A stretch of 64,000 nucleotides of DNA. Source: an uncultured Dysosmobacter sp. Lineage in GTDB: Bacteria; Bacillota; Clostridia; Oscillospirales; Oscillospiraceae. A program made the position numbers and the translations under genes. The DNA lies in assembly GCA_947625655.1 (NCBI GenBank), contig CANQPD010000002.1:248001-312000 (forward strand), in the 5' to 3' direction. The notes under the pieces were generated by a model that saw only the letters and a program-made list of their open reading frames with translations, was not told where the DNA came from and did not search any database. Of the stretch, positions 1 to 64,000 are shown in pieces. Position 1 is the stretch's first letter. Each line of letters opens with the position of its first letter.

Positions 1-710
1 AGCAGAATGGCCATGCCCACCAGCTCCTCCGGCGTGCCGGGGCGCTTCATGGCGATGCGCTCCCGCAGCCATGGGGCCCGGGTGGGATGGTCCCAGGTCA
101 CCTGTGTCAGCTCTGTCAGGATATGGCCGGGACTGATGGCGTTGCAGCGGATGCCATACTGGGCGAATTCGACGGCCATGGACCGGGTCAGGGCGATCAC
201 GCCGCTTTTGGAGGCGCCGTAGACGGAGCAGCCGCCCAGCATGCCCTCGTCATTATGGGAGCCGATGTTGATGATGTTTCCGGTCTTCCGTTTGTACATC
301 TCCCGCGCCACCGCCTGGCTCACAAAAAACACGCCCTTCAGGTTCGTGTCGATGATGCGGTCATAGGTGGATTCCTCCACGTCCAGCAGGCCTTCCCGCT
401 TGTTGATGCCCGCCACATTGAACAGCACATCGATCTTTCCGTATCGCTGGACGACCTCGTCCACACAGGGCTGGATCGTGGCGGTGTCCGCCACATCCAG
501 GTAATGGGCGCTGGCCTTTCCGCCCTCGCTCCGGATGGTCTCCGCCAGAGCCCGGCACTTCTCCACGGTCCGGCCGCAGAGCGCCACCTCTCCGCCGGCT
601 CTGGCCAGGCCCTGGCTGATGGCGGCGCCGATGCCGCCCGCCGCGCCGGTGACCAGGATGGTCTTTCCATCCAATCCAAACAGAGATTGCAGGTATTGAG
701 CTTGTTCCAT
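1..710 (-). CDS. SDR-family oxidoreductase (3' end outside window)
   Basis: NAD(P)-dependent short-chain dehydrogenase/reductase, probably acting on a sugar acid or its keto form. The 236 visible codons start at an ATG preceded by AAAGGAG. The Rossmann cofactor motif TGAAGGIG is at residues 21-28, the NVAG motif near 103, and the catalytic set is Ser151, Tyr164 and Lys168 (YGASK). About 20 C-terminal residues are probably missing, because the gene runs off the left edge. It lies 19 bp downstream of the iclR-type gene on the same strand, so the two are likely co-transcribed. The neighbouring dehydratase, aldolases and GntP permease suggest a gluconate 5-dehydrogenase-like role, but the substrate cannot be read from sequence. 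Confidence 0.85.
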   Translation of the reverse strand, partial: MEQAQYLQSLFGLDGKTILVTGAAGGIGAAISQGLARAGGEVALCGRTVEKCRALAETIRSEGGKASAHYLDVADTATIQPCVDEVVQRYGKIDVLFNVAGINKREGLLDVEESTYDRIIDTNLKGVFFVSQAVAREMYKRKTGNIINIGSHNDEGMLGGCSVYGASKSGVIALTRSMAVEFAQYGIRCNAISPGHILTELTQVTWDHPTRAPWLRERIAMKRPGTPEELVGMAIL

Positions 711-729
711 ACGTTTCAGCACTCCTTTA

Positions 730-1500
730 TCATGTCATTGTGCAGCCCAGCAGGCGTGAAATGTTTTCGGCGGCTCTCTGAACTTCCCGGACCATGGTCT
801 CCCAGTCCTCCTGCATCCGGTAATCCGGCCCGGAGATGCTGACGGCCGCCACCACCCGGCGGTTGATATCGTAAATGGGCGCGCCCACACAAATCAAACC
901 GATCTCGATTTCTCCCCTGTCCACGGCAAAGCCCTGTATTTTTGCCTGGATCAGCTCGCCGCGCAGGCGCTCCGGGTCCGTGATGGTGTTGGCGGTCAGG
1001 GATTTTGCGTTTTGGCGCATCCAGCCGCAGTATTCCTCAATATATGCCGCGCTTTGCTCCGACAGCATGGCCTTTCCGCTGCTGGTGGCATAGGCTGGCG
1101 CGCGGCTCCCGACTTTGGTGTTGCAGACGATGGAGCGGTGGGTCTCGACTTTGTCCAAATAGAAAATGTCGTGGTCGATCAAGAGGCTCAAATTGATCGT
1201 CTCACGCACGGTGTCGCTGAGACGCTCCAATTCCGGCCGCGCCAGCTGGCGGAAATCGGACTGGCCCATAATGGAACTGGCCAGCATCATCAGGCGGGGC
1301 CCTACGCGGTAGCTCTTCCGGACGGGGTCCTGGACCAGATACTGCCGGTCCGTCAGGGTAGACACCTGCCGGAACACAGTCGTGGTGGGGAGGCCCAGTT
1401 GATCCACCAGCGCCTTCAGCGTCCATTCCGTCTCATGATCCATGAAGCACTCCAGGATTTGGAGCGCCCGGAGGATACTGGATATCTGCTCTTTTGCCAT
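730..1500 (-). CDS. IclR-family transcriptional regulator
   Basis: 256-residue IclR-type regulator. A winged helix-turn-helix covers about residues 5-65 (ILRALQILECF, then LGLPTTTVFRQV). The effector-binding IclR domain follows, ending in the typical GEIEIGLICVGAPIYD / VAAVSISGP stretch. This is the family's usual length, and family members often control sugar-acid catabolism. The gene is divergent from nifJ, and the two promoters overlap in the 243-bp gap. The three GGAATT/ATTCC motif copies upstream of nifJ, the DapA-family gene and gntP are the best candidates for its operators. That assignment is inferred from proximity and shared sequence; the effector is unknown, possibly a 2-keto-3-deoxy sugar acid. 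Confidence 0.9.
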   Translation of the reverse strand: MAKEQISSILRALQILECFMDHETEWTLKALVDQLGLPTTTVFRQVSTLTDRQYLVQDPVRKSYRVGPRLMMLASSIMGQSDFRQLARPELERLSDTVRETINLSLLIDHDIFYLDKVETHRSIVCNTKVGSRAPAYATSSGKAMLSEQSAAYIEEYCGWMRQNAKSLTANTITDPERLRGELIQAKIQGFAVDRGEIEIGLICVGAPIYDINRRVVAAVSISGPDYRMQEDWETMVREVQRAAENISRLLGCTMT

Positions 1501-1556
1501 AAATTTATCTGCCTTTCGTAGAAAATGCCGGTTTTTTGAAGTTGTATCCTAAATGC

Positions 1557-1585
1557 TTGACAGGCCATTTTGAAAAGTTTATGAT
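1557..1585 (+). promoter_or_regulatory. Predicted nifJ promoter
   Basis: TTGACA (1557-1562), a 17-nt spacer and TATGAT (1580-1585), close to the sigma-A consensus. Transcription should start near 1592, placing the operator-like motif at 1632-1661 about 40 nt into the 5' UTR. Confidence 0.75.
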
Positions 1586-1586
1586 A

Positions 1587-1615
1587 AGTATATCATAACC
1601 ATGGCAGTTTGTAAA
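1587..1615 (-). promoter_or_regulatory. Predicted iclR promoter
   Basis: On the minus strand, TTTACA (1615-1610), a 17-nt spacer and TATACT (1592-1587). It interlocks with the opposing nifJ promoter, and both -10 regions sit in the inverted repeat TTATGATA-n4-TATCATAA (1579-1598). Confidence 0.65.
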
Positions 1616-1631
1616 TTTTTTATCCGCATAT

Positions 1632-1661
1632 TTTGGAATTTGATTTCGCATAACGGAAACA
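1632..1661 (+). promoter_or_regulatory. Shared operator-like motif, copy A (nifJ)
   Basis: GGAATTTGATTTC (1635-1647), then CGGAAA starting exactly 19 nt after the first G. The same arrangement and spacing recur upstream of the DapA-family gene and gntP, always in the orientation of the downstream gene. Probable IclR operator. Confidence 0.6.
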
Positions 1662-1743
1662 CCCGCATAGTGTGCGGTCTTTCCCCTGTGGGGGAAGCAT
1701 GATGAGGGGAATTACCATTCAGAAAGGAAACGAGGAGAAAAGT

Positions 1744-5298
<3,555 letters not shown>

Positions 5299-5322
5299 TA
5301 CGGCACAATCAAATAACCGCAG

Positions 5323-5354
5323 GAAGTCCGGGGCCTTTGGCCCCGGACTTCTTT
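5323..5354 (+). terminator. nifJ intrinsic terminator
   Basis: A 13-bp perfect stem, GAAGTCCGGGGCC / GGCCCCGGACTTC, with a TTT loop and a short T tract, 25 nt after the nifJ stop. Confidence 0.8.
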
Positions 5355-5407
5355 CCGGTCTTTCCACCTTCCTCCGGGCAGCGGCGTCCGGGGCGGCGTT
5401 TTGGGTC

Positions 5408-5571
5408 GGACATGCCTGTAAAAAGCCTGCGGCAGCGGGCTTTTTGCAGGCATTCGAATTCAACACGAGGGGCTCTCGCCCCCTCGTACTCCCCCTGCAA
5501 AGTGGAACACTTTTTCTCCAAACAGAAGTTTTTCGACAAGCTGAAGCCCGCTGCCTGACGGCAGCGGGCTT
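5408..5571 (-). repeat. Structured intergenic repeat, copy 1 (truncated)
   Basis: Reverse-oriented copy of the element at 19394-19671 and 44641-44915. Shared blocks on the minus strand are CAGCTTGTCGAAAAAC, TGTTTGGAGAAAAAGTG, the GGGGGAGTACGAGGGGGC hairpin, and CGTGTTGAATTCGAATGCC. Its intact outer end is a 28-nt hairpin (5544-5571: 12-bp stem AAGCCCGCTGCC, 4-nt loop). The other end is shortened and lacks the internal hairpin array. On the plus strand the outer hairpin is followed by TTTTT and could terminate transcription. Confidence 0.8.
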
Positions 5572-5593
5572 TTTACGGGAAAGAGACGGCCCC

Positions 5594-6487
5594 TCAGCAA
5601 ATGCCCTCCCGGTGAAGCAGTTCCAGGATCCTGGCGTCGTCCTCCACTGTGGCGCTGGGCATGGGGAATGTGCCGGCGCTGGTGGCGGCGATGCCGCGCA
5701 GTTTGCAGGCCTCCTTGATGACCGGCAGGAAGGGGCTGCGGATGGAATACAGGTCCATGAGCCGGTCGATGATCTGCTGTCCCCTGGCGATGCCATCCAG
5801 ATCGTTGCCGCGGAAGGCGTTCACCCAGGCGGCGCACACCTCGGGCACCACGTTGCTCAGCGCGCCGATGCAGCCGTTGCCGCCGGCCATCACATTGTGG
5901 GCGAAGTTGTCGTCAAAGCCGGAGTAGATCTCAAAGCTGGGGACCTGGGATTTTACCACCTTGATCAGCTCCCGGGTGTGATCCATGCCGGAAATGGTGT
6001 CCTTCATCCCCACGATGTTGCTGTGGAGCCGGACCAGCTGCAGGACCGTCTCCGGGGGAATGGTATAGCCGGTATTGTCGGGGAAGTTATAGATATAGAT
6101 GGGGCCGTGGATGCTGGAGGCCAGGCGGTCATAGTACTGAAGCAGGGCCTCGGCGCCGAAGTGGAAGTAGTAGGGCGGCAGGATCATCACGGCGTCGGCG
6201 CCGTGATCCAGGCAGTAGTTGGAAAAGCTGATGATCTCGTCCGCCACCATGTGGGATGTGCCGATGATGAGCTTTACCCGGTGGTTGATTTTCTCAATGG
6301 CAAATTTGGCCATCTCCCGGCGCTGCTCCATGGGCATGGCAAAAAATTCACTGGAGCTGCCCTCCACCAGGATGCCGTCCACGCCCTTTTCGATCAGGTT
6401 GTCAAACAGCTTCTCCTGACTTGCGAGGTCCAGGGTGCCGTCCTCGTGGAAAAGCGTGATAGCCGGGGTCATATACGCTGCGTTCAT
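5594..6487 (-). CDS. Dihydrodipicolinate synthase/NAL-family aldolase
   Basis: 297-residue TIM-barrel class I aldolase of the DapA/NanA superfamily. The Schiff-base lysine is Lys162 (GMKDTISG), the family tyrosine is Tyr133 (YIYNFPDNTG), and the substrate carboxylate loop is GSSSEFF at residues 43-49. It sits with an IlvD/Edd dehydratase, an HpcH/HpaI aldolase and a GntP permease, apart from lysine genes, so a 2-keto-3-deoxy sugar-acid aldolase releasing pyruvate is more likely than true DapA. The exact substrate is inferred only. The start ATG follows GGAGG. A copy of the shared operator motif ends about 12 bp upstream, implying regulation separate from the genes further upstream. Confidence 0.85.
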   Translation of the reverse strand: MNAAYMTPAITLFHEDGTLDLASQEKLFDNLIEKGVDGILVEGSSSEFFAMPMEQRREMAKFAIEKINHRVKLIIGTSHMVADEIISFSNYCLDHGADAVMILPPYYFHFGAEALLQYYDRLASSIHGPIYIYNFPDNTGYTIPPETVLQLVRLHSNIVGMKDTISGMDHTRELIKVVKSQVPSFEIYSGFDDNFAHNVMAGGNGCIGALSNVVPEVCAAWVNAFRGNDLDGIARGQQIIDRLMDLYSIRSPFLPVIKEACKLRGIAATSAGTFPMPSATVEDDARILELLHREGIC

Positions 6488-6499
6488 AAAGCGCCTCCA

Positions 6500-6531
6500 T
6501 ATTCCGTATTGTGGAATTAAATTCCGAATTT
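6500..6531 (-). promoter_or_regulatory. Shared operator-like motif, copy B (DapA-family gene)
   Basis: The minus strand reads GGAATTTAATTCC followed by CGGAAT at the same 19-nt offset as copies A and C. It is the most palindromic copy, with three GGAAT/ATTCC half-sites, and lies directly before the ribosome site. Confidence 0.6.
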
Positions 6532-6590
6532 AATGATTCAAAACACGGCAACCCGCTGCTGCGGGCTGCCAAAACGCTTGCCGGGGCCCT

Positions 6591-6619
6591 GGGGATACAT
6601 CCGGCAGGGATGTATCCCC
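6591..6619. other. Intercistronic hairpin
   Basis: A perfect 12-bp stem GGGGATACATCC / GGATGTATCCCC between the HpcH/HpaI and DapA-family genes. There is no T tract on either strand, so an mRNA-stabilising or processing role is likelier than termination. Confidence 0.5.
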
Positions 6620-6629
6620 GGGCAGCCGC

Positions 6630-7418
6630 TTACCGGGCGAACTTCTCCACGTCCGCCTTTGCCATTTGATAGAAAAGATACGTGTCGCAGGAATAGCCGA
6701 TGAACTTCACGCCCATATCCCGCCACTTCTTTCCGCCTTCCACGGTGTCCGCGAAGCAGCCCAGCTTTACGCCCTTGGCATTGGCCTTTTCGATAATGCC
6801 CTGGATGCAGGCGATGACCTCGGGATGGTCGATCTCACCCACATGGCCCAAGGAGCTGGACAGGTCATAGGGCCCGACAAAGAGCACGTCGATGCCGGGG
6901 ACATCCAGGATCTCGTCCAAATTCTCCACGGCCTTTTTGCCCTCGGCCTGAATAATGACCGCGGTCTCCTGGGCCTGGCTGAAATACTGCGGGCCGGGAA
7001 CGGCGCCGTATCCGGCGGACCGCACGAACCGGCAGGTGCCGCGGGTGCCCACGGGAGAGAATTTAGCCGCGGAGACCACGGCACGGGCCTGCTCGGCAGT
7101 GTCGATCTGCGGCACCAGCACCGCGCCGGCGCCGACGTCCAGCGCGCGGTCGATCCAGATGTCAGTACCCCGGGGCACGCGCACCACCGGACACACGCCC
7201 GCCACGTTGGCGGCACGGATCAGGTTCTGCAGATTTTCAAAGGTCCCGGGGCCGTGCTCCATGTCCAGCAGGACAAAGTCATAGCCGGCATGACCGGCAG
7301 CCTCCACAAACGCGGGGTCAGAGGTGATCATAAAGGGACCCAGCGCGCCCCGCTCAGAGGCCAGGGCGGCTTTAAAACGGGCAACGCTGCCCATGGTGGG
7401 CATCTCACAGGAATTCAT
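6630..7418 (-). CDS. HpcH/HpaI aldolase-family protein
   Basis: 262-residue class II, metal-dependent pyruvate aldolase of the HpcH/HpaI family. Members cleave 2-keto-3-deoxy or 4-hydroxy-2-keto acids to pyruvate and an aldehyde. Diagnostic segments are FVLLDMEHGP, the metal-binding glutamate in IIQAEGKKAVEN, VLFVGPYDLSSSLG, and CRFVRSAGYG. The ATG at 7418 is chosen because TTGGAGG stands 6 nt before it; an in-frame start at 7478 lies in a hairpin and adds non-family residues. It lies between the dehydratase and the DapA-type aldolase. Two aldolases of different mechanism in one cluster suggest two substrates, or a second function for one of them. Confidence 0.85.
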   Translation of the reverse strand: MNSCEMPTMGSVARFKAALASERGALGPFMITSDPAFVEAAGHAGYDFVLLDMEHGPGTFENLQNLIRAANVAGVCPVVRVPRGTDIWIDRALDVGAGAVLVPQIDTAEQARAVVSAAKFSPVGTRGTCRFVRSAGYGAVPGPQYFSQAQETAVIIQAEGKKAVENLDEILDVPGIDVLFVGPYDLSSSLGHVGEIDHPEVIACIQGIIEKANAKGVKLGCFADTVEGGKKWRDMGVKFIGYSCDTYLFYQMAKADVEKFAR

Positions 7419-7448
7419 AGCAGCCTCCAATTCAAAAGATTTGGGATC

Positions 7449-7484
7449 CCCTCCGTGTCCCGGCCTTTTCCGGGACACGGAGGG
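7449..7484. other. Intercistronic hairpin
   Basis: A 15-bp perfect inverted repeat, CCCTCCGTGTCCCGG / CCGGGACACGGAGGG, between the dehydratase stop and the aldolase start. It has no usable T tract. Confidence 0.5.
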
Positions 7485-7491
7485 ACCGTAT

Positions 7492-9213
7492 TTATTCCAG
7501 GCCAGCGCCCTTCATAGCGGACAGGGCGTGGTCCGTATACAGCTTGTAGAAGCCCTTGCGGGGCTCACGGGGCAGGATGCCGGCCTTGGAGCGCTCCTCC
7601 AGGACCTTGGTGGCCTCCTCCACCGTGCAGGGGACGCCGTGGATGCCGGTCATGTTGATGGTGCGGTTCTCCACGCTGTAAGAGATCAGGTCGCCGTCCT
7701 CAATAAAGGCGATGGGACCGCCCGCGGCGGCCTCGGGGCTGACATGGCCGATGGCGGCGCCGCGGGTGGCGCCGGAAAAGCGGCCGTCGGTGATCAGCGC
7801 CACGGAGCCGTTGATGCGCTCGTCACAAACGATGGCCTCGGTGGTCATCAGCATCTCGGGCATGCCGCAGCCGCGGGGACCCTCGTAGCGGATGATGATG
7901 ACCTCGCCGGGATTGATCTTGTTGTTGACCACCGCGCTGTGAGCGTCCTCCTCATGGTTGAACACGCGGGCCACGGCGTTGACCACTTCCCGCTGGTCCA
8001 TGGCGCAGGCGGAGTATTTCAGCACGCTGCCCTCGGGAGCGATGTTGCCCTTCAGAATGGCCACGGAGCCCTTTTCAGGGGCCTTTTCCACAGGGAAGAT
8101 CACCTGGTCGCGGGTCAGGCCATAGTTGGCCAGATACCCCAGGTTGCGATTGAACCAGTTGTCCTTCTGCAGGTCTTCCAGATTCTCGCCCAGGGTCTTG
8201 CCGGTGACCGTCATCACATCCAGATCCAGCATATCCCGCAGCATCCACTGCACCATGGGCACGCCGCCGGCAAACCAGAAGGACTCCGTCAGGTGCTGGC
8301 CGGAGGGATTGATGTTGCCCAGGTGGGGAACCTGATGGTTGATCTCGTCGAACAGCTCGATGGGCAGATCATAGCCCAGCTCGCGGGCGATGGAGGGCAG
8401 ATGGATGGTGGCGTTGGTAGAGCCGCCGATGGCGCTGTGGACGATGATGGCATTGCGGAAGGCGGCGGGGGTCATGATCTGGGCAGGCGTGAGCTCCTTT
8501 TCCACCAGCTCCATGATCTTGCGGCCGGCATAGCGGGCATATTGCAGGATATCCCGCATGGTGGCGGGCACCAGGGCGGCGCCGGGCAGGGTCATACCCA
8601 GGGCTTCGGCCATGCACTGCATGGTGGAAGCGGTCCCCAGGAATGTGCAGGCGCCCACGGAGGGGCAGCCGGTCAGCTTATAGTCCCGGACCTCCTGATC
8701 GGTAATGGCGTCCTTGCGCTTCTGGCGCAGGGAGATGTCGCCGGCCACCAGGGAGGTGGTCTGATAGGGGCCGGGCCGCATGGAGCCGCCGGGCATAAAG
8801 ATGGTGGGGATGTTCATGCGGGCCGCCGCTTTCAGGTGGGCGGGAATGGATTTGTCACAGCTGGAGGAGAGGATGATGCCGTCCCAGGGAACCGCGGAGG
8901 CGTGGACCTCCACCATGTTGGCGATAGCCTCCCGGGAGGCCAGCACCACGTTCATGCCGTCGTGGCCCTGGGCGCAGCCGTCGCAGATGTCGGTGGCGTA
9001 ATACTTGGCGGGCTTGCCGCCCTTTTCATACACGCCGTAAACGGCCTGCTCGGTCATCTGGTTCAGGTGAAAGCTGCCGGGATGAGAGTCGCCGTACACG
9101 CTCTCAATCATGATCTGGGGCTTGAGGATATCGGTGTCGTCCCAGCCGGTGCCCATTTCCAGGGAGTCGAACTGGGCCCACAGCATCCGGTCGTCATGGC
9201 TTTTCTGTTTCAT
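7492..9213 (-). CDS. IlvD/Edd-family dehydratase (probable sugar-acid dehydratase)
   Basis: 573-residue iron-sulfur dehydratase of the dihydroxy-acid/6-phosphogluconate dehydratase family. Cluster and active-site motifs are DICDGCAQGHDGMN, SSCDKS, KLTGCPSVGACTFLGTAS, and the C-terminal GPRGCGMPEML and ITDGRFSGATRG. The ATG at 9213 is preceded by AAGGAG; an in-frame start further upstream is ignored because it falls in the gntP terminator. Housekeeping IlvD would normally lie with ilvBN/ilvC. Here it sits between a GntP permease and two pyruvate aldolases, so dehydration of an imported aldonate to a 2-keto-3-deoxy acid is the better reading. Which aldonate is not determinable. Confidence 0.88.
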   Translation of the reverse strand: MKQKSHDDRMLWAQFDSLEMGTGWDDTDILKPQIMIESVYGDSHPGSFHLNQMTEQAVYGVYEKGGKPAKYYATDICDGCAQGHDGMNVVLASREAIANMVEVHASAVPWDGIILSSSCDKSIPAHLKAAARMNIPTIFMPGGSMRPGPYQTTSLVAGDISLRQKRKDAITDQEVRDYKLTGCPSVGACTFLGTASTMQCMAEALGMTLPGAALVPATMRDILQYARYAGRKIMELVEKELTPAQIMTPAAFRNAIIVHSAIGGSTNATIHLPSIARELGYDLPIELFDEINHQVPHLGNINPSGQHLTESFWFAGGVPMVQWMLRDMLDLDVMTVTGKTLGENLEDLQKDNWFNRNLGYLANYGLTRDQVIFPVEKAPEKGSVAILKGNIAPEGSVLKYSACAMDQREVVNAVARVFNHEEDAHSAVVNNKINPGEVIIIRYEGPRGCGMPEMLMTTEAIVCDERINGSVALITDGRFSGATRGAAIGHVSPEAAAGGPIAFIEDGDLISYSVENRTINMTGIHGVPCTVEEATKVLEERSKAGILPREPRKGFYKLYTDHALSAMKGAGLE

Positions 9214-9252
9214 ACGATTTCTCCTTACTTTTAAAAGATATGAAGTCATGGC

Positions 9253-9301
9253 AAAAAAAGCATGGCCTGCCGCCTGCCGGGACAGCAAGCAGCAGGCCAT
9301 G
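9253..9301 (-). terminator. Terminator/attenuator after gntP
   Basis: On the minus strand, CATGGCCTGC...GCAGGCCATG with an internal arm, then CTTTTTTTG. It separates the permease from the dehydratase and should leave gntP mRNA more abundant than the enzyme mRNA unless it is read through. Confidence 0.7.
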
Positions 9302-9360
9302 TTTATGCTGGCGGGAAACCGGAGCGGGTCCCGCAGCTTTTGCCGCGATCTGTAGGTGTT

Positions 9361-10794
9361 TTAGAAAATGCCCACGGCGCTGAAAATGCAGATCAGGATG
9401 AAGCAGAACACGCCGGCGACAAAATCGGGGATGGTGATGTACTTCAGGCCCTGCTTCAGATCCAGGTTGAAGAACTTGGAGATGACCCAGAAGCCGGAGT
9501 TGTTGACGTGGTTGAAGATCATGGTGCCGGCGCCGATAGCCAGAACGGTGGCCACGGGAGTCAGGCCCAGAGCGCCCATCATGGGGCCGACAACGCCAGC
9601 GGCGGTCATGCCGCCGGTGGTCATGGAGCCGACAGCGGTGAACATGATGGCGCCGATCAGGAACGGGATCAGCAGGCCGGGAACGCCGGAGCTCTCGATG
9701 AGGCCGGCCAGATCGTTGATGGCGGGAGCGGCCTTGATGACGTTGGCGAGGGCGCCGCCCATGCCGGTGATCAGCAGAGCGGGCAGAGCCACGCTCAGGC
9801 CGCGGGCGATCCAGCTGTCCAGAACGACTTCACGGAAGCTGGCAGGGTCCTTGCCGGTGACGTCCTTGTTGCTCTTGCGGACGGCGGCCTTGTGGGACAG
9901 GGACAGGAGCATGGTATAGATCACGCCCAGGCCCAGGGCCACGACCTTGTCACCGAAGATGGCGGTCCAGGCGCGGATGGCGGCGTCCTCGGCAACAGAC
10001 ATGTTGATGAAGGAGCTGCCGGCGATCAGGACCACAGGGATCAGGATGGTCAGGAAAGCGGGGAAGGTGCCGGGGATGTCGTCGCCAGTGATCAGGATGT
10101 CCTTGACGTCGTTGGAGGAGGTCTCCTCGATCTCGGCAACGACCTCGGGAATCGGCTCGATCCACTCCTTGTCGGTCCACTTGCGCAGGACGATCCAGGT
10201 CAGCATGAAGCCGACAATAGAGATCACGACGCCCCAGCCGATGACCAGGCCCAGGTCGGCGCCCAGCAGGATGGAGACGGCCAGGATGCCGGGGGTGGGA
10301 GGCACCATGGCGTGGGTCAGGTTCAGGCCGGTCTGGGTAAAGGCGGCCATCTTGCCCATGGAGATGTGCTTCCGCTTGGACAGGACGTTGGCGATGTTGG
10401 AGGTCAGGATGGTGGTGATATCACCAAACACGGGGATAGAGACGATGTAGGCGGTCAGGGCGGGGGCCAGCTCCAGATTCTTGCCGCGGAACAGCTTGAT
10501 GAAGAAGTTGGCGATGGCCTTGGCGGCGCCGGTGTCCTGCACGCCCATGGCCAGGATCGCGCCCAGCATGATGGGGATGCCCATGCTGCCCAGGGTGCTG
10601 CCGAAGCCGGAGGTGATCATGCCCAGGACCTCTGTAAAGGAAAAGCCCTCAGGCTCAAAGACACCCATGATCAGGCCCATGAACAGGGCTGCGGTGAACA
10701 AAGAGAATGTTGGATGCAGTTTGACCTTCATGATCAGAACCATCAAAAGCGCGATGGTAATGATCAAAAGGACCAGGAAACCGATTGCAGACAT
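9361..10794 (-). CDS. GntP-family permease (gluconate/sugar-acid:H+ symporter)
   Basis: 477-residue polytopic inner-membrane carrier of the GntP family, with about 12 hydrophobic segments. The N-terminus is MSAIGFLVLLIITIALLMVL. Family-like stretches include FGSTLGSMGIPIMLGAILA and the conserved loop THAMVPPTPGILAVS. It is proposed to import the sugar acid processed by the downstream dehydratase and aldolases. The ATG follows AAGGAAGGGAG. It is the first gene of the minus-strand unit and has a strong promoter plus a copy of the shared operator motif in the leader. Confidence 0.92.
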   Translation of the reverse strand: MSAIGFLVLLIITIALLMVLIMKVKLHPTFSLFTAALFMGLIMGVFEPEGFSFTEVLGMITSGFGSTLGSMGIPIMLGAILAMGVQDTGAAKAIANFFIKLFRGKNLELAPALTAYIVSIPVFGDITTILTSNIANVLSKRKHISMGKMAAFTQTGLNLTHAMVPPTPGILAVSILLGADLGLVIGWGVVISIVGFMLTWIVLRKWTDKEWIEPIPEVVAEIEETSSNDVKDILITGDDIPGTFPAFLTILIPVVLIAGSSFINMSVAEDAAIRAWTAIFGDKVVALGLGVIYTMLLSLSHKAAVRKSNKDVTGKDPASFREVVLDSWIARGLSVALPALLITGMGGALANVIKAAPAINDLAGLIESSGVPGLLIPFLIGAIMFTAVGSMTTGGMTAAGVVGPMMGALGLTPVATVLAIGAGTMIFNHVNNSGFWVISKFFNLDLKQGLKYITIPDFVAGVFCFILICIFSAVGIF

Positions 10795-10905
10795 AAACGT
10801 TTACTCCCTTCCTTATTTTGCGGCCTTTCTCCATACCGCTGTTTCCCCCATTGCCGGAGAGGCGAAAGCCAAGATCCACTCCAGTGGCCGTCCATTCGGC
10901 GTCTG

Positions 10906-10936
10906 TATTTCCGCTATACAGAATCGAATTCCGAAA
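10906..10936 (-). promoter_or_regulatory. Shared operator-like motif, copy C (gntP)
   Basis: The minus strand reads CGGAATTCGATTC then GCGGAAAT, with the same 19-nt offset between the GGAATT and CGGAAA blocks as copies A and B. It lies roughly 40 nt after the predicted gntP start point, as in the nifJ leader. Confidence 0.6.
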
Positions 10937-10979
10937 GGTGGAACAAAAAATGGCTCTCCAATACATGGGGACCTTAATT

Positions 10980-11008
10980 AAAATACTGAATCCGCCTGTA
11001 TTTGTCAA
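10980..11008 (-). promoter_or_regulatory. Predicted gntP promoter
   Basis: On the minus strand, TTGACA (11008-11003), a 17-nt spacer and TATTTT (10985-10980). Confidence 0.7.
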
Positions 11009-11323
11009 GGTTTTTCGGCCACTTTCGTGAAAAACAGAAACTTATATAATTTTTTGTTAAAAATTTGTTTATTTTGCTCAGTGCCTTTTCTGGATCAATC
11101 CTCCGGAACGGGGCCGCTTGATTTCATATCATATGTGCAAACGGCAAAGAATGGGCATTTTTGGAGCGATTCGAGCAGCCGAACGGAGCAGCCCGACCCG
11201 CTCCGCCGGACTCGGGCCCCGGGGAAACGGCCCGCCGGGGGTATTTCCCTGGCGGGCCGGCCTGTTTTCTCAGCCTGGCCCGCGGCTCCGCCGCCCGCCG
11301 CCCGTCCCATCCCGGGCGGCGGT
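11009..11323. other. Non-coding gap
   Basis: AT-rich sequence to about 11150, then GC-rich sequence. It holds one hairpin, GGCCCGCC / GGCGGGCC (11229-11258), that could terminate the broken GGDEF gene. No credible gene seen. Confidence 0.5.
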
Positions 11324-11789
11324 TCAGGCCTTTTGTCCGGAAAGCTCCCGGACAAGACAGCGCCCCTTTCCCTGGCTTTTGGCCTCATACAGCGCCTGGT
11401 CCGCCTCCCGGTATATCTGGTCATACGTCAAGCCGGGCCGGCCGCTCCAGCAAACGCCAACGCTGCAGCAGGCCCCCACCAGCCGGTTTTGCCAGCGGAT
11501 ATTTGAAATTTCCCGGATCAGCAGTTCGGTCAGCGGGTCCTTCCTGACCAGTTCCCGCAGCTGCTCGTTCATCCGCCTGAGCTCCCTGTGCTGCCGCAAA
11601 TCGTTCACCTTGTGGCGGCTGTTCGTAAGGGATACACTCAGCGCAACGATGGAGGTGATGGTCAGGTTGAGCATCGTGCCGCCGCAGCCAGACAAGCCCG
11701 GAAAAATAAAAAAGCCGCAGTACAATGCGCTTGTCCTGCGGCAGCTGGCTGACGTTCCTCGCGGAGTAGTCCCTATAGCTTTGCGTCAC
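11324..11789 (-). pseudogene. Decayed diguanylate cyclase (GGDEF) remnant
   Basis: The reading frame ending at 11324 begins with a hydrophobic stretch (LNLTITSIVALSVSL) and a charged coiled segment. It enters a GGDEF domain at VRKDPLTELL (normally DPLTGLLNR) and then jumps to the domain's last part, CSVGVCWSG...YREADQALYEAKSQGKGR. Roughly 100 residues containing the GGDEF catalytic loop and metal-binding residues are missing, and the upstream membrane part is in another frame. It therefore cannot make cyclic di-GMP. I read it as an internal deletion plus frameshift in an old cyclase gene. Confidence 0.6.
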
Positions 11790-11961
11790 CGGATTTCTCC
11801 GATTTTGCTATGTATCAATATTCCCACTGTCAGAGAGTATACCATGCGCCTCCCCAATTTTCAGGGATTTTTTATGTCTGCCGGCGGCGCTCCGCCCTTG
11901 TGACGGTCAGTATTTGGGGGCCGTGCTGGCTGCCGCGGAAAAATTTTTTTGAATCATGATA

Positions 11962-11990
11962 TTGACTTTTCGAGAAAGCGAGTTTATGAT
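11962..11990 (+). promoter_or_regulatory. Predicted promoter of the trpBA T-box transcript
   Basis: TTGACT, a 17-nt spacer and TATGAT; the transcript should start near 11997. Confidence 0.7.
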
Positions 11991-11996
11991 GGGAAC

Positions 11997-12287
11997 AATC
12001 CAATCGGGAATAAACCGCTGAGGTGAAAGTAAAGACCACCGTGCGCGCGCAGAGAGTCCGGGGTGCTGTGAGCCGGGCCGAGATGCAGATGGTCACAATG
12101 GGTCACCGAGGGCGCGGCGAAAGCGGCGTGGCCGCAAGTATCCCGCGACGCCGAAGGCAGGCGTTATCAGGCCGGGAGTATGTTGGTACTCTGCTGAGCG
12201 TGCGGCAGTTTTTGCCGCGAAACAAGGTGGCACCGCGGTCATTCACCGCCCTTGATGAGAGCATTCTCATCAAGGGCGGTTTTTTTA
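11997..12287 (+). promoter_or_regulatory. T-box leader (tRNA-Trp specific by context)
   Basis: A tRNA-sensing antitermination leader. Visible parts are the Stem I region (about 12030-12110, with AGAGAGTCCGGGGTG and GTGAGCC), a candidate UGG specifier at 12099-12101 (AATGGGTC), the T-box core AAGGTGGCACCGCGG (12224-12238), and an intrinsic terminator whose stem CCGCCCTTGATGAGA / TCTCATCAAGGGCGG spans 12246-12279 with a T tract to 12286. Uncharged tRNA-Trp should favour the antiterminator and switch on trpBA. The specifier position is my best reading, not folded by software. Confidence 0.9.
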
Positions 12288-12313
12288 TCGCACAGAGCAA
12301 GGAGGCAATCACC

Positions 12314-13496
<1,183 letters not shown>

Positions 13497-13504
<8 letters not shown>

Positions 13505-14273
13505 CATTGCAAAGGCCTTTGCGAACGGCAAGGCATTTATCCCGTTTGTCACCTGCGGCGACCCGGATCTGGAGACCACCGCCAAGGCCGTCCGGGCCAT
13601 GGCCGGGGCGGGGGCAGACCTCATCGAGCTGGGCATCCCCTTTTCCGATCCCACCGCCGAAGGCCCCGTCATCCAGGCCGCCAATGTGCGGGCCCTGTCC
13701 GCCGGAGCCACCACCGACAAGATCTTCGATTTGGTGCGGGATCTGCGGCGGGACGTTACGGTCCCCATGGTGTTCATGACCTACGCCAACGTGGTGTTCT
13801 CCTACGGCTCCGAAAAATTCATCGCCGCCTGCGCGGAAATCGGCATCGACGGCCTGATCCTGCCGGATATCCCCTATGAGGAAAAGGACGAATTCGACCC
13901 CATCTGCAAGCGGTACGGCGTGGACCTGATCTCCATGGTGGCCCCCACCTCCAAGGACCGCATCGCCACGGTGGCGAAGGAGGCAAGCGGCTTTATTTAC
14001 GTGGTGTCCTCTCTGGGAGTCACCGGCGTCCGCAGCGAGATCACCACCGATATCGGCGCCATGGTGCGGCTGATCCGGGCCAGCTCCAGCCTTCCCTGTG
14101 CCGTGGGATTCGGCATTTCCACGCCGGAGCAGGCGAAAAAAATGGCGGGTCTCTCCGACGGCGCCATCGTGGGCAGCGCCATCGTCAGGCTGCTTGCACA
14201 GTACGGACGGGAGGCCGTTCCGCATGTCGCGGAGTATGTGAAGTCTATGAAAGACGCGGTGCGTCAGGCGTAA
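13497..14273 (+). CDS. trpA: Tryptophan synthase alpha subunit
   Basis: 258-residue TIM-barrel enzyme cleaving indole-3-glycerol phosphate to indole and glyceraldehyde-3-phosphate. Catalytic residues are the glutamate in [17 protein letters not shown] and the aspartate of [13 protein letters not shown]. The start ATG lies inside trpB behind GGGGAGG. It is followed after only 40 nt, with no terminator, by the sugar-binding protein gene, so the T-box transcript may continue downstream. Confidence 0.96.
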
Positions 14274-14313
14274 ACCATCTGTCAGTCATGCTATTTCTTA
14301 GGAGGAATTGAAA

Positions 14314-15306
14314 ATGAAAAAAGTATTTGCCCTGCTGACCGCCCTTGCGCTGGTCCTGTCCCTGGCCGCCTGCGGCGGCGATTCCCAGACCGGGCCCCAG
14401 GATCCCGATACTGCCGCCGGAACGGAAGAGCCCGCCACGCCCTTTGCCGGTAAGACCGTCTCCATCATGACCCCCTATATGGCCTCCGTCACCACCAACC
14501 AGATGGTGGGCTACCTGGAAAACGATCTGACCGACCAGGGCGCTGAGGTCAACGTCATCGACACCGCCAACGACTTCGCGGAGCTGGCCAGCCGCATCGA
14601 GGACGTCACCGCCTCCGGCACCGACGCCATCGTGCTGGTCAGCGCCGACCCCACCCAGCTGGAAAACCAGCTGCGGGAGGCCATGGACGCGGGTATCCCC
14701 GTCTTCGGCGTGGACAGCGGCTACATCGACGGCATGCAGGTCAACGCCACCAGCGACAACCACCAGATGGGCGAGCTGATCGCCGGCTATCTCTTTGACG
14801 ACCTGATGGGCGGCGAGGGCACCGTTATCACGCTGACCCACCGCCCCCACCCCGGCGTGGTGAAGCGCTGCGAGGCCTTTGACGAACTGATCGCCGCCAA
14901 TGACAAGCTGACCCTTCTCACGGAACAGCACGTTCCCGCCGAGCAGCCTATCAACGACGCCCAGGACATCGTCCAGAATCTGCTGCTGGCCAATCCCGAC
15001 AAGGGCTCCATCACCGCCATCCTCTGCGCGTGGGATGAGCCCGCCATCGGCGCCACCCAGGCCTGCCAGGAGGCCGGCCGCGATGAAATCCTGATCGTGG
15101 GTGTGGACGGCAATGAACAGGCGGTCTCCCTGATTCAGGAGGGCACCAACCTGAAGGCCACCGTGGCGCAGAACTTCCAGGGCATGGTGGACATTGTGGT
15201 GGAGCAGATGGGCAGGCTGTTTGCCGGCGAGACCATTGAGACCGGCGAGATGTACGCCAAGGCCACCCTGATCACCGCGGACAACGCGGCTGATTTCATC
15301 CAATAA
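14314..15306 (+). CDS. Sugar ABC transporter substrate-binding lipoprotein
   Basis: 330-residue type 1 periplasmic-binding-protein fold (RbsB/XylF-like), anchored to the outer face of the membrane. The signal peptide MKKVFALLTALALVLSLAAC gives a lipobox cysteine at residue 20, followed by a Gly/Asp/Thr-rich linker. The mature part contains the family pattern DAIVLVSADPTQLENQLREA and a C-terminal GVDGNEQAV segment. The ATG at 14314 lies 8 nt after AGGAGG; an upstream TTG is less well placed. It is the first gene of a transporter-kinase set following trpA. The ligand is unknown; a pentose or other monosaccharide is likely given the FGGY kinase. Confidence 0.9.
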   Translation: MKKVFALLTALALVLSLAACGGDSQTGPQDPDTAAGTEEPATPFAGKTVSIMTPYMASVTTNQMVGYLENDLTDQGAEVNVIDTANDFAELASRIEDVTASGTDAIVLVSADPTQLENQLREAMDAGIPVFGVDSGYIDGMQVNATSDNHQMGELIAGYLFDDLMGGEGTVITLTHRPHPGVVKRCEAFDELIAANDKLTLLTEQHVPAEQPINDAQDIVQNLLLANPDKGSITAILCAWDEPAIGATQACQEAGRDEILIVGVDGNEQAVSLIQEGTNLKATVAQNFQGMVDIVVEQMGRLFAGETIETGEMYAKATLITADNAADFIQ

Positions 15307-15342
15307 TCCAACGACCGACTATCCGCGAAAGGAGGCCCCGCC

Positions 15343-16857
15343 ATGCTGCTGCAAACGGAACACGTCAGCAAGGAATTCAACGGCATCTACGCCCTGCGGG
15401 ACATCAATTTCCGGCTGGATGCCGGGGAGATCCACGGCCTGGTGGGTGAGAACGGCGCGGGCAAATCCACCCTCATCAAGCTGCTGACTGGCGTCTACCG
15501 GCTGCGGGAGGGCCGCCTTTTGTGGAACGGGCAGCCGGTGACCATCTCATCCCCGGAGGACAGCCGCCGCCTGGGCATCCGGGTCATCCACCAGGACCGG
15601 ACCCTGATCCCCACCTTCAACGGCGTGGAGAACTGCTACCTGGGTCTGGAGTACCCCACCCGGCTTGGCCGGGTGGACTGGGCCGCCATGGAACGCCGGG
15701 TGCGGCAGACCATGAGGGGCCTGGGGATCGACCTGGACCTGAAAAAAACGGCGGCGGAACTGTCCCCGCCCCAGCGGACGGAGCTGGAGATCGTCCGGGC
15801 CATGATGGCCGACTGCCGCCTGCTGATTCTGGATGAGCCCACCGCCAGCCTGACGGACCAGGAGGCCCAGCGGCTGTTCCGCCTGCTGCGGGGCCTGCAG
15901 GAAAAGAAAACCGCCATTTTGTATGTGACCCACCGCTTGGACGAAATATTTGCCCTGACCGGCAGGGTCACGGTATTTCGAAACGGGCAGCTTGTGGAGA
16001 CCCTTCCCACCGCCGGCGTCACCCGGGAGGAGCTGGTGGCAAAAATGACCGACCAGACGGCGGCGGGGTCTGTCTCCCACCGGGAGGCCTTTGGCCCCGT
16101 CCTGCTGGAGGCCAGGAACATCACCTCCCGGGACGGCCGGGTAAAGCGGGGCGGGCTGACCCTTCGCGGCGGCGAGATTCTGGGCCTTTTCGGCCTGGGC
16201 GGCAGCGGCCGGACGGAGCTGCTGGAGTGCATCTTCGGATACCGGGCCGTTTCCGGCGGCAGCGTGCTGCTGAACGGCAGGGAATACGCCCGCCTGACGC
16301 CTGAGCGCTCCATTCAAAACGGCATGGTGCTGATTTCCGAGGACCGCCGGGGCAAGGCCATGATCGGGAATCTCAGTGTCCGGGACAACATCCTGCTCTC
16401 CAGCATCGATGCCTTTTCCCGCTGGGGCGTTCTGCAAAGGAAAGCGGAGGATCGCGCGGCGGCGGAGCTGATCCGCTCCCTCCGCATCAAGTCGGCAGGC
16501 CCCGGCCAGCGGATGCTGGAGCTGTCCGGCGGCAATCAGCAGAAGGCGGTCTTTGCCCGGGCGCTGACGACCGCTCCCAAGGTCTTCCTCTGCGATGAAC
16601 CCACCCAGGCGGTGGACGTGGCCACCCGGAGCGACATTCACCGCCTCCTGCGGCAAAAGGCGGACGAGGGCGCGGGGGTGCTGTACGTCTCCTCCGATCT
16701 CCAGGAACTGCTGGAGGTGGCGGACAACATCCTGGTGATGTCCCGGGGCCGCACCACCGTGTGCTGGAAAAACCAGGGGCTCACCCCGCGGCAGGTGCTG
16801 TCCTGCTGCTACGAGGATCAGGAAAAGGAGGAACGGGCATGCGCCATCTCAACGTGA
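15343..16857 (+). CDS. Sugar ABC transporter ATP-binding protein (two ABC domains)
   Basis: 504-residue RbsA/MglA-type protein with two fused nucleotide-binding domains. Domain 1 has Walker A GENGAGKST at 35-43 and Walker B LLILDEPTA. Domain 2 has a degenerate Walker A (GLGGSGRTE), signature LSGGNQQK near 393 and Walker B VFLCDEPTQAVD. Domain 1 has an atypical signature, LSPPQRTE, in place of LSxGQ. Asymmetric ATPase sites are common in this family, usually with domain 2 degenerate, so having both affected is unusual. It energises uptake with the neighbouring binding protein and permease, and its end overlaps the permease start by 19 bp. Confidence 0.92.
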   Translation: MLLQTEHVSKEFNGIYALRDINFRLDAGEIHGLVGENGAGKSTLIKLLTGVYRLREGRLLWNGQPVTISSPEDSRRLGIRVIHQDRTLIPTFNGVENCYLGLEYPTRLGRVDWAAMERRVRQTMRGLGIDLDLKKTAAELSPPQRTELEIVRAMMADCRLLILDEPTASLTDQEAQRLFRLLRGLQEKKTAILYVTHRLDEIFALTGRVTVFRNGQLVETLPTAGVTREELVAKMTDQTAAGSVSHREAFGPVLLEARNITSRDGRVKRGGLTLRGGEILGLFGLGGSGRTELLECIFGYRAVSGGSVLLNGREYARLTPERSIQNGMVLISEDRRGKAMIGNLSVRDNILLSSIDAFSRWGVLQRKAEDRAAAELIRSLRIKSAGPGQRMLELSGGNQQKAVFARALTTAPKVFLCDEPTQAVDVATRSDIHRLLRQKADEGAGVLYVSSDLQELLEVADNILVMSRGRTTVCWKNQGLTPRQVLSCCYEDQEKEERACAIST

Positions 16858-17789
16858 GAAGGATCCTGCAGACTTACGGCACGGTTCTGGCCCTGGCGGC
16901 CATTGCGGCAGCTTTCAGCCTCATCCGGCCTGACAAGTTCTGCACCCTCACCAATTTTATCAACATCACCCGGCAGATCTCCCTGCTGGTCATGATCTCT
17001 CTGGGCACCACCCTGGTCATGAGCGTCAATGAATTTGACCTGTCCGTGGGCAGCATGGCGTCTCTTGGCGGCATCATTGCCGCTTTGCTGGCGGTGAAGG
17101 GCCTGCCCATGGCGGTGTGCTTTCTCATCCCCGTCGCAGTCAGCTTCTGCATCGGCCTTGTAAACGGCTGGGTGGTGGCCCGGTTCCGGGTGCTGTCCTT
17201 CATCACCACTCTGGGCATGAGCACCGTCCTCTCCGGCGTCATCTACCGCCTTTCCGGCGGCGCCACCATTTTTGAGGGTATCTCCAAGAGCTTTTCCGTT
17301 TTGGGCACCGCCAAGCTGGGCCGTGTTCCCCTGCTGTCCATCCTGATGGCGGTATTCGTGGCCCTGTTTTGGTTTTTGCTGGAGCACACCACCCTGGGCC
17401 GGAAATTCTACGCCATCGGCGGCAATGAGGAGACGGCCAAGATCGCCGGGATCCGGGTGAGAAAGTACAAGACCATCGCCTTTGCCCTGTGCGCCGTGAT
17501 GGCCTGTGTCACCGGCATGCTGATCGCCTCCCGGGTGGGCTCCGCCAACACCACCGCGGGCGACGGCTACTTTCTCCAGTCCTACGCCGCCGTGTTCATC
17601 GGCTGCACGGTGTCCCGGAAGGGCATTCCCAACGCGGTGGGCACCCTGGTGGGCGCCGCCATCCTGGGCATTCTGGCCAACGGTCTCACCATTCTCCAAA
17701 TGCCCAGTTACATGCAGAATATCATCACCGGCGGCATCATCATTCTGGCGGTCATCGCACAGAAAGCCGGCCGCGGAGACGCGGCGTAA
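16839..17789 (+). CDS. Sugar ABC transporter permease
   Basis: 316-residue RbsC-like inner-membrane permease with 8-10 hydrophobic segments. It contains the family's NEFDLSVGSMASLGG motif and the cytoplasmic coupling loop GGNEETAKIAGIRVRKYK. The ATG at 16839 lies within the ATPase gene behind AAAGGAGG, implying translational coupling. One permease gene suggests a homodimer, as in ribose systems. Confidence 0.93.
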   Translation: MRHLNVRRILQTYGTVLALAAIAAAFSLIRPDKFCTLTNFINITRQISLLVMISLGTTLVMSVNEFDLSVGSMASLGGIIAALLAVKGLPMAVCFLIPVAVSFCIGLVNGWVVARFRVLSFITTLGMSTVLSGVIYRLSGGATIFEGISKSFSVLGTAKLGRVPLLSILMAVFVALFWFLLEHTTLGRKFYAIGGNEETAKIAGIRVRKYKTIAFALCAVMACVTGMLIASRVGSANTTAGDGYFLQSYAAVFIGCTVSRKGIPNAVGTLVGAAILGILANGLTILQMPSYMQNIITGGIIILAVIAQKAGRGDAA

Positions 17790-17806
17790 GGAGGGGCGGA
17801 CAGCAT

Positions 17807-19255
17807 ATGACATATGTAGCGGCGTTTGACGCGGGGACCACCGCCGTCAAGGGGACATTGGTCAGCGAAACAGGGGAGGCCGTTCTCACCCGCTCTGTGG
17901 AATTATCCGTCATCTGCCGGGATGGCTTCCAGGAGCAGGCCCCTCAGGACTGGTGGACGGCCTTCTGCGATATTTCCCGGCAGTTCACGCAGGCAGTCCC
18001 GAAAGAGGCCGTCAGCGGCATCATCATGAGCGGCCAGATGCAGGACCTGATCCCCTTGGACGCGGATTTAAGCCCGGTCTGTCCAGCCATCCTCTACTCC
18101 GACAGCCGGGCGGGAGACCAGGCCGCCGCTTTGAAACGGGAAGTGGGCGGAGATTATTTTCTGCGCGCCACGGGAAACCGCTGCGACGGCTCCCTGCCCC
18201 TGCCCAAGCTGATGTGGCTGCGGGAAAACCGCCCGGAGCTGTACGCCCGGACGGCCCACATCCTGATCAGCTCCAAGGATTATCTGATCGCCCGGCTCAC
18301 CGGCATCTGCGCCGGGGATGTGACTGCCTGCGCCACGGCGGGGGCCATGGACATTCGCCGCAAATGCTGGGACCGGCGGCTCCTGTCCGCCGCCGGGGCA
18401 GACCCGGCCCTGTTCCCGGCCCTGCGCCGGCCCCATCAGCAGGTGGGCGCGGTGCTGCCGGCGGCGGCGGACCTGTGCGGCTTTCGGGCCGGGACAGCGG
18501 TGTTCGCAGGCATCGGCGACGCCGGGGCCACCACCCTGGCCAGCGGCATCCGTGGGCCGGGACAGTACAACATCAACCTGGGCACCTCCGGCTGGGTGGC
18601 CACGGTGTCGGAGGATCTCCTGCTGTCGGAAGAGGGGGTGTTTAACCTGACCGCCGCGGCGGAGGGCCGCTACATCAACGTGGTGCCCTTCCTGAACGCC
18701 GGAAACATCCACAAATGGATGGCGGGGGTGCTGGGGCAGGCCGGCGGAGCGCCGGATTACGGGACCGCCTCCGCCCTGCTCTCCTCCAGCGTCCCCGGCA
18801 GCCACGGCGTGCTGTGCCTGCCGTACCTGTGCGGCGAGCGGTTTCCTGTGCCGGACCCGGAGATCCGGGGCTGCTGGTTTGGCCTGTCGCCGGAAACCAC
18901 CGCCGCCGATTTGGCCCGCTCCTGTCTGGAGGGGGTGGCCTTCTCCCTGCGCCAGGGACTGGAGCGGCTGCCGGACACGCCGGTGTCCGTCTCCCTCATC
19001 GGCGGCGGCGGGCGGGAGCCGGTGTGGTGCCAATTGCTGGCGGACGTGCTGGGCCAGGCCGTCACGGTGCTGCCGGACACGCAGTTCCGGGCGGCCCAGG
19101 CGCTGGCGTCACTGGCGCGGCCGGAGCGCCCCGGCGGGACGGCCCGGGCGGAGCGGGAAACGGTCTATCTGCCCCGACGGGAACACCGGGCGCTGTACGA
19201 TGGCCTGTATGCCAGATACCGCAGGCTCTATCCCGCCCTGCGGGGTCTTTCATAG
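17807..19255 (+). CDS. FGGY-family carbohydrate kinase
   Basis: 482-residue sugar kinase of the FGGY family (xylulokinase/gluconokinase group). The N-terminal phosphate loop is FDAGTTAVKGTL at residues 7-18, the substrate-site segment is SGQMQDLIPLD, and the second ATPase domain carries INLGTSGWVATVS and LIGGGGREPVWCQLLADVLGQ. It probably phosphorylates the sugar imported by the preceding ABC system. No isomerase, epimerase or aldolase accompanies it, so the substrate stays unassigned. The ATG follows GGAGGGG. It is the last gene of the trpBA-ABC-kinase run. Confidence 0.9.
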   Translation: MTYVAAFDAGTTAVKGTLVSETGEAVLTRSVELSVICRDGFQEQAPQDWWTAFCDISRQFTQAVPKEAVSGIIMSGQMQDLIPLDADLSPVCPAILYSDSRAGDQAAALKREVGGDYFLRATGNRCDGSLPLPKLMWLRENRPELYARTAHILISSKDYLIARLTGICAGDVTACATAGAMDIRRKCWDRRLLSAAGADPALFPALRRPHQQVGAVLPAAADLCGFRAGTAVFAGIGDAGATTLASGIRGPGQYNINLGTSGWVATVSEDLLLSEEGVFNLTAAAEGRYINVVPFLNAGNIHKWMAGVLGQAGGAPDYGTASALLSSSVPGSHGVLCLPYLCGERFPVPDPEIRGCWFGLSPETTAADLARSCLEGVAFSLRQGLERLPDTPVSVSLIGGGGREPVWCQLLADVLGQAVTVLPDTQFRAAQALASLARPERPGGTARAERETVYLPRREHRALYDGLYARYRRLYPALRGLS

Positions 19256-19376
19256 GGCAATCCAAGGAAATAACGTCGGCCAGGGGGCGTCTCAACGCGG
19301 ATCCGGCCAGGAAGGCGGAGGACATCGTCCGCTCCGCCTGCGTCACCAGGCGGGAGGGCAAGAAGGTCAAAAAGTA
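19256..19376 (+). other. Unrecognised open reading remnant
   Basis: An open frame without its own start or ribosome site runs to a stop at 19376. Its end reads ARGRLNADPARKAEDIVRSA and then CVTRREGKKVKK. It looks protein-like in composition, but I do not recognise it and it lacks a credible start. It may be the 3' tail of a lost gene. Confidence 0.3.
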
Positions 19377-19393
19377 ATTCCCTGTTTTTCAAA

Positions 19394-19671
19394 AGAGCGG
19401 CCGCCGTTTGGCGGCCGCTCTCAGCTTGTCGAAAAACCTCTGTTTGGAGAAAAAGTGTTTCGTTTCGCAGGGGGAGTACGAGGGGGCGGGATCCCCCTCG
19501 TGTTGAATCGAATGCCTGCAAAAAGCCTGCGGCAGCAGGCGTTTGCGCCGCGAAGCGGCAGCTTTTTGGGCTGCGAAGCAGGCAAAAAAGCGAGGCATTG
19601 TTCAGACTGTCGAAAAAGGCCAAAGGCCTTTTTCGACAGTCTGAGAGCGGCCGCCGTTTGGCGGCCGCTCT
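19394..19671 (+). repeat. Structured intergenic repeat, copy 2 (complete)
   Basis: A 222-bp body (19422-19643) between two identical 28-nt hairpins at 19394-19421 and 19644-19671 (12-bp stem AGAGCGGCCGCC, loop GTTT). The body begins CAGCTTGTCGAAAAA and ends TTTTTCGACAGTCTG, an imperfect terminal inverted repeat. It contains several hairpins: GAGGGGG / CCCCCTC, GCCTGC / GCAGGC, GCCGC / GCGGC, and CAGACTGTCGAAAAAGGCC with its exact complement. A minus-strand open frame inside is judged non-coding because copies keep pairing rather than reading frame. Confidence 0.85.
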
Positions 19672-19833
19672 TTCGCGTCGGTGCGGCGGGGCAGCGCCGC
19701 GTTTTGAAAACGGCTTTACTTTTCCCAAACTTCTCCAACGCGATCCCGGCATAAGGCGGAAATTATTGTGGATACTATCTTTTGCCAGGCAGAGACAGAC
19801 ATAACCATTTGACTGACAAAAGGAGTTTTCAAT

Positions 19834-20376
19834 ATGAAGGCAACTGGAATCGTGCGGCGGATCGACGATCTCGGAAGAGTCGTGATCCCCAAGGAGATCC
19901 GCCGCACCATGCGTATCCGGGAGGGCGACCCTCTGGAGATTTACACCAGCCGGGACGGGGAGGTCATTTTCAAAAAATACTCCCTGCTGGGCGGGGTGGA
20001 GGACTTCGCCTCCCAGCTGTGCGAGACCATGAGCCGCTCCACCGGCAGCATCTGCGCGGTGACGGACCGGGACACGGTCATCGCCGTGGCCGGCGGCGCC
20101 AAGCGGGAGCTGATGGGCAAGCGCATCACCCCTGAGCTGGAGCAGATCATGGAAAACCGCCGCATTTATCAGTACGCCGGCGAGGGGCAGGCCGTTCCCG
20201 TCTCCGACAGCACCGACAAGCTGGTGACCAATGTGGCGGCTCCCATTCTGGCGGAGGGTGACCTGCTGGGACTGGTGCTGTTTATCAGCGCGGCCCCCGG
20301 CGCCGCCACCGGCGACGCGGAGTATAAGCTCGCCCAGACCATCGCGGCCTTTTTGGGCCGCCACATGGAGAACTGA
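19834..20376 (+). CDS. spoVT: Stage V sporulation protein T-like regulator
   Basis: 180-residue SpoVT: an N-terminal AbrB swapped-hairpin DNA-binding domain (residues 1-50, GIVRRIDDLGRVVIPKEIRR, then GDPLEIYTSRDGEVIFKKY) and a C-terminal GAF-like domain (about 60-178). In known spore formers it modulates forespore sigma-G genes, so its presence supports a sporulating organism. The start follows AAAAGGAG. It is monocistronic: the repeat element lies upstream and a terminator follows within 10 nt. Confidence 0.93.
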   Translation: MKATGIVRRIDDLGRVVIPKEIRRTMRIREGDPLEIYTSRDGEVIFKKYSLLGGVEDFASQLCETMSRSTGSICAVTDRDTVIAVAGGAKRELMGKRITPELEQIMENRRIYQYAGEGQAVPVSDSTDKLVTNVAAPILAEGDLLGLVLFISAAPGAATGDAEYKLAQTIAAFLGRHMEN

Positions 20377-20381
20377 CCCAG

Positions 20382-20406
20382 GGACGCCCCGCCGGGGCGT
20401 CCTTTT
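20382..20406 (+). terminator. spoVT terminator
   Basis: GGACGCCCC / GGGGCGTCC stem with a 3-nt loop, then TTTT. Confidence 0.8.
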
Positions 20407-20509
20407 CTCGCCGTTTTGCCGTCTCCGCCAGACCGGTGCCGGCTTTATGTGTTTCTGACGCGCACAAAAGTTTTCGGTCCGCCCGCCTTTGATTTTGTGG
20501 ATTTTGACA

Positions 20510-20539
20510 TTGACAGACAACGCCTCCCGATGCTAGACT
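20510..20539 (+). promoter_or_regulatory. Predicted promoter of the asnB T-box transcript
   Basis: TTGACA, an 18-nt spacer and TAGACT. Confidence 0.55.
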
Positions 20540-20545
20540 ACGTAC

Positions 20546-20838
20546 ATCAATTCAAACATCGACAAAGGCGTTGATGGAGAAAAGTACCGCAGGTGTTCCG
20601 TTCCAGTGAGCGGGGGATGGTGGAAACCCCGTAACAAAGAACCTGCGGGAAGAACACTCCGTAGCTGCAATCCGAACGCGGGTTTCCGCCAGTAAGTGCG
20701 ACGAGTTGTGATCGTTACATCACACGGGCTTGTTGGAGCCTTGAAGGTGACCGTCCCCTCAAAAGGGGGAGGTAAATTAGGTGGCACCGCGGATAGCAGC
20801 TATTCGTCCTAAAATTTTAGGATGTAGCTGCGTTTTTT
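20546..20838 (+). promoter_or_regulatory. T-box leader (tRNA-Asn specific by context)
   Basis: The Stem I base pairs CCGCAGG (about 20588) with CCTGCGG (about 20642). The AACAAAGAAC segment above it offers AAC (Asn) specifier triplets. The T-box core AGGTGGCACCGCGG is at 20779-20792. The terminator runs from GCAGCT through TCCTAAAATTTTAGGA to AGCTGC and a T tract (20796-20838). Low charged tRNA-Asn should induce asnB. Confidence 0.9.
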
Positions 20839-20858
20839 ATTATCTGGAGGTGCTTTTT

Positions 20859-22442
20859 ATGTGCGCGATCATGGGATTTTCCAAGAAGACCTGTACCAAA
20901 GAAGAGCTCCGGCCTTATTTTGACCGCACCGTCACCCGCGGCCCCGATATGAGCCGCATCATTGAGACTCCGTCCGGTTACCTCTGCTTCCACCGGCTGG
21001 CCATCATGGGCCTGACGGAGGCGGGCATGCAGCCCTTCGAGCTGGACGGCGACTACGTGGTCTGCAACGGCGAGATCTACGGTTTCCGCCCCCTGAAGCG
21101 GCAGCTGACCGAAAAAGGCTATCAGTTCAAAAGCGGCAGCGACTGCGAGATCCTGCTGCCTCTGTTCCGGGAATACGGCCTGGGCATGTTCGCCCGGCTG
21201 GACGCGGAGTTCGCCCTCATTATTTATGACTCCAAAACCGACTCCCTGATCGCCGCCCGGGACCCCATCGGCATCCGGCCCCTGTTCTATGGCTATGACA
21301 GGGACGGCGCCATCGTCTTTGCCAGCGAGGCCAAGAACCTGGTGGGCCTGTGCGATGAGATCTGCCCCTTCCCGCCGGGGCACTATTACGCCGGCGGCAA
21401 GTTCGTCCGCTACGCCGACCTGACCACTGTGGGGACCTACTCCCAGGACGATCTGGAGACCGCCTGCAAGCACATCCGCGACAAGCTCATCGCCGGCGTT
21501 GACAAGCGTCTGGACGCCGACGCGCCTTTGGGCTTCCTGCTCTCCGGCGGCCTGGATTCCTCTCTGGTCTGCGCCATCAGTTCCATCGTGCTGGGCAAGA
21601 AGATCCGCACCTTTGCCATCGGCATGGATAAGGACGCCATCGACCTGAAATACGCCAAGGAAGTGGCCGACTACATCGGCGCCGACCACACGGAGGTCTA
21701 CATGACCCGCCAGCAGGTGCTGGACTCCCTGGAGGAGGTCATCGCCATGCTGGGCACCTGGGACATCACCACCATCCGGGCCAGCATGGGCATGTACCTG
21801 TGCTGCAAGGCCATCCACGAGCAGACCGACGTCCGGGTGCTGCTGACCGGCGAGATCAGCGACGAGCTGTTTGGCTATAAGTACACCGACTTCGCCCCCA
21901 GCGCCGAGGCCTTCCAGCAGGAGTCCAAGAAGCGGGTCGATGAGCTGTACATGTACGACGTGCTGCGGGCCGACCGCTGCATCTCCGTCAACTCCCTGGA
22001 GGCCCGAGTGCCCTTCGGCGACCTGGACTTTGTGAAATATGTCATGAGCATTGATCCCAGGCTGAAGCTGAACACCTATGACATGGGCAAGTATCTGCTG
22101 CGCCACGCCTTTGAGAAGGACCACCTGCTGCCGGACGACATCCTGTGGCGCCAGAAGGCCGCCTTCTCCGACGCCGTGGGCCACTCCATGGTGGACGACC
22201 TGAAGGCCTACGCCGAGGAGAAGTACACCGACGAGGAGTTCGAGACCCTGCGCGGGAAGTACGATTACGGCACCCCCTTCACCAAAGAGAGCCTGCTGTA
22301 CCGGGAGATTTTCGAAAAGTACTACCCCGGCCAGGCCAAGATGATCGCGGACTTCTGGATGCCCAACAAGGAGTGGGAGGGCTGCGATGTCAACGATCCC
22401 TCCGCCCGGGTTTTGGCAAACTACGGTGCCAGCGGCCAGTAA
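20859..22442 (+). CDS. asnB: Asparagine synthase (glutamine-hydrolysing)
   Basis: 527-residue class II asparagine synthetase converting Asp, Gln and ATP to Asn, Glu, AMP and PPi. The glutaminase nucleophile Cys2 follows the initiator Met (MCAIMGF), and the N-terminal amidotransferase domain covers about residues 2-200. The PP-loop SGGLDSS near 229-235 marks the synthetase domain. The ATG at 20859 follows CTGGAGG and is preferred to an in-frame start inside the T-box terminator. The Asn T-box immediately upstream independently supports the product. Confidence 0.96.
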   Translation: MCAIMGFSKKTCTKEELRPYFDRTVTRGPDMSRIIETPSGYLCFHRLAIMGLTEAGMQPFELDGDYVVCNGEIYGFRPLKRQLTEKGYQFKSGSDCEILLPLFREYGLGMFARLDAEFALIIYDSKTDSLIAARDPIGIRPLFYGYDRDGAIVFASEAKNLVGLCDEICPFPPGHYYAGGKFVRYADLTTVGTYSQDDLETACKHIRDKLIAGVDKRLDADAPLGFLLSGGLDSSLVCAISSIVLGKKIRTFAIGMDKDAIDLKYAKEVADYIGADHTEVYMTRQQVLDSLEEVIAMLGTWDITTIRASMGMYLCCKAIHEQTDVRVLLTGEISDELFGYKYTDFAPSAEAFQQESKKRVDELYMYDVLRADRCISVNSLEARVPFGDLDFVKYVMSIDPRLKLNTYDMGKYLLRHAFEKDHLLPDDILWRQKAAFSDAVGHSMVDDLKAYAEEKYTDEEFETLRGKYDYGTPFTKESLLYREIFEKYYPGQAKMIADFWMPNKEWEGCDVNDPSARVLANYGASGQ

Positions 22443-22530
22443 GCGGCCCAAATTTTAGAAGTATTACCTATTTGCATCCCTGTTGTTTTATGATACGATT
22501 GCAGATAAGAACTATAGGAGGAAGAAACGT

Positions 22531-24618
22531 ATGAGCACACCGACCAAACTCCCCGAGCTGTTCGGCAGCATGGTTTTCAATGAGGAGACCATGAAGGAGC
22601 GCCTGTCTTCCGCGTCCTACGGCGCGTGGAAGAAGTGCGTCACCGAGGGCACCTCTCTGGACCTGGGCACCGCCAATGAGATCGCCGAGGCCATGAAGCA
22701 GTGGGCCGTGGAAAAGGGCGCCACCCATTTCACCCACTGGTTCCAGCCCATGACCGGCGTCACCGCCGAGAAGCACGACAGCTTCATCTCCCCCGTGGGC
22801 GGCGGCAAGATCATCATGGAGTTCTCCGGCAAGGAGCTGGTCCGGGGCGAGCCCGACGCCTCCTCCTTCCCCTCCGGCGGCCTGCGCGCCACCTTTGAGG
22901 CCCGGGGCTACACCGCCTGGGACCCCACCTCCTTCGCCTTCATCAAGGAGGGCTCCCTGTGCATCCCCACCATCTTCTGCTCCTATTCCGGCCACGCGCT
23001 GGATAAGAAGACCCCCCTGCTGCGCTCCATGGACGAGGTCTCCCGCCAGGCCATCCGCATCCTGCGGCTGTTCGGCGACACCGAGACCAAGCGGGTCACC
23101 GCCTCCGTGGGCCCCGAGCAGGAGTACTTCCTGATCGACAAGGAGCTGTACGCCCAGCGCAAGGACCTGCGGATGACCGGCCGGACCCTGTTCGGCGCCA
23201 AGCCGCCCCGGGGCCAGGAACTGGAGGATCACTACTTCGGCGCCATCAAGCCCCGTGTCGCCGCCTATATGAAGGACCTGGACGAGACGCTGTGGGCCCT
23301 GGGCGTCCTCAGCAAAACCAAGCACAACGAGGTGGCCCCCTCCCAGCATGAGATGGCCCCCATTTTCTCCGACGCCAACACCGCCTGCGACCACAACCAG
23401 CTGGCCATGGAGATGATGAAAAAGGTGGCCGACCGCCACGGCCTGGTGTGCCTGCTCCATGAGAAGCCCTTCGCCGGCGTCAACGGCTCCGGCAAGCACG
23501 ACAACTGGTCCCTGGGCACCGACACCGGCAAGAACCTGTTCAAGCCCGGCTCCACCCCCAGCCAGAACGCCCAGTTCCTGCTGTTCCTGGCCGCCTTTGT
23601 CAAGGGCGTGGACGAGTATCAGGACTTCCTGCGCACCACCGTGGCCTCCGCCGGCAACGACCACCGTCTGGGCGCCCAGGAGGCTCCCCCCGCCGTCATC
23701 TCCATCTTCCTGGGCGACGAGCTGAACGACGTGGTGGAGTCCATCATCAAGGGCACCGAGCACAAGGACTCCGGCAAGCGCACCCTGGAGATCGGCGTGG
23801 ACGTCCTGCCCGCCATCCCCCAGGACAACACCGACCGCAACCGCACCTCCCCCATGGCTTTCACCGGCAACAAGTTCGAGTTCCGGATGCTGGGCTCCTC
23901 CCAGTCCATCTCCGGCCCCAACATCGCTCTGAACACCATGATGGCTGAAGAGCTGAAGCAGTTCGCCGACGAGCTGGAGAAGTCCAAGGACTTCCAGGCC
24001 GACCTGCAGAAGCTGATCAAGCGGGTGTTTACCGAGCATCAGCGCATCATCTTCAACGGCAACGGATATGACGACGCCTGGCTCAAGGAGGCGGAAAAGC
24101 GGGGCCTGTGCAACCTGGCCTCCACCGCCGATGCCCTGCCCATGTACACCGCCAAGAAGAACGTGGACCTCTTTGTCAAGCACGGCATCTACACCAAGGA
24201 GGAGATCAACGCCCGCGCCGAGATCCACATTGAGAACTACACCACTGTGATCTCCATTGAGGCTCACACCATGGTGGACATGATCCGCCACGACATCCTG
24301 CCCGCCGTCTCCGGCTACGCCACCGACCTGTGCGAGCGCGCCGCCAGCAAGGACGCCCTGGGCGTTGCCTGCAAGTACGAGACCACCACCGCCAAGGAAG
24401 TGGCCAAGCTGACCGATGCTCTGCTGGCCGCCTGCGACAAGCTGGAAAAGGATCTGGAGAAGACCCCCGCCGACGCCAAGAAGGCCATGGTCTACTCCCA
24501 TGACATCATCGTGGCCGATATGGCCAAGGCCCGGGAGGCCGCCGACAAGCTGGAGACCATCACCGCCTCCGAGTACTGGCCCTTCCCCGTTTACGCCGAT
24601 CTGCTGTTCTCCGTGTGA
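22531..24618 (+). CDS. glnN: Glutamine synthetase type III
   Basis: 695-residue GSIII, far longer than the about 450-residue GSI. It assimilates ammonia by ATP-dependent amidation of glutamate. Diagnostic segments are FTHWFQPMTG, KHDSFISP, GPEQEYFLID, NEVAPSQHEMAPIF, EKPFAGVNGSGKHDNWSL and NDRNRTSPMAF-like NTDRNRTSP. The ATG follows TAGGAGG. It is 88 bp downstream of asnB with no terminator, so some read-through from the Asn T-box is possible, which would link glutamine supply to asparagine synthesis. Confidence 0.95.
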   Translation: MSTPTKLPELFGSMVFNEETMKERLSSASYGAWKKCVTEGTSLDLGTANEIAEAMKQWAVEKGATHFTHWFQPMTGVTAEKHDSFISPVGGGKIIMEFSGKELVRGEPDASSFPSGGLRATFEARGYTAWDPTSFAFIKEGSLCIPTIFCSYSGHALDKKTPLLRSMDEVSRQAIRILRLFGDTETKRVTASVGPEQEYFLIDKELYAQRKDLRMTGRTLFGAKPPRGQELEDHYFGAIKPRVAAYMKDLDETLWALGVLSKTKHNEVAPSQHEMAPIFSDANTACDHNQLAMEMMKKVADRHGLVCLLHEKPFAGVNGSGKHDNWSLGTDTGKNLFKPGSTPSQNAQFLLFLAAFVKGVDEYQDFLRTTVASAGNDHRLGAQEAPPAVISIFLGDELNDVVESIIKGTEHKDSGKRTLEIGVDVLPAIPQDNTDRNRTSPMAFTGNKFEFRMLGSSQSISGPNIALNTMMAEELKQFADELEKSKDFQADLQKLIKRVFTEHQRIIFNGNGYDDAWLKEAEKRGLCNLASTADALPMYTAKKNVDLFVKHGIYTKEEINARAEIHIENYTTVISIEAHTMVDMIRHDILPAVSGYATDLCERAASKDALGVACKYETTTAKEVAKLTDALLAACDKLEKDLEKTPADAKKAMVYSHDIIVADMAKAREAADKLETITASEYWPFPVYADLLFSV

Positions 24619-24639
24619 CCGGCTGTTTCCCCTGAAAAA

Positions 24640-24689
24640 AAGCAAGCGCGATGGAGCGTCTTCCGGTCTCCGCTGCGCTTGCTTTTTTT
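24640..24689 (+). terminator. glnN terminator
   Basis: AAGCAAGCGC / GCGCTTGCTT stem with an extended loop, then a 7-T tract. Confidence 0.8.
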
Positions 24690-24821
24690 GCTCGCTCCGG
24701 CTCCGCGCCGAAGCGAGGTTCCCCTCTTTCTTTTGGCCCCGCCGCGTTTTCCCCGCGGCGGGGCCGCCCTCTTTCCGGAAAAGCGGCGCGGGGCCTGCCT
24801 GGGCAGGTCCCGCGCTCTGTC

Positions 24822-25511
24822 TTACAAAAACAGGTCAAAGCCCAGGGCCAGCAGGGCGGTGATGATGCCGCAGGCGCCGATGGCAAGGCTGCTCATGGCG
24901 CCCTCCGTCTCCCCCAGCTCCAGGGCCTTGGCCGTGCCGATGGCGTGGCTGCACGCGCCGATCCCCAGCCCCGCCGCCACGGGGTCCTTTACCCGGAACA
25001 GCTTCACCAGGTAAGGGGCCGTCAGATTGCCCAGGATGCCGGTGACGATCACCGCCGCCACCGTGATGGCCTGGATGCCGCCGTGGCTCTCGGACACCGC
25101 CGTGGCAATGGGCGTGGTGACGGACTTAGGCAGTAGGGACGCCGTCATGGCGGCGTCCAGGCCGAAGAGCCTGCACATCACCAGGATGCTGCCGACAGAC
25201 GTCAGCGCCCCGGCAAAGCAGCCCAGCAGGACCGGCAGCCAGTTCTTCTTCAGCAGGTCCAGCTTGCGGTAGACGTTCACCGCCATGCAGGCCGTGGCCG
25301 GCCCCAGCAGCAGATTGATGATGCTGCCGCCCTGGTAATAGTTCTCATACGGGATTTGAAAGGCCGCCAGCACCGCGATGATGATGGCCACGGTCACGAT
25401 CATATTGTTGCAGAGCACCAGCCCTGTCTTTTTCTGTGCCCTCAGCCCCAGCCAGTAGGCGATGACCGTCAGGGTGACGCCGAAAAAGGGGGACGCCGTC
25501 AGCTCGCTCAT
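24822..25511 (-). CDS. lrgB: LrgB/CidB-family membrane protein
   Basis: 229-residue integral membrane protein of the LrgB family, with several hydrophobic helices and the typical LPKSVTTPIATAVSE segment. With LrgA it forms a two-component membrane system tied to murein hydrolase control; in Bacillus the related PftAB/YsbAB pair imports pyruvate. Its start overlaps the lrgA stop (ATGA), with AGGAGG upstream. A 200-bp hairpin-rich gap separates it from convergent glnN. Confidence 0.9.
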   Translation of the reverse strand: MSELTASPFFGVTLTVIAYWLGLRAQKKTGLVLCNNMIVTVAIIIAVLAAFQIPYENYYQGGSIINLLLGPATACMAVNVYRKLDLLKKNWLPVLLGCFAGALTSVGSILVMCRLFGLDAAMTASLLPKSVTTPIATAVSESHGGIQAITVAAVIVTGILGNLTAPYLVKLFRVKDPVAAGLGIGACSHAIGTAKALELGETEGAMSSLAIGACGIITALLALGFDLFL

Positions 25512-25876
25512 TTCCCGTCCTCCTCTCCCCCGTCCAGAAGCCGGCGGGCCAGATGGACCACCGCCGCCGTAACGGCAAAGGTCAGCACCGTGGACACCAC
25601 ACAGACCGTGAGAAACGCCGCGGCGTTTTCCCGGATGACGCCTACATAGTTCATGATGCTGACGGACACCGGCACAAAGAAAAAGCCCAGGTTGTTCAGG
25701 AGGAAATCCGCTTTCTCCTGGACATGTTCCACCTTTACCACCCGCAAGATCAGCAGCGCCAGCAGCAAAAGCAAACTGATGACGCTGGCGGGAAAGGGAA
25801 CCGGCAAAACGGACTCGATGCACTGACTGACCCAGTACAGGCCGAATATGATTCCAATTTGTATCAAAATTTTCAA
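25508..25876 (-). CDS. lrgA: LrgA/CidA-family membrane protein
   Basis: 122-residue holin-like membrane protein with four hydrophobic segments and the family motif VPFPASVISLLLLLALL near the N-terminus, followed by FLLNNLGFFFVPVSVSI. No ATG is available at the family N-terminus; a TTG at 25876 gives the expected start (MKILIQIG), with only a weak ribosome site. It is co-transcribed and translationally coupled with lrgB. A pyruvate-import role is possible from family precedent but unproven here. Confidence 0.88.
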   Translation of the reverse strand: MKILIQIGIIFGLYWVSQCIESVLPVPFPASVISLLLLLALLILRVVKVEHVQEKADFLLNNLGFFFVPVSVSIMNYVGVIRENAAAFLTVCVVSTVLTFAVTAAVVHLARRLLDGGEEDGK

Positions 25877-25919
25877 AAAACCGCCGCCTTTTTTCTCGTT
25901 TCAGCGCTGCCGCCCGCCG

Positions 25920-27269
25920 TCACCAGGGAAGCCCCCGGGACAGCTCCTGCCGGAAATCCGGGTGGGCGATGGCAGTCAGGGCCCTCGCCCGCTCCAGCGC
26001 GCTCTTGTACCGCAGGTCCGCCACGCCGTATTCCGTGACCACATACTGCACACAGGTGCGGGGCGTGGTGACGATGCTCCCCGGCATCAGCCGCGGCACG
26101 ATCTTGGAGCGGAGAACGCCGCCCTTGTCCCGATAGCTGGAGCGCAGGGCGATGACGCTCTTGCCGCCCTTGGACCACTGGGCGCCCAGCACCCATTCCA
26201 GCTGGCCGCCGGTGCCGGAATACTGCCGGGAGCCGATAGATTCGGCGTTCACCTGTCCGGTGAGATCGATCTCCATGGCGTTGTTGATGGAGACCACATG
26301 GTCGTTGCGGGCAATGCTCCTGGGATCGTTCACCCAGTCGATCTCCTTCTGGCAGAAGCACGGATTTTCCCGTGCGAAGTCCCACAGCCGCCGGTCACCC
26401 ACGAAATAGGCCCCCGCCGTCCGGCCAGGACAGGTCTGCTTGCGGCTGTTGTTGATGATGCCCTTTTCCATCAGGCTCACCAGACAGTTGCTCATCACTT
26501 CCGTCTGAACGCCCAGGTCCCGTTTTCCGGCATAGGCCAAGCACTCCCCCACCGCGTTGGCAAGGCCCCCCAGGCCAAACTGGACGCAGGCGCCGTCCTC
26601 CACCAGGTCCGCGATATACCCGGCGATGGCCTTGTCCGCCGCGTCCGCGGGGGCCGGCGGGTTCTCCGCCGGCGGGCGGCTGGTCTCCACGATGGCGTCC
26701 GCCTCGGAGACGTGGAACAGCATGTGCCCCTCCCCGCCGCTGGCAAAGGCGGGGAGCTGGTCGTTGACCTCCACGATCACCGTGTCACACTGCTCCAGCA
26801 CCCGCCGGTGGACCATGGCGCCCCAAAGGGAGCGGCTCATCCAGCCGTCCGCGTCCGGCGGCGCGCAGGTGATGATGGCCGCCCGCGGGCGGCGGGAGGC
26901 CATCCAGCCGCCCGTGGCACTGAGATGGGTGGGCACAAAGCCGATATTCCCATGGGATGCCAGCAGCCGTTCCCCGGAGAAAAAGTTGGAGTAATAGTCC
27001 ACCAAATCCACGTTTTCAGCTGCCAAAAGCGCCGTGTCCAGCGGCGCGAACAAGCTGTTGATCTCCACATGCCCGCCATTCTCACGCAGGCGGGCGGCCA
27101 GCGCCGCGTCCACCGCGTAAGGCCAGTTGGCGGCGGAGGTCATGGCGATCACGTCCCCCTCGATCAGCGCCGCCGCCTGGGCAGCGGTCATCTGCAGGGC
27201 CTGATACTGCCGCCGCCAGTCTCCGGCGGCGGCCATCCGCCCTCGGCGGACCGGGCGTATTTCCCGCAT
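25920..27269 (-). CDS. Acetyl-CoA hydrolase/transferase-family CoA-transferase
   Basis: 449-residue class I CoA-transferase of the Cat1/4-hydroxybutyrate/butyryl-CoA:acetate group. Family features are EGDVIAMTSAANWP near the start, VQFGLGGLANAVGE, a candidate catalytic Glu257 in GVQTEVMSN, and MEIDLTGQVNAESIGSRQYSGTGGQ near the C-terminus, here split by normal family spacing. It would move CoA between acetate and a short acyl acid in fermentation; the substrate cannot be fixed by eye. The ATG follows GGAGGAG. It lies 43 bp upstream of lrgA on the same strand and may share its transcript. Confidence 0.85.
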   Translation of the reverse strand: MREIRPVRRGRMAAAGDWRRQYQALQMTAAQAAALIEGDVIAMTSAANWPYAVDAALAARLRENGGHVEINSLFAPLDTALLAAENVDLVDYYSNFFSGERLLASHGNIGFVPTHLSATGGWMASRRPRAAIITCAPPDADGWMSRSLWGAMVHRRVLEQCDTVIVEVNDQLPAFASGGEGHMLFHVSEADAIVETSRPPAENPPAPADAADKAIAGYIADLVEDGACVQFGLGGLANAVGECLAYAGKRDLGVQTEVMSNCLVSLMEKGIINNSRKQTCPGRTAGAYFVGDRRLWDFARENPCFCQKEIDWVNDPRSIARNDHVVSINNAMEIDLTGQVNAESIGSRQYSGTGGQLEWVLGAQWSKGGKSVIALRSSYRDKGGVLRSKIVPRLMPGSIVTTPRTCVQYVVTEYGVADLRYKSALERARALTAIAHPDFRQELSRGLPW

Positions 27270-27477
27270 TCTCTTTCTCCTCCACTCATGGTTCTTTGTC
27301 TGTTTTTCAACGGGTTTATTTTACCGCAGCCGGCCGGTCATTGCAACCGGGATTTGCCATCCCCGCCGCTATGTAAAAGGACGTTTCCAGAATTTTCACA
27401 ATTTTTTCCCTTGCGCCCTCTCCGGGCCCATGGTATACTGTCACCGTTCCCGAATCCGGGCTTCGGAGGTGTTCCCC

Positions 27478-28026
27478 ATGCAGAAACGCAGCCACACGCT
27501 GCTGGCATCCTCACTGCTGCAAAGCGAGCAGGGCTTTGGCGCCAGGCGCTTTGAACTCGCCTTCCTGTTCGGCTCCTTTCAGCCGGACTGCAATCCCCTG
27601 AGCTATTTGAAGGGCTCCCTGCGGGCCTATAAGTTCCGCGGGCACAACTATACCAATTCCCAGCGCTACATCTGTGCCCATATCGAAAAGCTGCAGTGCC
27701 GCGCCCACTGGACCGTATGGCAGTATTACACCCTGGGCAAGCTGACCCACTATCTGGCGGACGCCTTCACTTACCCCCACAACGAGCATTTCCCCAACAG
27801 CCAGCTGGATCACCACCGTTATGAAAGCGAGCTGCGCCTCTATCTGGCGGCCTATCTGGGCCACCGGGCATTGGAGCGGGAGAGTGCCTGCCGGGATTTG
27901 AGCGCCGCCATCGAGGAGCTCCACCGCCAGTACATGGCCGGCCGCTCTGACACCCGGCGGGACGTCCGCTACATCCTGCGGGCCACGGAGCTGCTGATGG
28001 CCGGATGCCTGCCCGCCGCCGCCTGA
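27478..28026 (+). CDS. Zinc-dependent phospholipase C-like protein
   Basis: 182-residue protein with the metal-ligand pattern of the zinc-dependent phospholipase C/S1-P1 superfamily: an N-terminal RSHTLLA histidine, GSFQPDCNP, YYTLGKLTHYLADAFTYPHNEHF and LDHHRYE. There is no signal peptide, so a cytoplasmic phosphodiesterase-like role is as likely as a toxin-type lipase. Start ATG 27478 lies after GGAGG; a start at 27430 is rejected because the strong Shine-Dalgarno sits between the two. Monocistronic; the aro attenuator follows. Confidence 0.7.
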   Translation: MQKRSHTLLASSLLQSEQGFGARRFELAFLFGSFQPDCNPLSYLKGSLRAYKFRGHNYTNSQRYICAHIEKLQCRAHWTVWQYYTLGKLTHYLADAFTYPHNEHFPNSQLDHHRYESELRLYLAAYLGHRALERESACRDLSAAIEELHRQYMAGRSDTRRDVRYILRATELLMAGCLPAAA

Positions 28027-28085
28027 TTTCCGCGATCTGCACAATTTTTTCGTTTTTTCGCCCATCTATTTGTAAAAACTCACAG

Positions 28086-28114
28086 TTTCCATTTCATCTC
28101 CAAAGTGTTATGCT
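28086..28114 (+). promoter_or_regulatory. Predicted aro operon promoter
   Basis: TTTCCA, a 17-nt spacer and TATGCT. The transcript should start near 28121, about 26 nt before the leader peptide. Confidence 0.55.
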
Positions 28115-28146
28115 TTAAACATCTAAAGAGCGAAAGGGACACGACA

Positions 28147-28245
28147 ATGACCAACCTCTCCCGTGCAGCTGAATACCGCTACTTTAGCTTTACCTACTTT
28201 TATGGTAAGGCTTATTTCGGTTTGGCTGAAAGCACTCGGGTGTAA
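28147..28245 (+). CDS. Tyr/Phe-rich attenuator leader peptide
   Basis: A 32-residue reading frame with its own ATG and AAAGGG ribosome site 8 nt upstream. Residues 10-24 (YRYFSFTYFYGKAYF) hold five Tyr and four Phe; the peptide starts MTNLSRAAE and ends GLAESTRV. Ribosome stalling at these codons when charged tRNA-Tyr or tRNA-Phe is scarce would uncover the antiterminator described in the next entry. It is too short and biased to be an enzyme, and its position between promoter and terminator defines the role. Confidence 0.85.
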   Translation: MTNLSRAAEYRYFSFTYFYGKAYFGLAESTRV

Positions 28246-28311
28246 CGTCGGTTTTGTCAAAAACTGTCAGTGCATGACGACCCGCAGCCGGACCGGCTGC
28301 GGGTCTTTTTT
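28166..28311 (+). promoter_or_regulatory. Transcription attenuator of the shikimate operon
   Basis: Three alternative pairings can be drawn. Segment 1 (28166-28178, CAGC...ACCG) pairs with segment 2 (28218-28228, CGGTTTGGCTG). Segment 2 pairs over 11 positions, including two G-U pairs, with segment 3 (28285-28295, CAGCCGGACCG). Segment 3 is also inside the terminator stem GACCCGCAGCCG / CGGCTGCGGGTC (28279-28305), followed by a T tract. The Tyr/Phe codons lie between segments 1 and 2, the geometry of enterobacterial phe/trp attenuators. Confidence 0.82.
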
Positions 28312-28343
28312 ATGCCGCTGCAACATTTGAGGAGGAAGATATC

Positions 28344-29357
28344 ATGATCGTCATTCTGAAACAAAATCCCAACCGTGACCAGCTGGAGAGCCTGATCGCC
28401 TGGCTGCAGGAGAAGGGCGTTACCATCCACACCAGCATCGGCGAGGCCCACACCATTTTGGGCCTGGTGGGCGACACCTCCAAGCTGGATATCGACCTGA
28501 TCTCCGCGCTGGACATCGTGGAGGATGTGAAGCGCGTACAGGAGCCCTATAAGAATGCCAACCGCAAGTTCCATCCCGAGGACACGGTTGTGAAGGTGGG
28601 CAACACCCAGATCGGCGGCGGCAACCTGACCATCATGGCTGGCCCCTGCTCCGTGGAGTCTGAGGAGCAGGTAGTGGCCATCGCCAAGGCTGTCAAGGCC
28701 AGCGGCGCCACCATGCTGCGGGGCGGCGCCTTCAAGCCCCGCACGTCTCCCTACTCCTTCCAGGGCCTGGGCGCCGTGGGTTTGGAGTACCTGAAGGTCG
28801 CCCGGCAGGAGACCGGGCTGCCCATTGTCACCGAGCTGATGGACCTGAGCCAGCTGCCCCTGTTCAAGGATGTGGACGTCATCCAGATCGGCGCCCGGAA
28901 CATGCAGAATTTCGACCTTTTGAAGGCCGTGGGCCATCAGGACAAGCCCGTCATGATCAAGCGGGGCATGTCCGCCACCTATGAGGAGTGGCTGATGAGC
29001 GCCGAATATGTCATGGCCGGCGGCAATGAGAACGTCATCCTCTGTGAGCGGGGCATCCGCACCTTTGAGAGCTACACCCGCAACACCCTGGACCTGGCCT
29101 GCATCCCCGTGATGCGGAAGCTGACCCATCTGCCCATCATCATCGACCCCAGCCACGCCACCGGCAAGAGCTGGCTGGTGGAGCCCCTGGCCATGGGCGC
29201 TGTGGCCACCGGCGCCGACGGCCTTCTGATCGAGGTCCACAACGATCCCGCCCGGGCCCTGTGCGACGGCCCCCAGTCCCTGAAGCCGGAGGTCTTCGAT
29301 CCCCTGGCCAGAAAGCTGCTGAAGCTCCATGAAACTCTGAAGACCCTGGAGGGCTGA
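28344..29357 (+). CDS. aroF: 3-deoxy-7-phosphoheptulonate (DAHP) synthase
   Basis: 337-residue type I-beta DAHP synthase catalysing the first shikimate step, PEP plus erythrose-4-phosphate. An N-terminal ferredoxin-like regulatory domain (about residues 1-70) precedes the barrel, which carries GPCSVESEEQ, RGGAFKPRTSPYSFQG, KRGMSATYEEWL and DPSHATGKSWLV. The fused domain is known in relatives to mediate feedback by Tyr or Phe, so the operon probably has both attenuation and allosteric control. The ATG follows GGAGGA. First gene after the attenuator. Confidence 0.96.
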   Translation: MIVILKQNPNRDQLESLIAWLQEKGVTIHTSIGEAHTILGLVGDTSKLDIDLISALDIVEDVKRVQEPYKNANRKFHPEDTVVKVGNTQIGGGNLTIMAGPCSVESEEQVVAIAKAVKASGATMLRGGAFKPRTSPYSFQGLGAVGLEYLKVARQETGLPIVTELMDLSQLPLFKDVDVIQIGARNMQNFDLLKAVGHQDKPVMIKRGMSATYEEWLMSAEYVMAGGNENVILCERGIRTFESYTRNTLDLACIPVMRKLTHLPIIIDPSHATGKSWLVEPLAMGAVATGADGLLIEVHNDPARALCDGPQSLKPEVFDPLARKLLKLHETLKTLEG

Positions 29358-29361
29358 TGTG

Positions 29362-30198
29362 ATGAATGTTGGCATCGTTGGCCTGGGGCTCATCGGCGGC
29401 TCCATGGCGAAGAGCATCAAGGCCCGCACCGCCCACACCGTCTTTGGCGCCGACCTGGACGCCGAGACCATGACCCTGGCCCGGATGTGCGGCGCCATCG
29501 ACGCTCCTCTGACAGACGAAAACCTGCCCCAGTGCGATCTGATCCTGATCGCTATCCGCCCCGGCGCGGCCATTGAGTGGACCCGCCGCCATGCCGGCAG
29601 CATCGCCAAGTCCGCCATTCTGGTGGACCTGTGCGGCGTGAAGCGGACAGTGGTGGCGGGCATCGGCCCCATCGCCGAGCAGTACGGCTTCGCCTATATC
29701 GGCGGCCACCCCATGGCGGGCAAGGAGCGGGGCGGCTTCACCGCCGCCACCGACAGCCTGTATGTGGGCGCCTCCATGATCCTGACGCCGGACAAGCGGA
29801 CCGACATGCAGCTGCTGGAGACCCTGAAGGCCTTTTTCCTGGACATCGGCTTTGCGGGCCTTACCTTCTCCGACCCGGAGGAGCATGACCGGATCATCGC
29901 GTTTACCTCCCAGCTGGCCCACATCGTCTCCAGCGCCTATGTCAAATCCCCCGAGGCCCAGCGCCGCCGGGGCTTCTCCGCCGGCAGCTTCCAGGACATG
30001 ACCCGCGTGGCCCGGCTGGACGAGGACATGTGGACAGAGCTGTTTTTGGACGACGCCGATTATCTCACCCGGGAGCTGGATGAGATCATCCTCCATCTGT
30101 CGGAATACCGGACGGCACTGAAGGCCAAGGACGGCCAGGCCCTCCGGGCGCTGCTGAAAGACGGCCGGGAGAAAAAGGCCACGGCGGGCGGGCATTGA
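29362..30198 (+). CDS. tyrA: Prephenate dehydrogenase
   Basis: 278-residue NAD-dependent enzyme converting prephenate to 4-hydroxyphenylpyruvate for tyrosine. The Rossmann loop VGIVGLGLIGGS is at the N-terminus, with GGHPMAGKERGG and EEHDRIIAFTSQLAHIVSSA as active-site segments. There is no ACT domain, so this form is probably not regulated through a C-terminal amino-acid sensor. It starts 4 nt after aroF; a GTG one codon upstream is an equal alternative. Confidence 0.94.
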   Translation: MNVGIVGLGLIGGSMAKSIKARTAHTVFGADLDAETMTLARMCGAIDAPLTDENLPQCDLILIAIRPGAAIEWTRRHAGSIAKSAILVDLCGVKRTVVAGIGPIAEQYGFAYIGGHPMAGKERGGFTAATDSLYVGASMILTPDKRTDMQLLETLKAFFLDIGFAGLTFSDPEEHDRIIAFTSQLAHIVSSAYVKSPEAQRRRGFSAGSFQDMTRVARLDEDMWTELFLDDADYLTRELDEIILHLSEYRTALKAKDGQALRALLKDGREKKATAGGH

Positions 30199-30235
30199 TC
30201 CGCCCCCTCCCATCCTATATATAAGGAGCGTCTCT

Positions 30236-31306
30236 ATGTCCAACTCCATTCAAATCATCCCCGTTCACACCGCTCCCGCCTATGCGGTCGCCATCGGCGG
30301 CGGCCTGCTGCCTGCCTGCGGCCAGCGGCTGCGGGAGATCCTGGGGCCCTGCCACGCGGCAGTCATCACCGACAGCACCGTGGCTCCTCTGTATCTGGAC
30401 ACCGTGGCCCGCAGCCTGGAAGATGCCGGCTTTGCCGTCAGCACCTATGTATTCCCCGCCGGCGAGGCCCACAAAAATTTTGAGACCCTCTCCGGCATCC
30501 TGGAATTTCTGGCGGAGGAGCGCCTGACCCGCTCCGACTGCGTGGTCGCCCTGGGCGGCGGCGTCACCGGAGACATGGCGGGCTTTGCCGCCGCTGTATA
30601 CCTGCGGGGCGTCCGCTGCGTCCAGCTGCCCACCACGCTGCTGTCCGCGGTGGATTCCTCTGTGGGCGGCAAGACCGCCATCGACCTGAAGGCGGGGAAA
30701 AATCTGGCAGGGGCCTTTTTGCAGCCCGCCGCCGTCCTGTGCGACACAGACTGTCTCGCCACCCTGCCCGCCCACGTTTTTGCCGACGGCGCGGCCGAGG
30801 CCGTCAAGACCGGCGTCCTATGCGACGAGAGCCTGTTCGCGCTGTTTGAGGACGGCTCCCTGACCGCCGCCCCCGGCGAGGTCATCGCCCGGTGCGTGGC
30901 CTACAAGGCCGGCGTGGTGGAGCGGGACGAGAGGGAACAGGGCGAGCGCCGCCTGCTGAATCTGGGCCACACTGTGGGCCACGCCATTGAAAAGTGCAGC
31001 GGCTATGCCATTCCCCACGGCCACGCCGTGGCGGCGGGGCTGGCCATCATCGCCCGGTCCGCCGAGGCTCTGGGCTGGGCCGAGGAGCCCATCGCGGCGC
31101 GCATTGCCGATTGCCTTGCCAAAAACGGCCTGCCCACCGGCACGGAATACACTGCCGCCGACCTGGCTCACGCCGCCTCCGCCGACAAAAAGCGCTCCGG
31201 CGGGGACATCACGCTGGTCATTCCGAAAAAAATCGGCGTCTGTGCGCTGAAAAAAGTGCCGGTAGGCCAGTTGCTGCCCATCATTTCCGCGGGATTGGAG
31301 GGCTGA
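30236..31306 (+). CDS. aroB: 3-dehydroquinate synthase
   Basis: 356-residue NAD- and metal-dependent cyclase turning DAHP into 3-dehydroquinate. Signature segments are GGGVTGDMAGFAAAVYLRG, PTTLLSAVDSSVGGKTAID, and the metal-binding histidines in NLGHTVGHAIE and PHGHAVAAGL. The ATG follows AAGGAG. The next gene starts 1 nt after its stop. Confidence 0.96.
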   Translation: MSNSIQIIPVHTAPAYAVAIGGGLLPACGQRLREILGPCHAAVITDSTVAPLYLDTVARSLEDAGFAVSTYVFPAGEAHKNFETLSGILEFLAEERLTRSDCVVALGGGVTGDMAGFAAAVYLRGVRCVQLPTTLLSAVDSSVGGKTAIDLKAGKNLAGAFLQPAAVLCDTDCLATLPAHVFADGAAEAVKTGVLCDESLFALFEDGSLTAAPGEVIARCVAYKAGVVERDEREQGERRLLNLGHTVGHAIEKCSGYAIPHGHAVAAGLAIIARSAEALGWAEEPIAARIADCLAKNGLPTGTEYTAADLAHAASADKKRSGGDITLVIPKKIGVCALKKVPVGQLLPIISAGLEG

Positions 31307-31307
31307 T

Positions 31308-32528
31308 ATGGATATTCAGATCACGCCCCGCCGCCTGTCCGGCACCGTCACGCCGCCGCCCAGCAAATCCATAGCCCACCGTCTTCTCATCGCCGCCGCC
31401 CTGGGCGGCGGCGCCAGCACCGTCCGCAATGTGACCTTCTCCCAGGATATTGAGGCCACGCTCCGCTGCATGGAGGCCCTGGGCGCCCGCTGGGAGCGTC
31501 CGGCGGAAGACTGCGTCTGCCTTACCGGCGTCGGCGGCGCTCCCCGGACCTTCGCGGAGCTGCCCCGGTTTGACTGCGGGGAATCGGGCTCCACTCTGCG
31601 CTTCCTCATCCCCATCGCCCTGGCGGTGGCGGGCGGCGGCGTGTTCACCGGGCGGGGACGGCTGATGGAGCGGCCTCAGAAGCCCTATTTCGATCTCTTT
31701 GACGAAAAGGGCATTTTTTACGAACAAAAGGACGGCGTCCTGACCATCCGGGGCCGCCTGACGCCTGGGGCGTACCGGCTCCCTGGCAATGTGTCCAGCC
31801 AGTTCTTCACAGGACTGCTGTTCGCCCTGCCCCTGCTGGACGGGCCCAGCGCCATCGCCAGCACCACGGCCCTGGAGTCCGCCGGCTACATCACCATGAC
31901 TCTGGAAGCCATGGAGACCGCCGGTGTTTCCGCCGCGGCGGACAGCGCCGCCTTTGCGGTCTCTCCCGCCGCCTACCAGCCCTTTGCCGGTACGGTAGAG
32001 GCAGACTGGTCCCAGGCGGCCTTCTGGTATGCCGCCATCGCCCTGGGCAGCCCCATCGGGCTGGAGGGGCTGAATCTGGAGTCCGCCCAGGGAGACATGG
32101 AGGTGGCGGACCACTATCTCCGGCTGTCTGTGCCGGGGGAGGTGGAAATCGACGTCTCCGGCTGCCCCGACCTGCTGCCGCCCCTGGCGGTGATGGCCGC
32201 CATCCGGCAGGGCACGACCCGTTTTGTCAACGCCGCCCGCCTGCGCATCAAGGAAAGCGACCGGCTGGCCACCACCGCCGCGCTGCTGAACACCCTGGGC
32301 GGGCAGGCGGAGGAGGGGCCGGACAGTCTCACCGTCTATGGCGTCCCCGCCTTTTCCGGCGGCACGGTGGACGGCGCCAACGACCACCGCATCGTCATGG
32401 CGGCGGCCATCGCCGCCACCGCCAGCAGAGCGCCTGTCACCATTTTGGGCGCGGAAGCGGTCAACAAATCCTATCCCAGCTTCTGGGACGACTATCAACG
32501 GTTGGGAGGCGAAATCCATGTCCTCTGA
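31308..32528 (+). CDS. aroA: EPSP synthase (3-phosphoshikimate 1-carboxyvinyltransferase)
   Basis: 406-residue enzyme adding PEP to shikimate-3-phosphate. It has the N-terminal PPSKSIAHRLLIAAAL substrate site, DCGESGSTLRFLIP, KESDRL and the C-terminal NDHRIVMA motif. It is slightly shorter than the roughly 430-residue norm but with all motifs present. Translationally coupled: it starts 1 nt after aroB and overlaps aroC by 11 bp. The SKS(I)AHR N-terminus with alanine in place of the more usual asparagine is a natural variant of SKSxSNR; its effect on inhibitor sensitivity cannot be judged here. Confidence 0.95.
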   Translation: MDIQITPRRLSGTVTPPPSKSIAHRLLIAAALGGGASTVRNVTFSQDIEATLRCMEALGARWERPAEDCVCLTGVGGAPRTFAELPRFDCGESGSTLRFLIPIALAVAGGGVFTGRGRLMERPQKPYFDLFDEKGIFYEQKDGVLTIRGRLTPGAYRLPGNVSSQFFTGLLFALPLLDGPSAIASTTALESAGYITMTLEAMETAGVSAAADSAAFAVSPAAYQPFAGTVEADWSQAAFWYAAIALGSPIGLEGLNLESAQGDMEVADHYLRLSVPGEVEIDVSGCPDLLPPLAVMAAIRQGTTRFVNAARLRIKESDRLATTAALLNTLGGQAEEGPDSLTVYGVPAFSGGTVDGANDHRIVMAAAIAATASRAPVTILGAEAVNKSYPSFWDDYQRLGGEIHVL

Positions 32529-33609
32529 ATTTGGAAAGCTCCTGCGGGTGTCTGTGTTCGGGCAGTCCCACGGCAGGGCCATCGGCGTCAACATTGACGG
32601 CCTGCCCGCCGGGGAAGCCATCGACCTGGAGGAGCTGAACGCCTTTCTGGACCGCCGGAAGCCCGGCAAAAGCCCCCTGTCCACCCAGCGGCGGGAGGCG
32701 GACGAGCCCATCTTCCTCTCCGGTCTGGAACGCGGCGTGACCTGCGGCGCGCCTTTGTGCGCCATCATTGAAAACGGGGACCAGCACTCCTCGGACTACA
32801 GCGAGCTTCTGGACAAGCCCCGGCCCTCCCACGCGGACTATACCGCCCGGGTGAAGTGGGGCGGCCATGCGGACATGCGGGGCGGCGGCCACTTCTCCGG
32901 CCGGCTGACGGCTCCCCTCTGCATCGCCGGCGGCATCGCCAGGCAGATCCTGGCCCGCCGGGGCGTGTACATAGGGGCCCACCTGGCCGCTGTTGGGACA
33001 GAGGATGATACAGCCTTCCCGCTGCGCCCCACGAAGGAATTGTTCGAGGAAGTAGCCGCCAAGCCCTTCCCGGTGCTGGACGACCGGGCGGGAGAGCGGA
33101 TGCAGGCCCTGATCCTGGACGCCCGGCAGAAGCTGGACTCCGTGGGCGGCATCATCGAATGCGCCGCCATCGGTCTCCCCGCCGGGCTGGGAGATCCCAT
33201 GTTTGACGGCATCGAAAACCGGCTGGCGGCAGCGCTGTTCGGGATCCCCGCCGTCAAGGGTGTGGAATTCGGGCTGGGCTTTGGCTCCGCCCGGCTCCAC
33301 GGCTCGGAGAACAACGACCCCTTTACGGTGGAAAACGGCCAGACCGTTACCGAAACCAACCGCGCCGGCGGCATCCTGGGCGGCATCACCACCGGGATGC
33401 CCGTGACGCTGCGGGTGGCCGTCAAGCCCACGGCCTCTATCAGCCAGTCCCAGCGGACGGTCAGTTTTTCCACAGGCCAGCCGGCTGATCTGGTGATCAA
33501 GGGCCGCCACGACCCGTGCATCGCCCACCGGGCCGTCCCCGTGGTGGAGGCGGTCACCGCCGCCGTTTTATTAGATTTACTGTTGGAGGGAAATCATGGA
33601 ACTTTCTGA
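32518..33609 (+). CDS. aroC: Chorismate synthase
   Basis: 363-residue FMN-dependent enzyme making chorismate from EPSP. It opens with LLRVSVFGQSHG, then the RGGGHFSGRLTAPLCIAGGIA loop seen in clostridial forms instead of GGGRSSARET, and has GLGFGSARLHGSENNDPF and the C-terminal KGRHDPCIAHRAVPVVEA. The ATG at 32518 (MSSEFGKLL) lies inside aroA; longer in-frame starts would read antisense-like sequence. It overlaps pheA by 14 bp. Confidence 0.95.
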   Translation: MSSEFGKLLRVSVFGQSHGRAIGVNIDGLPAGEAIDLEELNAFLDRRKPGKSPLSTQRREADEPIFLSGLERGVTCGAPLCAIIENGDQHSSDYSELLDKPRPSHADYTARVKWGGHADMRGGGHFSGRLTAPLCIAGGIARQILARRGVYIGAHLAAVGTEDDTAFPLRPTKELFEEVAAKPFPVLDDRAGERMQALILDARQKLDSVGGIIECAAIGLPAGLGDPMFDGIENRLAAALFGIPAVKGVEFGLGFGSARLHGSENNDPFTVENGQTVTETNRAGGILGGITTGMPVTLRVAVKPTASISQSQRTVSFSTGQPADLVIKGRHDPCIAHRAVPVVEAVTAAVLLDLLLEGNHGTF

Positions 33610-34732
33610 AATTCGCACGCAAATCGACGCAGTGGACGACCAGCTGCTGCAGCTGTTCCTGGAGCGCATGGCCCTGTCCGAAGAGGTGGCGGCCTATAAG
33701 AATGAGCACCATCTGCCCATCCTGAACAAGGAGCGGGAGCGGGCCATCCTGGCCAAGGTCACGGAAAAGGCCGGGGAGAAGGAGCGGTATGCCTATCATC
33801 TCTTCTCCACGCTCTTCGAGCTGGCCCGGTCCCGCCAGGCGGAGCTGATCAACGCGCCCACCAAGGTGGCATCCCAGGTGCAGGCCTCTCTGGCCGCCGG
33901 CAGCGAGGTCTTCCCCCAGACCGGCCTGGTGGCCTGCCAGGGTGTGGAGGGGGCCAATTCCCAGGTGGCCTGCGACCGCGTCCTGCCCCGGGGCAGCATC
34001 GTCTACGTCAAGACCTTTGCCGCCGTGGCTGCCGCCGTGGAGTCCGGCCTGTGCAAATTTGGCGTGCTGCCCATTGAAAACAGCTCCAACGGCTCTGTCC
34101 GCGCGGTCTACGATCTGCTGCAGGACCACAATCTTTCCATTGTCCGCTCCACCCGGCTGTGCATCCGCCACGAGCTGCTGGCCCTGCCCGGCGCCAAGCC
34201 GGAGGACATCACTGAGATCTACTCCCACGAGCAGGCCATCGGCCAGTGCAGCAAATTCCTGAACGGTCTGAACGGCGTCCGTGTCATCCCCTGTCCCAAC
34301 ACCGCTGTCGCCGCCCAGATGGTGGCCGAGAGCAGATACCCCCATGCCGCCGCCATCTCCTCCCATCCCTGCGCGGCGCTGTACGGCCTGGAGTGCGTCA
34401 ACGACAGCATCCAGGACAGCGACAACAACTACACCCGCTTCATCTGCGTCTCCAAGGACCCGGCCATTTATGCCGGCGCCAACCGCATCAGCCTGATCAT
34501 CTCCGCCGACAACAAGCCCGGCGCCCTGTATGACATCCTGTCCAAGCTGGCGGCCCTGGGCATCAATATGACGAAGCTGGAATCCTGCCCCGTCACAGGG
34601 CGGAACTTCGAGTTTATCTTCTACCTGGAACTGGAGGCCTCTGTGCTGGAGCCCGGCGTGCTGTCCATGCTGGAGGAGCTGGAGCGCACCTGCCCCGGCT
34701 TCCGGTTCCTGGGCAGCTACGCGGAAGTCTGA
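33596..34732 (+). CDS. pheA: Bifunctional chorismate mutase/prephenate dehydratase (P-protein)
   Basis: 378 residues in three parts: an AroQ-type chorismate mutase (about 1-85, ELSEIRTQIDAVDDQLLQLF), a prephenate dehydratase (about 105-290, with GVEGANSQVACDR and VLPIENSSNGSVRAVYDLL), and a C-terminal ACT domain (about 300-378, IISADNKPGALYDILSKLA, with ESCPV in place of ESRP). It channels chorismate to phenylpyruvate, and the ACT domain implies Phe feedback. It starts inside aroC behind TTGGAGGG. Confidence 0.95.
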   Translation: MELSEIRTQIDAVDDQLLQLFLERMALSEEVAAYKNEHHLPILNKERERAILAKVTEKAGEKERYAYHLFSTLFELARSRQAELINAPTKVASQVQASLAAGSEVFPQTGLVACQGVEGANSQVACDRVLPRGSIVYVKTFAAVAAAVESGLCKFGVLPIENSSNGSVRAVYDLLQDHNLSIVRSTRLCIRHELLALPGAKPEDITEIYSHEQAIGQCSKFLNGLNGVRVIPCPNTAVAAQMVAESRYPHAAAISSHPCAALYGLECVNDSIQDSDNNYTRFICVSKDPAIYAGANRISLIISADNKPGALYDILSKLAALGINMTKLESCPVTGRNFEFIFYLELEASVLEPGVLSMLEELERTCPGFRFLGSYAEV

Positions 34733-34735
34733 GCC

Positions 34736-35980
34736 ATGGACGAGAAGATCTACGGCCTGCTGGGCCGCAGGCTTGGCCACAGCTGGTCCGTCCCCATCCA
34801 TACCGCCCTGGGATGCCCGGGATACCGCCTGATCGAGCTGGAGCCGGAAGCGCTGCCCGCCTTCCTGGCCCGGCCCGATATCGGCGGACTGAACGTCACC
34901 ATCCCCTACAAGCGGGATGTCATGCCCCTCTGTGACGTGATCGATGAAGCCGCCCTGGCCATCGGCAGCGTCAACACCCTGGTCCGGCGCGGCGACGGAA
35001 AGCTGTACGCCTGGAACACCGACGCCGCGGGCTTCCGCTGGATGGCGGAGCGGGCGGGCGTCTCCTTCCAGGGCCGCAAGGCGGTCATCCTGGGCAGCGG
35101 CGGCGCGTCCCTGACCGCCCGGGCCGTGGCCCGCCGCATGGGCGCCCGGGAAGTCGTGGTCATCTCCCGCTCCGGCCCGGACAATTACGGGAACCTTGAC
35201 CGCCATGCCGACGCGGAAATCGTGGTCAACACAACGCCGGTGGGCATGTATCCCAACACAGGCGTCTCGCCGGTGGAGCTGGCCCGTTTCCCCCGCTGTA
35301 AGGGCGTTTTGGACGTGGTCTACAATCCCCGGCGCACCGCCCTGCTGCTGCAGGCGGAGGGGCTGGGCATTCCCTGTTCCGACGGGCTCCCCATGCTGGT
35401 GGCCCAGGCCAAGGCGGCGGAGGAGCACTTCTTCGGCAAGGCCATCCCTGACAGCGAAAACGAACGCATTTTGGCCATGCTCCGGCAGGAGACCGCCAAC
35501 ATCGTCCTCATCGGCATGCCCGGCAGCGGGAAAACCGTTGTGGGCGCCGCCCTGGCAGAGCTGACGGGCCGGGAGGCCATTGACATTGACGCCCGCATCG
35601 TGGCCCGGGCCGGCCGTTCCATTCCCGAGATCTTTGCCAGCGGCGGCGAGGCGGCTTTTCGCGCGCTGGAGCGGGAGGAGACCGCGTCGGCCGGGAAGCT
35701 GTCCGGCAAGATCATTCTGACCGGCGGCGGCGTCATCAAGGACCCGCGGAACTACGCCCCGCTGCATCAAAACGGCCGGATCTATCATCTGATCCGGGAC
35801 CTGAATGCGCTGCCCACCGAGGGGCGCCCCCTGTCCCAGGGCGCGGACCTGGCTGCCATGTGGGCGGAGCGGGCGCCGCTGTACGCCCGGTTCCGGGACG
35901 CCGTCACGGAAAACAGCGGCACGGTGGACGAGACCGCCGCCGCGATTTGGAGGGATTTTTGTGAAAATTCTGGTGCTTAA
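34736..35980 (+). CDS. aroEK: Fused shikimate dehydrogenase-shikimate kinase
   Basis: 414-residue fusion catalysing two successive pathway steps. AroE covers about residues 1-245 (GRRLGHSWSVPIHTALG, LNVTIPYKRDVMP with the catalytic Lys, NTDAAGF, GSGGASLTARAVA). AroK covers about 255-414 (Walker A GMPGSGKT near 260-267, then IDIDARIV, FRALEREETASAGKLSG, ILTGGGVI). There is no frameshift or internal ribosome site between them. The order of activities matches the pathway, dehydroshikimate to shikimate to shikimate-3-phosphate. It starts 3 nt after pheA and its end overlaps aroQ. Confidence 0.93.
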   Translation: MDEKIYGLLGRRLGHSWSVPIHTALGCPGYRLIELEPEALPAFLARPDIGGLNVTIPYKRDVMPLCDVIDEAALAIGSVNTLVRRGDGKLYAWNTDAAGFRWMAERAGVSFQGRKAVILGSGGASLTARAVARRMGAREVVVISRSGPDNYGNLDRHADAEIVVNTTPVGMYPNTGVSPVELARFPRCKGVLDVVYNPRRTALLLQAEGLGIPCSDGLPMLVAQAKAAEEHFFGKAIPDSENERILAMLRQETANIVLIGMPGSGKTVVGAALAELTGREAIDIDARIVARAGRSIPEIFASGGEAAFRALEREETASAGKLSGKIILTGGGVIKDPRNYAPLHQNGRIYHLIRDLNALPTEGRPLSQGADLAAMWAERAPLYARFRDAVTENSGTVDETAAAIWRDFCENSGA

Positions 35981-36392
35981 CGGCCCCAACATGAACATGC
36001 TGGGCATCCGCCAGCCGGAGATCTACGGCAGGGCCACTTACGAGGACCTGAAAGCCATGATCCAGGCCGAAGCGGACAAGCTGGGCGCGGAGGTCTCCTT
36101 CTTCCAGTCCAACCACGAGGGCGCGCTGGTGGACGCCATCCAGCAGGCCTATTTTGACCGGGTGGACGGCATCATCATCAACCCGGCGGCCTACACCCAC
36201 ACCAGCGTGGCGCTGCTGGACGCGGTAAAGGCGGTGGGCATCCCCACGGTGGAAGTCCACGTCTCCGACCCGGACAGCCGGGAGGACTTCCGCCATGTGT
36301 CCTATATCCGCGCAGCCTGTGTGGGCACCATCCGGGGCCACGGCCTGCCGGGATATCTGGAGGCGCTGCATCTGCTGTGCGATCAGGCCTGA
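35961..36392 (+). CDS. aroQ: Type II 3-dehydroquinate dehydratase
   Basis: 143-residue dodecameric-type dehydroquinase. It has LNGPNMNMLGIRQPEIYG with the catalytic tyrosine, FFQSNHEGALVDAI, NPAAYTHTSVAL and VEVHVSDPDSREDFRHVS. A GTG start at 35961 follows GGAGGG inside the fused gene (20-bp overlap). It closes the operon, so all steps from PEP/E4P to chorismate plus both prephenate branches are encoded here. Confidence 0.95.
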   Translation: MKILVLNGPNMNMLGIRQPEIYGRATYEDLKAMIQAEADKLGAEVSFFQSNHEGALVDAIQQAYFDRVDGIIINPAAYTHTSVALLDAVKAVGIPTVEVHVSDPDSREDFRHVSYIRAACVGTIRGHGLPGYLEALHLLCDQA

Positions 36393-36404
36393 AGCATATG
36401 GAAA

Positions 36405-36435
36405 GCCGTCCGCCTTTTAGGCGGGCGGCTTTTTT
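36405..36435 (+). terminator. aro operon terminator
   Basis: GCCGTCCGCC / GGCGGGCGGC stem, then a 6-T tract. Confidence 0.85.
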
Positions 36436-36440
36436 CAGCA

Positions 36441-36474
36441 AAAAAGGACTGCCGCTTTCGCGGCAGTCCTTTTT
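36441..36474. terminator. Bidirectional terminator (serves cstA)
   Basis: A 15-bp perfect stem AAAAAGGACTGCCGC / GCGGCAGTCCTTTTT with a 4-nt loop, suited to stopping convergent transcription from both sides. Confidence 0.8.
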
Positions 36475-36521
36475 ATCAGCGGAGACTGGCAAAACTCCGT
36501 TGTGTTTTTGGGGAAAATTGC

Positions 36522-38237
36522 TTACTTCGCAGAAGCCTTCTTGCCGGCCTTGGACATGGTGCTGATGCCCTCGATGGCCAGCACGACAGCCAGGATGACC
36601 AGCAGGACACCCAGGACAGCCTGGACATAGGGACCCCAGTCGGCGGCGCCGTCGGAGATCAGGCCGATCTGCGTCTTGGTGTTGATGATCAGAGAGGAGA
36701 TCGTGACAACCAGCATGAAAATCATGGGGATCAGGAACATCTTGTTGTTCTTGCCGATGTTGCCCAGCCAGGTCGCCACAGCCAGCAGGCCCAGAGCGGC
36801 CAGCAGCTGGTTGGCGGAGCCAAACAGAGCCCAGATCTTCTCATAGCCGTTCAGGCCCAGCAGGACGCCCAGAATAACAGTGATGCCGGTGGAGACATAC
36901 ATGTTGGAGAAGACCTTCTTGTAGCCGGTGACGTTCTCGGGAGTCTCACCCTTGCTGCCGTCCAGCCAGAACTCCTGGAACATGAAGCGGGCCAGACGGG
37001 TGGCGGTATCCAGAGAGGTCAGGCAGAAGGAGGAATAGGTCAGGACCAGCAGGGTGTACAGCACGCTGTACACGCCGCCGTGGCTGGGATCGATCATGCC
37101 AGCGATACCGCCGCCGAACAGGACGGTGGGGCCGACATTGATGTCACCGCTGTTGGCATTGGCAAAGCCAGCCACAGCGCAGAGGACCAGGATGGCCAGG
37201 ACGCACTCCAGCAGCATGCCGCCGTAAGCGATGGGCTTCGCGTCGGTCTCTTTATCCAGCTGCTTGGAGGTGGTGCCGGAGGAGACCAGGGAGTGGAAGC
37301 CGGAAATGGCGCCGCAGGCGATGGTGGTGAACAGCACGGGGAAGATGGGGGTGGAGCAAGTCTCACTGGTAACAGTGGGCAGGCTGGCCAGAGTGGGATG
37401 GCCAATCACCACGGCCACAGCGGCCAGAGCCAGCATCGCGTACAGCAGGAAGCTGGACAGATAGTCACGGGGCTGCAGCAGGATCCACACAGGGGTGACA
37501 GAAGCGATGGCGATGTACAGGCCGCAGATCCACATCCACGCGGTGGAGGACAGATAGATGGGATGGAAGACCATGCCGATGGCGATGATGGCCACGATGG
37601 CGACCACGCCCACCACGGAAGCAACGGCCATGGGGGCGTTGCGGCGATAGACGCAGAAGCCGAAGATGATGGCGATGACGATGAACAGCAGGGACACCAT
37701 GGCCACGCGGGCATTGCTCTCGGAAGCCGCATAGTCCACAGCACCCGCCTCGGTGAAGGTGGCGCCGAAGGTGCCGGCCACGATGGAGGCGAAGGCGGCC
37801 ACGACCAGGATCAGGGTCAGGTAGGCGAAGATCAGGAACAGCATCTTCGCGCGCTTGCTCATGTTCTCGGAGATGATCTCGCCGATGGAGCGGCCGCCGT
37901 GGCGGACGGAGGCGAACAGGGCGCCGAAGTCATGGACGCCGCCGAAGAAGATGCCGCCAATGACGATCCACAGCAGGCAGGGCAGCCAGCCAAAGCCCAG
38001 CTTCAGAGCGGAGATGGGGCCGGTGATAGGGCCGGCGCCGGCGATGGAAGAAAAGTGGTGGCCCATCAGGACAGGGGCCGGAGCGGGGACGTAGTCGATG
38101 CCGTCCTCCATGGTATGCGCGGGGGTCTCTTGGTTATTCTCACCAACGCCCCACTGCTTGCACAGCCAGCGGCCGTAGAAAATGTAACCGCAGGCCAGCA
38201 AAGCAACGCCGATGATCAGAAGTACCAGACCATTCAT
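36522..38237 (-). CDS. cstA: Carbon starvation CstA-family transporter
   Basis: 571-residue membrane carrier with about 16 hydrophobic segments. CstA markers include GHHFSSIAGAGPITGP, the repeated small-residue helices, and FHSLVSSGTTSKQLDKETDAKPI. It is shorter than the about 700-residue E. coli CstA, as is common in Clostridia. Family members import peptides or pyruvate; which applies here is unknown. It is preceded after 17 bp by a conserved-looking small gene sharing the promoter at 38828-38856. Confidence 0.92.
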   Translation of the reverse strand: MNGLVLLIIGVALLACGYIFYGRWLCKQWGVGENNQETPAHTMEDGIDYVPAPAPVLMGHHFSSIAGAGPITGPISALKLGFGWLPCLLWIVIGGIFFGGVHDFGALFASVRHGGRSIGEIISENMSKRAKMLFLIFAYLTLILVVAAFASIVAGTFGATFTEAGAVDYAASESNARVAMVSLLFIVIAIIFGFCVYRRNAPMAVASVVGVVAIVAIIAIGMVFHPIYLSSTAWMWICGLYIAIASVTPVWILLQPRDYLSSFLLYAMLALAAVAVVIGHPTLASLPTVTSETCSTPIFPVLFTTIACGAISGFHSLVSSGTTSKQLDKETDAKPIAYGGMLLECVLAILVLCAVAGFANANSGDINVGPTVLFGGGIAGMIDPSHGGVYSVLYTLLVLTYSSFCLTSLDTATRLARFMFQEFWLDGSKGETPENVTGYKKVFSNMYVSTGITVILGVLLGLNGYEKIWALFGSANQLLAALGLLAVATWLGNIGKNNKMFLIPMIFMLVVTISSLIINTKTQIGLISDGAADWGPYVQAVLGVLLVILAVVLAIEGISTMSKAGKKASAK

Positions 38238-38254
38238 TGTGTTACTCTCCCTTC

Positions 38255-38773
38255 TTAAATGCGCCCGGAACCGAAATTCAGTTCCAGGATCTTACGTGCT
38301 TCCTTTCCGGCTGGATTGGAAAGAAAGCTGTTTGTCGAAATTTCCATTGCTGCTATGTGATACTCCATCCAGCCATGGAGTGCCAGCCGAAAGTTTTTGC
38401 GGAAGCGGGTCTTTTTGATGAGGTCCTTGGCCTCCGGATCAATGGTGTCCGCCAGGACCACCAGCGTCACCAGGGAGGACATATGCTCCCGATTGGGCTT
38501 GATATGGCCCATGCCCGCCTCCCGGGACAGCTCGATCTGATGCCGCAGCTCCGCGGCGTCCAGATGCTCCGTCAGGTAGAAGTAGACATATTCGTGGTTT
38601 TCCACCGCGCTGAGTACATGCTTCCTGCTGACGAGGTAATTCTCATCCCGCAGGTAATAAAACGCGGTGGCGGGATAGCTGCCGCCCTGAACCTGCACAT
38701 CCCGCGCGATATCATAGTGATGGGCATAGGCGTTCAACAGACGCTCCAGCCGGTCCTGCAGGGTCATGTCCAT
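38255..38773 (-). CDS. Hypothetical protein co-transcribed with cstA
   Basis: 172 residues, soluble and charged, with no signal peptide or membrane segment; I do not recognise a family. It begins MDMTLQDRLERLLNAYAHHYDI, which looks like an amphipathic helix, and contains a mixed segment FYYLRDENYLVSRKHVLSAVENHEYVYFYL, here abbreviated in mid-sequence by normal text limits. An ATG behind AAGGAG gives the start. It is first in a two-gene unit with cstA, so a regulatory or accessory role in that transporter's physiology is plausible but unproven. Confidence 0.8.
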   Translation of the reverse strand: MDMTLQDRLERLLNAYAHHYDIARDVQVQGGSYPATAFYYLRDENYLVSRKHVLSAVENHEYVYFYLTEHLDAAELRHQIELSREAGMGHIKPNREHMSSLVTLVVLADTIDPEAKDLIKKTRFRKNFRLALHGWMEYHIAAMEISTNSFLSNPAGKEARKILELNFGSGRI

Positions 38774-38827
38774 GGGCGGTCTCCTTCATCCTCTTCCGAA
38801 AAATCATAAAATCACATTTACGCCGTT

Positions 38828-38856
38828 ATTATACACTCCCGTTTAAATTTTGTTAA
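38828..38856 (-). promoter_or_regulatory. Predicted promoter of the cstA unit
   Basis: TTAACA, a 17-nt spacer and a perfect TATAAT on the minus strand. The remaining gap to 39040 is AT-rich with no gene seen. Confidence 0.75.
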
Positions 38857-39046
38857 GGGGGTATGTGAAAATTTGTGTACAATTTGTGAATGATGCGTTA
38901 AAAATTGTGGATTTCATCAATCGTTTTTTCGTTTTTCACAATTTATGTGGTATTTTTTCCTAATTTTCCGCTGCAATGATTGTGCATTTCGTCTATTTTC
39001 CGCCCAGTATTTTCCTGAAAGCCCGCTAAAAAGCCGCAAAGAAAAC

Positions 39047-39066
39047 GGGGGCCAAAGCCCCCGCTT
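39047..39066 (-). terminator. Terminator of the FadR-type regulator gene
   Basis: On the minus strand, CGGGGGC / GCCCCCG with a 4-nt loop, then TTTTCTTT. Confidence 0.65.
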
Positions 39067-39107
39067 CCTCTGCGGTCCATCCTGGGGTGAGGCGGATTTC
39101 CCTCCGC

Positions 39108-39791
39108 TCAGTCCTGCAGCGTATTGATCAAATGCTTCATATGGATGCTCATGGCGTGCCGGGCGCCGGCCTCGTCCCGCTTCAGCAGAAATTCCAGGAT
39201 CAGCCGGTTGTCCGCCAGGGCAATGTCCTGCATGTGCTGGCGGTTCTGGGAGATCTGCATGATCTCGTTGACGGCGCTGTTAATGATGGGATACAGGCGG
39301 CGCATATACTCATTGTGGGACGCCTTGATGATGGCCCAGTGGAATTCCTGGTCCGCCAGGGGCCAGTCGCCGCCCTCGGCGGCGATCCGCTCCATCCGCT
39401 CCGCCTTTTTCAAAATCTGGCGCAGTTCTTCATCGCTGGCCCGCTGGCAGGCCAGCGCCACGGTGGCCGGCTCAAAAATCAGCCGCATTTCAAACAGGTC
39501 CTTGGCCCGCACCCTGGACCGCAGCCCCGCCAGGCTGGTCAGATCCAGCCCGGCGGCGGGCAGATCCTCCGCCACAAAGGTGCCCTTTCCCCGGCGGATC
39601 TCCAAAACGCCCTGGGCCACCAGAAAGGAGATGGCCTCCCGCAGGGTGGTGCGGCTGACCCGCAGCGCCTCGCTGAGCTCGTTCTCATTGGGCAGCTTGC
39701 TGCCCGGTTCATAGCGGTGCTCATCCACGATCATCTCATACAGGCGGTCAGAGGTCTGCTCCGACAGTTTTACCTTTTTGGCTTCCGCCAT
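39108..39791 (-). CDS. FadR-subfamily GntR transcriptional regulator
   Basis: 227 residues. The N-terminal winged helix (about 8-75) has YEPGSKLPNENELSEALRVS and RTTLREAISFLVAQGVLEIR. The C-terminal FCD ligand domain has the metal-binding pattern FEMRLIFEPATVALA, D/H in DQEFHWAIIKASHNEYM, and H in ARHAMSIHMKHL. The ATG at 39791 is chosen because it leaves 8 nt after GAGGGGGG; an ATG two codons earlier is too close. It is divergent from the 2-oxoacid oxidoreductase operon and probably controls it; the ligand may be an organic acid. Confidence 0.9.
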   Translation of the reverse strand: MAEAKKVKLSEQTSDRLYEMIVDEHRYEPGSKLPNENELSEALRVSRTTLREAISFLVAQGVLEIRRGKGTFVAEDLPAAGLDLTSLAGLRSRVRAKDLFEMRLIFEPATVALACQRASDEELRQILKKAERMERIAAEGGDWPLADQEFHWAIIKASHNEYMRRLYPIINSAVNEIMQISQNRQHMQDIALADNRLILEFLLKRDEAGARHAMSIHMKHLINTLQD

Positions 39792-39813
39792 GCCCATTCC
39801 CCCCTCGGCACAG

Positions 39814-39904
39814 AATGATGTAATAAATGTAGTATACTTGGTTTTTTGAAAAAAGACAAGAGCGCTATTGACATCGGACATGAATCGGAGTACAATGACA
39901 TCAT
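39814..39904. promoter_or_regulatory. Divergent promoters and candidate operators (FadR-type gene / 2-oxoacid oxidoreductase operon)
   Basis: Plus strand: TTGACA (39868-39873), a 17-nt spacer and TACAAT (39891-39896). Minus strand: TTGTCT, a 17-nt spacer and TATACT (39836-39831). An inverted pair of ATGATGT-N-AT (39815-39824 and 39894-39904) brackets both promoters and is a candidate operator for the divergent regulator. Confidence 0.6.
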
Positions 39905-39956
39905 ACAACATGTTGAGAAATAATACAATACTCGATTTTTTAAAGGAGGCTGGCCC

Positions 39957-40637
39957 TTGATCGCTGCAGCAAATTGTTCCCACCGCATCTCTATTATCAC
40001 CGGGCACTACGGCACCGGAAAGACGGAATTTGCCGTCAATCTGGCACTGGCGCTGGCGGAGACTGGCCGGCAGGTCATGCTGGCGGATCTGGATATCGTC
40101 AATCCCTACTTCCGCTCCAGAGAGCGCCGGCAGCTTTTGGAGGAATCCGGCGTCCGGCTCATCTCCTCCTCCCAGGCCTGCTCCGACGCGGACGTCCCCG
40201 CCCTGCCGGCGGAGCTGCTGACGATTCTGGAAAACCGTGAGATCCAGGGTGTTCTGGATATCGGCGGAGACCCGGTGGGCGCCCGGGTGCTGGCCCGGTT
40301 CCAGCCCAAGATCGTCCGGGAGGATTACCAGCTCATTTACGTACTCAACGCCAACCGCCCGGAGGTCCGCAGCACGGAAAAGGCCATCGCCTACCTCCGG
40401 GGCATCGAGGCCACCACCGGCCTCGCCTGCACCGGCATCGTCAACAACACCCACCTGTGCGGCGAGACCACCGAGGCCGAGATCCGCAAAGGCGCGGCCC
40501 TGGCCGCCGCCGTCTCCGAAGAGGCGGGCATCCCCGTCCTGTGCCACGTGGCGGAGGAGCGGTTTGCCGCGAAGCTGTCGGATCTGCCGGAAACCGTGTT
40601 TCCCATCACCATCAGAATGAAAAAGCCGTGGGAGTGA
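39957..40637 (+). CDS. P-loop NTPase (MinD/ParA-like) of the 2-oxoacid oxidoreductase operon
   Basis: 226-residue ATP-binding protein with a Walker A variant GHYGTGKTE near residues 17-25 and a SIMIBI-class ADLDIVNPYFRSRE segment. It ends with a C-terminal Gln/Glu-poor basic tail. No ATG is available: a TTG at 39957 sits 7 nt after AAAGGAGG and gives the only N-terminus that keeps the first strand before the P-loop. It is the first gene of the operon encoding a ferredoxin-type subunit and the alpha, beta and gamma oxidoreductase subunits. Its role is unknown; a metallo-cluster or assembly factor is one guess. Confidence 0.8.
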   Translation: MIAAANCSHRISIITGHYGTGKTEFAVNLALALAETGRQVMLADLDIVNPYFRSRERRQLLEESGVRLISSSQACSDADVPALPAELLTILENREIQGVLDIGGDPVGARVLARFQPKIVREDYQLIYVLNANRPEVRSTEKAIAYLRGIEATTGLACTGIVNNTHLCGETTEAEIRKGAALAAAVSEEAGIPVLCHVAEERFAAKLSDLPETVFPITIRMKKPWE

Positions 40638-40670
40638 CCGCGGCAGAAGGGGAAGGAGGACCACGCCATC

Positions 40671-40883
40671 ATGTCTGCTAAAATCACATTCAACTCTGAC
40701 CGCTGCAAGGGGTGCGAGCTTTGCACCACTGTATGTCCCAAGCACATCGTCGCCATGGACATGACCGTCATCAACCGCAAGGGCTATCACCCCGCCACCG
40801 TGACGGACATTTCCCAGTGCATCGCCTGCGCCAGCTGCGCGAAGATCTGCCCCGATTCCATCATTACCGTGGAAAAATTCTGA
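40671..40883 (+). CDS. 2-oxoacid:ferredoxin oxidoreductase, ferredoxin-type delta subunit
   Basis: 70-residue protein with two [4Fe-4S] motifs, CKGCELCTTVCPKH and CIACASCAKICPDS. It passes electrons from the catalytic subunits to free ferredoxin. The gene starts after GGAGG and precedes the alpha-subunit gene by 18 bp. VorD/KorD type. Confidence 0.92.
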   Translation: MSAKITFNSDRCKGCELCTTVCPKHIVAMDMTVINRKGYHPATVTDISQCIACASCAKICPDSIITVEKF

Positions 40884-40901
40884 AAAAGGAGGTCATCATC
40901 C

Positions 40902-41972
40902 GTGGAAAAGGAACTTTGGAAAGGCAATGAAGCCATCGCCGAGGCCGCGATCCGCGCCGGCTGCAACTGCTTCTTCGGCTATCCCATCACACCCCAGAGC
41001 GAAGTCCCCGAGTATATGTCGGTCCATCTGCCTCAGGCGGGCGGCGTATTCGTCCAGTCCGAGTCCGAGGTGGCCGCCATCAACATGGTCTACGGCGCCG
41101 CGGGCGCCGGCATGCGGGCCATGACCTCCTCTTCTTCCCCCGGCATCAGCCTGAAGCAGGAGGGCATTACATATCTGGCCGGCGCCGAGCTGCCCGCCGT
41201 CATCATCAACTGCATGCGGGGCGGCCCGGGCCTGGGCACCATCCAGCCCGGCCAGGGCGACTATTACCAGGCCACCCGGGGCGGCGGCAACGGTGATTAC
41301 CGCACCGTGGTGCTGGCCCCCTCCAACGTGCAGGAGACCGTGGACTTCGTCCAGGAGGCCTTCGACATCGCCGACCTGTACCGCAACCCCGTCATGGTGG
41401 TCTGCGACGGCCTGATCGGCCAGATGATGGAGCCCATCGAGTGGCGCCCCATCCCCAAGCGGGCGCTGCCCGCCAAGGACTGGGCTGCCAACGGCCGCAG
41501 GGGCCGGGAGTCCCACAACATCATCACCTCCATCTTCCTGGACGCGGAGGAGTGCAGCGACCACAATGACCACCTGACGGCCAAATACGCCGAGATGGAG
41601 GAAAAGGAGGTCCGCTGGGAGGAGGTCCAGTGTGAGGACGCGGAAATCGTCATCACCGCCTACGGCACCCCCGCCCGCATCGCCCTGACCGCCCTGGAAA
41701 CCCTGCGCTCCGAGGGGATCAAAGCCGGCCTGTTCCGCCCCATCACCCTGTGGCCCTTCCCCGAAAAGGCGCTGCACGCGCTGGCGGGCAAGCCCCATGT
41801 CAAGGCCATTTTGGACGTGGAGATGAGCACCACCGGCCAGATGCTGGACGACGTCCGGCTGGCCGTGGAGGGCCAGAGGCCCATCAGCTATCTGGGCCGC
41901 GCCGGCGGCGTGATGCCCACCGTGGAGGAAATGATCGAATCGGCCAGGAAGGCCTTGAAGGAGGTCAAGTGA
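40902..41972 (+). CDS. 2-oxoacid:ferredoxin oxidoreductase alpha subunit (VorB/KorA type)
   Basis: 356 residues, the pyrimidine-binding and substrate domain of a four-subunit 2-oxoacid oxidoreductase. Typical segments are GNEAIAEAAIRAGCNCFFGYPITPQSEVPEY near the N-terminus (shown here only as a landmark), TSSSSPGISLKQEG and MRGGPGLGTIQPGQGDYYQATRGGG. A GTG start at 40902 follows AAAGGAGG. The complex could act on branched-chain 2-oxoacids (Vor) or 2-oxoglutarate (Kor). The nearby ilvE favours branched-chain acids, but that is context only. Confidence 0.9.
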   Translation: MEKELWKGNEAIAEAAIRAGCNCFFGYPITPQSEVPEYMSVHLPQAGGVFVQSESEVAAINMVYGAAGAGMRAMTSSSSPGISLKQEGITYLAGAELPAVIINCMRGGPGLGTIQPGQGDYYQATRGGGNGDYRTVVLAPSNVQETVDFVQEAFDIADLYRNPVMVVCDGLIGQMMEPIEWRPIPKRALPAKDWAANGRRGRESHNIITSIFLDAEECSDHNDHLTAKYAEMEEKEVRWEEVQCEDAEIVITAYGTPARIALTALETLRSEGIKAGLFRPITLWPFPEKALHALAGKPHVKAILDVEMSTTGQMLDDVRLAVEGQRPISYLGRAGGVMPTVEEMIESARKALKEVK

Positions 41973-41973
41973 T

Positions 41974-42723
41974 ATGGCGGTCGTATATGAGAAATCCAGG
42001 GGCCTGACGGATGCCGAGCTGCACTACTGCCCCGGCTGTCACCACGGCATTATCCACAAGCTGGTAGCCGAGTCCCTGGTGGAGCTGGGATTGCTGGACG
42101 ACGCCATCGGCGTCTGCCCCGTGGGCTGCTCCGTGTTTGCCTATAAATACTTCTCCTGTGACATGATGGAGGCGGCCCACGGCCGGGCTCCCGCCGTGGC
42201 CACCGGCATCAAGCGCACCCATCCCGATCAGGCCGTGTTCACCTATCAGGGCGACGGCGACCTGGCCTCCATCGGCGCGGCGGAGATCGTCCACGCCGCC
42301 ATGCGGGGAGAGAAGTTCACCACCATTTTCGTCAACAACGCCATCTACGGCATGACCGGCGGCCAGATGGCCCCCACCACCCTGATCGGCCAGCGGGCCA
42401 CCACCTGCCAGTCCGGCCGCACCGTGGAGCAGGCCGGCATGCCCATCCGCGTGGCGGAGATGCTGGCCACCCTGGACGGCTGCGCCTACGCCGAGCGGGT
42501 CTGCGTCACCGACATCGCCAACATCAACAAGGCCAAGCGGGCCATCAAAAAGGCCTTTGAAAAGCAGATGAACCGGGAGGGCTTCACCTTCATCGAGGTC
42601 CTGTCCACCTGTCCCACCAACTGGGGCATGACACCGTTGAAGGCCATCCAGTGGCTGAAGGACAACATGGTCCCCTACTACCCCCTGGGCGTCATCAAGG
42701 ACAGCAGTGTGGAGGTGAAATAA
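41974..42723 (+). CDS. 2-oxoacid:ferredoxin oxidoreductase beta subunit
   Basis: 249-residue TPP-binding subunit. It has the proximal cluster motif YCPGCHHGIIHK near residue 18, the second cysteine in CPVGCSVF, the TPP motif YQGDGDLASIGAAEIVHAA and NNAIYGMTGGQMAPTT, and a later cysteine in CPTNWGMTP. The start is 1 nt after the alpha subunit, indicating coupled translation. Confidence 0.92.
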   Translation: MAVVYEKSRGLTDAELHYCPGCHHGIIHKLVAESLVELGLLDDAIGVCPVGCSVFAYKYFSCDMMEAAHGRAPAVATGIKRTHPDQAVFTYQGDGDLASIGAAEIVHAAMRGEKFTTIFVNNAIYGMTGGQMAPTTLIGQRATTCQSGRTVEQAGMPIRVAEMLATLDGCAYAERVCVTDIANINKAKRAIKKAFEKQMNREGFTFIEVLSTCPTNWGMTPLKAIQWLKDNMVPYYPLGVIKDSSVEVK

Positions 42724-42724
42724 G

Positions 42725-43261
42725 ATGAAGAAAGAGATCATCATTTCCGGCTTCGGCGGCCAGGGCGGCCTTGCCATCGGCAAGAACCTGGCGGAGGCCG
42801 GTATGGACGAGGGCCTGAACGTCACCTGGGCCCCCTCCTACGGCCCCGAGATGCGGGGCGGCACCGCCAACTGCTCGGTGGTCCTGTCTGACAAGCCCAT
42901 CGGCTCTCCCGTGTTTGCCCATCCCACGGAGCTGATCGCCCTGAACGAGCCCTCCCTCACAAAGTTTGAGGAGGGCGTGCAGTCCGGCGGCACGGTGTTT
43001 GTCAACTGCGATGTGGTCACTGATAAGGTACAGCGCCCGGACCTGACGGCCTACTACATCCCCTGCGCGAAGATCGCCGAGGAGGTGGGCAATCCCAAGG
43101 TGGGCAACATGGTCATGCTGGGGGCCTATGTGGCGGCCACCAAGCTGCTGAAGCCCGATACCATCGAGCGCATGATCCAGGAGATGTTTGCCGGCCCCAA
43201 GGCCAAGTTCATCCCCCTGAACATCGAAGCCTTCCGGCGGGGCATGGCCTGCGTCCAGTGA
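42725..43261 (+). CDS. 2-oxoacid:ferredoxin oxidoreductase gamma subunit
   Basis: 178-residue POR/KOR gamma-domain subunit. It has the N-terminal IIISGFGGQGGLAIGKNLAEAG, then TWAPSYGPEMRGGTANCSVVLS, both hallmarks of the family. It starts 1 nt after the beta subunit and closes the operon. Confidence 0.93.
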   Translation: MKKEIIISGFGGQGGLAIGKNLAEAGMDEGLNVTWAPSYGPEMRGGTANCSVVLSDKPIGSPVFAHPTELIALNEPSLTKFEEGVQSGGTVFVNCDVVTDKVQRPDLTAYYIPCAKIAEEVGNPKVGNMVMLGAYVAATKLLKPDTIERMIQEMFAGPKAKFIPLNIEAFRRGMACVQ

Positions 43262-43286
43262 CCTGCCTTCTCTTACCAAAACACGC

Positions 43287-43316
43287 GGCGGACCGGCGGT
43301 AAAGCGCCGGTCCGCC
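43287..43316 (+). terminator. Hairpin after the 2-oxoacid oxidoreductase operon
   Basis: A 12-bp perfect stem GGCGGACCGGCG / CGCCGGTCCGCC; the T tract is weak (GTCTATC). Confidence 0.55.
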
Positions 43317-43356
43317 GTCTATCCGGGGCTCCATCCTCCCTCCGCGCATTTTCCGC

Positions 43357-43385
43357 TTGACTTTACCACGCTATCAGCGTATAAA
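43357..43385 (+). promoter_or_regulatory. Predicted ilvE promoter
   Basis: TTGACT, a 17-nt spacer and TATAAA; transcription should start near 43391. Confidence 0.75.
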
Positions 43386-43390
43386 AAGAG

Positions 43391-43500
43391 ATAGAGATGG
43401 CGAATCTGTCAGCCGGTAGACCTGCGGGACACGCCACGAGAGTGTGACTTTCGCCTTTTCCGCCCTGGGCGGAACTGCGCGAAGGTCTTTTGTTTTGCTC
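43391..43500 (+). promoter_or_regulatory. Structured, switch-like ilvE leader of unknown class
   Basis: The RNA has two competing folds. One pairs GGCGAA (43399-43404) with TTTCGCC (about 43449-43455) and encloses an ACAC/GTGT hairpin. The other pairs GACTTTCGC with GCGAAGGTC around an inner CCGCCC/GGGCGG hairpin, followed by TTTTGTTTT, as a terminator. A 16-codon frame starts at the ATG at 43397 (MANLSAGRPAGHATRV), almost at the 5' end. No known riboswitch class matched by eye. Confidence 0.55.
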
Positions 43501-43539
43501 CGCTTTGTTTGTGATTACTTTATATAAGGAGAGTTCAAG

Positions 43540-44625
43540 ATGTTGGATATCAAGATCACCAAAACCACCGCGCCGAAGGAAAAGCCCGCCGATGAGAGCA
43601 AGCTGGGCTTCGGCAAGATCTTCAGCGACCATATGTTCATCATGGATTACGATGCCGGCCAGGGCTGGCACGACGCCCGCATCGTCCCCTACGCCCCCAT
43701 CTCCCTGGACCCCTCCGCCGTGGTCTTCCACTATGCCCAGGAGTGCTTTGAGGGCCTGAAGGCCTACCGCACCGCCGAGAACAAGATCCAGCTGTTCCGG
43801 CCCGACTGCAACGCCCGCCGCATGAACAACACCCACGCCCGCCTCTGCATCCCCCAGATCCCCGTGGAGGACTTCGTCCAGGCCGTCAAGGCCCTGGTGG
43901 AAGTGGAAAAGGACTGGGTCCCCCATTCCGAGGGCTCCTCCCTGTACATCCGCCCCTTCACCATCGCCACCATGGCGCAGCTGGGCGTCCACGCCTCCAC
44001 CAAGTACCAGTTCATCATCATCTGCTCTCCCTCCGGCGCCTATTACAAGGAGGGTCTGGCTCCCGTGAAGATCTACGTGGAGGACACCTATGTCCGCGCC
44101 TGCCCCGGCGGCACCGGCTTTACCAAGTGCGGCGGCAACTACGCCGTCAGCCTGCTGGCCGGTGAGAAGGCCGAAAAGAAGGGCTACAGCCAGGTGCTGT
44201 GGCTGGACAGCCAGGAGCGCAAGTACGTGGAAGAAGTGGGCGCCATGAACATCTTCTTCAAGATCGACGGCAAGGTGTACACCGCCAAGGCCGAGGAGCA
44301 GGACGGCACCGTCCTGCCCGGCGTCACCCGCCGCTCCATCATCGAGCTGCTGAAGGATTGGGGCTATGAGGTCATCGAGGGCAAGCTGGCCATCGACACC
44401 ATCATGGACGCCGCCAGGAACGGCAAGCTGGAGGAGGTCTTCGGCTCCGGCACCGCCGCGGTGGTCTCCCCCGTGAAGCAGCTGGATTATGAGGAGCAGT
44501 CCGCCTTCATCAACAACGGTGAGATCGGCCCCGTCACCCAGAAGCTGTATGACACCATGACCGGCATCCAGTGGGGCAAGCTGCCCGACGAGAAGGGCTG
44601 GATCGTCCCCGTCTGCCAGGGCTGA
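43540..44625 (+). CDS. ilvE: Branched-chain amino acid aminotransferase
   Basis: 361-residue fold-type IV PLP aminotransferase of the longer BCAT type, interconverting Val, Leu and Ile with their 2-oxoacids. The PLP lysine is Lys196 (GFTKCGGNYA). Other landmarks are FHYAQECFEGLKAYR, FRPDCNARRMNNTHARL, and EVGAMNIFF, with GSGTAAVVSPV near the C-terminus. The ATG follows AAGGAG. The oxoacid products fit the neighbouring 2-oxoacid:ferredoxin oxidoreductase. It is controlled by its own promoter and a structured leader, and followed by the repeat element. Confidence 0.95.
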   Translation: MLDIKITKTTAPKEKPADESKLGFGKIFSDHMFIMDYDAGQGWHDARIVPYAPISLDPSAVVFHYAQECFEGLKAYRTAENKIQLFRPDCNARRMNNTHARLCIPQIPVEDFVQAVKALVEVEKDWVPHSEGSSLYIRPFTIATMAQLGVHASTKYQFIIICSPSGAYYKEGLAPVKIYVEDTYVRACPGGTGFTKCGGNYAVSLLAGEKAEKKGYSQVLWLDSQERKYVEEVGAMNIFFKIDGKVYTAKAEEQDGTVLPGVTRRSIIELLKDWGYEVIEGKLAIDTIMDAARNGKLEEVFGSGTAAVVSPVKQLDYEEQSAFINNGEIGPVTQKLYDTMTGIQWGKLPDEKGWIVPVCQG

Positions 44626-44640
44626 TTTTTCAACACCATA

Positions 44641-44915
44641 AACGGGAGGAGCGGATGCTCCTCCCGTTCAGTCTATCAAAGCGCCAATTGATTGAAGAGA
44701 AGGCGGGAAAACGCAAGGGGAGTACGAGGGGACGGGAGTCCCCTCGTGTTGGATCAAATGCCTGCAAAAGGGCTGTGATAACAGCCCTTTGCGCCGCGAA
44801 GCGGCAGCTTTTCGGGCTGCTCCGCAGCCTGAAAAGCGAGGCATTGTGAAGTCTGCCAAAAAGTCCAAAGGACTTTTTGGCAGACTGAACGGGAGGAGCG
44901 GATGCTCCTCCCGTT
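44641..44915 (+). repeat. Structured intergenic repeat, copy 3 (complete)
   Basis: A 219-bp body (44669-44887) between identical 28-nt hairpins at 44641-44668 and 44888-44915 (12-bp stem AACGGGAGGAGC, loop GGAT). Only the distal hairpin has a T tract (TTTTTT), so the proximal one cannot terminate and the element should be transcribed in the ilvE 3' UTR. Body hairpins show paired changes against copy 2: AGTCTGCCAAAAAGTCC with its complement replaces AGACTGTCGAAAAAGGCC with its complement, and AAAGGGCTGT / ACAGCCCTTT replaces the GCCTGC / GCAGGC stem. Confidence 0.85.
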
Positions 44916-44918
44916 TTT

Positions 44919-45497
44919 TCATGTCACGAAATCTTTACCCTGTAAAACGGCTATGGCCTGTGTCCCCGGAACCTGACAGAAGGGCAGGAAGGGCGCGGGC
45001 TCCGGATCATGGGGGGCAATGTCCTTTTCAAACCAGGTCACATCCCGCCAAGCGCCGCTTTTATACCCGGCCCTTCTCTGGATCCCCATGCAGTGAAAGC
45101 CCAGGCGGCGGTGCAGTTTCTCGCTGGGCACATTGGGGCTGGTCACCAGCGCGTATACGGTGCGGACGCCCTGGAGACGCAGCAGATCCATCAGCACTCC
45201 ATACAGCCGCTCTCCCAGGCCCCGGCCTGTATACGCTCTGTCCAGATACACGGACAGCTCCGCGTTCCATTGATACGCCGCCCGCTCCGCCTGCCGGTGG
45301 GCGTAGGCATAGCCGATGATCCTGCCGCCCTCCTCGCAGACCAGATAGGGGTACTCCCCGGAGATATTCCGGATGCGCGACGTGAATTCCGCCTCTGTCG
45401 GCAGGCGGTATTCAAAGGTGACTGAGGTATCGATATACTGGCTGTAAATCGCCAGCAGCGCGGGACAGTCGTCCGCGGACACAAATCTGAAGTTCAT
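44919..45497 (-). CDS. GNAT-family N-acetyltransferase
   Basis: 192 residues; the first 170 match the phosphinothricin-acetyltransferase-like GNAT group, with FEYRLPTEAEFTSRI, AELSVYLDRAYTGRGLGERLY (the acetyl-CoA loop, R/G-x-x-G-x-G/A) and NVPSEKLHRRLGFHCMG. The substrate is unknown. The roughly 25-residue C-terminal tail (after FEKDIAPHD) goes beyond the domain. The ATG follows AGGAGG. It is convergent with ilvE and the repeat element. Confidence 0.85.
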   Translation of the reverse strand: MNFRFVSADDCPALLAIYSQYIDTSVTFEYRLPTEAEFTSRIRNISGEYPYLVCEEGGRIIGYAYAHRQAERAAYQWNAELSVYLDRAYTGRGLGERLYGVLMDLLRLQGVRTVYALVTSPNVPSEKLHRRLGFHCMGIQRRAGYKSGAWRDVTWFEKDIAPHDPEPAPFLPFCQVPGTQAIAVLQGKDFVT

Positions 45498-45548
45498 GGG
45501 GCCTCCTGAAATAAAAGGCGGGACGCTCTGGCGGCGTCCCCGCCGGTC

Positions 45549-45980
45549 TCATGTCTTTGCGTCGATCTGCGCGCCGCACTTGGGACAGGTAATGACGATC
45601 CTTCCCTTGCCCACCGGCACCCGGCAGATCGTCTTGCAGGCCTTGCAGGTAAAATACCTGTGCTCCTTGTCCGCGCGGCGGGCCTTTGCCCCGGCGCGGC
45701 GGCTCCTGCCGCTCCACAGCCAGTCCACCCATTTCTGGTTTTCTGCCCGGCGCTTCGCCAGGTTCTTGGAGAACATCCGGAAGCAGATGACCACCAGCAG
45801 CACCCACAGCAGCGCGTCCAGAAGCAGCACCCCCGCACCCAGCCGCAGCAGGGAGCAGAGCACCTGTACGACAAACAGGCCCAGATATATCCGCAGCAGC
45901 GCCCCGTTCAGCTGATCCATGCCGTTCCGCCCATACATGAACCGGTACAGCCCGTTTTTGATCTTCTGCATAACGCCCAT
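45549..45980 (-). CDS. Small membrane protein with C-terminal zinc ribbon
   Basis: 143 residues: an N-terminal basic segment, two adjacent hydrophobic helices (about residues 25-65, IYLGLFVVQVLCSLLRLGAG and VLLLDALLWVLLVVICF), then a basic region. The C-terminal zinc ribbon has CKACKTICRVP...ITCPKCGAQID, a Cys4 pattern. I cannot name a function. The ATG at 45980 is 10 nt after AAGGAG. It stands 51 bp upstream of the acetyltransferase gene and may share its transcript. Confidence 0.75.
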   Translation of the reverse strand: MGVMQKIKNGLYRFMYGRNGMDQLNGALLRIYLGLFVVQVLCSLLRLGAGVLLLDALLWVLLVVICFRMFSKNLAKRRAENQKWVDWLWSGRSRRAGAKARRADKEHRYFTCKACKTICRVPVGKGRIVITCPKCGAQIDAKT

Positions 45981-46162
45981 TTTCCCAAGACTCCTTCTCC
46001 GGCCGTTTGCCGGCACCTGCTTGATTTTTGTTCCATTTTACTCGCAAAGCCCCCGGCAGACAACTATTTTTCTCGGAAATTTACAAATTGGTCATTTATT
46101 TCTTCCATTTCCTATGCTATATTGTATTGTTGTTAAAAAATACGCAAAAGGAAGTGCATCTT

Positions 46163-48046
46163 ATGGCGAAGAAACAATTCAAGGCGGAATCCAAGCGGCT
46201 GCTGGATCTGATGATCAACTCCATTTACACCCATAAGGAAATTTTCCTGCGGGAGATCATCTCCAACGCCAGCGACGCCTGCGACAAGCTGTGCTATCTG
46301 GCCCTGACCGACGACCAGGTGAAGATGAACCGCAAGGATTTCAAGATCGACCTGACGGTGGACAAGGACCTGCGCACCATCACCGTCAGCGACAACGGCA
46401 TCGGCATGGACAAGGCGGACCTGGAGAACAACCTGGGCGTCATCGCCTCCTCCGGCTCCTACAAATTCAAGCAGGAGGTGGGCGAGGACGCCAAGAACAC
46501 CGACGTCATCGGCCAGTTCGGCGTGGGCTTCTACTCCGCCTTTATGGTGGCGGACCACATCACCGTGGTGACGAAGAAGTACGGCAGCGACACCGCCTAT
46601 ATGTGGCAGTCCTCCGGCGCCGACGGCTATACCATCACGGAATGTGAGAAGAACACGGCAGGCACCGATATCGTCATGCACATCAAGCCCGACACCGACG
46701 ACGAGAAGTACAGCGAATTCCTGGAATCCTGGCGGCTCCAGGAGCTGGTGCGGAAGTACTCCGACTACATCCGCTTCCCCATCCGCATGGAGGTCAGCAA
46801 GACCCGCAAGAAGGAGGGCTGCCCCGACGACAAGCCGGAGTATGAGACCTATCAGGAGGTCGAAACCCTGAACTCCATGGTGCCCATCTGGCAGCGGCGG
46901 AAGTCCAGCGTAAAGCCGGAGGAGTACAACAAGTTCTACCGGGACAAGTTCCACGATTACACCGACCCCCTGCGGGTCATCGCCGTGTCCGCCGAGGGCG
47001 CCGTGACCTATAAGGCGCTGCTGTTCATCCCCGGCGCCATGCCCATGGACTATTATACCAAGGAGTACGAGAAGGGCCTGCAGCTCTATTCCAACGGCGT
47101 GCTCATCATGGACAAGTGCGCCGACCTGCTGCCGGACCACTTCCGCTTCGTCCGGGGCGTGGTGGACTCCCCGGACCTGAGCCTGAACATCTCCCGGGAG
47201 CTGCTGCAGCACGACCGGCAGCTGAAGGTCATCGCCGCCAATCTGGAGAAGAAGATCAAAAGCGAGCTTGCCAAGATGCTGAAGGACGAGCGGGACACTT
47301 ACGAGACCTTCTGGAAAAACTTCGGCCGCCAGCTGAAATACGGCGTGGCCAACGATTACGGCATGCACAAGGACCTGCTCCAGGACCTGCTGCTGTTCTA
47401 CTCCTCCACGGAGAAGAAGCCCGTCACCCTGGACGAGTACGTCTCCCGGATGAAGGAGGATCAGAAGTATATCTACTTCGCCATCGGCGAGAATCCCGAG
47501 AAGACCGACCGCCTGCCCCAGACGGAGCTGCTGAAGGACAAGGGCTATGAGATTCTGTACTTCACCGAGGAGGTGGACGAGTTCTGCGCCCAGGTGCTGC
47601 GCAGCTACAAGGACAAGGAATTCCGCTCCGTGCTGGACCAGGAGATCGAGGAGGGCGCCAAGGAGAAGGCCGAGGAGGCCGTTGACGCCCACAAGGCCGC
47701 CTTTGACTTTGTGAAGGAAGCCCTGGGCGATCAGGTAAAGGAGGTCCGGGCTTCCACCCGGCTGAAATCCCACCCCGTGTGCCTCACCGCCGGGGAAGGG
47801 CTGAGCTTTGAGATGGAGAAGTACTTCCAGGCTGTCCAGCCGGACTCCGGGATCAAAGCCGACCGCATCCTGGAGCTGAATGTGGAGCACCCCGCCTTCC
47901 AGGCGTTGGAAGCCGCCGTCACGGAGGACCCGGACAAGGCGAGGAAGTATGCCACGCTGCTGTACGACCAGGCCCTGCTGATCGCGGGGCTGACGCTGGA
48001 GGATCCCTCCGGGTATACCGATCTGGTTTGCGAGCTGATGAAGTGA
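46163..48046 (+). CDS. htpG: Molecular chaperone HtpG (Hsp90)
   Basis: 627-residue bacterial Hsp90. The GHKL ATP-binding domain has LREIISNASDACDKL, DNGIGMDK and GQFGVGFYSAFMVAD. The middle domain has FIPGAMPMDYYTKEYEKG-type substrate and ATP contacts and FVRGVVDSPDLSLNISRELLQ with the catalytic arginine. The dimerisation domain completes the chain. The ATG at 46163 (MAKKQFKAESKRLLDLM) follows AAAAGGAAG; longer in-frame starts read AT-rich upstream sequence. Monocistronic with a strong terminator. No CIRCE-type heat-shock operator was seen upstream. Confidence 0.96.
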   Translation: MAKKQFKAESKRLLDLMINSIYTHKEIFLREIISNASDACDKLCYLALTDDQVKMNRKDFKIDLTVDKDLRTITVSDNGIGMDKADLENNLGVIASSGSYKFKQEVGEDAKNTDVIGQFGVGFYSAFMVADHITVVTKKYGSDTAYMWQSSGADGYTITECEKNTAGTDIVMHIKPDTDDEKYSEFLESWRLQELVRKYSDYIRFPIRMEVSKTRKKEGCPDDKPEYETYQEVETLNSMVPIWQRRKSSVKPEEYNKFYRDKFHDYTDPLRVIAVSAEGAVTYKALLFIPGAMPMDYYTKEYEKGLQLYSNGVLIMDKCADLLPDHFRFVRGVVDSPDLSLNISRELLQHDRQLKVIAANLEKKIKSELAKMLKDERDTYETFWKNFGRQLKYGVANDYGMHKDLLQDLLLFYSSTEKKPVTLDEYVSRMKEDQKYIYFAIGENPEKTDRLPQTELLKDKGYEILYFTEEVDEFCAQVLRSYKDKEFRSVLDQEIEEGAKEKAEEAVDAHKAAFDFVKEALGDQVKEVRASTRLKSHPVCLTAGEGLSFEMEKYFQAVQPDSGIKADRILELNVEHPAFQALEAAVTEDPDKARKYATLLYDQALLIAGLTLEDPSGYTDLVCELMK

Positions 48047-48078
48047 CCGGCGCAAAAATCCCGGTCTATGCAAAAAAG

Positions 48079-48117
48079 CCGCCCTTTGTTTCAGAAGAAA
48101 CAAGGGGCGGTCTTTTT
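48079..48117 (+). terminator. htpG terminator
   Basis: CCGCCCTTTGTTTC / GAAACAAGGGGCGG stem, then TCTTTTT. Confidence 0.8.
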
Positions 48118-48190
48118 ATGTTGTCCTTTGACGCGAAAATTTTTGTCTTATTCCAACAGGAATGTTCAAATCAGCCCGCCAAACGGGAGT

Positions 48191-48793
48191 TTACATGTTT
48201 CCAAATACAATCGCAAAAGCTGCCACTCCAAGCGCTGTGGTAACTACATAAGCTGTCAGGTTCCTGGGCCTTACCACGTCTTTTCCATTGATCACCAGGT
48301 ACAGAATAACTCCAATGCATATTTTCATGATCACCGCGGGAATCATGTGCCCGTAGTCCCGGATATGGATGACATTGTTCAGTCCTTCCGCCGTGAATAC
48401 CGCTGGGAGCAGATTCATCCCAAAGTATTTCAGTCTGCCGCTTTCCTGATTCGCGAAAAAAGCGCCAATTCCGAACACAGCCCCCGCGGCTAAAGCAATG
48501 CCTGACCACAACAGAGCCCCTCCGTCGAGCGCAAAAGCATGATGGTTCAGGACAGACTCGAAAATATAATAACCGTAAACACAGCCCAACAAGCACACGA
48601 TCGTGACAGCGATAGACTGTATTCGGTTTCCCTTTTCAAAATAGCTCAACAGAAACGCGGGGATCAGCCAAACCGCACCCGAATTCGCCAGGAAATTCAG
48701 ATTCATTGGAAGATACTTTTGCCCGACCAATGTCAGTACCCCTATAACCGATCCAAGCACGATCGCCAGTATATATCTCTTTGCGGATTTCAT
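48191..48793 (-). CDS. Small multi-pass membrane protein (possibly DUF6518-like)
   Basis: 200 residues with about six hydrophobic helices starting at residue 7 (YILAIVLGSVIGVLTLVG) and a short polar C-terminus. Its base composition is clearly lower in GC than its neighbours, with A/T third codon positions, which suggests recent acquisition. I recall a resemblance to the DUF6518 family but cannot confirm it; no function is claimed. The ATG follows GGGAGA. It stands alone between htpG and the mutarotase gene. Confidence 0.75.
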   Translation of the reverse strand: MKSAKRYILAIVLGSVIGVLTLVGQKYLPMNLNFLANSGAVWLIPAFLLSYFEKGNRIQSIAVTIVCLLGCVYGYYIFESVLNHHAFALDGGALLWSGIALAAGAVFGIGAFFANQESGRLKYFGMNLLPAVFTAEGLNNVIHIRDYGHMIPAVIMKICIGVILYLVINGKDVVRPRNLTAYVVTTALGVAAFAIVFGNM

Positions 48794-48827
48794 AATCTGT
48801 CTCCCAGGTTTTGATTTGTCGGCCGGC

Positions 48828-49715
48828 TCACTCGCCCAGCAGCGCCACCGTGTAGGCCAGGGCCTTTTCCTCCCCCGGCGCCAGAGTCACGCACCAGGGC
48901 TTGTCCTCGAAATTCCCGCTCTCGTTGTCGAAGGCGGCGCAGCCCTGCCAGGGCTCGATGCAGATGTAGGGGGCATTCTTCCCCGGCACGGTCCAGAAGG
49001 CCACCATGGGGAACTGGGAGAAGTCCACCCGGACGCCCCGGCCCGTGTCCTGATGCCGCAGGCTGACGGTCTTGGATTTCAGCCCCTGGTAGATCAGGGT
49101 GTCCACCCGGTCGAATACCGCGTGGTCCAGTTCGATGGTATCCGTGTGATCCAGGGGGATGCCCGCCGCGCCGCTTTGCAGGCAGCCGCCCGCCCCCGGC
49201 AGGATGGATGCGGTATCCTCCGCCTGGTCAAACACCAGCCGGTAGTCCTCGAACCGCTCCCCCGCTTCCAGCGGACACCGGAAGGCCGTGTGGGCGCCGA
49301 TGCAGAAGGGCATGGGAGCCGTTCCGGTGTTGGCGACGGTGAAGCGGGTGGAAAACCCGTTTTCCAGCAGCTCATGGCGCACCCGCAGAGAGAAGGGGAA
49401 GGGATACCGCGCCAGCGTCTCCCCGCTCTCCCGCAGTTCAAACTCCACAAAGTCCCCGCCCTGTGCGCAAACCGCGAATTCGCTCCGCCGGGCAAAGCCG
49501 TGGCGGGCCATCTCAAAGGGCTTGCCGCCGATGTTCACCCTGCCGTCTTTCAGCCCGCCCACGATGGGAAACAGCACCGGGTTCCGCCCGGACCAGTAGG
49601 CCGGGTCGCCGCCCCAGATGTACTCCGTGCCCCGCCGGTCCCAGAGGGACACCAGTTCGCCGCCCAGGGTCTCCGCCCGGGCGGTCAGGCCGTTTTTTCG
49701 GATCGTCAGTTCCAT
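48828..49715 (-). CDS. Aldose 1-epimerase-family protein
   Basis: 295-residue galactose mutarotase-like beta-sandwich protein of the LacX/YihR-type group. It has LGGELVSLWDRRGTEYIWGG at the start, NPVLFPIVGGLKDG, ARHGFARRSEF with the catalytic His, CIGAHTAFRCP with the second His, and a late catalytic Glu region near ICIEPWQG. It interconverts anomers of a free or modified sugar. It lies 12 bp downstream of the NifU-domain gene, so it is probably the last gene of that run. Confidence 0.88.
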   Translation of the reverse strand: MELTIRKNGLTARAETLGGELVSLWDRRGTEYIWGGDPAYWSGRNPVLFPIVGGLKDGRVNIGGKPFEMARHGFARRSEFAVCAQGGDFVEFELRESGETLARYPFPFSLRVRHELLENGFSTRFTVANTGTAPMPFCIGAHTAFRCPLEAGERFEDYRLVFDQAEDTASILPGAGGCLQSGAAGIPLDHTDTIELDHAVFDRVDTLIYQGLKSKTVSLRHQDTGRGVRVDFSQFPMVAFWTVPGKNAPYICIEPWQGCAAFDNESGNFEDKPWCVTLAPGEEKALAYTVALLGE

Positions 49716-49727
49716 GTCCCGGCCTCC

Positions 49728-50021
49728 TCACAGATGGTGGTCCCGCAGGAGCCGTTTGGCCTGTTCCCACAGCTCGTCGCTGACGGTCTGGGTCACGGAG
49801 ACCTTCCGCACCAGCTCCGGCAGGGCCTTCACCAATTCCGCCTCCACCAGCGTCTCGTTGGTCAGATCCGCCGAGGGGCACCCGGCGCACTGGCCCAGCA
49901 GCTTGACATACAGCACGCCGTCTTCCAGATGGTCGATCTCAATCTCGCCGCCGTGGGCCCGCAGGGCGGGACGGACCTTCTCGTCCAGGACGGCTTCAAT
50001 GCGCTTCAACTCCTCAGTCAT
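49728..50021 (-). CDS. NifU C-terminal-domain iron-sulfur protein
   Basis: 97-residue protein almost entirely made of a NifU C-terminal domain, with the cluster motif GQCAGCPSADLT (CxxC). Such Nfu proteins carry or deliver 4Fe-4S clusters. The ATG at 50021 overlaps the end of the MoxR-like gene by 8 bp, so translation is probably coupled. A cluster-delivery partner in this run is unexpected, because neither the AAA nor the VWA partner shows cluster ligands. Confidence 0.9.
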   Translation of the reverse strand: MTEELKRIEAVLDEKVRPALRAHGGEIEIDHLEDGVLYVKLLGQCAGCPSADLTNETLVEAELVKALPELVRKVSVTQTVSDELWEQAKRLLRDHHL

Positions 50022-51546
50022 GGCTCTCTCCCTCTCTTTCCGCCGCTTTTGCCGCGGCGATCTCCTCCCGGAGCCGGCGCCGGGTGTCGTCAAACAACAG
50101 CTCCTTGTTGTGCCGGAAATAGGCATCGCAGCCGAAGTTCTCCACGAACCAGCTGGTGTCGTATCCGGCGGTGACCTCCGTGACGAAGATCACCAGCTCC
50201 TGGCCCTGGCCGAAGGTCTGCTCCAGAAAGCGGAAGGCGTTGTCGAACCGGGCCCCGGTCTCGGTCCCAAGAGCTTTCCGCTTTTCCACCTCGCCGCCGA
50301 ACCAGTCCCGGACGGCGTCCATGGCCTCCGCCGGGGCGGTGATGTCCTCCCGCTGGAGGCGCTGGCGGTAGTCCTCCAGAGCGTTGATCTCCAGCTGGCC
50401 CAGGTCCCGGGTCTCCTTGTCCAGCTGGCCGGCCTCTTTGGCCTGTTTCAGCCTGGTCTGGCGCTGCCACATCAGCTGGGCCAGCACCGCCTGGGGGTCC
50501 GCGTCGGCGATCTTGGCCTTGAAGTCCGTCAGGGCGGTGTGAAGGGCGGCGGTCAGGGCGTCCTGCCGCCGGGTCTCCCGGGCGGATTCCGCCAGCCGGG
50601 ACATCACCAGCCCCATGACGGACAGCTTCTCGTCAAAGGGCGCCTCCCGCAGTTCCAGCACCGTGATCTGCTGCCAGGCGCCGGACAGGATATCCTCCAC
50701 ATGGTAAGTTTTTTGGTACTTATAGTACAGTTCCAGATAGTTGGCGAAGTCCTTGGCGATGCGGGGCAGCTGGATATACTGGCCCACCACCTCCCGGTCC
50801 ACCCGGAGGCCCAGCTTTTCGTAGGCCAGGATCAGCTCGGACAAATCCTCCCAGCCACGGGCGGTGGCGAATTGCAAGCCGTCCACCGTGGTCTCCACCC
50901 GGTAGAAGTTGTCCTTCTTGATATCCAGATAGGAGATCACCGCGCCGTGAAGCCCCCGGCGGTAGGCGTACTCCTTCCAGACAGTGAAATCCTCGCTGAC
51001 GTCGATGCGCTTCACCCGGTCCAGTGTCACCACGTCGAAGTCCCGGACGGACTTGTTGTACTCCGGCGGGTTGCCCGCCGCCACGATAAGCCAACCCTCC
51101 GGCAGCCGCTGGTTGCCGAAGGTCTTGCACTGCAGGAACTGCAGCATCATGGGGGCCAGGGTCTCGGAGACACAGTTAATCTCGTCCAGGAACAAAATGC
51201 CCTCTTTCAGGCCCGTCCGCTCCATCAGCTGGTAGACAGAGGCCAGGATCTCGCTCATGGTGTACTCGGTGACGGAGAACTCCTCCCCGCCATAGGTGCG
51301 CTTTTCAATAAAGGGCAGGCCGATGGCGCTCTGGCGGGTGTGGTGGGTGATGGTGTAGGCCACCAGGCCCACCCCCTCCTCCGCCGCGATCTGCTCCATG
51401 ATCTGGGTCTTGCCGATGCCCGGAGGCCCCATCAGCAGCACGGGCCGCTGGCGGATGGAGGGGATCAGGTAGTTCCCCAGTTCGTCCCGGGTCAAATACG
51501 CCTTTAAGGTGTTGGCGATCTCCTGCTTTGCCTGTTTGATGTTCAT
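50014..51546 (-). CDS. MoxR-type AAA ATPase
   Basis: 510 residues. An AAA+ module (about 1-280) has Walker A GPPGIGKT at 40-47, Walker B GILFLDEINCV, and sensor-type GWLIVAAGNPPEYNKS. About 220 further residues follow, helical and charged, with several Lys/Glu-rich stretches. MoxR ATPases commonly work with a VWA protein as chaperones for cofactor insertion or complex assembly, and a VWA gene lies 15 bp upstream. The ATG follows GGAGGAATCACG. Client unknown. Confidence 0.88.
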   Translation of the reverse strand: MNIKQAKQEIANTLKAYLTRDELGNYLIPSIRQRPVLLMGPPGIGKTQIMEQIAAEEGVGLVAYTITHHTRQSAIGLPFIEKRTYGGEEFSVTEYTMSEILASVYQLMERTGLKEGILFLDEINCVSETLAPMMLQFLQCKTFGNQRLPEGWLIVAAGNPPEYNKSVRDFDVVTLDRVKRIDVSEDFTVWKEYAYRRGLHGAVISYLDIKKDNFYRVETTVDGLQFATARGWEDLSELILAYEKLGLRVDREVVGQYIQLPRIAKDFANYLELYYKYQKTYHVEDILSGAWQQITVLELREAPFDEKLSVMGLVMSRLAESARETRRQDALTAALHTALTDFKAKIADADPQAVLAQLMWQRQTRLKQAKEAGQLDKETRDLGQLEINALEDYRQRLQREDITAPAEAMDAVRDWFGGEVEKRKALGTETGARFDNAFRFLEQTFGQGQELVIFVTEVTAGYDTSWFVENFGCDAYFRHNKELLFDDTRRRLREEIAAAKAAEREGESHD

Positions 51547-51561
51547 ATCGTGATTCCTCCG

Positions 51562-52926
51562 TTACAATTGGGGAAGTTCGTCCAAATCGATCAGGTCCGG
51601 CAGTTCCTCTGCCGTCTCCCGCACCGCCTTTTCAAGGCCCGGCAAATCCAGCACCAGCCGGATGGCCCAGGGCGGCATCTTCACGGACATGGGCGGCTCT
51701 TCCAGCAGCACGAAGGCCGTGTCATAGGGCGGACGCTTCTGGGGATAGACGCCCATGCCGTCTGTGAAGTAGATCAGCCCCCGGAGGGAGGTAAAGGCCC
51801 CCTCCTTCTGCAGCTGCGCCACATGCCGGAACACCGGGCGGAAGTCCGTGGCGCTGCCGCCGGCCAGCTCGAAGTGCTCCATGTAGTCCCGCAGGTCCTC
51901 CAAATCGTGGATGGCGGTGTCGGACCGGATCTGGTCGTCACACTGGAGGATGCGGATATTCACCTTGCGGGTGAAGGTCTCGGTGCTGCGGAGGATGGCG
52001 TAGGTGCAGGCCAGGAACTGCCGCACCAGCTCGCCGGAGGTGGACATGGAGGTGTCCACGGCGATGACAAAGTCTTCGATGCGCTTTTCCTCCTTGGTCT
52101 CCGGCGGCTCCACCAGGGGCATGTTGCCATAGAGCCGCAGGCCATAGGAGTAAAACCCGTAATCGAAGGCGTCGCCGTCCACCGCCAGCACCTCCCGGGG
52201 CACGGCGAACCGCCGCAGGAAGGCCCGGTAGTCCACATCGTCCCGGACGGCTACCTTGACCTGCTCCAAAACCGCCTCGCCGCCGGTGGCCTGGCCCGCC
52301 AGCACCGTCTCCATCCCCGTCCGGGTCTTCTCCGACAGGTCTTTCCACTTCTCGTCCTGCCGCTGGGACTGCTCCTGGTCGTCCTGCTTTTCCGGGTCCC
52401 ACAGGCCGTGGTCGTCCACCAGGAACCGCCGCTGGAGCTGGGCCAGCTCATAGTTTGAAAGCCCCAGCCGCAGCAGCCGGCGGTAGATGCCCTCCGCCGT
52501 CAGCACCGGCATCTCCCCGCGGCATTCGCCGTAAAACTTCAGCTTGGCGGGGATGCTCCCCTCCTCCAGGCAGGGATAGTGCAGCTCGTCCAAAATGCTC
52601 TCCACCGCCGCGTCGCAGGCAAGGTCCCACAGCTCCGGGACCTTCCCTCTCTTTTTGGCCAGGTGGCGGAGCATGCAGTGGAGGATGACGTGGAGATAGG
52701 CCCGGTTGGTATAGATCCGGCTGCGAAGATACCGGTCCGCCAGCCAGCCGCCGTCGTAATACAGCGTCTCGCCGTCGGTGGCCAGGGACAGCGTCACCCC
52801 GCCCCCAGGCTGGAACCGCAGGGCGCACAGGGCCACGTCCAGGTAGGGGAGGTTCATATACAGTTCGTTCCGGGACGTGAAGAGGATCTCCTGGCCGATG
52901 GCGGACAGGTCCTTATCTTTCTCCAT
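51562..52926 (-). CDS. VWA-domain protein (MoxR partner)
   Basis: 454 residues. The N-terminal part (about 1-200) resembles the DUF2201-type putative metallopeptidase region with a His pair in ILHCMLRHLAKK. The C-terminal VWA-like domain has the MIDAS motif beginning at Asp291, DTSMSTSG, and a late GLIYFTDGMG. Start ATG 52926 has GGTGAG upstream; a longer frame uses only a TTG. It is second in the run LRR protein, VWA, MoxR, NifU, mutarotase, all on one strand with short gaps. Confidence 0.87.
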   Translation of the reverse strand: MEKDKDLSAIGQEILFTSRNELYMNLPYLDVALCALRFQPGGGVTLSLATDGETLYYDGGWLADRYLRSRIYTNRAYLHVILHCMLRHLAKKRGKVPELWDLACDAAVESILDELHYPCLEEGSIPAKLKFYGECRGEMPVLTAEGIYRRLLRLGLSNYELAQLQRRFLVDDHGLWDPEKQDDQEQSQRQDEKWKDLSEKTRTGMETVLAGQATGGEAVLEQVKVAVRDDVDYRAFLRRFAVPREVLAVDGDAFDYGFYSYGLRLYGNMPLVEPPETKEEKRIEDFVIAVDTSMSTSGELVRQFLACTYAILRSTETFTRKVNIRILQCDDQIRSDTAIHDLEDLRDYMEHFELAGGSATDFRPVFRHVAQLQKEGAFTSLRGLIYFTDGMGVYPQKRPPYDTAFVLLEEPPMSVKMPPWAIRLVLDLPGLEKAVRETAEELPDLIDLDELPQL

Positions 52927-52956
52927 AGTCTCACCACGCTTTCGCAAGATAAGAGA

Positions 52957-53025
52957 TAAGAGATATTCTTTCGTCGAACGCTGTATCTTTTATCTCTTCT
53001 CTTTTATCTTCTCCTTTTTATTTGA
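52957..53025. repeat. Purine/pyrimidine inverted repeat
   Basis: Repeats of AAGAGATA on one side (AAGATAAGAGATAAGAG) face TATCTTTTATCTCTTCTC on the other. This forms a low-complexity imperfect hairpin between the VWA and leucine-rich-repeat genes. Confidence 0.6.
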
Positions 53026-53027
53026 GA

Positions 53028-54005
53028 TCAAAGTTCAAAGCTTTTATCCGCCCCCGCCGGAAACCGCCTGTGCTGCTCCTCCAGCAGCAGGGCCAGGGCC
53101 TCGGGGCTTTCCTGCGTTCTCGCCAGATCGCAGGCCTCGGACAGTGCCTCCCGGCTCCATTCGGTGCGCTCCAGCAAGAACCGCAGGCCCGCTGTGTCCC
53201 GCTCCGCCAGCCGCCAGCGGGCCGCGTCCAGAGCGTGGGCTTGCAGATGGGCCAGGTAGCCCGCCTCCGCCCGCTCCGTCAGCTCCGCCGGATACCGCAG
53301 CCGCCACCAGGCCAGCCGCAGAGCGCAGTCTTCGTCGTGCTCCATGCCCAGCATGGGCCGCCACAGCTCGTCGTAGGCCTTGAGGCTCAGCTTCTTCTGG
53401 TAAAAGCAGTGGTGATAGCCATACCCCGCGCCGTAGATGTTATAGTCAAAATGGTGGGCGGGGCAGTTTTCCTCGTAGACCTCCACATACTCCGGGAAGA
53501 TCAGCCGGGCCGCGATCTCCCCCGCCCGGTACAGCGTCACGTCCAGCTCCCGGGGCAGCTCGTCGGCGAAGTAGGCCAGCAGCTCCCCCTCCTGTCCGGT
53601 GCAGGTCAGGTGGAAGGTGTCCAGCCGGCGGCAGTTCATCAGCGCCCCGCCGCCCCAGCGGCAGGCGGTGTCCCGCAGGCGCAGCGTTTTCAGCCTTCTG
53701 CAATTGAAAAAGGCGTAATCTCCTACCCGCTCCAGGTTCTCCGGCAGGCGCAGATCCTCCAGGCCGCTGTTGTCCCAGGCCGCGTCCTCCGACATGGGGC
53801 CGCAGGTGACCAGCACCGTCTCTCCCGCCGGCATCGGCTGACCGGGCGCCAGGGCGTGATCGCCCAGCGCCGTCACCGGCAGGCCGAACAGCTCCTCCGG
53901 CAGGGCCGCCCGGGCATCGCAGGTGGCGGCCCACAAAACGGCGACGCCCGCCGCCTCCCGGCGGATGACCAGTTTCCAGTTGTTCACGCCGCTGACGGTC
54001 TCCAA
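53028..54005 (-). CDS. Leucine-rich-repeat (BspA-like) domain protein
   Basis: 325 residues with no signal peptide. The N-terminal 40% has LRR_5-like strands (GLEDLRLPENLERVGDYAFFNCRRLKTLRL at about residues 83-112, a landmark only). The C-terminal half is helical with Trp/Tyr and acidic residues (HFDYNIYGAGYGYHHCFYQKK). A TTG start at 54005 is chosen because AGGAGG lies 7 nt upstream and no in-frame ATG exists near the N-terminus. It is first in the VWA/MoxR/NifU run; its role there is unknown. Confidence 0.72.
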   Translation of the reverse strand: METVSGVNNWKLVIRREAAGVAVLWAATCDARAALPEELFGLPVTALGDHALAPGQPMPAGETVLVTCGPMSEDAAWDNSGLEDLRLPENLERVGDYAFFNCRRLKTLRLRDTACRWGGGALMNCRRLDTFHLTCTGQEGELLAYFADELPRELDVTLYRAGEIAARLIFPEYVEVYEENCPAHHFDYNIYGAGYGYHHCFYQKKLSLKAYDELWRPMLGMEHDEDCALRLAWWRLRYPAELTERAEAGYLAHLQAHALDAARWRLAERDTAGLRFLLERTEWSREALSEACDLARTQESPEALALLLEEQHRRFPAGADKSFEL

Positions 54006-54103
54006 GTGCGGTCCCTCCTGCTTTTGATATCGCCTGTAGTGTATCACAAATCCCCATCGTTTCCTAGTGCATGTCCCACAAAAAGATTTTTTCAAATCCC
54101 CCC

Positions 54104-54132
54104 TTGACATCTCTGTATATGCTGTATATACT
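54104..54132 (+). promoter_or_regulatory. Predicted promoter of the GntR/ABC operon
   Basis: TTGACA, a 17-nt spacer and TATACT, with the palindromic operator overlapping the -10. Confidence 0.75.
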
Positions 54133-54146
54133 GTACATGTACAGTA
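54129..54146. promoter_or_regulatory. Palindromic operator (autorepression site)
   Basis: TACTGTACATGTACAGTA, an 18-bp perfect palindrome overlapping the -10 element and start site. It fits autorepression by the YtrA-type regulator encoded directly downstream. Confidence 0.75.
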
Positions 54147-54163
54147 CGAACGGAGGAACTTCC

Positions 54164-54544
54164 ATGGAGCTCATCATCCGAAACACCGTCAACCAACCCA
54201 TTTACGACCAGATCTGCGCCCAGATCAAGGCCCAGATCATCTCCGGCCAGCTGTCGCCGGGGGAGGCGCTGCCCTCCATCCGGGCGCTGGCCAAGGATCT
54301 GAAGATCTCTGTCATCACCACCAAGCGGGCCTACGATGAGCTGGAAGCCCAGGGCTTCCTCTACACCGTGGCCGGCAAGGGCTGCTTTGTGGCGGAGAAA
54401 AACCTGGACATCATCCGGGAACAGCAGCTGAAGGACCTGGAAAATCACCTGACCTCGGCGGTGAGGCTGGCCCGGACCTGCAGCGTCTCCCGGGAGGAAT
54501 TACACGAAATGCTGCGCATCCTGTCAGAGGAGGAATCTCTATGA
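54164..54544 (+). CDS. YtrA-subfamily GntR transcriptional regulator
   Basis: 126 residues. The winged helix-turn-helix (about 10-75) has QPIYDQICAQIKAQIISGQL, LPSIRALAKDLKISVITTKR and GFLYTVAGKGCFVA. A short C-terminal helical tail follows, typical of YtrA-type regulators that sense cell-envelope stress or drugs through their ABC partners. The ATG follows CGGAGG, and the stop overlaps the ATPase start (ATGA). Confidence 0.92.
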   Translation: MELIIRNTVNQPIYDQICAQIKAQIISGQLSPGEALPSIRALAKDLKISVITTKRAYDELEAQGFLYTVAGKGCFVAEKNLDIIREQQLKDLENHLTSAVRLARTCSVSREELHEMLRILSEEESL

Positions 54545-55395
54545 ATGCCATTGAGCTGTCCCATATCCATAAATCCTTCGGCGCCTTTGCCATCCGGGAC
54601 CTGTGTTTGGAGGTGCCCAGCGGCACCATCTGCGGCCTGGTGGGCGAAAACGGCGCCGGTAAATCCACCACCATCCGCCTTCTTATGGGCGCCCTGCGGC
54701 CTGACAGCGGCGAAGCCCGGGTGCTGGGCACGGACGTCGGCTCCCCGGAGTTCCGGGCGGTGAAGGAGGACGTGGGCGTGGTGCTGGATGAGGCCTACTT
54801 CCCCGAGGTCCTGAACGCCGCCCAGGTGGGAAAGCTGATGGCCTCCACCTACCGCCGCTGGGACGCTGCGCTGTACGAGTCCTATCTCCGCCGGTTCGAC
54901 CTGCCGGAGAAGAAAGCGTTCAAGGACTTCTCCCGGGGCATGCGGATGAAGCTGGCCATCGCCGTGGCGTTGAGCCACCAGCCAAAGCTCCTGGTACTGG
55001 ACGAGGCCACCGCCGGGCTGGACCCCATCGTCCGGGACGAGGTGCTGGACATCTTCAACGAGTTCACCCGGGAGGAGGACCACTCCATCCTGATCTCCTC
55101 CCACATCCTCAGCGATCTGGAGAAGCTGTGCGACTACATCGCCTTTCTCCACCAGGGCAGGCTGCTGTTCTGCGACGAGAAGGACCGGCTGCTGGAGACC
55201 TACGGCATCTTCACCGACAGCGCCGAGCAGCTGGAGTGCCTGATGCCCGAGGCCATTGTGGCCCGGGAGCCGAGCGGCTACGGCGGCGTCCGGGCGCTGG
55301 TGCGCCGGGATCTGGCCCCCAGCGGGTTCCAGCTGGAACGGCCCACGGTGGAGGACATCATCCTGTTTCTGGTGAAAGGAGCGAAGGAAGCATGA
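54541..55395 (+). CDS. ABC transporter ATP-binding protein (exporter type)
   Basis: 284-residue single-domain ATPase of the BcrA/YtrB type. It has Walker A GENGAGKST at 35-43, signature FSRGMRMKL (replacing the LSGGQ consensus, usual in this group), Walker B LLVLDEATAGLD, and a switch His in ISSHIL. The extra C-terminal 70 residues are typical. It energises the ABC-2 permease encoded next, and gene order (regulator, ATPase, permease) matches ytr-type antibiotic/envelope export operons. Confidence 0.93.
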   Translation: MNAIELSHIHKSFGAFAIRDLCLEVPSGTICGLVGENGAGKSTTIRLLMGALRPDSGEARVLGTDVGSPEFRAVKEDVGVVLDEAYFPEVLNAAQVGKLMASTYRRWDAALYESYLRRFDLPEKKAFKDFSRGMRMKLAIAVALSHQPKLLVLDEATAGLDPIVRDEVLDIFNEFTREEDHSILISSHILSDLEKLCDYIAFLHQGRLLFCDEKDRLLETYGIFTDSAEQLECLMPEAIVAREPSGYGGVRALVRRDLAPSGFQLERPTVEDIILFLVKGAKEA

Positions 55396-56000
55396 AGGCG
55401 CTTTTAATGAAGGATTGCTGCGTTTTGTGGAAGCAGCTGCGAATCTTCATCGTCGTAATGCTGGTCATCACTGTGTTCAACGGCGGGTTCGGCAATGTGT
55501 TCATCGTCATCTGGGCGGCCATGCTGCCCTACACCGCCATGGCCTATGACGAGCGGAGCAAGTGGGACCAGCTGGCCGCCATGATGCCCTACTCCATCCG
55601 GGACATCGTGCTGGCAAAGTTCCTGCTGGGCTGGCTGTGCTGCGGCGCGGCGGCGCTGTTCGCCTTGGTCTGCCAGCTGCTTCAAACCGTGCTGGGCTCG
55701 CCTCTGGCCGCCTTTGACCCCGCCGCCAACCTGATCGGCCTGTGCGGCAGCCTGTGTGTCCTGTCCATCACCCTGCCGATGATGTTCCGCTTCGGCGTGG
55801 AGCGGGGACGGCTGGTGATGTTCCTGCTGATTTTCCTGGTGTGCGGCGCCGCCGGGGCCCTGGGCAGCATCGTGGTGGACGGGGAGGGGCCGGCCCACCT
55901 TCCGGCTCTTTTAATGGCCACCCTGCCCATCGCGGCGGCGGTGCTGACAGCGGCCTCCATCCCCCTGTCCATGAAGCTGTACCAAAAGCGGGCATATTGA
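55392..56000 (+). CDS. ABC-2-type transporter permease
   Basis: 202-residue membrane protein with about six hydrophobic segments (KQLRIFIVVMLVITVFNGGF at the N-terminus, then paired helices to the end). It belongs to the short ABC-2 permease group with YDERSKWDQLAAMMPYS after the second helix. The ATG overlaps the ATPase stop by 4 bp behind AAAGGAG. It probably forms a homodimer with the preceding ATPase. Confidence 0.88.
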   Translation: MKALLMKDCCVLWKQLRIFIVVMLVITVFNGGFGNVFIVIWAAMLPYTAMAYDERSKWDQLAAMMPYSIRDIVLAKFLLGWLCCGAAALFALVCQLLQTVLGSPLAAFDPAANLIGLCGSLCVLSITLPMMFRFGVERGRLVMFLLIFLVCGAAGALGSIVVDGEGPAHLPALLMATLPIAAAVLTAASIPLSMKLYQKRAY

Positions 56001-56012
56001 GGGTGCGACGCC

Positions 56013-56231
56013 ATGAAAAACACCCATATCTGCCCTAAATGCGGCTCCCGGGACATTGTCCGGGTGCCGGACAGCGCCCACCGCTATCTGGCCAGCAGCA
56101 TCTGCATCACGAAACTGGTGACGGTGGAGCGGATCCCCGTGGCGCGCTATGTCTGCTGTGGCTGCGGGTATGTGGAAAATTGGGTGGGGGACCGGGGAGA
56201 ACTGGCGCGGGTCAAGCGGGCCTTTGGCTGA
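56013..56231 (+). CDS. Small zinc-ribbon protein
   Basis: 72 residues with an N-terminal CPKCGS and a downstream CCGCGY, a Cys4 zinc ribbon, and basic residues between. It starts 12 bp after the permease and is probably co-transcribed. No function is known; it could be a nucleic-acid or partner-binding accessory. Confidence 0.75.
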   Translation: MKNTHICPKCGSRDIVRVPDSAHRYLASSICITKLVTVERIPVARYVCCGCGYVENWVGDRGELARVKRAFG

Positions 56232-56587
56232 AACGCGGGGCAAGGCGCTCCTTTGCCGCCCGCGCTTTCCTCTGCCCCACAACGCCGTGGGGCGGATGAT
56301 ATCCGCCCCTACAGGACTTTATGCACAGAACAGTCGGCTAAAATCTCCGCCCCCGGCGGGGCGAGGGTGTCCCGCCCCCACGGGACCGGCGCAGACATCG
56401 GAGCCCGTAGGGCGTGACCACTGGGCACGCCCCGAACGCGGACGGAGGGTGAAGCGGCGCGCCGGGTCTTCACGCCCTACGCATCAGGGCAGACATCGGA
56501 GCCCGTAGGGCGTGACCACCGGGCACGCCCCGAACACGGACGGGGGAGCCAAAGCAGCGCGCCGGGTCTTCACGCCCTACAACAAGG
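56232..56587. repeat. Repeat-rich gap with 98-bp tandem units
   Basis: Two adjacent, partly diverged units begin GCAGACATCGGAGCCCGTAG at 56391 and 56489 (period 98). Both contain TAGGGCGTGACCAC, GGGCACGCCCCGAAC and CGCGCCGGGTCTTCACGCCC. Just before is GGGGCGGATGATATCCGCCCC (56290-56310), another typical dispersed palindromic repeat. No gene seen. Confidence 0.75.
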
Positions 56588-56622
56588 AAAGGTCCCGGAT
56601 GCGCGGCATCCGGGACCTTTTC
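56588..56622 (+). terminator. Terminator (probably of the GntR/ABC/zinc-ribbon operon)
   Basis: A 15-bp stem AAAGGTCCCGGATGC / GCATCCGGGACCTTT, then TTCTCT. It lies beyond the tandem repeats. Confidence 0.6.
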
Positions 56623-56844
56623 TCTAAAAATCTGTTTTGCTGGAATTCATTTCCGGCAAAACACCTCTGCCCGCCGACTGCGCCCGCAGGCGCGTTTCGA
56701 GCGCAACCGCCGAAGACGGCTCTTAGCGCGAGATGCGACTCCCTCGCCGTGCGAGGGAGAGGGGGGTATCGAAACCGCTGTGCCGCCGCAGGCGGCGCGG
56801 CGGTTTCGTATCTAGGGGGGACGCAGTCCCTCCTAGAGGCGCGT
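56623..56844. other. Non-coding gap with inverted repeats
   Basis: It holds CTCCCTCGC / GCGAGGGAG, then CGAAACCGC / GCGGTTTCG around an inner GCCGCC/GGCGGC hairpin (56777-56809), and TCTAGG / CCTAGA with an inner GGGAC/GTCCC (56810-56838). The last is directly downstream of ppaC on the minus strand and may cap that mRNA. No gene seen. Confidence 0.5.
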
Positions 56845-58461
56845 TTATCCCCATAACGCCGACAGCATCGGAATGACCTGCTTCTTCCGGCTCATGATCT
56901 TGGGCAGAAAAGCGGTGTTTTCCTCGCCGCTCTTGATATTGAAGGCCTGCCGGATGGTATCCTCGTCCCCTACATACAGAAGCTGCGTGCCCTCCAGCAG
57001 CACATCGGTGATCATCAGCACCACGGTGTTGAGCCCGTTCTTCCGCCGGATCTCCCGCATGGCGTTCAGGAATTCCTCCTTCCGGGCCAGCAGACGGTCA
57101 GAGTCCATGCAGGTGATCTGGCTGACCGCCAGGTTGTGGCCCGCGATGTGGAATTCCTTATAGTCCGTCTTCAGCATGGCCTCCACGGTCTTGTCGTCAC
57201 CGCAGGTGGCGGAGAAGATGGCCTTGCCCAGCGCTTCCAGAGACTCGTTGGCAATGCGGGCCAGGCGGTTTGCCATGTCGATATCCCGCTGGGTGCAGGT
57301 GGGGGACTTGAACATGACCGTGTCAGACACGATGGCGGCGGTCATCAGCCCCGCCATCTTGGCGGTGGGCATCAGGCCCTTTTCCTGGTACATCTCCGCC
57401 ACGATGGTGGTGGTGCTGCCCACCGGCTCGTTGCGGACGTAGATGGGGTTCTTGGTCTCGATATCCGCCAGCCGGTGATGGTCCACGATCTCCAGGATCT
57501 CCGCCTGTTCCAGCCCCGGCACGGACTGGGCCTGTTCGTTGTGATCCATCAGGATCACCTGCTTCCGGCGGGGACGCAGCAGGTGATACCGGGACAGCAT
57601 CCCCACCACATGCTCCTCCTCGTCCAGGATGGGGTAGGCCCGGAAGCGGCTTTCCAGCACGGTGTTCTGCACGTCGTCGATGAAGTCGTCCAGGTGGAAG
57701 CAGACCACGTCGCTGTTTTTGCAGATCCGGGCGATGGGCAGGGCGTGGCAGATCAGATGCACCGCCCGATAGGCGTCATAGGGGGTGGAGATAATGCAGG
57801 TCTCCGTATCCAGGTTCAGCAGCTCCTGCTCCACCTCCGCCTGGCAGACAATGACGCAGTTGACCCCCACATCCAGTGCCCGCCGGATCATATCCGGCTG
57901 GTCGCCGCAGACCACGATGCTGTGGGGATCGGAGAACAGCAGATTCTCCCGGCCGGCGGGCAGGGCGATGGTCACCTCGCCGGAGATCTCGTCCCGCTCC
58001 TTGCTGAGCCTGTTCAGGATACGCCCCTCCAGTACGGACAGCAGGTTATATACCGGCACCTCCTGCACCATGGGGTTGCTGACGGCGATCATGTCATAGT
58101 TGGCCACGTCTCCGGCGGAGAGCATGCCGTACAGGGTGCCATCCTCGTTGGCCACCGGCAGGACGGAGATCCTGTCCGCCTGCATGGTCTGCCAGGCGCG
58201 GCTGATGGTGGCCCCGGCGGACAGGGAGGGCGGTGTGTCGTAATCCAGATCCCGGACCTGGGTCCGCACGGTATTCACCAGCTTGGGCGGCTGAAAACCG
58301 AAACGGTCCAGGACGATCTGGGTCTCGTCGCTGATCTGGCCCAGGCGGGCCGCCTGATATTCCCGATGCCCCAGCGCGTTTTTCAGCGCGGCATACGCCA
58401 TGGCGGATACAATGGAGTCGGTGTCCGGGTTGCGGTGCCCGGTGATATAGACATTGTCCAT
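56845..58461 (-). CDS. ppaC: Manganese-dependent inorganic pyrophosphatase with CBS/DRTGG domains
   Basis: 538-residue family II pyrophosphatase hydrolysing PPi to phosphate. The DHH catalytic domain is split: GHRNPDTDSIV at the N-terminus (residues about 8-18) and IVDHHRLADIETKNP with metal ligands after the insert. A regulatory insert of about 240 residues holds a CBS pair and a DRTGG domain, which in relatives bind adenine nucleotides. The DHHA2 substrate domain closes the protein, with a C-terminal SRKKQV motif. The ATG follows GAAGGAG. Confidence 0.93.
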   Translation of the reverse strand: MDNVYITGHRNPDTDSIVSAMAYAALKNALGHREYQAARLGQISDETQIVLDRFGFQPPKLVNTVRTQVRDLDYDTPPSLSAGATISRAWQTMQADRISVLPVANEDGTLYGMLSAGDVANYDMIAVSNPMVQEVPVYNLLSVLEGRILNRLSKERDEISGEVTIALPAGRENLLFSDPHSIVVCGDQPDMIRRALDVGVNCVIVCQAEVEQELLNLDTETCIISTPYDAYRAVHLICHALPIARICKNSDVVCFHLDDFIDDVQNTVLESRFRAYPILDEEEHVVGMLSRYHLLRPRRKQVILMDHNEQAQSVPGLEQAEILEIVDHHRLADIETKNPIYVRNEPVGSTTTIVAEMYQEKGLMPTAKMAGLMTAAIVSDTVMFKSPTCTQRDIDMANRLARIANESLEALGKAIFSATCGDDKTVEAMLKTDYKEFHIAGHNLAVSQITCMDSDRLLARKEEFLNAMREIRRKNGLNTVVLMITDVLLEGTQLLYVGDEDTIRQAFNIKSGEENTAFLPKIMSRKKQVIPMLSALWG

Positions 58462-58541
58462 GGTTGTTTCTCCTTCGCGCAGTTCTGATAGTTTGATTAT
58501 GCTTCGCCGGAGCCGCTTTGTCAACGGCTCCTTTTGTTAAG

Positions 58542-58575
58542 AAAACCCGCGGAAACGATTGCTTCCGCGAGTTTT
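58542..58575. terminator. Bidirectional hairpin after the M24 peptidase gene
   Basis: AAAACCCGCGGAA / TTCCGCGAGTTTT with an 8-nt loop, separating pepP and ppaC. Confidence 0.65.
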
Positions 58576-58605
58576 CCGGGGAAATTTTTCTCTTTTCCGC
58601 CGTTC

Positions 58606-59679
58606 TTACAAAATCAGCAGCTCCTTGGGCGCCCTGGTGATGTTCCGGCAGCCCTCCTCCGTCAGGATGATGACGTCCTCGATGCGGACGCCCAGCTTCC
58701 CCGGCAGATAGATCCCCGGCTCGGCGGAGATCACCGCCCGGCCGGGCAGGGGCTTGTCGTTCATGGGTGAGGCGTTTGGGGCCTCGTGGATCTCCACGCC
58801 CACGCCGTGGCCGAAGCTGTGGCCGAAATAGTCCCCGTAGCCGGCGGCGGTGATCACGGCACGGGCGGCGCCGTCCACCTCCCGGCCGGTGACGCCGGCG
58901 CGGGCGGCGCGGATGCCCGCCAGCTGCGCCGCGAGGACCGTCTGGTATACCTCGTGCATCTCCTCCGTGGCGAAGCCCACCGCCACGGTCCGCGTCATGT
59001 CGGAACAGTAGCCGCGGTAAACGCAGCCGAAGTCCATGGTGACGAATTCCCCCTGCCGGATGGGCTTTTCCGAGGGGACGCCGTGGGGCAGGCTGCCGTT
59101 GGGGCCGGAGACCACGATGGGATCGAAGGACATATCCGACGCGCCGTAATGCAGCATCAGGTACTGGAGCCGGGCGGCGATCTCCTTTTCCGTCACACCG
59201 GGGCGGATCTCCTCCAGGATCTCCTCCAGCGCCCTTTCCGCAATGCGCTGGGCGGCCGCCAGCGCCTCCAGCTCCTCGTCGTCCTTCACCATCCGCAGCT
59301 GCCACAGCAGTTCCGTGGCGGGGACCAGGTCGCAGGACAGCGCCTTGCGGTAGCGCTCGTAGTCCTGGACCGTCATGTAGGCGTCCTCAAAGCCCATGCG
59401 GCTGATGTGCTGCTCGGAGATGGCCTCTTCGATCAGGGCGGCATAGCCCCGGCCATGGCCGATCTCCCGCAGCTCCGCCCCCACCAGGCAGCGCCCCGCC
59501 GCCTCGGTGTAGCGGGAGTCGGTGAAATAGTAGGCTTTTTTCCGGGTCACCAGGGCCACGCCGTCGGTGCCGGAGGAGTGGAAGCCCGAGGCGTAAAAGC
59601 GGTTGGCCTCGCCGGTCAGCAGCATGGCGTCCAGGCCATGGGCCTCCAGGTGAGCGGCGATTTTTTGAAAATGATTCAC
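58606..59679 (-). CDS. pepP: M24-family Xaa-Pro aminopeptidase/dipeptidase
   Basis: 357-residue metallopeptidase removing N-terminal residues before proline. An N-terminal creatinase-type domain (about 1-125) precedes the pita-bread catalytic domain with the five metal ligands: D in VTMDFGCVYRGYCSDMTRT (two Asp), H in GHSFGHGVGVEIHEAP, E in SAEPGIYLPG and E in RIEDVIILT. A GTG start at 59679 follows AAAGGATG; no nearby ATG fits. PepP and PepQ cannot be told apart by eye. Confidence 0.92.
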   Translation of the reverse strand: MNHFQKIAAHLEAHGLDAMLLTGEANRFYASGFHSSGTDGVALVTRKKAYYFTDSRYTEAAGRCLVGAELREIGHGRGYAALIEEAISEQHISRMGFEDAYMTVQDYERYRKALSCDLVPATELLWQLRMVKDDEELEALAAAQRIAERALEEILEEIRPGVTEKEIAARLQYLMLHYGASDMSFDPIVVSGPNGSLPHGVPSEKPIRQGEFVTMDFGCVYRGYCSDMTRTVAVGFATEEMHEVYQTVLAAQLAGIRAARAGVTGREVDGAARAVITAAGYGDYFGHSFGHGVGVEIHEAPNASPMNDKPLPGRAVISAEPGIYLPGKLGVRIEDVIILTEEGCRNITRAPKELLIL

Positions 59680-59708
59680 ACAAACATCCTTTCTGGCAAA
59701 GCTGTCAG

Positions 59709-59781
59709 CGGGCGGCCTCCGTTTGTTCCACCGCCGCTTTCACAAACCTGTAGAACAGGGGATGGGGCGGTCGGGGCGGAC
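59709..59781 (-). pseudogene. Duplicate, diverged 3' end of pyrG
   Basis: The minus strand encodes RPPHPLFYRFVKAAVEQTEA and then AR-stop, closely matching the end of the real pyrG product ([20 protein letters not shown]). It has no start and no upstream coding part. About 90 bp of hairpin-rich sequence separates it from the true pyrG stop at 59871. It may be a scar of recombination or element insertion at the gene end. Confidence 0.75.
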
Positions 59782-59870
59782 ATCCTTCCGGATGTCCAAT
59801 CATGCCGCTCCGGCTCGCCGCTGAAGCGGCAACCGCCGGAGATGGCGAAAGAGCCGCCCCGACATCCGCG

Positions 59871-61748
<1,878 letters not shown>

Positions 61749-61894
61749 TCATTCTCTTTTTCTCCGCCGGGTTCCGCCTGCCGCATTTTGTCAAAACCCT
61801 TTAAGCCGTGTGCGGCAGCCGTTTTCCACCCTTTTCCCCGGAAAACTGTGGCCGCTGACAAGAGAACGGGGATTTATTTTGTAAAAAATGACGG

Positions 61895-61923
61895 TTGACT
61901 TTATTCCTTTAAAGCTGTATGTT
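61895..61923 (+). promoter_or_regulatory. Predicted promoter of the ABC importer attenuator transcript
   Basis: TTGACT, a 17-nt spacer and TATGTT, 43 nt before the leader peptide start. Confidence 0.65.
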
Positions 61924-61965
61924 GTAAAAGTACCAAAGCCCAGTCGGCAGAAAGGAGCTCCCGTG

Positions 61966-62073
61966 ATGCGCTATACCGCCCTTTTGTCCCTGCGGCCCGC
62001 GCCGGGCTCCTATTACTTTATGAAGGTCCGCTATGCGGGCCGTTTTGAGCGTGCGGAAAAGCTGTCCGGCTGA
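61966..62073 (+). CDS. Tyr/Phe-rich attenuator leader peptide
   Basis: A 35-residue frame with a strong ribosome site (AAAGGAG, 8 nt before the ATG). The control region is GSYYFMKVRYAGRF (residues 14-27), with three Tyr and two Phe; another Tyr is at residue 3. A GTG one codon upstream is a possible alternative start. It sits between promoter and terminator ahead of an ABC importer and has no other plausible role. Confidence 0.82.
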   Translation: MRYTALLSLRPAPGSYYFMKVRYAGRFERAEKLSG

Positions 62074-62125
62074 GCATGACCGCTGTATGAGAAGCGGCCC
62101 CGTCTCACGGACAGGGCCGCTTTTT
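61993..62125 (+). promoter_or_regulatory. Transcription attenuator of the ABC importer operon
   Basis: Segment 1 (61993-62000, CGGCCCGC) is perfectly complementary to segment 2 (62035-62042, GCGGGCCG). Segment 2 (62037-62046, GGGCCGTTTT) can instead pair over ten positions, including two G-U pairs, with segment 3 (62091-62100, GAAGCGGCCC). Segment 3 also forms the terminator stem GCGGCCC / GGGCCGC (62094-62120), followed by TTTTT. The Tyr/Phe codons fall between segments 1 and 2. Confidence 0.82.
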
Positions 62126-62166
62126 ATAATGTCCTTGCAAATCATGAACATAAGGAGATCTTGAAG

Positions 62167-63183
62167 ATGAAAAAGAAGCTGCTTGCACTCATTCTGGCAG
62201 GCGTCATGGCCCTGAGCCTGGCTGCCTGCGGCGGTACGGCCGACACTGCCCCCGCCGAAGAGCCCGCTGAAACGGAAGAGCCCGAGACCCAGGAGCCCGC
62301 TGCCCAGACCTATACCATCGGCATCTGCCAGCTGGCCCCCCACCCCGCTCTGGACGCCGCCACCGAGGGCTTCCAGGACGCCCTGACCGAAGCCTTTGGC
62401 GAGAACGTGAAGTTTGACCTCCAGAACGCCGCCGGCGACACCCCCACCTGCTCCACCATCGTCAACGGCTTTGTGTCCTCCAAGGTGGATCTGATCATGG
62501 CCAACGCCACCGGCGCCCTCCAGGCCGCCACCGCCGCCACCGCTGACATCCCCGTGCTGGGCACCTCCGTCACCGAATACGGCGTGGCCCTGGGCATCAG
62601 CGACTTCTCCGGCACCGTGGGCACCAACGTGTCCGGCACCTCCGACCTGGCTCCTCTGGATCAGCAGGCCGCCATGGTGCAGGAGTGGTTCCCCGACGCC
62701 AAGACCGTGGGCCTGCTGTACTGCTCCGCCGAGCCCAACAGCCAGTATCAGGTGGACAACGTGCAGAAGTACCTGGAGGAGCTGGGCTTCACCTGCGCCC
62801 AGTACGCCTTCTCCGACACCAATGACATGGCTTCCGTGGTTCAGAACGCCGCCGACAACAGCGATGTCCTCTATGTCCCCACCGATAATACCTGCGCCAA
62901 CAACGCCGGCATTATCGACAACATCTGCCGCCCCGCCGGCATCCCCGTGATCGCCGGTGAGGAAGGCATCTGCGGCGGCTGCGGCGTTGCCACGCTGTCC
63001 ATCAGCTACTACGATCTGGGCGTTGCCACCGGCAAGATGGCCGTCAAGATCCTGACCGGCGAGTCCGATGTGTCTGAGATGCCCATTGAATACGCGCCTC
63101 AGTTCACCAAGAAGTACAATCCCACCATCTGCGAGGATCTGGGTCTGACCGTTCCCGAGGGCTACGAGGCCATCTCCGAGTAA
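62167..63183 (+). CDS. ABC transporter substrate-binding lipoprotein (TrpX-like, PF04392-type)
   Basis: 338 residues. The lipoprotein signal MKKKLLALILAGVMALSLAAC puts the lipobox cysteine at about residue 21, followed by a Glu/Pro/Thr-rich linker. The ABC_sub_bind fold has IGICQLAPHPALDAATEGFQ, LIMANATGALQAATAAT, VGLLYCSAEPNSQYQV and VPTDNTCANNAG. Relatives (TrpXYZ) are predicted amino-acid importers. The Tyr/Phe leader peptide suggests tyrosine and/or phenylalanine as ligand here. The ATG at 62167 is 9 nt after AAGGAG. Confidence 0.85.
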   Translation: MKKKLLALILAGVMALSLAACGGTADTAPAEEPAETEEPETQEPAAQTYTIGICQLAPHPALDAATEGFQDALTEAFGENVKFDLQNAAGDTPTCSTIVNGFVSSKVDLIMANATGALQAATAATADIPVLGTSVTEYGVALGISDFSGTVGTNVSGTSDLAPLDQQAAMVQEWFPDAKTVGLLYCSAEPNSQYQVDNVQKYLEELGFTCAQYAFSDTNDMASVVQNAADNSDVLYVPTDNTCANNAGIIDNICRPAGIPVIAGEEGICGGCGVATLSISYYDLGVATGKMAVKILTGESDVSEMPIEYAPQFTKKYNPTICEDLGLTVPEGYEAISE

Positions 63184-63200
63184 AAAAGCATAATTTCATC

Positions 63201-63240
63201 AAAAAGCGGCTGAAAAAGGCTTCCTTTTTCCGCCGCTTTC
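63201..63240 (+). other. Hairpin between binding-protein and permease genes
   Basis: Long stem AAAGCGGC...GAAAAAGG / CCTTTTTC...GCCGCTTT with a 3-nt loop and only a short T run (TTTCTGC). It may cause partial termination or 3'-end protection, giving more binding protein than permease. Confidence 0.6.
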
Positions 63241-63294
63241 TGCTATACTAATGGCGCTTATATGCTTTTATTTTTAGAGGGGGAACACACAACC

Positions 63295-64000
63295 ATGCTG
63301 GATTTCATCAGCGCGCTGCCCGGTGCCGTGTCCCAGGGCCTGATCTGGGGCATTATGGCCATCGGCGTCTACATCACCTATAAAATCCTGGACATCGCAG
63401 ATCTGACCGTGGACGGCTCCTTCTGCACCGGCGGCGCCGTCTTTGTGGTGCTTTTCACCGGCGGCACCAACATCTGGGTGGCTCTGCTGGCCGCTCTGCT
63501 GGCGGGCATGCTGGCGGGTCTTGCCACCGGACTGCTGCACACCGCCTGCGGCATCCCCGCCATCCTGTCCGGCATTCTGACCCAGATGGCGCTGTACTCC
63601 ATCAACATGGCCATTATGGGAATGAAAAACACCGTGGCCATCAGCGTCACCGACCCCGCCACCCTGGATCGGCTGGTGGTCTCTCTCCGCTTCGTGCAGG
63701 ATGTGGCCAAGGGCGCCCGGCCCTTCTACCGCCACCCCATTTTTGTGGTGGGCCTGTTTACCGCCGTCATCATCGCCGTTTTGTACTGGTTCTTCGGCAC
63801 AGAGCTGGGCTGCTCCCTGCGGGCCACCGGCTCCAATCCGAATATGGCCCGGGCCCAGGGCATCAACACGGACGTGACCAAGGTCCTCGGCCTCATGGTC
63901 TCCAACGGCCTTGTGGCGCTCTCCGGCGCGCTGATGGCGCAGTACAGCAGCGCCAGTGAGATCAATATGGGCCGGGGCGCCATCGTCATCGGCCTGGCCG
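63295..64000 (+). CDS. ABC transporter permease (TrpY-like), runs off window
   Basis: 235 visible residues of a branched-chain-type (LivH/RbsC-like) permease with several helices: LIWGIMAIGVYITYKILDIADLTVDG, LAALLAGMLAGLATGLLH, and a later GTELGCSLRATGSNPNMARAQG coupling loop, given as landmarks. The remaining C-terminus and an expected ATPase gene lie beyond 64000. The ATG follows GAGGGGGAA. It is the second gene of the importer operon. Confidence 0.88.
   Translation, partial: MLDFISALPGAVSQGLIWGIMAIGVYITYKILDIADLTVDGSFCTGGAVFVVLFTGGTNIWVALLAALLAGMLAGLATGLLHTACGIPAILSGILTQMALYSINMAIMGMKNTVAISVTDPATLDRLVVSLRFVQDVAKGARPFYRHPIFVVGLFTAVIIAVLYWFFGTELGCSLRATGSNPNMARAQGINTDVTKVLGLMVSNGLVALSGALMAQYSSASEINMGRGAIVIGLA

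What the first reader, a model, noticed from the sequence alone, without database searches (positions are those of the whole stretch)
19394..19671. ~220-bp structured element bounded by identical 28-nt hairpins
Three copies are present (5408-5571 truncated, 19394-19671, 44641-44915). The body is similar between copies, but each copy's flanking hairpin is different. In both complete copies the two flanking hairpins match perfectly (28/28), and all three hairpins are exactly 12-4-12. Body ends form imperfect inverted repeats (CAG...CTG). This looks like a non-autonomous mobile element that inserts at the base of an intrinsic terminator and duplicates the whole hairpin as target, or an RNA-based element that copies it.
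Basis: partly seen in the sequence, partly recalled or inferred. Interest (0 to 1): 0.85.

Follow-up and report, generated by a model that had tools for sequence, protein, structure and literature searches.

The report
Mobile element that duplicates terminator hairpins
A small gene-less jumping element in this bacterium sits beside the hairpins that end genes, with a copy of the whole hairpin on its other side, and transposase-bearing relatives show the same pattern, which suggests that the duplicated target is sized by the hairpin and not by a fixed cut.

Summary
The 222-bp body (19422-19643) is flanked by identical 28-nt hairpins that differ from those of the other copies. In the window's own genome 37 of 42 copies counted have matching (identical or closely similar) hairpins on both sides, as do 9 of 13 further copies; sides taken from different copies do not match. 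Thirteen orthologous empty sites in relatives, at four loci, have neither the body nor a repeated hairpin. The body is a MITE: its ends match those of IS1182-family insertion sequences of the same genus. IS1182 elements show the same duplication: 9 of 12 with both ends found in two relatives, and 22 of 49 examinable loci from other genomes. IS1272, a studied member of the family, deletes its target hairpin; whole-hairpin duplication appears in PMC5678879 as a possible pathway, with no example in what I read. Verdict: new variant of a known kind, hairpin-targeted IS1182-type transposition with a structure-sized target duplication.

The parts
19394..19421 (.). left copy of the duplicated terminator hairpin (target site duplication), 12-4-12
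   Evidence: (28/28, flush with the body)
19422..19643 (+). MITE body, 222 bp, ends CAGCTTGTCGAAAAA ... TTTTTCGACAGTCTG
19603..19643 (.). right-end hairpin of the MITE (19-3-19), containing the right terminal inverted repeat
19644..19671 (.). right copy of the duplicated terminator hairpin
44641..44668 (.). left hairpin copy of the second element, 12-4-12
44669..44887 (+). second MITE body, about 82.6% identical over body positions 45-222
44888..44915 (.). right hairpin copy of the second element
5408..5543 (-). truncated MITE body (only body positions 1-123 align, at 5421-5543)
5544..5571 (.). single remaining terminator hairpin of the truncated copy, 12-4-12

Best explanation
The element is a MITE (non-autonomous, no gene) of IS1182-family DDE transposons. 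Shown: its ends sit directly beside a hairpin, usually near a gene end, matching hairpins stand on both sides of most copies, and orthologous empty sites carry no second copy. Inferred: an IS1182 transposase recognises the hairpin by structure (an extruded cruciform or single-stranded stem-loop), joins the two 3' transposon ends at the 5' side of the stem on each strand, about symmetrically around the loop, and repair of the two single-stranded hairpins makes the duplication. Also inferred: because the left hairpin keeps the upstream A-rich side and the right one keeps the T-tract side, transcripts from either direction may still terminate after reading through the element. Loop inversions and paired stem changes between some hairpin copies are most simply later events such as replication template switching.
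For: Own genome: 37 of 42 copies counted and 9 of 13 in a further set, with a cross-pair control. Related species: 6 of 7 loci looked at, of 9 relative loci returned. Empty sites: 13 relative loci at four sites, no body and no repeated hairpin. Ends: 7 of 12 IS loci given match the MITE ends over 15-22 nt; for L093 (genome G030) the similarity runs through about 34 nt, and the part beyond the terminal repeat scores above all 2000 shuffles. IS1182 elements: 9 of 12 with both ends found, of 16 loci given, have the hairpin duplication; 7 of these 9 have an uninterrupted frame of 460 codons or more. The two full-length proteins score 442.8 and 446.9 bits against NF033551, cut-off 270. Other genomes: 22 of 49 loci have flanking direct repeats of 20 nt or more, against 1 of 2352 cross pairs; all 22 fold as stems. 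Where the duplication is exact, the arm from loop to cut averages 11.5 bp, s.d. 1.8 (48 cases), and is equal on both sides in 33 of the 49 rows printed.
Against: Copies without a second hairpin: L036 (complete body), four of the 13 further copies (L247, L256, L250, L251), L051 in a relative, and a copy in L048 that I did not count, whose left end is lost and which has a hairpin only on the right. Only 25 of 46 hairpin pairs are identical in direct orientation. L139 and L143 have different hairpins on the two sides and L155 only a partial match. In one search, 27 of 49 loci show no repeat of 20 nt. IS1272 deletes hairpins without duplication, and the IS1182-type MITEPye1 has 4-bp repeats (PMC5678879, PMC4923244, PMC11578231), so the trait is not family-wide. 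The own genome search showed only one decayed IS1182 remnant, so the present mobiliser is not identified. I made no baseline of stem lengths of ordinary terminators, so the clustering of arm lengths may reflect the targets on offer. No transposition was observed; the strand-transfer steps are inferred.
Confidence: 0.9

Rival explanations
1. RNA-based copying: the element and its hairpin are copied through RNA (a retroelement, or a group IIC-intron-like unit that homes to terminators).
For: The body is highly structured (consensus of 32 bodies folds at -114.7 kcal/mol) and sits behind terminators, as group IIC introns do (recalled).
Against: Ends match IS1182 elements; elements with a DDE transposase have the same hairpin duplications; no Rfam family reached its gathering score over 19300-19800. 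No search for reverse transcriptases was made.
Confidence: 0.03
2. The paired hairpins are not a target duplication: two tandem terminators existed before insertion, or the second hairpin was made alike later by gene conversion.
For: 21 of 46 pairs are not identical in direct orientation, and some stems differ by paired changes.
Against: Thirteen orthologous empty sites show no repeated hairpin; 25 of 46 pairs are identical over the aligned hairpin; transposase-bearing elements of other genera show the same.
Confidence: 0.03
3. The hairpin is part of a larger mobile unit and moves with the element.
For: The hairpin is flush, or nearly so, with the ends in most copies.
Against: Hairpins differ from copy to copy, cross-copy pairs do not match, and a hairpin stands at empty sites without the body.
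Confidence: 0.01
4. Same MITE, but the duplicated length comes from a long staggered cut of near-fixed spacing at terminators and not from the hairpin.
For: Loop-to-cut arms cluster (11.5, s.d. 1.8 bp), and the full stem often extends past the cut.
Against: Duplication length varies from about 19 to 40 nt and follows hairpin length (Spearman 0.81, n 37; partly circular because the duplicate is the hairpin); the cut is equal on both sides of the loop in 33 of 49 rows.
Confidence: 0.1

Closest known systems
IS1272 / TnSha1 (IS1182 family, Staphylococcus)
   Same: IS1182-family element; targets stem-loops, several of them terminators, with little sequence conservation (PMC4923244 abstract and passages; PMC5678879 abstract, passages and Discussion part 1)
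   Different: IS1272 removes the target stem-loop and leaves no duplication; here the stem-loop is kept and duplicated
Pathway b of the model figure (Fig 13) of PMC5678879
   Different: Given as a possible branch, without an example in the parts I read; here there are dozens of natural cases
MITEPye1 (Paracoccus yeei; MITE with IS1182-like ends)
   Same: Small non-autonomous element with IS1182-family ends, intergenic, strongly structured (PMC11578231 passages)
   Different: 159 bp, 1-3 copies per chromosome, 4-bp direct repeats
Insertion sequences in extragenic palindromes (ISPpu9; IS1111 in QMITE2)
   Same: Target palindromic extragenic DNA (PMC8450116, abstract start in a search listing; PMC10969869 passages)
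   Different: Targets are defined repeat families; no whole-hairpin duplication in what I saw
SPRITE, BOX and RUP repeats of pneumococcus
   Same: Small repeats, some terminator-like (PMC10969869 passages)
   Different: The element itself resembles a terminator; duplication of a host hairpin was not mentioned in the passages seen

Membership tests
IS1182 family (transposase-bearing relatives) | IS1182 transposase (NF033551) | tested here: met
   442.8 and 446.9 bits, cut-off 270, for the two full-length proteins; the 249-aa partial P0002 scores 189.8, below the cut-off, as its best family
IS1182 family (transposase-bearing relatives) | DUF772 plus DDE_Tnp_1_6 domains | tested here: met
   both full-length proteins over the Pfam cut-offs; partial P0002 lacks DUF772
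IS1182 family (transposase-bearing relatives) | Palindrome or stem-loop target (some members, per PMC4923244) | tested here: met
   9 of 12 and 22 of 49
IS1272-type stem-loop replacement | Target stem-loop deleted, no duplication | tested here: not met
   37 of 42 MITE copies and 9 of 12 elements keep the stem-loop on both sides
MITE of the IS1182 family | Short, no transposase gene, high copy number | tested here: met
   222 bp; 42 copies counted, and 16 of 18 further loci have a body match
MITE of the IS1182 family | Terminal sequences matching a transposase-bearing IS | tested here: met
   7 of 12 IS loci match over 15-22 nt at the ends; L093 over about 34 nt
MITE of the IS1182 family | Mobilised in trans by that transposase | not testable with these tools
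   needs an assay
Retroelement or group IIC intron | Known intron or RNA-family match | tested here: not met
   Rfam scan of 19300-19800, nothing at the gathering score
Retroelement or group IIC intron | Reverse-transcriptase partner | not tested
   no such search was made

The most novel reading that the evidence does not exclude
A branch of IS1182 transposases reads DNA shape: it senses an extruded hairpin and joins both strands symmetrically about one helical turn from the loop, so that the target duplication is sized by the target's structure. This insertion mode leaves terminators usable from both sides and would make them a safe haven for the IS and its MITEs. It is the natural, widespread counterpart of the IS1272 hairpin-deleting mode within one transposase family.
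Probability: 0.6. Interest if true: 0.75.

Novelty: new variant of a known kind. Interest (0 to 1): 0.62.

Why it matters
Target duplications of DDE transposons are usually short and of fixed length (established knowledge). Here they cover a whole hairpin and vary with it, in dozens of MITE copies and in transposase-bearing elements of several genera. That makes it directly testable whether a DDE transposase can recognise extruded DNA hairpins, gives a natural contrast with IS1272 in one protein family (duplicate versus delete), and suggests how an element can insert at terminators without destroying them. Annotation that expects short fixed duplications would miss such elements.

Tried and rejected
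Rfam search of 19300-19800: nothing at threshold. Hairpin as part of the element: rejected by empty sites and cross-pair control. All hairpins 12-4-12: rejected. Cut always at the very foot of the full stem: only partly true, as the full stem often extends further through A-T pairs. Orientation relative to gene ends: no clear bias (15 same-sense only, 9 antisense only, 10 both, 3 neither, of 37; ORF-based). Both flanking tracts kept: only partly (T-rich after the right hairpin 23, A-rich before the left 18, both 11, of 37). Chimera search: hits at four of the ten sites were read; L115, L116 and L123 were looked at and dropped because they do not span the junction, and other hits, some possibly spanning, were not held as loci and not read. 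Alignment A1 was not used because three of its members are only 17-29% identical to the first. Literature: 9 of 10 searches used (two returned nothing, 24 and 65 were longer than the list shown). None listed a paper that I recognised as describing whole-hairpin duplication, but only four papers were opened, in part, and ISfinder is not held. That ISfinder gives repeats of 0-60 bp for IS1182 is recalled, not seen.

Full report
What is there. The window is part of a 3.15-Mb genome in 47 contigs. The element at 19394-19671 is a 222-bp body (19422-19643) between two identical 28-nt hairpins; a second complete copy lies at 44641-44915 and a truncated one at about 5408-5571. The genus is probably Oscillibacter: handle G108, of the same genus, agrees in coordinates and IS copies with Oscillibacter valericigenes Sjm18-20; this naming is an inference.

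Copies in the own genome. A search with the element gave 67 matches from 40 scored candidates of 95. I fetched 40 regions and counted 42 copies: one in each of 39 regions plus the three window copies. In 37 of 42 matching hairpins stand on both sides, and each locus has its own hairpin. The five misses: L015 (ends decayed, hairpin only on the right), L035, L041 and the window copy at 5408-5571 (truncated), and L036 (complete body, no right hairpin). Not counted: the copy for which L048 was fetched (left end lost, hairpin only on the right) and a second copy in L041 cut by the end of the fetched stretch.

A further set. Eighteen more places were fetched, all from the end-motif list, which shows only its first places; 16 of 18 have a body match. 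For 13 I could set both ends, by hand; 9 of these 13 have matching hairpins on both sides, and L247, L256, L250 and L251 do not. Dropped before this count: L244, L246, L248, L249 and L252.

Control. Among 38 copies with both ends alignable (the 42 without L015, L035, L041 and the truncated window copy), the alignment score of a copy's own two flanks has median 27; for 1406 left/right pairs from different copies the median is 7 and the maximum 18.5. Of the 38, 32 exceed that maximum and 35 its 99.9th percentile.

Empty sites. I searched nine relatives with joined flanks of 10 loci (of 20 prepared). Thirteen relative loci at four of the sites were read: none has a MITE body match, and none repeats its hairpin (longest direct repeat in 150 nt: 9 nt or less). 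A perfect stem of at least 8 bp was found in 9 of 13 (one of them, L118, has a second, unrelated 8-bp stem); in the other four the hairpin is imperfect and visible in the folds. At the L022 site relative G008 carries nearly the same hairpin once.

The same MITE in other species. Matches to the body were found in 15 of 60 genomes counting the own one, all in this genus; several are short or weak. Of seven relative copies looked at, out of nine relative loci returned, six have matching hairpins on both sides; L051 does not.

Which transposase. Matches to the transposase domain DDE_Tnp_1_6 occur in 17 of 61 genomes of the genus, the own one included, over the cut-off in 14. Several genes end in TCGACAGNCTG directly beside a hairpin. 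Of 12 such loci compared, seven match the MITE ends over 15-22 nt: L148, L209, L220, L092, L099, L100, L101. In L093 (genome G030) the similarity to the MITE's left end runs through about 34 nt; the part beyond the terminal repeat scores 12, above all 2000 shuffles, while the other 11 ends listed score 1 to 5. So the MITE's left end very probably derives from an IS like that one; I found no such similarity for the middle of the body. L148 in G108 has ends CAGTCTGTCGAAAAA ... GGACTTTTTCGACAGGCTG between related hairpins, and is interrupted by other sequence. The own-genome search showed one decayed remnant below the family cut-off, with an end motif next to a hairpin.

Transposase-bearing elements do the same. 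In 16 loci (15 of G108, and L094 of G071) both ends were found in 12; 9 of 12 have whole-hairpin duplications, 7 of these 9 with an uninterrupted frame of 460 codons or more. L155 has a partial match, and L139 and L143 carry different hairpins on the two sides, as recombination between copies would give. The two full-length proteins tested are IS1182 transposases. I left out 15 O. valericigenes loci (that genome is treated above) and one cut contig (L172), and gave 64; 14 were too close to a contig end, and one of the remaining 50 (L180) was dropped for a run of N. Of 49, 22 have a flanking direct repeat of 20 nt or more, against 1 of 2352 cross pairs; all 22 fold as stems. Named hosts include Desulfosporosinus hippei, Anaerovibrio lipolyticus, Claveliimonas bilis, Lacrimispora xylanisolvens, Parasporobacterium paucivorans and Butyrivibrio sp. 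INlla18, all Bacillota as far as I know. The other 27 of 49 show no such repeat; no tree was made, so I cannot say whether they form their own branch, and since the scan keeps the loci closest to the query this is no census of the family. Where a right-end motif was recognised (27 of 49), a hairpin begins within 3 nt of it in 23.

How it cuts. Where the duplication is exact (22 MITE copies, 7 elements, 20 of the 22 others), the distance from loop to cut is 11.5 bp, s.d. 1.8 (48 cases kept), and equal on both sides in 33 of the 49 rows printed. The full stem often continues past the cut, for instance 20 bp with the cut at 10 in L175. This suggests recognition of a hairpin with joining about one helical turn from the loop, symmetrically on both strands. 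It is an inference from end points, without a baseline of ordinary terminator stems.

After insertion. Of 46 hairpin pairs, 25 are identical over the aligned hairpin. In four (L032, L009, L254, L047) the loop of the second hairpin is the reverse complement of the first, and three more (L011, L042, L043) fit better inverted by 6 or more. Several others (L240, L242, L033, L039, L010) differ by paired changes in both arms. Replication template switching or selection for a working terminator would explain these; neither was tested. At L031 and L249 two contig ends with the same hairpin suggest a tandem of two bodies and three hairpins.

Effect on the host. In 34 of 37 copies an ORF end lies within 70 nt of the element on at least one side (ORFs, not annotated genes). 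Because both hairpins persist, one keeps the upstream side and the other the T-tract side, which would allow termination from both directions; the tracts are clear on both sides in only 11 of 37 by a simple count. This remains a hypothesis.

What is known. For IS1272, an IS1182 member, the stem-loop target is removed and there is no duplication (PMC4923244, abstract and passages; PMC5678879, abstract, passages and part 1 of the Discussion). PMC5678879 names a branch in which joining at the 5' feet would duplicate the whole stem-loop; I saw no example there. PMC4923244 cites a review saying that some IS1182 members target palindromes (review not seen). MITEPye1 is an IS1182-related MITE with 4-bp repeats (PMC11578231, passages). 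The MITE review PMC10969869 does not contain the term IS1182 (term search). In nine searches of the open-access library I recognised no description of whole-hairpin duplication; subscription papers and ISfinder are not covered, so a description there is possible.

Verdict. A new variant of a known kind: a MITE and transposase-bearing IS1182 elements that target hairpins and duplicate them whole. I am confident of the anatomy and the family link, less so of the strand-transfer steps.

Noticed in passing
L009, L032, L047, L254 (hairpins beside the MITE): The loop of the right hairpin is the reverse complement of the left one, so the loop has inverted between the two copies; several other pairs differ by paired changes in both stem arms.
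   Followed up: partly
L031 (G000:C30 end) and L249 (G000:C28 start): Same hairpin at both contig ends, suggesting a tandem of two MITE bodies with three hairpins.
   Followed up: no
L246, 860-891: A near-minimal palindrome made of two abutting transposon ends beside a hairpin.
   Followed up: no
L049 and L107 (G000:C7): Decayed IS1182 transposase remnant with an end motif next to a hairpin; nearby, a 53-bp direct repeat about 340 bp apart.
   Followed up: partly
L094, 1073-1302: The 1850-bp element carries its left-end sequence twice (1073 and 1288), so a longer unit bounded by the outer end seems to have moved; PMC5678879 reports tandem left ends in IS1272.
   Followed up: no
L116 (genome G013), minus strand from 434: A stretch beginning CAGTTTGTCGATAAACCTC beside a hairpin resembles a strongly diverged copy of the MITE, in a genome with no match.
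   Followed up: no
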